DNA from: a virus
Strand: one strand, 5' to 3'
DNA length: 23,858 nucleotides
IMG/VR virus record: IMGVR_UViG_3300006802_016965
Span: 1-23,858 of that record
Part shown: positions 1 through 23,858 of the stretch, piece by piece
How positions within the stretch are numbered: the stretch's first letter is position 1
Layout of the letters: each line of letters opens with the position of its first letter
Program-made: the position numbers and the translations under genes
Notes under the pieces: model-generated
What the model was told of the DNA's origin: nothing
Database searches by the model: none
Seen by the model: only the letters and a program-made list of their open reading frames with translations

Positions 1-534
1 AAAATTAAAACAGGCCTCTATACACCTGGTAATGAGTTTGTTGAGTATTTGCGGTTCGATCAAGATTATATTGGATTATATCATGAATTGCCAAATGGCG
101 AATGGTGGACAGGTTCAATTCCATTTAGCGGGGGTGTGCGACTTGCTCTAAAGAGATTTGATGCAAGCGATGATGTAAAAAAATACAATCAAATCAACTC
201 GAGGGCACAGTCAAATTATATAAGTCCGATACCTGTACAAATAAGTCCAACCGACGCCGATTATGCACGTGGATTTATCGAACGATATTTTGTCCAACGG
301 CGGGACGACCCAATCCAAACGATTATTGAAATAAATGCTGATCAATTTGCGTTAATCAATTCTCAAAATCGTCGTGGGATTAGCGCACTTATCTGGAACA
401 GCACTATTATAGAATGGCAGCTAATAAAAGGGCGGTATGCTGGGGATATAAATCTAAATGCAGTAAATTCAATAAAAACCAAATTTCCAGGAATTGAAAA
501 ATATTTGGTGGATAATTTGGAATTCACAATATAA
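1..534 (+). CDS. 3' part of an unidentified, possibly virion-structural protein
   Basis: The reading frame is open from the first base of the window, so the gene begins upstream. The TTG at 49 is only an internal leucine codon and should not be taken as the start. The visible 177 residues include YIGLYHELPNGEWWTG near the N-terminal side, an aromatic/glycine-rich style seen in several T4-like phage structural proteins. That resemblance is an impression, not a family assignment. There are no cysteines and no membrane segments. The last codons (NLEFTI, stop) coincide with the -33 element of the promoter at 516, so the end of this gene and the start of the next transcription unit overlap. The function is unknown. 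Confidence 0.7.
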   Translation, partial: KIKTGLYTPGNEFVEYLRFDQDYIGLYHELPNGEWWTGSIPFSGGVRLALKRFDASDDVKKYNQINSRAQSNYISPIPVQISPTDADYARGFIERYFVQRRDDPIQTIIEINADQFALINSQNRRGISALIWNSTIIEWQLIKGRYAGDINLNAVNSIKTKFPGIEKYLVDNLEFTI

Positions 535-548
535 ATTCTTATATTTTG
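516..548 (+). promoter_or_regulatory. Extended Bacteroidota-type promoter before the family A polymerase
   Basis: TTTGGAATTC begins at 516 and TATATTTTG at 540, exactly 24 nt later, as in five other sites in the window. It overlaps the 3' end of the upstream gene. The predicted transcription start is only a few bases from the ATG at 553, so transcripts would be leaderless or nearly so. This makes it the least certain of the six. Confidence 0.5.
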
Positions 549-552
549 ATGT

Positions 553-1866
553 ATGGTATATGCATCAACTGAATCAGATATTACTTGGGATTCTAACAGC
601 GTCTTATTAATAGTACCTGTATTAGCAGATCCGTATCGCCATCGTAATGACAATAAAGTATCTTTTTTGTATGTGTATGATTTCAATTCAGAACAAGAAT
701 GGATATTAAATTATGCACATTCGGATATAAAGTTTTGTAATATACCAGTTGAACAGTTGGTATTTTCTAAAGTTACATTTTGTTATAATAGTTTTATTTT
801 AAAGCAGTTCGGGCACAATACAATTGATGCGGATTTATGTTATTGGTTGAATTATAATAAGCCAATTGAAGTAGATTTTTCTATTGATATATCATCATAT
901 CATCGTTGGTATCGGAAACTGCGGAATATTAATAATATTGTGCCAATAGTCAATTTTATAGCATATTGCAGAAACATCGTGTTAAATTTTAAAGAGATTT
1001 TCTATGACATTGAATTTGATGATTCTTTGGAATTCTATAACCATACTGTTTTAGGTAATTTGTATAAACTTGAACATAGTGGAATACCGTGTAATGTAGA
1101 TGTTGCTCGTGAGTTTTATAAGGATAGTCGATTAAGTCCGATACTGTATTCTCAGTATAATATTTTTACTGCTACCGGAAGACCGAGTAATAAGTTTGAT
1201 GGTATTAATTATGCAGCTTTAAATAAAAGTTCTGGAGTACGAAAGATGATTTCGGTAAGCGATCCAAATGAGCTTTTGTTGGAATTCGATTATGATTCGT
1301 ATCATATTCGATTAGTTGCTGATTTGATTAACTATACGTTTCCTGAAGGTAATTTGCATGAATATTTTGGCAGGCAATATTTTCAAAAACAAACCCTCGA
1401 CGATGAAGCATATGAGATGTCCAAAGGCGTGACATTTAGAATGCTGTATGGTGAAATATTAGATGAGTTTCGTCATATCGAGTTTTTTCAAAAGGTAGCC
1501 GAATACAGATACAAGATATATGAAAAATTCCAAAATGATGGTTATATAAAAATGCCAATCAGTGGTAGGAAGATAAAACGTGCAAATTTTGAAAATTTAA
1601 GTTCTACAAAACTATTTAATTATATTTTACAAGGACATGAAACTGAGCGAAATATGCTCGTGTTAACTAAAATTTTTTCATACTTATATAATAGTAAATC
1701 GCGATTAATTCTATATACATACGATAGTTTGTTGTTTGTATATAATAAACAAGATGGTCGTAACTTTATTGAAGATATAACGACTATATTAAATGACAAT
1801 TCTATGAAAGTTAATTTAAAGGCTGGTTTTAATTTCCATTCAATGAAAAGGCGTGAATATAAATGA
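553..1866 (+). CDS. Compact family A DNA polymerase-like protein
   Basis: This 437-aa protein carries the polymerase domain signatures of family A (Pol I) enzymes in the right order. TATGRPSN lies at 206-213. Motif A is DYDSYHIR at 246-253, with the catalytic Asp at D246. The O-helix motif B has K291, F295, Y299 and G300 with the canonical spacing. NYILQG lies at 356-361. Motif C is YDSLLF with D391. Several usual residues differ: the motif A Glu (E. coli E710) is His, the O-helix Arg (R754) position is Tyr, and the motif C HDE is YDS. The N-terminal ~160 residues show no recognisable 3'-5' exonuclease motifs. Both metal-binding aspartates are kept, so activity is plausible but not certain. 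The phage also encodes a complete family B replicase at 19694, so this may be an accessory or repair polymerase. Its stop overlaps the next ATG by 4 nt. Confidence 0.82.
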   Translation: MVYASTESDITWDSNSVLLIVPVLADPYRHRNDNKVSFLYVYDFNSEQEWILNYAHSDIKFCNIPVEQLVFSKVTFCYNSFILKQFGHNTIDADLCYWLNYNKPIEVDFSIDISSYHRWYRKLRNINNIVPIVNFIAYCRNIVLNFKEIFYDIEFDDSLEFYNHTVLGNLYKLEHSGIPCNVDVAREFYKDSRLSPILYSQYNIFTATGRPSNKFDGINYAALNKSSGVRKMISVSDPNELLLEFDYDSYHIRLVADLINYTFPEGNLHEYFGRQYFQKQTLDDEAYEMSKGVTFRMLYGEILDEFRHIEFFQKVAEYRYKIYEKFQNDGYIKMPISGRKIKRANFENLSSTKLFNYILQGHETERNMLVLTKIFSYLYNSKSRLILYTYDSLLFVYNKQDGRNFIEDITTILNDNSMKVNLKAGFNFHSMKRREYK

Positions 1867-2945
1867 ATAATTCTTATATAAAAATAATAAGTGAGTGGTT
1901 TTCACAATTATCCAAGGGATATTCATTCCCTCCGTACAGTGAATCCGATTTAAAAATATTGGAGAAAGTGTTAAAGAACCATGGAGTTCAATATACAAAA
2001 GAGGATTTATTAAGGATTAATGAAGACGAAGAAAATACACGATTTAGAGGAAAGCATGCATCGTTTATGGAAGATGCCGCATCATTTAAAGAATATATGC
2101 TAAAAAAATATTCATCGGGTGCAGTAATAAATGGTTTGGAGCAGTTGTATATCGGTATTAAAGAATTAGATGATAGAGCTTTACAAGGTGTTACTAAGAT
2201 AATTGCAAAAAACACAAAAAGACTACCATCAGCAGGTACTTTTGATATTGCAAAATACGAAAAGAAATTATATAATTTAATCAGGGAGTCAATCACTATT
2301 GAAAATGGTGTCCCTTCACAATTATTTTTGTCAATTATATATGCAGGTAAAGTAGTAACGACTGAACATATAGAAAGTGATATTTATGCGGATGTGTCTA
2401 TAGAAGGAACAAATGGTATTATGATACAAACAGCTTCTACATTGGAAGAAATTAAAGCTGGCACAATGTCAGCAGAATCTGTTGATTTATTATATGCTAT
2501 TTTAAATATACATGAGTTGATAACAGATGAGCAGCCACAGAAAAAAATGGATAGGGCATATCTAAATGCCATTTTAAAGAGGATTGGTAGTGAAGATGTT
2601 ATAAACGATATCAATTCCATAGTGGGAGACGCACAAACAAGTGAAGTTGAAAGCATTAGGAAATTGGGTGCTGAAGTACAAAATGTATTAGGTCGAGTTC
2701 CAATTGAACAACTCGTACCAGCATTTTTAAAACAAATAAATGCAGAAATAGCAAATAAATTAAGCTCAGTGTCATTTATCGCTACAACAGAGAGGTTAAA
2801 GGATAATATTTACCTTGATCATATAAGTGGCATTTATCAAAAATTTAAGGGTAACCTTGAAATATTACCACAAAGCATAAAATATATAATAGATACAGAT
2901 ATTATATTTTCTGGTGATTATTTGAGAAAAAAGGTAGTAAAATAA
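1863..2945 (+). CDS. Unknown protein, paralogue of the next gene, nuclease-like motif degenerate
   Basis: This 360-aa protein starts at an ATGA overlap with the polymerase gene. Residues 10-38 (SEWFSQLSKGYSFPPYSES and following) closely match residues 9-37 of the downstream protein. Similarity appears to continue further in: FLSIIY (155-160) against FLYALF, ADVSI (176-180) against GDLKV, and RAYLNAIL (231-238) against SAYLNRLY. The pair therefore looks like an ancient tandem duplication. Where the downstream copy has EVKG, this one has MIQT (187-190), so a PD-(D/E)XK-type active site would be lost here. No signal peptide, membrane segment or Walker motif is visible. Position suggests a role linked to the polymerase or to virion assembly, but nothing in the sequence fixes a function. 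Confidence 0.8.
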   Translation: MNNSYIKIISEWFSQLSKGYSFPPYSESDLKILEKVLKNHGVQYTKEDLLRINEDEENTRFRGKHASFMEDAASFKEYMLKKYSSGAVINGLEQLYIGIKELDDRALQGVTKIIAKNTKRLPSAGTFDIAKYEKKLYNLIRESITIENGVPSQLFLSIIYAGKVVTTEHIESDIYADVSIEGTNGIMIQTASTLEEIKAGTMSAESVDLLYAILNIHELITDEQPQKKMDRAYLNAILKRIGSEDVINDINSIVGDAQTSEVESIRKLGAEVQNVLGRVPIEQLVPAFLKQINAEIANKLSSVSFIATTERLKDNIYLDHISGIYQKFKGNLEILPQSIKYIIDTDIIFSGDYLRKKVVK

Positions 2946-2946
2946 T

Positions 2947-4137
2947 ATGAAAGATTATTCAGAGATTGTAGAAACATGGTTCAGTAGATTAGAAAAGGGG
3001 TATGCTATGCCTCCATATTCAAAATCACAATTGCGTGTTTTGAAAAATGTTTTAGCTGAAATGAATATAGTAGGAACAATAGACACGCAGAAAATAAATG
3101 AAGCTCCAAAAGACAAAGAACGATTAGAAAAAATTATTGCAATATTAAGAAAGAATCCAGCCTTTATTAGTGCAGTATTTCGTGAGACCATGAAATATTC
3201 AGAAGAAGGTGTTGACATTGGAACAGAACTTGAAAAATCAACGGGGGAATCTGATCATAAAAATCGTGAAATACTTAAATATTTTATAAAAGCAATAAAT
3301 GATACGCCAGGTGATTACGATGATATTGAGCGGTTTGTATTAGGGTATGGGCAATTTGATTTTATTGATACTAAAAAGCTGATGTCTGGGGCCACCAGTT
3401 TTAGAGATTTTATTGTTTCTCGTAATGACGTTTCGTTTGAATTTTTATATGCGCTGTTTTTGAATTTATATGATGTGACAGTCACAATATCTGGATCAAA
3501 TAGAGGACCTGGCGAAGTAGCATTGGCATTGTTATCACCTAAGATTACGTTTGCAGATGTCGGGGATCTGAAAGTTAATTCTGATTTTGTTGAAGTCAAA
3601 GGCGAATTGAGAAAGGGTTCAGGGGGAGGACGATTAAAAAATTCAAATGCAGATTTTGGTAAAATATTTTTGGATTCAGCATATTTAAATAGGTTATATG
3701 ATGAGCTAAATATTCCAGAAGAGAATCGAAAATATAAAATTGTAGGAAGCGGTAGAAGCAATGATAATTTAGTTTTAATTGCGCAGGAATTGGAAAGTGT
3801 TGTGCCAGGTACAGGGCAAGTATTTGCTGAAACAATCATTAATGATGTATTTATCAATGCGCCACAGGATATGAAAGATGCATTTATTGATAAAGTGCTT
3901 ACTATTGATCCAGCACAATCATTTTCGGATATGGCTGAAATCGCATACATGAATTATGTCGAGGTTTTGAAAGGGAAGGCATTTTCACATTTTTTGTTAC
4001 TGAATAAAGGTATGGAAAAAGCAGTTGCTTTTCCGATAGAAAATTATAAAAGTTTTTTAAACAAGGATTATATTTTTACGAGTTTATCATTTGTGGACAA
4101 GAGGGGAGGCCCCGCAATACAATTACAGATGCGATAA
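2947..4137 (+). CDS. Possible PD-(D/E)XK-fold protein, paralogue of the upstream gene
   Basis: This 396-aa protein begins 1 nt after the previous stop. It has the N-terminal module WFSRLEKGYAMPPYSKSQL (11-29) also found upstream. The centre contains GPGE (187-190), GDLKV (206-210), EVKG (216-219) and a glycine-rich GGGR (226-229). An E...GD...ExK arrangement is what a PD-(D/E)XK nuclease active site looks like, with E190, D207, E216 and K218 as candidate metal and catalytic residues. This is inference from motif spacing, with no alignment behind it. The rest of the protein is a soluble alpha/beta-looking sequence. If real, it might be a DNA-processing or head-associated nuclease. The next frame overlaps its end. 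Confidence 0.78.
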   Translation: MKDYSEIVETWFSRLEKGYAMPPYSKSQLRVLKNVLAEMNIVGTIDTQKINEAPKDKERLEKIIAILRKNPAFISAVFRETMKYSEEGVDIGTELEKSTGESDHKNREILKYFIKAINDTPGDYDDIERFVLGYGQFDFIDTKKLMSGATSFRDFIVSRNDVSFEFLYALFLNLYDVTVTISGSNRGPGEVALALLSPKITFADVGDLKVNSDFVEVKGELRKGSGGGRLKNSNADFGKIFLDSAYLNRLYDELNIPEENRKYKIVGSGRSNDNLVLIAQELESVVPGTGQVFAETIINDVFINAPQDMKDAFIDKVLTIDPAQSFSDMAEIAYMNYVEVLKGKAFSHFLLLNKGMEKAVAFPIENYKSFLNKDYIFTSLSFVDKRGGPAIQLQMR

Positions 4138-4153
4138 CAGTGAGGGATGGATC

Positions 4154-4537
4154 TTGGGGAATTTATTATGTACATTTATACAGAGAACAGATTTGGAATT
4201 GCTATTAGCTGTTCTCCCAAAGATATATAAATTGAAATATGATACAGTATTTGTGTTTGAAAATTCAGATAATGCAAATCAGCTTTATTGTACATATAAT
4301 GTAATCGGGCAATACGATCCGACACCAAACACAATATCTGTTCACAGGAAATCGGAAACAAATACATTGTATTCAATTAACGCACTTAATGAAATAATTA
4401 AAAAAGCAAATAACGGGATATTAGATAAGAAGTTCCAACTCGAGTGGCAAAATTACGAAAATACATTACTATTAACAAGGGATGGAGACATAGTAAAAAC
4501 AAAATTGGAATTCGTAGAAAGTCGGTATTTGAAATAA
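4154..4537 (+). CDS. Unknown small phage protein, start uncertain
   Basis: The frame is open from before 4091 to the stop at 4537. The C-terminal ~100 residues (KYDTVFVFEN..., TISVHRKSETNTLYSINALN..., ...LEWQNYENTLLL) have the composition and regular strand pattern of a real protein. No ATG lies in frame at a sensible place. Candidate TTG starts are at 4091, 4154 and 4232. The region before 4232 also encodes a 27-residue frame (ATG 4147, stop 4228-4230; a second ATG at 4168 follows GGGGA), which ends just before TTG 4232. The true start could therefore be 4232, with a micro-ORF upstream. The coordinates given take the middle TTG as a compromise. The function is unknown. Confidence 0.55.
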   Translation: MGNLLCTFIQRTDLELLLAVLPKIYKLKYDTVFVFENSDNANQLYCTYNVIGQYDPTPNTISVHRKSETNTLYSINALNEIIKKANNGILDKKFQLEWQNYENTLLLTRDGDIVKTKLEFVESRYLK

Positions 4538-4560
4538 AATTAAAAAAAGATTTAAAAACA

Positions 4561-4592
4561 TTTGGAATTGTGAAAATAATTCCCTACATTTA
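4561..4592 (+). promoter_or_regulatory. Extended Bacteroidota-type promoter for the gp32 operon
   Basis: TTTGGAATT starts at 4561 and TACATTTA at 4585 (24 nt later). This is the copy whose -7 best fits the Bacteroidota TAnnTTTG pattern. It sits in the 100-nt gap before the ssDNA-binding protein gene. It also contains an inverted repeat, GGAATT (4564-4569) and AATTCC (4578-4583). The leader to the ATG at 4638 is about 40 nt of A/T-rich sequence with no Shine-Dalgarno. Confidence 0.75.
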
Positions 4593-4637
4593 AACAAAAT
4601 AAACTATTTTTTTAATCAATTAAACATTTAACAAATT

Positions 4638-5393
4638 ATGGATTTTGACAAAATTCGCCAGAAACTGGCAAACCTACAAGCGCAAGGAAAGGGTGGTAAA
4701 AAACTCATTTGGAAACCCAAACCAGGAACGCAGGTTATTCGAATGGTACCGTATGTACATAATCCCGAATGGCCATTTTTAGAACTTTCATTTTATTACG
4801 ATTTAGCACCAAGGACGATTATATCGCCACTAAACTTCAACGACCCAGACCCTGTACAGGAATTGGCAGACCAGCTAAAATCAACAGGGGAAAAAGAAGA
4901 TTGGCTATTAGCTAGACAGCTTGAAGCTAAGGTCAGGACCTATGTTCCTGTATTGGTGCGTGGAGAAGAATCAGAAGGAGTTAAGTTTTGGGGTTTTGGT
5001 AAAACTGTTTACGAGGAGTTATTGAAAACAATATCTGATCCTGATTATGGAAACATTTTAGATTTAAAAAGTGGTTCTGATATTACAGTTGAGTACGAGA
5101 AGCCAGCAGAAGGATATCCAAAAACTACATTCAGAGTAAAGAGGAATACATCTCCTGCAACTGATAGTAAAGAAATTGCTGCATTACTAAAGGAAATGCC
5201 GGATGTAAAGGACATTTGGCAACCACCTACGTATGACGAACTTAAGAAAATTTTGAATGATTTCATCGAAAACAATGACCAAAGCAGTGACCACTCGGAT
5301 AATAGCACAGATGTAGAAACTGCGACTGTCGGAGAAAAGGCGGTTGATGCCACGAGTGATATTGATGCTGCATTTGATGAAATGTTTAATTAA
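4638..5393 (+). CDS. Single-stranded DNA-binding protein, T4 gp32-like, no zinc site
   Basis: This 251-aa protein would coat ssDNA at the fork and organise the replisome. Its N-terminus (MDFDKIRQKLANLQAQ) resembles the basic gp32 B region used for cooperative binding. It is followed by a core with WKPKPGTQVIRMVPYVHNP (26-44) and a long FWGFGKTVYEELLK stretch, as in gp32 homologues. The C-terminus is a linker plus an acidic tail ending DIDAAFDEMFN, which in T4 gp32 is the tail that contacts other replication proteins. T4 gp32 binds zinc through one His and three Cys. This protein contains no cysteine at all, so that site is absent and the core must be stabilised differently. It is the first gene of a replication block and has its own promoter. 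Leftward neighbours are unrelated. Confidence 0.88.
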   Translation: MDFDKIRQKLANLQAQGKGGKKLIWKPKPGTQVIRMVPYVHNPEWPFLELSFYYDLAPRTIISPLNFNDPDPVQELADQLKSTGEKEDWLLARQLEAKVRTYVPVLVRGEESEGVKFWGFGKTVYEELLKTISDPDYGNILDLKSGSDITVEYEKPAEGYPKTTFRVKRNTSPATDSKEIAALLKEMPDVKDIWQPPTYDELKKILNDFIENNDQSSDHSDNSTDVETATVGEKAVDATSDIDAAFDEMFN

Positions 5394-5398
5394 TAAAT

Positions 5399-6631
5399 AT
5401 GTCAAAAAAAGTTAGTCAATCAGCTCTAAATGAGCTATCGAAAGATCTTATATCACATATTAATAAGAAGTTTGCTACAAAGACAGACAAGGTCGCATAC
5501 CATTTAACAGATACAGGTGTAACTGATGTAACTAAATGGATTTCGACTGGTTGTGATATGTTAGATCTGGCAGTTTCTAATAGAAAAAACGGCGGACTTC
5601 CGGCTGGTAGAATTATCGAAATTACCGGCCTGGAAGCTTCCGGGAAATCTTTGTTAGCTGCATATGCTCTGAAAAGCACACAAGAAGCAGGTGGTTTAGC
5701 AATTTATATTGATACTGAAGCCGCAGCAAGTCGCGAATATTTGCAGGCCATTGGTGTTAATATTGATAAATTAGTATATTTGCCGCTAGAACTTTTGGAA
5801 GATATATTTGATAGTATTGAAGCTACTATTGCAAAAGTTCGTGCTGCCGACAAAGATGTGCTTGTTACTATTGTGGTTGATTCAATAATGGGTTCAACTA
5901 CAAAAAAGGAAATAAATTCCGAGCACGGGAAGGACGGATATGCTACAGATAAGGCAATTATCTTATCAAAAGCAATGCGAAAAATTACAAATATGATTGC
6001 TCGACAAAATATTTGTTTAATAATGACAAATCAGTTGAGAGTTCGTATGGGTATTTCATTTGGTGATCCATATGGAACATCAGGTGGAAAAGCGATTGCA
6101 TTTCACTCATCAGTTCGTTTACGTTTAAAATCTATGGGAAAGATTAAAATGAAGATTAATGGTGTAGAGCAAACAGTAGGTATAAAAACACGAGCGGTTG
6201 TAGTAAAAAATAGGCTAGGTCCACCGTTAAAGGAAGTTACATATGACATTTATTTTAAATCGGGTATTGATAATTATGGTGGTTGGTTAAACACATTAAA
6301 GAGTTTCGACTTGGTATCATCAGGCACGTTTTGGAGTTTGCCGTTGAAATACACAAGTACAAAAGAACACGATTCAGATGGCTCTTTAGTTGCACATCAT
6401 TTTACTGATGAGATAATCAATCCAGAAACTGGTGAAATTAAGAAGGTTGACAAAGACGTATTGAAATTCAGAAGTAAAGATTTCGGTGCTTGGATGGAAG
6501 CTAATCCTAATCTGAAATCCTGGGTTTATGATATGTTATGTGACCGTTTTATTATGGATTATCAAGTCAATAAAGATTTTGGAATCGATGACATTGTTAT
6601 TGATGAAGAAACACCAGGAGAGGAATCATAA
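5399..6631 (+). CDS. uvsX: UvsX-like RecA-family recombinase
   Basis: This 410-aa protein is predicted to form filaments on ssDNA and to drive strand invasion for recombination-dependent replication and repair. The Walker A motif is GLEASGKS (77-84). A RecA-type glutamate-containing stretch IDTEAAA follows at 104-110. The Walker B strand is LVTIVVDS with D161. The L2-region signature MTNQLRVRMG lies near 210, followed by TSGGKAIAFHSSVRLRL, typical of UvsX/RecA proteins. The length is close to T4 UvsX (about 390 aa). It starts 5 nt after the gp32 stop, without a Shine-Dalgarno, so it is probably co-transcribed from the promoter at 4561. Its partners here are the gp32-like protein and the helicase. 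No UvsY candidate was recognised. Confidence 0.92.
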   Translation: MSKKVSQSALNELSKDLISHINKKFATKTDKVAYHLTDTGVTDVTKWISTGCDMLDLAVSNRKNGGLPAGRIIEITGLEASGKSLLAAYALKSTQEAGGLAIYIDTEAAASREYLQAIGVNIDKLVYLPLELLEDIFDSIEATIAKVRAADKDVLVTIVVDSIMGSTTKKEINSEHGKDGYATDKAIILSKAMRKITNMIARQNICLIMTNQLRVRMGISFGDPYGTSGGKAIAFHSSVRLRLKSMGKIKMKINGVEQTVGIKTRAVVVKNRLGPPLKEVTYDIYFKSGIDNYGGWLNTLKSFDLVSSGTFWSLPLKYTSTKEHDSDGSLVAHHFTDEIINPETGEIKKVDKDVLKFRSKDFGAWMEANPNLKSWVYDMLCDRFIMDYQVNKDFGIDDIVIDEETPGEES

Positions 6632-6655
6632 TTAATACACAGTAATTTAAAAAAG

Positions 6656-7702
6656 ATGAACAGATTGAAAGAAGCATGGTCAACATTTGGAGACCAATTA
6701 CAGCACCCACCCACAAAAGACGACAGAATATTGATAATTGATTCCCTGAATACCTTTATTCGAGTATTTAGTGCTGTACCTGCATTAAACGATAATGGAC
6801 AGCATGTTGGTGGCGTGGTAGGTTTTTTGAAATCTGTTGGCGCAAACATCCGTCAGTTCCAAGCAACACGATGTATATTAGTGTTTGATGGTTCTGGCGG
6901 ATCACAGCGTAGAAGAAAGTTGTATCCAGAGTATAAAGCTACTCGAAAAAATAGAGATCAATTTAATAGACATCAGGAGTTTGCAGATCTTGTAGATGAA
7001 AAGGAATCTATGAAAAAACAATTTATGAGATTGGCGGAATACTTTGATACATTGCCAGTTTCCGTAATATCAATAGATCATATTGAAGCAGACGACACGA
7101 TTGCATATATTGCTAATCAGCATTACAAAGACGTAGATAATAAAATTACTATTGTATCAACAGATCGCGACTTTCTACAATTAGTAAATGATAAAATACA
7201 GGTGTGGAGCCCTACAAAAAAGAAGCTATATACTTCAGAGAGAATGCGTGATGAGTTCGGAATACATCCAGATAATTATCTATTATATAGAATGATGTCA
7301 GGTGATGCTTCAGATAACATACCTGGTATAAAGGGTGCGGGATTAAAAACACTACAGAAGCGAATACCGAAAGTAATTGAAACTCCAATGCATTTTGATG
7401 AGCTAATTCAAGAGGCACAACAATATATCGATACTGGATCAAAAATAAAACTTTATGAAAATATCGTTTCTAATCGAGATATTCTTGATCGAAATTATAA
7501 ATTAATGCAATTGCAAGATACAGATATTGCAGCATCAAACAAATTAAATATTTCGTCGATATTAGATCAGCCGATTGATAAGTTGGATATCAAAACATTT
7601 AAACGATTATTTTTGGAAGATAGTCTGTATGTAAATATCAAAAATGTGGATAGTTGGCTTCGTGATACATTCGCGCGCTTAAACATATTTTCAAAAAAGT
7701 AA
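6656..7702 (+). CDS. 5'-3' exonuclease / flap endonuclease (T4 RNase H type)
   Basis: This 348-aa FEN-superfamily nuclease would remove RNA primers and 5' flaps during lagging-strand maturation. The acidic metal-binding residues are all visible: D29 in LIIDSLNTF, D78 in VFDGSGGSQRRRKLYPEYK, the IEADD cluster (143-147), TDRDF (169-173), and the GDASDNIPGIKGAG helix-hairpin-helix region (216-229). That last motif is shared with the Pol I 5' nuclease domain and T4 Rnh. The family A polymerase at 553 lacks this domain, so the two could act together, but they are 5 kb apart and no fusion is implied. It lies 24 nt after uvsX and 3 nt before the helicase gene, inside the replication block. Confidence 0.92.
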   Translation: MNRLKEAWSTFGDQLQHPPTKDDRILIIDSLNTFIRVFSAVPALNDNGQHVGGVVGFLKSVGANIRQFQATRCILVFDGSGGSQRRRKLYPEYKATRKNRDQFNRHQEFADLVDEKESMKKQFMRLAEYFDTLPVSVISIDHIEADDTIAYIANQHYKDVDNKITIVSTDRDFLQLVNDKIQVWSPTKKKLYTSERMRDEFGIHPDNYLLYRMMSGDASDNIPGIKGAGLKTLQKRIPKVIETPMHFDELIQEAQQYIDTGSKIKLYENIVSNRDILDRNYKLMQLQDTDIAASNKLNISSILDQPIDKLDIKTFKRLFLEDSLYVNIKNVDSWLRDTFARLNIFSKK

Positions 7703-7705
7703 TAA

Positions 7706-9106
7706 ATGCAACAAGAGAAGATATCAAAATATGGATATGGATTTCAATTAAAAATCATTACATCGATAATGACAGATGCAACATTTACATCTCAAGTATT
7801 TGATCTGTTAAAGACCGACTATTTTGAATCTGAATCGATTAAATTTTTAGTAGATCGCGGATTGGAATATTTTAAACAACAAAAGAAAATACCAACGTTA
7901 GAAGTATATAAAGTATTTATTGAAACAATCGGTGATGATTTATTAAAGCAGGAGATCATAGGTGCATTAAGAACCGCTACTCAATATGTAGGTGCAAATG
8001 ATTTGGAATTCATAAAAGAAACAACATTAGATTTTTGTAAAAATCAAGCAATTCGTTCTGCGATATTAGAATCAGTTGATTATTTAAAAATGGGTAATTA
8101 CGATGAAATCAAACGTGTTATTGATAAAGCAATGCGTGTTGGTTTGGATTCTGAAATCGGATTGGAATATTTCGACAATATAGATCGGCGATATGAAGAA
8201 AATTCCAGAGATCCAATATCTACCGGTTGGGATACTATTGATGAAATGATGAAGGGTGGCTTAGCAGCGGGTGAATTGGGTGTATGTATTGCACCTTCTG
8301 GTGCAGGTAAAAGTTGGCTCCTTGCAAAAATCGGTGCATCTGCACTACTTTCCGGAAAAACAGTTTTGCATTATACGTTGGAATTATCCGAAGATTATAC
8401 TGGTTGGAGATATGATTGTATATTATCGGGCATTTCATTAGATAAAATAAAAAATCACAAGGAAGACGTCAAGAAAAAATTAATGGAAATTAAAGAAAAG
8501 TCGGGCGGTGACTTGATAATAAAAGAGTATCCTACAAAGTCTATATCACTAATGGGTATAAGATCTCATATAACTAAACTAAAAATGCTAGGTACATCAC
8601 CCGATATAGTAGTCATAGATTACGCTGATCTACTCAAATTTGGAAACAGTACAATGGCTAAGCATGAAGCATTAGAACAGTTGTACGAAGAGATAAGGGG
8701 GTTTGCGGGAGAATTGCAAATTCCTATTTGGACCGTTAGTCAAAGTAATAAATCCGGATTAGATGGTGATATCGTTGAAGCAGAATCAGCAGCCGGGGCT
8801 TATGCGAAAATATTTACTGCAGACTTTGTGATGTCATTATCTAGAAAAGCTCAAGATAAGTTGTCAAATACAGGAAGGATACATATTATTAAAAATAGAT
8901 TTGGTGTCGATGGTATTACATTTCCTGTTTTTATGGATCCATCACGAGGTGCAATTGACATTTTTGCAGCAGGTACAGATGGTGCTCGTAATGCAACTAA
9001 TCAAATGCAAACAGATAGTCAATATAATAGACAGAGACTGAAGCAAAGATATCAGCAAATAAATGGAAATTTTCTCAACATTGAAAATAAAAACGTTGAG
9101 TTTTAG
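7706..9106 (+). CDS. Replicative DNA helicase, DnaB/T4 gp41 type
   Basis: This 466-aa hexameric helicase is expected to unwind DNA 5'-3' at the fork. The N-terminal ~165 residues form a helical domain. The RecA-like motor follows with STGWDTIDEMMKGGLAAGE (172-190), Walker A APSGAGKS (196-203), the H1a-type glutamate in YTLELSE (E226), Walker B DIVVIDYADLL with D305, and the H3 sequence WTVSQSNKSG (342-351). The length matches T4 gp41 (475 aa). A primase partner (gp61) is not recognisable in the window. The order gp32, uvsX, FEN nuclease, gp41 differs from T4 but keeps all four in one apparent transcription unit. Confidence 0.92.
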   Translation: MQQEKISKYGYGFQLKIITSIMTDATFTSQVFDLLKTDYFESESIKFLVDRGLEYFKQQKKIPTLEVYKVFIETIGDDLLKQEIIGALRTATQYVGANDLEFIKETTLDFCKNQAIRSAILESVDYLKMGNYDEIKRVIDKAMRVGLDSEIGLEYFDNIDRRYEENSRDPISTGWDTIDEMMKGGLAAGELGVCIAPSGAGKSWLLAKIGASALLSGKTVLHYTLELSEDYTGWRYDCILSGISLDKIKNHKEDVKKKLMEIKEKSGGDLIIKEYPTKSISLMGIRSHITKLKMLGTSPDIVVIDYADLLKFGNSTMAKHEALEQLYEEIRGFAGELQIPIWTVSQSNKSGLDGDIVEAESAAGAYAKIFTADFVMSLSRKAQDKLSNTGRIHIIKNRFGVDGITFPVFMDPSRGAIDIFAAGTDGARNATNQMQTDSQYNRQRLKQRYQQINGNFLNIENKNVEF

Positions 9107-9139
9107 ATATGTATTATTACAAAACAAAAGAAGAAGTTT

Positions 9140-9523
9140 ATGCACATTTTCAGAGTAACAGAAAACAATACAGGTAGGAATTATTTAGGGATATCAAAGA
9201 GTTCGAAATTCGATGGTGTTAATAAAATCGATCCTGCTAAAATATACAAATTCAAGATTGATGTGGGGTTGGGCATAGCTACACATATAAACTGCTCAAA
9301 GCAGTTAATTAAACGATATGATGATTATGATTTAATGATCAAGGAAGCTACAGCTATGGCGAAGAAGCAAGAAAATAATCCTTTATTTGATGGTGTATTT
9401 AATGCAGGCAAGTTTACTACAGAAAAAAGTGCAAGTAAAAAAACAGTTCGGAAGCAGCGTGTTAAGGAAATCAAAAATGATCTGACGGACGCAACGGAAA
9501 CGCAAGCTGACCAGAACAGTTAA
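9140..9523 (+). CDS. Unknown protein, basic C-terminal tail
   Basis: This 127-aa protein follows the helicase by 33 nt. The N-terminal half is compact (MHIFRVTENNTGRNYLGISK...), with a central FKIDVGLGIATHINCS stretch. The C-terminal ~40 residues are lysine-, arginine- and threonine-rich and look disordered. HIF...YLG in the first 17 residues has the spacing of a GIY-YIG motif, but the downstream Arg and Glu of that family are not evident, so no nuclease call is made. The position suggests a replication accessory factor. The function is not recognised. A 22-codon frame at 9110 that overlaps its start is probably not a gene. Confidence 0.65.
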   Translation: MHIFRVTENNTGRNYLGISKSSKFDGVNKIDPAKIYKFKIDVGLGIATHINCSKQLIKRYDDYDLMIKEATAMAKKQENNPLFDGVFNAGKFTTEKSASKKTVRKQRVKEIKNDLTDATETQADQNS

Positions 9524-9586
9524 TTACACAATTTAATTATTATTTAGGAATGTGGCGCTATAATAGGGCCTAAGATTTGTATCGAT

Positions 9587-10576
9587 ATGAAAAAGACAAA
9601 AGATATATTTGAAGCACGGGATACTATAAAACCATACGAGTATCCAAATCTTGTTGAGTACGCAGAAGCAATAATTGATGCACATTGGCAAGTTAAAGAA
9701 TTTAGTGTGCATTTACGGACAGACGTATTAGAATTCAATAAGAGTCTCACTTCTGTTGAGCGTGAAGCAATAAAGCGTTCTATGTTAGCAATATCTCATG
9801 TAGAACACGCAGTTAAGACATTTTGGGCAAGGTTAGATATGCGATTACCAAAACCCGAGGTATCTTTTGTTGGTGCAACTTTCGGGGGTAATGAAGTAGT
9901 GCATTCATTCGCATATGCAGAATTGTTGAAACAATTAGGGTTAGATTCAGATTTTGAAACTCTTATGGAAATACCAGCAATTGCAGATCGGACAAAATAT
10001 CTTAAAAAATATTTGCAAGGCATGAATTCAAGATCGAATAAAGAGTTTACAAAATCATTAATATTGTTCACCTTATTAGTTGAGAATGTGTCATTATTTA
10101 GTCAATTTTTAATAATATCGTCGTTTTCAAAATATAAAAATCAATTAAAAACTATTCACAAAATAATCAATGCTACAGCACGGGAAGAAATTATCCATGG
10201 TAAGTTTGGAAGCCACCTTGTAAATATTATACGAGAAGAAAATCCAGATTGGTTTGATGATGAAATGGAAAACAAAATCAGAAGAAATGCAGCAAAGGCA
10301 TTTAGAGCAGAAATGAAAGTATTGGATTGGATTTTTGAAAATGGTGAATTGGATTTTATGCCACGAAGCTGTATTGATGAATTTCTAAAATCCAGATTTA
10401 ATAATAGTTTGGAATTAGTAGGATATACCAACGAATATGAATTGGATGATGAATTGTTACAAGCTTCTGATTATTTAACTAATATGCTGATATCTACAAC
10501 TGATTTTGATTTCTTCGATCAGCGAAGTATAGATTATGCAAAAGGAAATGACTATTCCGTCGATTCCTTATTTTAA
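9587..10576 (+). CDS. nrdB: Ribonucleotide reductase class I, beta (radical) subunit
   Basis: This 329-aa subunit would house the di-metal/tyrosyl radical cofactor that starts ribonucleotide reduction in the alpha subunit. The ligands can be read directly: E73 (in HVEHAVKTFW, at the position of E. coli D84), E103 and H106 in NEVVHSFAY, E166 in LVENVSLFSQF, and E201 and H204 in REEIIHGKF. The radical tyrosine equivalent to E. coli Y122 is Y110, seven residues after E103 as expected, so a classical Tyr radical is possible. Glu instead of Asp at the first ligand is seen in some class I proteins. It lies 18 nt upstream of nrdA. No clear copy of the phage promoter precedes it, only a weak TTTAGGAAT at 9543 without a correctly spaced -7. 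Confidence 0.92.
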   Translation: MKKTKDIFEARDTIKPYEYPNLVEYAEAIIDAHWQVKEFSVHLRTDVLEFNKSLTSVEREAIKRSMLAISHVEHAVKTFWARLDMRLPKPEVSFVGATFGGNEVVHSFAYAELLKQLGLDSDFETLMEIPAIADRTKYLKKYLQGMNSRSNKEFTKSLILFTLLVENVSLFSQFLIISSFSKYKNQLKTIHKIINATAREEIIHGKFGSHLVNIIREENPDWFDDEMENKIRRNAAKAFRAEMKVLDWIFENGELDFMPRSCIDEFLKSRFNNSLELVGYTNEYELDDELLQASDYLTNMLISTTDFDFFDQRSIDYAKGNDYSVDSLF

Positions 10577-10594
10577 AATTCCGGAAAAACAAAC

Positions 10595-12289
10595 ATGATA
10601 GCAGAAATACAAGAAACTACATTGACTAAATTTGATTGGGTGACAGATGATATTAGAACATTTTTAAATCGCGGATATCTTTCTGACGGTATATCAGTTG
10701 AACAGCGATATCGTGATATTGCAAATCGTGTAGAAGAAATAACAAAACAACCGGGCATAGCAGACAAGATTTATCAATACTCGGCAGATAATTTTTTGTC
10801 GTTTTCATCTCCAATACTCAGTAATTTTGGAACCGAAAAGGGATTGCCAATTTCATGCAATTTTGGAGTAGTAGACGATACATTGCATTCTATATTACAT
10901 GGTATTTATGAGATTGGTATGTTAGCAAAAAATGGAGCGGGTACAGCAAAGAATTTAAGTAATATAAGACCATATGGAGAAGCTTATGGAAAGGATAAAT
11001 CAGGCAAATCAGAGGGCTTGCTATCTTGGGTGAACGAGTACAGCTCAATAATATCAAAGGTTAATCAAGGTGGAATGCGCAGGGGTTTTTTAACAGTATA
11101 TTGCTCAGTTGAACACCCGGAAATTGATTGGTTTTTGAATATCGGTGCCAATGGACCAGTATCAACACCAGGATATTCAATCCGAAATATAACAACAGGT
11201 GTTACATTTCCTGATGGGTGGATAGAATCTATGAAAGCAGGAGATGTTGAAAAACGCAAGATTTATGCAAAAGTTCTAAAGAGAAGAAGTGAAATTGGAT
11301 TTCCATATTTGTTGTTTGAGGATAATTGCGACAATCAAAAACCGCAAGTTTATGTTGACAAAGACATGAAATTATTCACCAGCAACATTTGTACAGAAGT
11401 TATCGAATACTGTGATACAAATAAAGAGTTTGCTTGTTGTTTAATGTCTTTGAATGTTGCAAAATATGATGAGTGGCCTGAAGATTTGGTTTTTATTGCA
11501 AATATAATCCTGGATTCTGTTTTGACAGAATATATTGAAAAGGGAAAGAACCTGCCAGGTTTAGAAAAGGCTGTTAGGTTTGCAGAAGAACATCGATCAA
11601 TTGGTGTGGGTGTTATAGGATTTCACACATATTTACAAAAAAACATGATTCCGTTTGGTAGTATTGAAAGTTACCAAAAAAATAATCAGATATTTAAACA
11701 GATACATGACGAATCATTGTATGCGAGTAAATGGATGGCAGAACAATGGGGAGAACCTACAATGTTACAGGGATATGGATTGCGAAATACTACAAGAATA
11801 GCAGTGGCACCGACCAAAAGCACATCGTTTATAATGGGGGCAGTTAGTCCAGGAATAGAACCCATAAAATCCAATGCACATGAAAAGACATTGTCTAAAA
11901 TACAAACAGAATACAGAAATCCGCAGTTAAAAAAGTTACTATCAGAGAAAGGATATGATAATAGAGAGACCTGGAAAAGTATTTTAGAAAATAATGGCAG
12001 CGTTCAGCACCTCGATTTTTTGACAGATGATGAACGAGATGTATTCAAAACATTTTCAGAAGTATCACAAAGAGATATAATTCAACTTGCAGCTCAACGT
12101 CAAAAATACATAGACCAAGGACAAAGTATCAATTTAATGATTCATCCAGAAACTCCACCACGAGATGTGTCGAATTTGATACTTGAAGCACATGATCTTG
12201 GAATCAAGACATTATATTATCAATATTCTATAAATGCTGCACAAGCGTTCAATCAAGAATTGTTGACTTGCACAGCGTGCGATGGGTAA
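10595..12289 (+). CDS. nrdA: Ribonucleotide reductase class I, alpha (catalytic) subunit, no ATP cone
   Basis: This 564-aa catalytic subunit would reduce ribonucleoside diphosphates to supply dNTPs. Active-site residues are complete: C88 in LPISCNF (E. coli C225), the NICTE motif with N264, C266 and E268, C282 in CCLMSLNV (E. coli C462), the Y541-Y542 radical-transfer pair, and the C-terminal CTAC redox tail (C559, C562). The enzyme is about 200 residues shorter than E. coli NrdA, mostly at the N-terminus. The first active-site cysteine is near residue 88 instead of 225, so the ATP-cone activity regulator is missing. It would therefore be insensitive to dATP shut-off at that site, a feature that favours virus replication. 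Expression is probably coupled to nrdB. Confidence 0.93.
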   Translation: MIAEIQETTLTKFDWVTDDIRTFLNRGYLSDGISVEQRYRDIANRVEEITKQPGIADKIYQYSADNFLSFSSPILSNFGTEKGLPISCNFGVVDDTLHSILHGIYEIGMLAKNGAGTAKNLSNIRPYGEAYGKDKSGKSEGLLSWVNEYSSIISKVNQGGMRRGFLTVYCSVEHPEIDWFLNIGANGPVSTPGYSIRNITTGVTFPDGWIESMKAGDVEKRKIYAKVLKRRSEIGFPYLLFEDNCDNQKPQVYVDKDMKLFTSNICTEVIEYCDTNKEFACCLMSLNVAKYDEWPEDLVFIANIILDSVLTEYIEKGKNLPGLEKAVRFAEEHRSIGVGVIGFHTYLQKNMIPFGSIESYQKNNQIFKQIHDESLYASKWMAEQWGEPTMLQGYGLRNTTRIAVAPTKSTSFIMGAVSPGIEPIKSNAHEKTLSKIQTEYRNPQLKKLLSEKGYDNRETWKSILENNGSVQHLDFLTDDERDVFKTFSEVSQRDIIQLAAQRQKYIDQGQSINLMIHPETPPRDVSNLILEAHDLGIKTLYYQYSINAAQAFNQELLTCTACDG

Positions 12290-12305
12290 AAAAAATCGTT
12301 AAAAA

Positions 12306-12337
12306 TTTGGAATTCTAAAAAATATTTCGTATATTAT
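12306..12337 (+). promoter_or_regulatory. Extended Bacteroidota-type promoter for the 12354 gene
   Basis: TTTGGAATTC starts at 12306 and TATATTAT at 12330, 24 nt apart, with TTTCG just before the -7. It lies in the short gap after nrdA. The leader to the ATG at 12354 would be about 12-15 nt. Confidence 0.75.
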
Positions 12338-12353
12338 ATAAAAATAAAGAATC

Positions 12354-12749
12354 ATGTTAAAAATATATGAAAATTTCAGGTTAATTATCAAAGATGCTAC
12401 AATTGGTGACAATTTCTTTAAACCGAGATGTGTTGATATATTATTAAATCAATCAAATGATGTTACTCCAGAACAATCAATTATGATCAGGGATACTATC
12501 AATGATTATAACGGCTGTCTATATGTTGCCAGCAATAGCCCGGATCTCGATTCAGTTATTACGGTAAGCGGGACAGGTTTATTGGATTGTATTACGTTAG
12601 ATGTTGATGAAATAACAGTACGGGATTACAAATGGTTCGAGGAATCTTTAATGGAATATTTTAATAAAACTTTACCAAACGCCGTTCTTGAAATACGAGT
12701 GTTACCTGTATTTAATGGGCACTCAAGTCCATTTGAAAAAGAATCGTGA
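12354..12749 (+). CDS. Unknown protein, 131 aa
   Basis: The first gene after a phage promoter, so it is expressed as a separate unit from nrdAB. It is a soluble-looking alpha/beta protein: a short N-terminal strand-rich part, a central YNGCLYVASNSPDLDS segment (50-65), and a C-terminal EESLMEYFNKTLPNAVLEIRV stretch that looks like helix then strand. It was checked for QueD (6-carboxytetrahydropterin synthase) features because that enzyme is missing from the modification pathway. The HxH zinc pair and Cys/Glu catalytic pattern are absent. The function is not recognised. Confidence 0.7.
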   Translation: MLKIYENFRLIIKDATIGDNFFKPRCVDILLNQSNDVTPEQSIMIRDTINDYNGCLYVASNSPDLDSVITVSGTGLLDCITLDVDEITVRDYKWFEESLMEYFNKTLPNAVLEIRVLPVFNGHSSPFEKES

Positions 12750-12750
12750 C

Positions 12751-12924
12751 ATGAGAAATAAAAAAATTGATCGCTCAAAAAAAGTTGATGATATGGATAT
12801 CACTTTTGGTGAAATGGCTTCTAATATTTATCAAAGAATGCGGTCGAAAGTGCATCGATCTGAAAAAAAATATACTCGGAAAAAGAAGCATAAAGGAAAT
12901 GATTATTCTAGCGATAAATTTTAA
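12751..12924 (+). CDS. Small highly basic protein
   Basis: This 57-aa protein starts at an ATG 1 nt after the previous stop. A longer frame starting at 12688 would overlap the upstream gene by more than 60 nt, so the tight junction is preferred. The sequence is very rich in Lys and Arg (RNKKIDRSKK at the start, KKYTRKKKHKG near the end), with a central amphipathic GEMASNIYQRMRSKV. It probably binds nucleic acid or acidic host surfaces. This is inferred from charge alone. Confidence 0.6.
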   Translation: MRNKKIDRSKKVDDMDITFGEMASNIYQRMRSKVHRSEKKYTRKKKHKGNDYSSDKF

Positions 12925-12946
12925 CATTTTGTTAACAAAATTTTAA
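12921..12946 (+). repeat. Imperfect 26-bp palindrome before a promoter
   Basis: A perfect 16-bp core, ATTTTGTTAACAAAAT (12926-12941), extends with one mismatched pair to TTAA...TTAA over 26 bp. It covers the stop codon of the basic protein gene and ends 9 nt before the promoter at 12956. It is AT-only apart from the central G/C and has no GC stem, so it fits an operator or protein-binding site better than a terminator. Confidence 0.5.
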
Positions 12947-12955
12947 CACTTTAAA

Positions 12956-12987
12956 TTTGGAAGTCTGGGTAAAATGCCCTATATTAG
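12956..12987 (+). promoter_or_regulatory. Extended Bacteroidota-type promoter for the DUF1508-like gene
   Basis: TTTGGAAGTC starts at 12956 and TATATTAG at 12980, the same 24-nt offset as the others. It has one change in the -33 extension and a more GC-rich spacer containing GGG and GCCC. The ATG at 13028 follows about 40 nt downstream. With the terminator at 13389 it frames a single-gene transcript. Confidence 0.72.
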
Positions 12988-13027
12988 TATTATAATTAGT
13001 TTTTATTTATTCACATAAAATATTTTT

Positions 13028-13348
13028 ATGAAAATCAAAATTACAGACAACAATGCTTTTCAAATTGTAAGCAAAGCAGGTCAAACACTATTGGAATCTG
13101 CGTATGGCACGTATTCTAAATCAAGCAACGCATATCGTGGTGCTAGAAAAGCTAGAATGGGAATGCTTGCAAACAATTTGACAGTAGCAGAAGATGGTCA
13201 AACTGTTCAACTAAAATCGAATAATGGCCATATTCTAGCTGAGCGAAGTTATTTTTCAAAAAGTAATGCAATGCGGGGCTTTAACTCGATTAAGCAATAC
13301 TTGAAATCTGCAAGAGAACTTGCACAGCCGCTACCAATATCAAGGTAA
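13028..13348 (+). CDS. Tandem DUF1508/YegP-like protein
   Basis: This 106-aa protein is made of two copies of a short motif: FQIVSKAGQTLLES...YSKSSNAYRG (11-38) and VQLKSNNGHILAERSYFSKS (60-79) followed by AMRGFNSIK. The pattern of strand, N/A-G turn, L-E/A-S/R, Y-sK and an R-G-containing helix is that of the DUF1508/YegP family, whose members usually carry two such repeats. The biochemical role of the family is not established. The gene is monocistronic, with its own promoter at 12956 and a strong terminator after it, which suggests an independently and perhaps highly expressed product. Confidence 0.78.
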   Translation: MKIKITDNNAFQIVSKAGQTLLESAYGTYSKSSNAYRGARKARMGMLANNLTVAEDGQTVQLKSNNGHILAERSYFSKSNAMRGFNSIKQYLKSARELAQPLPISR

Positions 13349-13385
13349 GCGGTATTATAGTTGCCAATTATTGGATCGAGGCAAC
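13328..13385 (+). other. Two hairpins at the 3' end of the DUF1508-like transcript
   Basis: The first stem pairs CCGCTACC (13328-13335) with GGT-A-AGCGG (13344-13352). It spans the stop codon, with one bulged A. The second pairs GTTGCC (13360-13365) with GGCAAC (13380-13385). They run directly into the terminator stem at 13389, giving three stems in about 95 nt. The pairing was read by eye and no energy calculation was done. Confidence 0.45.
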
Positions 13386-13388
13386 ATC

Positions 13389-13422
13389 GGGAGTACCAAC
13401 GATGAAAGGTACTCCCTTTTTT
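13389..13422 (+). terminator. Intrinsic terminator
   Basis: A perfect 9-bp stem, GGGAGTACC (13389-13397) with GGTACTCCC (13408-13416), a 10-nt loop, then six T. This is the clearest intrinsic terminator in the window and it separates the DUF1508-like gene from queE. Confidence 0.88.
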
Positions 13423-13438
13423 ACAAAAAACGTATATT

Positions 13439-14233
13439 ATGAAACGAATTGAAGATTATAGTAAAAAACAAGCTATCAACGAGCTGTACATCGCAGTGCA
13501 GAGTGAAGGATCTCGTCTGGGTAGGCCAAATATAGTGATCCGCACGACAGGCTGCACGCATAGATGTTATTTCGGAGAAAAAGGGGGATGGTGTGATACA
13601 TGGTACAGTTCCATAGCTCCAGAGAAAGGTAAATATTCAATGCAAGATATTGAAGATTTTATCAAAGACAATCCACAAGCTACTGATATTATGTTGACGG
13701 GTGGTTCTCCAACAATGCAACCAGTATTGTGCAATGAGATAATGCATCTTGCAAACAAATACAATTTATTTGTTACTATTGAAACAGAAGGATCGCATTT
13801 TGTTGAAACGGATATTCCAATAGATTTAGTAAGTTTGTCGCCTAAGTTCTCCAACTCAGTACCTGTTCTCGGAGTTAAATTTCCAGAGGAGTGGGAAATG
13901 AGAAGGCCAGAAGTTGACGAACGCTTTATTAGACAGCATGAAAAGTTTAGATTAAACAAAGATGCAATTGCAAAGTCAATTTCATATCATAAAGATTATC
14001 ATTATAAGCCTGTTGTAAACCCAATACAAGATCCGGATACTTGGAAAGAAGTTGAAGAGTTTAGGGTAGAAATGGGAATACCAAAAAGCAAAACATTCAT
14101 AATGCCACCAGGTGACACTCCAGAATTATTATTCCTTAACTACGGAGATGTTATGCGATTTTGTGCTGAGAATGGATATTGCTTTACACCAAGGTCGCAC
14201 ATCATGGCATTTGGTACGATGCGCGAAGTGTAA
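13439..14233 (+). CDS. queE: QueE-like 7-carboxy-7-deazaguanine synthase (radical SAM)
   Basis: This 264-aa radical SAM enzyme is expected to convert 6-carboxytetrahydropterin to 7-carboxy-7-deazaguanine (CDG). N-terminal VQSEGSRLGRPNIVIRTTGC matches the QueE opening. The cluster motif is C39-x3-C43-x8-C52-DT: the usual CX3CX2C with six residues (FGEKGG) inserted before WCDT. The SAM-binding GGEP motif reads GGSP (88-91). ETEGS (115-119) and LSPK (133-136) are normal QueE features, and the end has the PRSHI...FG pattern. The cysteines are all kept, so a 4Fe-4S cluster should form. It sits about 2.3 kb from folE/queC/dpdA with unrelated genes between, and its own promoter is unclear. Related radical SAM chemistry on another pterin is possible but less likely. 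Confidence 0.87.
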   Translation: MKRIEDYSKKQAINELYIAVQSEGSRLGRPNIVIRTTGCTHRCYFGEKGGWCDTWYSSIAPEKGKYSMQDIEDFIKDNPQATDIMLTGGSPTMQPVLCNEIMHLANKYNLFVTIETEGSHFVETDIPIDLVSLSPKFSNSVPVLGVKFPEEWEMRRPEVDERFIRQHEKFRLNKDAIAKSISYHKDYHYKPVVNPIQDPDTWKEVEEFRVEMGIPKSKTFIMPPGDTPELLFLNYGDVMRFCAENGYCFTPRSHIMAFGTMREV

Positions 14234-14254
14234 TGTATACAAAAAGAAAAAAAG

Positions 14255-14404
14255 ATGCAGATAAAAAAAATACACATATCCGGAAAATGGTATCTTTTAC
14301 CAACAATATCATTTACAGATAAATATTTATACGGTACTTACGAAATATCGTTAGAATGGTTGAATTTTCAAATAGCAATCAGTTGGGAAACTGAACCAAA
14401 ATAA
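14255..14404 (+). CDS. Very small unknown protein, 49 aa
   Basis: The frame runs from ATG 14255 to TAA 14402-14404 and encodes MQIKKIHISGKWYLLPTISF and on to ISLEWLNFQIAISWETEPK. It is preceded by an A/G-rich stretch that could serve as ribosome binding site, and it fills the gap between queE and the nuclease gene. The alternating hydrophobic and aromatic pattern looks like beta structure, not random AT-rich translation. The function is unknown. A 29-codon frame starting at 14233 (TAATG with the queE stop) overlaps it and looks less protein-like. Confidence 0.5.
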   Translation: MQIKKIHISGKWYLLPTISFTDKYLYGTYEISLEWLNFQIAISWETEPK

Positions 14405-14414
14405 AGGGGTATAT

Positions 14415-15029
14415 ATGAGAAAAATATTGTTGATATTATTATTAATACGTTGTGTAACATCAGGATTTGGGCAAAGAACGATTACGATTTCCAATCCTGT
14501 TTTCACTGTATTATACAGTCAAGAATATGAACAACCTTTAAAATTGATGTATATCTCATCGAATAGGCCGAAAAATGTTGATCGTGGATCGATGGATTTT
14601 TATTTAGAGGATTCTATACGAACGTCGGATGATAGAGATTATCGGCATAATGAATGGGATAAAGGTCACTTAGCTCCAGCAGCAACATTCTCTGACAACT
14701 ATCAAAACTTAGCTCAGACATTTTCATTTCTTAATTGCACATTACAGCATCAAAGTCTTAATCGCGGAGAATGGCGCAAGCTGGAATCCAAGGAGCGGGA
14801 ATGGGATGATGACCAAGATTTAATTGTGGGCGTAGAAAATGTTTTCGAGGATATGCACATCATTTTAGAAACGGGTGCTCATGTACCATCTCGAATGATC
14901 AAACATATCTATTTTTCTCGAGATAAGAGATGGCGCTGTTTTGATTTTCCTAATGAGAAACCGAATCGTTCTTGGCAATTATATGAAGTCAAACACAATC
15001 ATTCAAAAAACGTCGTGTATAAAAAATAA
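14415..15029 (+). CDS. Secreted DNA/RNA non-specific endonuclease
   Basis: This 204-aa protein has a clear N-terminal signal peptide (MRKILLILLLIRCVTSGFGQ, cleavage probably near residue 20). The nuclease domain shows the DRGH-type motif as DKGH (82-85, H85 the general base), LNCTLQ with N107 as the likely metal ligand, and LNRGEWRKLE (115-124), all typical of the Serratia/NUC DNA/RNA non-specific endonuclease family. It is on the short side for the family. It would act in the periplasm or outside the cell, so a role in cytoplasmic host DNA breakdown is unlikely. It could destroy incoming rival phage DNA, or extracellular DNA after lysis. It is preceded by AAAGGGG 7-8 nt before the ATG. Small membrane-protein genes follow. 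Confidence 0.85.
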   Translation: MRKILLILLLIRCVTSGFGQRTITISNPVFTVLYSQEYEQPLKLMYISSNRPKNVDRGSMDFYLEDSIRTSDDRDYRHNEWDKGHLAPAATFSDNYQNLAQTFSFLNCTLQHQSLNRGEWRKLESKEREWDDDQDLIVGVENVFEDMHIILETGAHVPSRMIKHIYFSRDKRWRCFDFPNEKPNRSWQLYEVKHNHSKNVVYKK

Positions 15030-15034
15030 AAAAT

Positions 15035-15400
15035 ATGAAAAAACAAATGCATATAGCTATGTCCATGCTCCCGACATATAGTGTGGACATTATATTAAAG
15101 TTCTCAGAAAACCGCTATGACAACTCGGGTGCAAGATATATAGCTGATGCTGTTGATATATGTGAGGAATATTGTAATAACAACAAATTGCTTGTGGCGA
15201 TTAAAAGAAATGAATTTAGTAGTCATAACAAATTCTCAGGATTAACTGTTTCTATAAATCAATATCCTAGGTATCCAAAAACAAAGGATGAATTGTTTGA
15301 TGCAGCACTAGAATTGGGTTCAGAATTATTAAATACGCTCAATGACCGTGAAGTGTTCGTAATTGATTCAGAAAGAACGGTTATGTTGGAACACGCATAA
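15035..15400 (+). CDS. Unknown protein, 121 aa
   Basis: Begins 5 nt after the nuclease stop, so probably in the same transcript. It is a soluble alpha/beta-looking protein. A YIADAVDICEEYCNNNKLLV helix-strand segment lies at 35-54, and ELFDAALELGSELLNTLNDREV near the end looks helical. There is no signal peptide, so an immunity partner for the secreted nuclease is not suggested by localisation. It was checked for QueD-type His/Cys motifs and none was found. The function is not recognised. Confidence 0.62.
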   Translation: MKKQMHIAMSMLPTYSVDIILKFSENRYDNSGARYIADAVDICEEYCNNNKLLVAIKRNEFSSHNKFSGLTVSINQYPRYPKTKDELFDAALELGSELLNTLNDREVFVIDSERTVMLEHA

Positions 15401-15418
15401 AATAAAAAAGGATTTAGA

Positions 15419-15499
15419 ATGATATTCATAATATCCATATTAATAGTTCTTATAGCAGGATATATAATTTTGGGGCATCATTGGGACAAAAACAAATGA
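15419..15499 (+). CDS. 26-aa single-pass membrane peptide
   Basis: ATG 15419 to TGA 15497-15499 encodes MIFIISILIVLIAGYIILGH and then HWDKNK: one hydrophobic helix with a charged C-terminal end. AAAAAAGGA lies just upstream at good spacing, one of the better Shine-Dalgarno-like sequences in the window. The next membrane-protein gene starts 1 nt after its stop. Very short, so the evidence is the start signal, the context and the transmembrane pattern. Confidence 0.5.
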   Translation: MIFIISILIVLIAGYIILGHHWDKNK

Positions 15500-15500
15500 C

Positions 15501-15740
15501 ATGGTAGTATTTTTGGGTTGGATTTCAACGATTTTAATTTTGTTAGGTTACACATTTAACGCACGATTGCAACATAGGATTGCAATGATTGTATGGATCA
15601 TTGGCGACATAGGATGGGTTACATATGATATTATTATCCACAATTGGTCACATATGGTATTGTCATTTTTGCTTATCGGTTTAAATTTATTGGCAATCAG
15701 AAATATAACAAAAAAACCTACACAGAATTTGGAATTCTGA
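15501..15740 (+). CDS. Small three-helix membrane protein
   Basis: This 79-aa protein has about three hydrophobic segments (roughly 2-18, 26-44 and 49-67), with conserved-looking W, G, N and D residues: GYTFNARLQHR between helices 1 and 2, and GDIGWVTYD in helix 2. The layout recalls small PnuC/SemiSWEET-like or YgjV-like membrane proteins, but this is only a topological resemblance. Its last codons (NLEF, stop) are also the -33 element of the promoter at 15728. Together with the 26-aa peptide and the secreted nuclease it could form an envelope-directed module, for example for superinfection control. That role is inference. Confidence 0.65.
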   Translation: MVVFLGWISTILILLGYTFNARLQHRIAMIVWIIGDIGWVTYDIIIHNWSHMVLSFLLIGLNLLAIRNITKKPTQNLEF

Positions 15741-15759
15741 AAAATATTTCATATATTGT
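15728..15759 (+). promoter_or_regulatory. Extended Bacteroidota-type promoter for the denV-folE-dpdA operon
   Basis: TTTGGAATTC starts at 15728, inside the 3' end of the upstream coding region, and TATATTGT at 15752, 24 nt apart. The predicted transcript starts shortly before the ATG at 15779. This supports that start over a longer in-frame extension to 15644 that would overlap the upstream gene and this promoter. Confidence 0.78.
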
Positions 15760-15778
15760 ATACTACAATTTTATAATT

Positions 15779-16243
15779 ATGGCGCGCGTTAATGTTGGTA
15801 TTAATCCAAAGTATTTATCTGATGCACATTTAATTGCAGAGTCGTCAGAGATAACAATAATTACAGGACATTTGCGTACACATAAGCGGTTACAAAATAT
15901 CCCCGATTCATTTTCTTTAGGGAAAGGTCATATAAATTTCTTTAAAGTTCGTTTAAGATATTTAAAACGCAGATTACAAGAAGTAAACAAGGAAATGATA
16001 AGGCGTGGATTCTTTCCTGGGACAAAGGTGGATATTGATGAATTTAAGTATTTGCATGATGGACAATGTTTAAATGATTGGACACCATCAATGACTGATA
16101 CTATGTTGGTAAGAAAACGAATTGTGGATCGTTTAAAAAATCCATTGAAATTAAAAAAACCACACAGATATGAAAAACAGTATATTGCAAATATACACAA
16201 ATTTTGTAAAAAATTATTAGATTCTGATTTATACTTTGTTTAA
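15779..16243 (+). CDS. denV: Pyrimidine-dimer DNA glycosylase/AP lyase (T4 endonuclease V type)
   Basis: This 154-aa enzyme would excise UV-induced pyrimidine dimers and cleave the abasic site. The start MARVNVG aligns with T4 DenV MTRINLT. After Met removal the N-terminal alpha-amine (Ala here, Thr2 in T4) would form the Schiff base. The catalytic Glu (T4 E23) is matched by E24, with DAHLIAE aligned to DQHLMAE. SLGKGHINFFKVRLRYL (46-62) matches the LGAGHVTFFYDKLEFL region of T4 DenV. It is the first gene after the promoter at 15728 and 19 nt ahead of folE. It may simply repair DNA. Its co-transcription with a base-exchange pathway also puts a glycosylase beside a transglycosylase. Confidence 0.88.
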   Translation: MARVNVGINPKYLSDAHLIAESSEITIITGHLRTHKRLQNIPDSFSLGKGHINFFKVRLRYLKRRLQEVNKEMIRRGFFPGTKVDIDEFKYLHDGQCLNDWTPSMTDTMLVRKRIVDRLKNPLKLKKPHRYEKQYIANIHKFCKKLLDSDLYFV

Positions 16244-16250
16244 AATTTAA

Positions 16251-16256
16251 AAGGAG
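16251..16256 (+). promoter_or_regulatory. Strong Shine-Dalgarno before folE
   Basis: AAGGAG sits 6 nt before the folE ATG. This is unusual here, because most genes in the window have only A-rich leaders. It suggests that folE is deliberately well translated within the operon. Confidence 0.6.
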
Positions 16257-16262
16257 CGTTTT

Positions 16263-16850
16263 ATGAAAAAAATGTTTAGAGAAGAAAGGCTACAAAAAGC
16301 ACAAAAGGCATACGGTGAATTCTTAACGGCAATGGGATTTGATTGGGAGAATGATCCAAATATGCGCGAAACTCCAATGCGTGTAGCAAAGGCACACTAT
16401 GATGATTTGTGGCAAGGAATTTACTACGAAGCACCAAAAATTACCGCATTCAACAATGTCGACCGGTATGATGGAATGGTCTTTCAAGGGAATATTGATT
16501 TGAAATCTATATGTTCACACCATTCGTTGCCGTTTATTGGCAAAGCTCATGTTGCATATTTACCAGGAACAAAAGTAATTGGATTGTCTAAATTGAATCG
16601 TATTGTAGAATGGTTTGCCCGAAGACCACAAGTGCAAGAAAACCTCACAATGCAGATACATAGCTATATAAATGAAATTTGTGAAAATAACAAAGGCGTT
16701 GCAGTAGTTATTGAAGCGGATCATATGTGTGCTTGTGTACGAGGTGTGAAACATAATAGCACAATGATGACAAGCAAATTATCGGGTGAATTTTTGGAAA
16801 GTCATGAAGTTAGGGAAGAATTCTATAATTTTATAAAATTCCTAAAGTAG
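16263..16850 (+). CDS. folE: GTP cyclohydrolase I
   Basis: This 195-aa enzyme converts GTP to dihydroneopterin triphosphate, the first step toward 7-deazaguanines as well as folate. Zinc ligands are visible as C84 and H87 in [10 protein letters not shown] and C156 in HMCACVRG. The signature [20 protein letters not shown] (104-123) is textbook FolE, as are the N-terminal ETPMRVAKA (36-44) and the C-terminal SGEF...R..F pattern. It has no N-terminal extension. It is followed after 1 nt by the aminotransferase gene, with queC and dpdA next, which assigns it to base modification and not to folate supply. A consensus Shine-Dalgarno precedes it. Confidence 0.95.
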
Positions 16851-16851
16851 T

Positions 16852-17859
16852 ATGAAGAAATATTTATTCTCACCAGGTCCTGTTAAATCTAAGCAAACGG
16901 TAGAAATAAATTATCACCACCGCAGCAATACATTTAAGAATTTATATGCTGAGAAATGTAATATTATAAAAGCTGAGTATTTTACAAATGATTACGATGT
17001 GTTATTAACACAAGGATCGGGAACGTCAGCAATAGAAGTTGCATTAAATGGATATCTATCCGGTGGTAACGCTGACCATACAAAGTATGTGCTGGTTTTG
17101 ACTAATGGGAGCTTTGGGCATAGATTATATGATATTTGCAAAACTATACCTGGCAAAATAGTAACGATGCCTGTCCAGAGTGTTGATGAAGCTCTTCACG
17201 TATTACAGAGCTCGACTATACCGTTTGACGTGTTTTGTGGTGTAGCATTCGAGACCAGTAGTTCGACTTATAATAATTTACATAATATAGTTGAATATTG
17301 TAATAACAAGGGGATTATAACAATAATCGATATGGTTTCGGCATTAGGATATTACGCTCCACCATATAATGCAACAGCAGTATGCTCAAGTACAGCAAAA
17401 GTATTGCGCGGCTTGCCGGTATTAGGTATTGTGGCGTATCGAAAAGATAGCAAACCGCTTATAGGTTCATCTGGATATTATTTAAATATGAAAAGGTATA
17501 TTGAATCTAAAAAGGATTGCCAAACACCGCATACATCAATGATACCACAGTTGCAGTCAATTAATTCGGCTAATTTTTTCGATCGGGAATGTATTGATGC
17601 GAATTGTGAGGCTCTTAGTGTTATTGATTCAACCACTTGTTTTACGCTACTTGGGGAGCGATATGCACCTGTATTGACATTTAAATTCAGTGATAAGGCG
17701 TTGATGAAACGAGTGATTAAAGCCTTGAAGAAAAATAATATGGAAATATATTTCAATTCTGTTTATATGAAAGATAAGTTCCAAATTGGAATGTTTGGTC
17801 ACAATAAGAAAGCATATAAAAAATTGAATAAGATTATTAAAAAAATATGCCGTAAATGA
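16852..17859 (+). CDS. Class V PLP aminotransferase (PhnW/AGAT-like) in the 7-deazaguanine operon
   Basis: This 335-aa PLP enzyme shows the N-terminal SPGPV (7-11), HHRS...F (22-28), GSGTSAIE (55-62), NGSFGHR (85-91), an ETS motif (134-136) like the HETSTG of PhnW, D160 in IIDMVSALG for the pyridine nitrogen, and the Schiff-base lysine K183 in SSTAKVLRGLPVLGIV (179-194). That lysine block resembles 2-aminoethylphosphonate:pyruvate aminotransferases more than cysteine desulfurases. PhnW interconverts a primary amine and an aldehyde, which invites the idea of transamination at the 7-position side chain of a deazaguanine. Its gene begins 1 nt after folE and overlaps queC by ATGA, so its product is very likely part of this pathway. 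The substrate is unknown, and an amino-group supply role is an alternative. Confidence 0.85.
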   Translation: MKKYLFSPGPVKSKQTVEINYHHRSNTFKNLYAEKCNIIKAEYFTNDYDVLLTQGSGTSAIEVALNGYLSGGNADHTKYVLVLTNGSFGHRLYDICKTIPGKIVTMPVQSVDEALHVLQSSTIPFDVFCGVAFETSSSTYNNLHNIVEYCNNKGIITIIDMVSALGYYAPPYNATAVCSSTAKVLRGLPVLGIVAYRKDSKPLIGSSGYYLNMKRYIESKKDCQTPHTSMIPQLQSINSANFFDRECIDANCEALSVIDSTTCFTLLGERYAPVLTFKFSDKALMKRVIKALKKNNMEIYFNSVYMKDKFQIGMFGHNKKAYKKLNKIIKKICRK

Positions 17860-18494
17860 AAATATTAATGGAAATATCCGGTGGTGCTGATAGTATGTTA
17901 TCGTCATTATTGGCAATAAAAAAATATGGGACGGATGCAGAATATCATGGAATTCTTGTTGATTACCACCAACTACCTTTTGAAAAAGAAAAGGCAAAAG
18001 CATTGGAGTTTTGTGATAAATACAATATAAAATTGCATATTGTTTCGGTCGATGGATTATTCGTAGGAGGCGCAGTTACAGGTGAGCACAATGTTGAAGA
18101 AGTCTCGGATATATATACACCATTAAGAAACTTTGTGATTGGTGCAATGGCAAGCTCGTTAGCAGAACGTATCGGGGCATCTGTAATTGTTTCCGGTAGC
18201 AAAACTTTAAACAAGGATAAACAGCCGTGGTCTTTTTCCGATTCGACGTTGGGTTTTTACTTGCATATGGATTCGATGTTGAATTATTTAACAGATGGTT
18301 CTATTAAGATGGATCCAATATTGATGGAAAATCGCCAAAACAAAATGACTAAATTCGAAGTATTTGATGCATTGATTGATGATTTTGGATTAAATATGTC
18401 TGATTTTTGGAACTGTTTTAATTCAAGCACTACGCAATGCGGCGAATGTAATAATTGTAAAGAAATACAAAAATATAATGAACGAACTAAATAA
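17856..18494 (+). CDS. queC: QueC-like 7-cyano-7-deazaguanine synthase
   Basis: This 212-aa PP-loop ATPase is expected to convert CDG to preQ0 through an adenylated intermediate and ammonia. SGGADS (8-13) is the PP-loop. YTPLRN (87-92) is the QueC VPxRN-type motif, and the zinc site is complete: C187 in FWNCF, then C195, C198 and C201 in CGECNNC. The usual DYSGYPDCR substrate loop is not present. After VSGSKTLNKD the sequence reads KQPWSFSDSTLGFYLHMDS, so the 7-deazaguanine pocket is altered. It may act on a different or further modified substrate. The start overlaps the aminotransferase stop by 4 nt and the end overlaps dpdA by 17 nt. Confidence 0.9.
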   Translation: MKILMEISGGADSMLSSLLAIKKYGTDAEYHGILVDYHQLPFEKEKAKALEFCDKYNIKLHIVSVDGLFVGGAVTGEHNVEEVSDIYTPLRNFVIGAMASSLAERIGASVIVSGSKTLNKDKQPWSFSDSTLGFYLHMDSMLNYLTDGSIKMDPILMENRQNKMTKFEVFDALIDDFGLNMSDFWNCFNSSTTQCGECNNCKEIQKYNERTK

Positions 18495-19701
18495 GAAATT
18501 ATTTTATTTCCCAGCAAATAGTGCGGGACCTATATCTGCAATGATGGTGAAAAACCAGTGGACACCAAATAAAAAGTTACCATTTCGCTATTATTCTGAA
18601 GAATACCCCTCAGATTATAGAATACCGGCGTATCTAACAACAGCAGGGCATTTGTACAAAAAAGAAGAATACATTAAAGGATTTGATTTTCCAGATGATT
18701 GTGTTGTTTTTGGTGATTCGGGTGGTTTTCAAATAGCTACTGGAAAATTAAAGTATACTGACGAGTTACGTGAAAAAATATTCCGTTGGTTAGAGAACAA
18801 TTCTACTATTGCAGCTAATTTAGATATACCACCTAAAGTATCAAAGTCTGGTCACTTCGATGAGTGTTTAGACATTAGCTACAATAATTTTAAATATTTT
18901 GAAAAGCATCAATCTGGTAAAACAAAGTTTTTAAATGTTCTTCAAGGTCTTCATGAAGAGAATTATTTAAAGTGGTATAATAGAGTTTGTGATTTTGAAT
19001 TTAATGGCTGGGCGATTGGTGTTGATCAACGTACAGCTGCATTATATCAAATAATGGCCGCGGTATCTATATTGATGGATGGCAAAGAGCACGAAAAGAA
19101 AAATATAGAATGGATACATTTCTTGGGTGTAACAGGAACAGAACCATTAGTATATCTGACGCAAGTCCAGAAGTCATTAGAAGAGATAGGTTCTCATGTA
19201 CAAATATCTACAGATTCATCAACACCAAATATATCTGCAAAGTTTGGTGGGTATTTTATACCCCGAGGTCTGGATTGGCAGATTATGAATGTACCAAGAG
19301 ACATTACATTGAAAGGCGGAAAGATAGATTATCAAAACACCAGAACGTATCCACCTGTTTATAATGAGGTACATAATATATTAAGGGATGAATATATAGA
19401 TACAGAGGCGTTTGTTCATTTTAAAAGTGAGGCGTATGCAGTATTAGTTTTATCTAATATGGCAACATTTGTTGATGTAAAGCAAAATATTCATAATGTT
19501 GTGCATTCACATGAATATTTTCAAGAGCAAATTTTATCTACTCAAATGTTCAAGAATATAAAGCTGATCGACAAAATTATAAAATCAGACAATCCACGAA
19601 AGGAATTTCAAAGAGTATTACCGCAATTAACAAAACATCGACCTAAGAATGAAATAGTAAAGCATGAATTTTTTGTAGAAAAATCAGCTGTGAATGTATA
19701 G
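18478..19701 (+). CDS. dpdA: DpdA-like DNA 7-deazaguanine transglycosylase
   Basis: This 407-aa TGT-superfamily enzyme is predicted to swap guanine in DNA for a 7-deazaguanine base. Core TGT features are present: FGDSGGFQ (78-85) with D80 as general acid/base, NVLQG (153-157), GWAIGV (177-182), and STDSSTP (244-250) with D246 as the likely nucleophile. No cysteine occurs after residue 171, so the C-terminal zinc cluster of tRNA TGTs is missing. A DNA substrate is inferred from the phage context and the close coupling with folE and queC. A tRNA-guanine role is unlikely. The gene overlaps DNA polymerase B by 8 nt, tying modification to replication. Confidence 0.88.
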   Translation: MNELNKKLFYFPANSAGPISAMMVKNQWTPNKKLPFRYYSEEYPSDYRIPAYLTTAGHLYKKEEYIKGFDFPDDCVVFGDSGGFQIATGKLKYTDELREKIFRWLENNSTIAANLDIPPKVSKSGHFDECLDISYNNFKYFEKHQSGKTKFLNVLQGLHEENYLKWYNRVCDFEFNGWAIGVDQRTAALYQIMAAVSILMDGKEHEKKNIEWIHFLGVTGTEPLVYLTQVQKSLEEIGSHVQISTDSSTPNISAKFGGYFIPRGLDWQIMNVPRDITLKGGKIDYQNTRTYPPVYNEVHNILRDEYIDTEAFVHFKSEAYAVLVLSNMATFVDVKQNIHNVVHSHEYFQEQILSTQMFKNIKLIDKIIKSDNPRKEFQRVLPQLTKHRPKNEIVKHEFFVEKSAVNV

Positions 19702-22363
19702 ATCGGTTTACTATAATAGCAGCAGATCAGAAATACATTTATGGGGCGACGGGCAACACGATGATTCTGGGTACAAGGTTTTCAAATATGAGCCATATGC
19801 CTATATAGTAGATAAAAATGGCGATTGCATTACTATTGATAATCATCGTTGCAAAAAAGTATCCACTTGGTCGCCAGAGGCTGAAAAAATGGGTATGGTA
19901 TATGAACATAATGTATCTCCTACAACGAGATTTTTAATTGATAAATACTTAGACAGTGATAAAGTATCGGATCAGACAAAGATACTATATTTGGATATAG
20001 AGGTTGCAAAAGAAGACGCATACAGCACACCTGAAGATGCCGACAATACAGTAACAGCAATAACATATGTTGCTACCGGAGATGATAAATATACGTGTTT
20101 GCTATTAGATCCAGGCAATGCATCTACAAAAAATACAACGGTCGACATACAACTGAAGAAAAAAGAGAACGGCCAGATCGTTGATGGAAAAACGAAAACT
20201 ATTGATGTTGATATAATCACATTTCATAGTGAACGTGAGCTGCTTCGGAGCTTTATGATGCGATATCAAAAAATTGGGCACAATATTATTACAGGATGGA
20301 ACGTTGAGTTTTTTGATATGCCATATTTGTATAATCGTATTGTCAAATTATTTGATTATGCATTTGCAGATTTATTTAGTCCCGATGCTAAAATAGTCAA
20401 AAGGACATATTTAAAAGAACGCCAAACAATTTCGATAGCTGGTGTAACTATATATGATTATCTTACAATGTATCGTAAATTTACATTTACTGATCAGAGT
20501 AATTATCGATTAGATACTATCGCAAAGTTCGAATTATATAGAGGTAAGATAGAATACGAGGGGGACTTGGATCATTTATATAAAACTGATATTGTCAAAT
20601 TTGCAAAGTATAATATTGTAGATGTCGAGCTGGTAGTTGCGTTGGAAGAAAAAATGCGCCTAATCATGACCGGCTTAGGACTATGTCATAAAGGGCACGT
20701 TCAGCACCAAGACATACTCTTTACATCGATGTATTTGGATGGTGCGTTTCTAACATACTGTAAGCGAAATAATATGGTCGCGTCAGCAAATCGCTCAGCC
20801 GCATCTGGTAAAGCTCAAGGTGCGTTTGTTAGAAAGCCAACTCCTGGCTTATATAAGTGGGTCTATGATTTGGATCTGACATCGCTTTATCCGAGTATAA
20901 TAATCTCACTAAATATATCTCCAGAAACTAAAGTTGGGATTATAGAATCGTGGGATGAGTTAGAATATGCAAAAGGAACACAATCAACATATAATGTGAA
21001 TTTTTATTCTGATAATACTGTATTAGGTAATTTTGATGATTCTTTCGATGAATCGAAACCTATGCACATAGAACTACAAGGGTCAAGCAACTTAAAAAAG
21101 TGGTTGGATCAAAACGAATATGGTATTGCGAGTAATGGTGTGATATATGATCAAAAAAAGGAAGGAGTTATACCTGCGATTTTGAAAATGTGGTTCGACG
21201 AACGCTCGGAGTATAAAAATTTACGAAAAAAATATGAAAAAGAGGGTGATATAAAAAATGCAGAATATTATGATGGTCAGCAGCTAATAACAAAAATCTT
21301 ACTCAATTCATTTTATGGTGTATTGCTGTTACCGTCATTTAGATTCTATGATAAACAAAATGGCGAAGCCGTCACGCTTACAGGACAATCAGTTATTCAC
21401 CACTCATCAAAAGCAGCAGATCATTTTTATAATAAAGAGTTAGGTATCGCATCCAAGACAGCGAATAATAAATCCTTTTGTATTTACACCGATACTGATT
21501 CCATATTCGAGCCACTCGAGCCACTTTTTATCAATCGATTTGGACCTATGGAAAATTATACGGATGCAGAAATTATTGAAAAATCCAAAGGTATTATTAA
21601 CGATGTACAAACCTATATAAATAAATCATTCGATGTGTATGCAAAGCGTCTTCATAATATTAATTCTCATCGATGGGATATTAAACAAGAGCTTATTGCA
21701 AAGAGGGCATTTTGGGTCGGTAACACAGATACCAAGAGTAAAAAATTTGAGGGAGTAAAGAAGAGATATGCAATGTGGATAGTTGATCAGGAAGGTCATC
21801 GTGTTGATGAAATGGATGTTAAAGGTTTGGATGTTGTAAGGTCAAATTTTCCGCCGCTATTTAGAGATTTTATGAATGGAATTCTTACAGATATCTTACA
21901 TGACGCTGATAAAGATACATTAAATGAGAAAGTGCGAACATTCAAAAAGAATATGTATTCAGTTGATTATAAAAATATTATGATGCCGACAGGTGTAAAG
22001 GATATCGAAAAATACACAACCGGTCGTTTCGGTGTTAGGAAAAAGGGAACACCTGCTCATGTAAATGCTGCATTAAACTATAATGATTTATTGAATAAAT
22101 TCAAGAATGCTGCAGTGCCCAATATTGTAAATGGTGACAAAATCATTTGGACATATATTAAAAGAAATCAATTAAATTTTGATCGTATTGCATTAAAGGG
22201 TTTTGAAGATGACGAGAGAATAGTTGAATTTGTTGAAAAATACATCGATCACGATACGAATTTTAATAATTACCTATTAAATAAACTTCAAAATTTTTGG
22301 TCATCTTTAGAATGGGGTCCTATACAATTAAACGCAATCGCTAATAATTTTTTTAAATTTTAA
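19694..22363 (+). CDS. Family B replicative DNA polymerase (T4 gp43-like)
   Basis: This 889-aa polymerase with proofreading is close to T4 gp43 (898 aa). Exonuclease motifs: DIE (101-103), NIITGWNVEFFDMPYL (196-211) and YNIVDVE (305-311). Polymerase motifs: A, YDLDLTSLYPSI (390-401); B, KILLNSFYG (533-541); C, IYTDTDSIF (596-604). The extreme C-terminus, NNFFKF, is an aromatic tail of the kind that binds the sliding clamp in gp43. The start was chosen at the ATG that overlaps the dpdA stop by 8 nt. No second promoter is visible in front, so the replicase appears to share the transcript of the modification genes. The clamp gene follows with its own promoter. Confidence 0.95.
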   Translation: MYRSVYYNSSRSEIHLWGDGQHDDSGYKVFKYEPYAYIVDKNGDCITIDNHRCKKVSTWSPEAEKMGMVYEHNVSPTTRFLIDKYLDSDKVSDQTKILYLDIEVAKEDAYSTPEDADNTVTAITYVATGDDKYTCLLLDPGNASTKNTTVDIQLKKKENGQIVDGKTKTIDVDIITFHSERELLRSFMMRYQKIGHNIITGWNVEFFDMPYLYNRIVKLFDYAFADLFSPDAKIVKRTYLKERQTISIAGVTIYDYLTMYRKFTFTDQSNYRLDTIAKFELYRGKIEYEGDLDHLYKTDIVKFAKYNIVDVELVVALEEKMRLIMTGLGLCHKGHVQHQDILFTSMYLDGAFLTYCKRNNMVASANRSAASGKAQGAFVRKPTPGLYKWVYDLDLTSLYPSIIISLNISPETKVGIIESWDELEYAKGTQSTYNVNFYSDNTVLGNFDDSFDESKPMHIELQGSSNLKKWLDQNEYGIASNGVIYDQKKEGVIPAILKMWFDERSEYKNLRKKYEKEGDIKNAEYYDGQQLITKILLNSFYGVLLLPSFRFYDKQNGEAVTLTGQSVIHHSSKAADHFYNKELGIASKTANNKSFCIYTDTDSIFEPLEPLFINRFGPMENYTDAEIIEKSKGIINDVQTYINKSFDVYAKRLHNINSHRWDIKQELIAKRAFWVGNTDTKSKKFEGVKKRYAMWIVDQEGHRVDEMDVKGLDVVRSNFPPLFRDFMNGILTDILHDADKDTLNEKVRTFKKNMYSVDYKNIMMPTGVKDIEKYTTGRFGVRKKGTPAHVNAALNYNDLLNKFKNAAVPNIVNGDKIIWTYIKRNQLNFDRIALKGFEDDERIVEFVEKYIDHDTNFNNYLLNKLQNFWSSLEWGPIQLNAIANNFFKF

Positions 22364-22374
22364 TTGAAGAAAAA

Positions 22375-22406
22375 TTTGGAATTCCGACAAGAATTTCGTA
22401 TATTAC
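22375..22406 (+). promoter_or_regulatory. Extended Bacteroidota-type promoter for the clamp gene
   Basis: TTTGGAATTC starts at 22375 and TATATTAC at 22399, 24 nt apart, with TTTCG before the -7, nearly identical to the copies at 12306 and 15728. It lies in the 64-nt gap after DNA polymerase B. Confidence 0.8.
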
Positions 22407-22427
22407 ACAAATAGTAAATTATATATT

Positions 22428-23177
22428 ATGCAAAAAAACAAAATTGTCAATTTTATTACTAAATATCATCTACAAGGACAATGCCAGCAGGTGAAAATTA
22501 AAGTAAAGCCCGATAAATTAGTAACGAGCTTTGCAACAGAACAAAAGGACTTGCTAGGATTTGTCGCTGTAAGTGATCTCGAGTTTCCATCATTACCTGA
22601 AGATGTGATAAGTGGTAACGAAATGGAAATCGGTGTATTTAATACCAGCGCCCTTTCAAAAATACTTTCCGTAATGGGAAATCAAGTCGATATTTCATTT
22701 AAATCGGAAATGGGGAAAGTCTATCAAATGTCGATGGATGATGGCACATTTCAGTCAAACATTATGCTCGCCGACTTGGATATAATTGAAGAGCCACCAA
22801 AGTTGAATGATTTGCCTGATTTTGAAATAGAATTTAATTTTCTTGGAAATGCCTTTTCTGAGAATTTTATTAAAGCTACAAATGCCTTGCCGGATAGCAA
22901 CACGGTGACATTTATTGATAGTGGTGATGGTGTGGATGTTGTACTTAATCACGCAGATCATAATACCGATAACATTAAAATATCACTAATACCTGATGCA
23001 AAGGAAGGAAGTTTTGAAAATATGCGCTTTAACTCAGATCTCCTTCGTGATGTTTTGGTTGCAAACAAAGATGCAACAAGTATGAAATTTTTCTTATCAA
23101 CAAAGGGGTTATTAAAAATGCAATTCCAGGGTGACGGATTTGCAACTGTTTATTATTTAGTGATGCTCCAATCTTAA
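22428..23177 (+). CDS. Sliding clamp (T4 gp45-like)
   Basis: This 249-aa protein is predicted to form the ring that tethers the polymerase to DNA. It shows the two-domain beta-rich pattern of gp45/PCNA-type clamps: acidic strands SDLEFPSLPEDV (49-60 region), an interdomain linker around EEPPKLNDLPDFEIEF, and a C-terminal GLLKMQFQGDGFATVYYLV ending. The N-terminal extension makes it about 20 residues longer than T4 gp45 (228 aa). It is driven by its own copy of the phage promoter, which would allow the high dosage that a clamp (and late transcription in T4) needs. The clamp loader (gp44/62) is not in the window. Confidence 0.82.
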   Translation: MQKNKIVNFITKYHLQGQCQQVKIKVKPDKLVTSFATEQKDLLGFVAVSDLEFPSLPEDVISGNEMEIGVFNTSALSKILSVMGNQVDISFKSEMGKVYQMSMDDGTFQSNIMLADLDIIEEPPKLNDLPDFEIEFNFLGNAFSENFIKATNALPDSNTVTFIDSGDGVDVVLNHADHNTDNIKISLIPDAKEGSFENMRFNSDLLRDVLVANKDATSMKFFLSTKGLLKMQFQGDGFATVYYLVMLQS

Positions 23178-23183
23178 AATGGT

Positions 23184-23759
23184 ATGGAAAAACTATTCAA
23201 TTATCAGGAAATTCAAGAAGCTAATATATCTTTAGCAAAACAACTAAACCAAGTTCAGAAACTAAAACCAATGCGTACATTATTTGTTGGTATTCTGAAC
23301 GGAGGATATAGAATAATCAGCGACGTGTCAAAATACACAGCATTTCCCGCAGAAATTGATTTCTGTCAATGTAAATCATATACAGGAAAAACTCAAGGAG
23401 AAATAAAATTTCAACGATTTGATAATAAATTACATTCTCAAGACGCTAACTATCAAGCGTCGTTGTTTGACGGAATTGATTCTGATGGAATTCGTCTTGT
23501 AGTATTTGATGATATTTTGGATTCCGGAAGGACGGCTTTAAAAGTCGTAGAGGAATATTCAAAAATATTGAATATCAAGGATGCCGTACTTGTTACATAC
23601 GCAAGGAGAAAAAATGCGCAACAGGATTTAGATTTATTAGAAGGTATTTACTCAAATATATTTACTGCATTTATTATTGACGACGAGTGGCTGATCGGTT
23701 GCGGTATGGATGATGAAGCTGGAAACTCACGCAATTTACCATATATCTGTAAAGTATAA
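23184..23759 (+). CDS. Hypoxanthine/guanine phosphoribosyltransferase-like enzyme
   Basis: This 191-aa type I phosphoribosyltransferase has the PRPP loop VVFDDILDSGRT (106-117), a GILNGGY turn (36-42) like the N-terminal PPi loop of HGPRT, SYTG (65-68), and a C-terminal GCGMDDEAGNSRNLPYI (172-188) that closely follows the HGPRT signature. It would convert guanine or hypoxanthine plus PRPP to GMP or IMP. DpdA releases free guanine from phage DNA, so guanine recycling to GMP (and on to GTP for FolE) is a plausible job. General purine salvage is the alternative. It begins 6 nt after the clamp stop and is probably on the same transcript. Confidence 0.82.
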   Translation: MEKLFNYQEIQEANISLAKQLNQVQKLKPMRTLFVGILNGGYRIISDVSKYTAFPAEIDFCQCKSYTGKTQGEIKFQRFDNKLHSQDANYQASLFDGIDSDGIRLVVFDDILDSGRTALKVVEEYSKILNIKDAVLVTYARRKNAQQDLDLLEGIYSNIFTAFIIDDEWLIGCGMDDEAGNSRNLPYICKV

Positions 23760-23765
23760 GGCGTT

Positions 23766-23858
23766 ATGATATTAGAATTTTTAAAACATTTATTTGGTCT
23801 TTGTGGCGAGTCGCATCCAAATCTGCTTTTTGGGATACCCATAATTGTAACCGGTTAC
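23766..23858 (+). CDS. 5' part of a small membrane-associated ORF
   Basis: ATG at 23766 opens a frame that runs off the window end. The 31 visible residues (MILEFLKHLFGLCGESHPNL, then LFGIPIIVTGY) start with an amphipathic helix carrying GLCGESHPN and continue hydrophobic, like small membrane proteins of other marine-type phages. The start is 6 nt after the phosphoribosyltransferase stop. Confidence 0.5.
   Translation, partial: MILEFLKHLFGLCGESHPNLLFGIPIIVTGY

Follow-up and report, generated by a model that had tools for sequence, protein, structure and literature searches.

Divergent family A DNA polymerases of phages

The divergent family A DNA polymerase divPolA1 was named in 2024 from Flavobacterium phage immuto and its relatives, 14 phages in all (Yutin et al., Virol J 21:200, PMC11348598). 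As that paper describes it, divPolA1 has a palm with the catalytic residues, a truncated thumb and an inactivated exonuclease; elsewhere in the genome its phages encode a regular DNA polymerase, which belongs to family A, B or C, and replication genes are conserved downstream. The paper also describes divPolA2 of barbaviruses, likewise an additional family A polymerase with little thumb that accompanies a family B polymerase (PolB); divPolA2 is set apart from divPolA1 by a different N-terminal domain and a variable neighbourhood. The coexistence of such a thumb-poor polymerase with a full replicase raises the questions of how little of the polymerase hand suffices and what replaces the thumb. 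In our literature searches, the name divPolA1 was found only in Yutin et al. 2024 and its preprint, and no divPolA1 activity was reported. The T4-like Rhodothermus phage RM378 offers a superficial likeness, as its polymerase gene is also compact and unusual. We considered its split polymerase as a relative and rejected it after reading the sequences, which point to one gene for a 5' nuclease and another for an exonuclease part of family B type; the gene annotated as DNA polymerase resembles the latter, unlike divPolA1.

The DNA analysed here (the window) is a virus contig of 23,858 nucleotides (23.9 kb) from a T4-like phage. The open reading frame at 553-1866 on the plus strand starts with ATG and encodes 437 aa, with the stop codon included in the span. 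Its product is probably a small working DNA polymerase, additional to the main one of the phage, judging from the sequence and the predicted structure described below. Residues 204-425 matched PF00476 (DNA_pol_A) with 34.3 bits (E 1.7e-8), a score exactly equal to the curated cut-off of 34.3 bits, and the protein also matched PHROG 17 (phage DNA polymerase; E 2.4e-6). The relatives gave firmer matches: PF00476 was hit by 30 of 34 aligned sequences (best E 2.4e-13), and a PDB search with their profile retrieved the Klenow fragment (E 2.1e-6).

The 553-1866 product is a member of the divPolA1 family

A tblastn search with the window protein matched immuto gp001 (E 4e-44), Microcystis phage Mel-JY01 and LR756508. 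We built a tree in careful mode (256 columns) in which 27 members of the family were joined by 14 PolAs from outside it. A single branch, supported at 100/100 and with a stem length of 2.2 changes per column, separated the family from the rest; the reference PolAs sit on long branches and the position of the root is arbitrary, so this tree is not to be read for the place of the family among PolA clades. Immuto gp001 (fam_L054) fell inside the clade of the window protein, again with 100/100, against the 14 other PolAs. The preliminary description of this DNA had proposed such a placement as a check, and grouping with degenerate non-polymerase proteins was not seen.

The window gene also has the palm aspartates, a short thumb in the predicted structure, an exonuclease region that by its sequence would have no catalytic set, a regular PolB in the same phage and replication genes downstream. 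What it does not have are the marks of a canonical Pol I-type enzyme, namely the motif A Glu (E710) and a complete thumb. It is thus a member of the already described divPolA1 family. The preliminary description had rightly recognised a second family A polymerase, compact, divergent and specialised, in a phage that also has a regular replicase; this is the enzyme that PMC11348598 describes. The immuto and window proteins are alike in size, in the palm with its catalytic residues, in the short thumb and in the inactive exonuclease, and both phages have an additional regular DNA polymerase and the same downstream replication genes. The window protein is only about 32% identical to that of immuto over the core, and its locus has two extra intervening genes.

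A scan with the single protein found 52 divPolA1 loci, and an alignment-based scan found at least 583 confirmed places. The family therefore extends far beyond the 14 genomes in which it was first recognised, and it is abundant among uncultivated phages of aquatic habitats. Four of the loci were in bacterial or archaeal bins assembled from metagenomes and are most likely phage contigs. One contig carrying divPolA1 (CALBOT010000124.1) was binned as an archaeon (Nitrosopelagicus) and is most likely a misbinned phage contig.

Predicted fold, thumb and exonuclease region

The AlphaFold2 model of divPolA1, with 34 relatives in the input, had a pLDDT of 87.0 and a pTM of 0.87. The 50 best VIA-align rows were Pol I large fragments, led by 3po4 (Taq large fragment; Z 26.3, rmsd 3.4, 383 residues aligned), in which model residues 1-433 superpose on Taq 296-832. 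The predicted structure has a Klenow-like fold in which the thumb is nearly absent. In the place of the thumb, the Klenow profile match and the anchor spacing put a short linker at aa 177-210 (1081-1182, plus strand). From G177 to R210 the window protein has 33 residues; this spacing is 20-38 residues among the 27 family members, compared with 122-214 in the 14 ordinary reference PolAs. In the profile match, the thumb region of Klenow (chain positions 234-331) is paired with profile positions 195-207 (12 positions). That about 97 thumb positions of Klenow are represented by about 12, together with the spacing, is the reason for regarding the thumb as nearly absent, a loss that the preliminary description had missed. 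The thumb supplies much of the DNA contact of family A polymerases (PMC9224347), and the activity of divPolA1 alone may therefore be weak.

Since model residue 1 aligns at Taq 296, the N-terminal 150 residues (553-1002, plus strand) occupy the place of the 3'-5' exonuclease domain and appear to be its vestige, lacking the acidic catalytic set. The invariant residues of this region are P22, H30, H56, D92, P131 and I132. D92 is the sole invariant acidic residue, so that a conserved DEDD exonuclease site is not possible and the domain is predicted to be inactive. It had been stated that neither an exonuclease nor a 5' nuclease domain is attached. The second part was borne out, a 5' nuclease being encoded by a separate gene (6656-7702); the first was not, because an exonuclease-like fold is attached, albeit without its acidic set. 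Unlike E. coli Pol I, divPolA1 would thus have no active exonuclease, and it has no attached 5' nuclease.

These properties bear on translesion synthesis, which had been suggested for this gene and is possible from the sequence, given the predicted lack of proofreading and the altered nucleotide pocket. In such an enzyme, a DNA cleft that is small and open, combined with the changed pocket and the missing proofreading, would allow bypass of damage; an exonuclease without catalytic residues, a missing thumb and an altered motif A are consistent with this. The translesion polymerases nu and theta ranked high among the Foldseek hits, yet family A enzymes as a whole receive similar scores. Both of these polymerases carry inserts, whereas divPolA1 is shorter rather than longer. 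Its fixed position in the core replication block, described below, also suggests a core role and not damage tolerance, and we consider translesion synthesis unlikely.

Active-site residues and selection

Motif A (EFDYDSYHIR) lies at aa 244-253 (1282-1311), motif B, the O-helix, at aa 287-300 (Y287, K291, F295, Y299; 1411-1452), and motif C (LYTYDSLL) at aa 387-394 (1711-1734), all on the plus strand. Among 127 full-length family members, the residues R210, N219, D246, H251, K291, F295, G300, Y357, Q360, E363, Y388, Y390 and D391 were present in every one, and Y299, S392 and H269 were found in 126, 124 and 122, respectively. Compared with the Klenow fragment of E. coli Pol I, with which it shares the fold, divPolA1 retains the equivalents of D705, D882, K758, F762, Y766 and Q849. 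Both catalytic aspartates (D246 and D391) and the K291/F295/Y299 set of the O-helix are thus kept, in agreement with the preliminary description. The changes from Klenow are E710 to H, R754 to Y and H881-D-E883 to Y-D-S (residues 390-392).

The three changes had been noted as active-site oddities, and they are not of equal weight. The steric-gate Glu is replaced by His251 in 127/127 members, whereas this position was Glu in 14/14 reference PolAs, and the motif A Glu has been described as universally conserved in family A (PMC4882331). The O-helix Tyr is less constant (Y287 in 116/127, with Arg in 6). The Ser of motif C turned out to be common: HDS was found in T5-like, Twort-like, Schiekvirus, phiYS40 and Teagan polymerases, and HDS or HDA occurs across phage PolAs outside divPolA1. 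The polymerase of phage Tt72, a phiYS40-like enzyme with Ser at the same motif C position, is active (PMC9324360). This leaves the motif A Glu-to-His change and, in motif C, a Tyr in place of His as the substitutions peculiar to the family. The former is not mentioned in the text of PMC11348598.

In E. coli Pol I, the Glu at this position (E710) blocks ribonucleotides (PMC9324360). A polymerase that uses ribonucleotides, either to make primers or in an RNA-like manner, could thus be envisaged from the invariant H251 at the rNTP-excluding position and from a motif C that resembles the HDS of single-subunit RNA polymerases. Ordinary phage DNA polymerases have HDS as well. Furthermore, the other half of the gate, F295, is kept in 127/127 members and His is itself bulky; immuto has an annotated DnaG-type primase and Mel-JY01 a primase-like gene. 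We regard ribonucleotide use as improbable.

The loss of a steric-gate Glu described as universally conserved in family A also counts against reading divPolA1 as a working polymerase. With the thumb missing, the exonuclease dead and three active-site substitutions, the protein might have retained the polymerase fold without its catalysis and act structurally or in loading instead. This reading has to contend with the invariance of both aspartates, K291, F295, R210 and Q360 across 127 divergent members and with a low dN/dS. The median dN/dS was 0.14 (range 0.03-0.42) over 380 divPolA1 pairs, which were limited to a dS under 1.5 and are not independent of each other. A value of about 0.14 argues against decay; the two metal-binding aspartates and the Lys/Phe/Tyr of the fingers are under strong purifying selection, and a dead fold seems quite unlikely.

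Regular polymerases and the replication gene block

The gp43 replicase that had been reported in the same phage was confirmed as a gp43-like family B replicative DNA polymerase of 889 aa (19694-22363; PF00136 E 1.2e-40, PF03104, phrog_262 E 2.8e-179). It is followed by a gp45-like sliding clamp (22428-23177; phrog_223 E 5.2e-6). Downstream of divPolA1 lie genes for a gp32-like single-strand DNA binding protein (4638-5393; PF08804 E 1.3e-10, phrog_1192), a UvsX/RecA recombinase (5399-6631; PF00154 E 3.6e-51, phrog_97), a stand-alone FEN-like 5'-3' exonuclease of the Pol I N-terminal domain type (6656-7702; PF02739 E 1.2e-32, phrog_107) and a gp41/DnaB-like replicative helicase (7706-9106; phrog_19 E 3.8e-75). 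All are on the plus strand. PolB stands beside divPolA1 in the window, in Mel-JY01 and in several contigs; immuto has a full-length PolA (gp199) instead and no PolB. The immuto gp199 (NC_055915.1; 21898-24231 of locus L060) has HDQ at motif C, a divergent O-helix and a long tree branch.

Among the 49 loci whose sequence runs on for 7 kb or more beyond divPolA1 on the downstream side, the order companion-gp32-UvsX-5' nuclease-gp41 was found in 45. UvsX is interrupted in some loci. In four of them (L101, L113, L120 and L051), an open reading frame of about 280-360 aa splits the UvsX/RecA gene, perhaps as an intein or as an intron with a homing endonuclease. Two variable intervening genes follow divPolA1 in the window, the first encoding 360 aa (1863-2945, plus strand; N-terminus WFSxLxKGYxxPPYS) and the second 396 aa (2947-4137, plus strand) with a similar N-terminus. 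They were found in only part of the divPolA1 loci, and locus L107 has a related-looking gene at the same site. A segment of the second gene, GDLKVNSDFVEVKG, resembles by eye a PD-(D/E)XK nuclease core. Upstream of divPolA1, the open reading frame at 1-534 (GLYTPGNEFV...) had a match in 111 loci, at the same place in many related ones, and is probably a structural gene.

A near-obligate companion gene

The companion, which we call dn3, is encoded at 4160-4537 on the plus strand (HMM match E 7.7e-49), has about 125 aa with an uncertain start codon, and contains the core motif HRKKETNTLYTINALN. The window companion had no Pfam or PHROG match, and that of immuto had weak ones only. Among 50,697 phage records, the companion was present in six, the identical six that hold divPolA1, and it was a single-copy gene in 12/12 divPolA1 records searched whole. 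When loci were fetched by the companion alone, 46 of 69 held divPolA1, and in all 23 of the others the contig extended at most 2.9 kb upstream. In 171 loci with both genes, a count in which loci overlap in part, the two were always on the same strand with the companion downstream, separated by -54 to 3504 bases. There was one clear exception, the 47-kb contig L107, in which divPolA1 is present and no match to the companion profile was found. The companion is thus a near-obligate, though not strictly universal, partner gene of divPolA1. The text of PMC11348598 names no companion protein; relative to that paper, the size of the family and the near-obligate companion in a nearly fixed gene order are new.

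The companion model had a pLDDT of 95.6 and an alpha/beta fold. Fold searches stayed below a meaningful level (best Foldseek E 0.19, best VIA Z 6.2). The polyomavirus T-antigen origin-binding domain (the Z 6.2 match) and, after it, ACT/PII-type folds were set aside for their low scores. Because the companion co-occurs with divPolA1 and the thumb is missing, we would guess that it stands in for the thumb and grips DNA. An enzyme in two parts, with a thumb-less, His-gated family A core and a near-obligate alpha/beta companion, itself without detectable relatives, that grips DNA in trans, is a speculative extension of this guess, and we hold it to be rather unlikely as a whole.

Proposed role of divPolA1

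We favour, with a probability of roughly 55%, an accessory polymerase of T4-like and related large phages, without proofreading and with poor processivity, that serves gap filling or recombination-linked synthesis, the regular polymerase performing bulk replication. The adjacent 5' nuclease and the divPolA1 core, as recognised by sequence, would together make up the parts of a Pol I for nick and gap processing. With low processivity and no proofreading, divPolA1 would make short patches of DNA, filling the gaps that remain once the 5' nuclease has removed primers. Alternatively, it might extend the recombination intermediates that UvsX produces. Bulk replication would fall to the regular polymerase (of family A, B or C, depending on the phage), and the companion may, more tentatively, help divPolA1 to hold DNA in the stead of the thumb. 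Gene neighbourhood is no proof of function, and in T4 gp43 itself fills gaps.

7-Deazaguanine genes

The window encodes QueE (13439-14233), FolE (16263-16850), QueC (17856-18494) and a DpdA-like transglycosylase (18478-19701), and the DNA of this phage is probably modified with 7-deazaguanine. The preliminary description had accordingly considered copying of modified templates as the role of the polymerase. The presence of all four genes in the window and of QueC in 14/20 divPolA1 records would suit such a role. As a role of the family it was not supported, since Mel-JY01, a complete genome of 190 kb, has divPolA1 and PolB and no QueC, QueD, QueE, QueF, FolE or DpdA detectable by tblastn with window and immuto queries. 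PolB and RecA served as positive controls in Mel-JY01, and with these queries QueE and FolE of the window and of immuto find each other at more than 50% identity. DpdA is hard to detect, so its absence from Mel-JY01 alone counts for little; DpdA searches with a single protein and with phrog_887 missed the annotated DpdA of immuto and are uninformative on its distribution. In addition, LR756508 (484 kb) has divPolA1 without QueC. Ordinary polymerases copy 7-deaza-G templates, so no special enzyme is needed, and a dedicated polymerase for 7-deazaguanine-modified DNA is very unlikely. Between FolE and QueC, the window also carries a class V aminotransferase-like gene (16852-17859) with a weak Pfam match.
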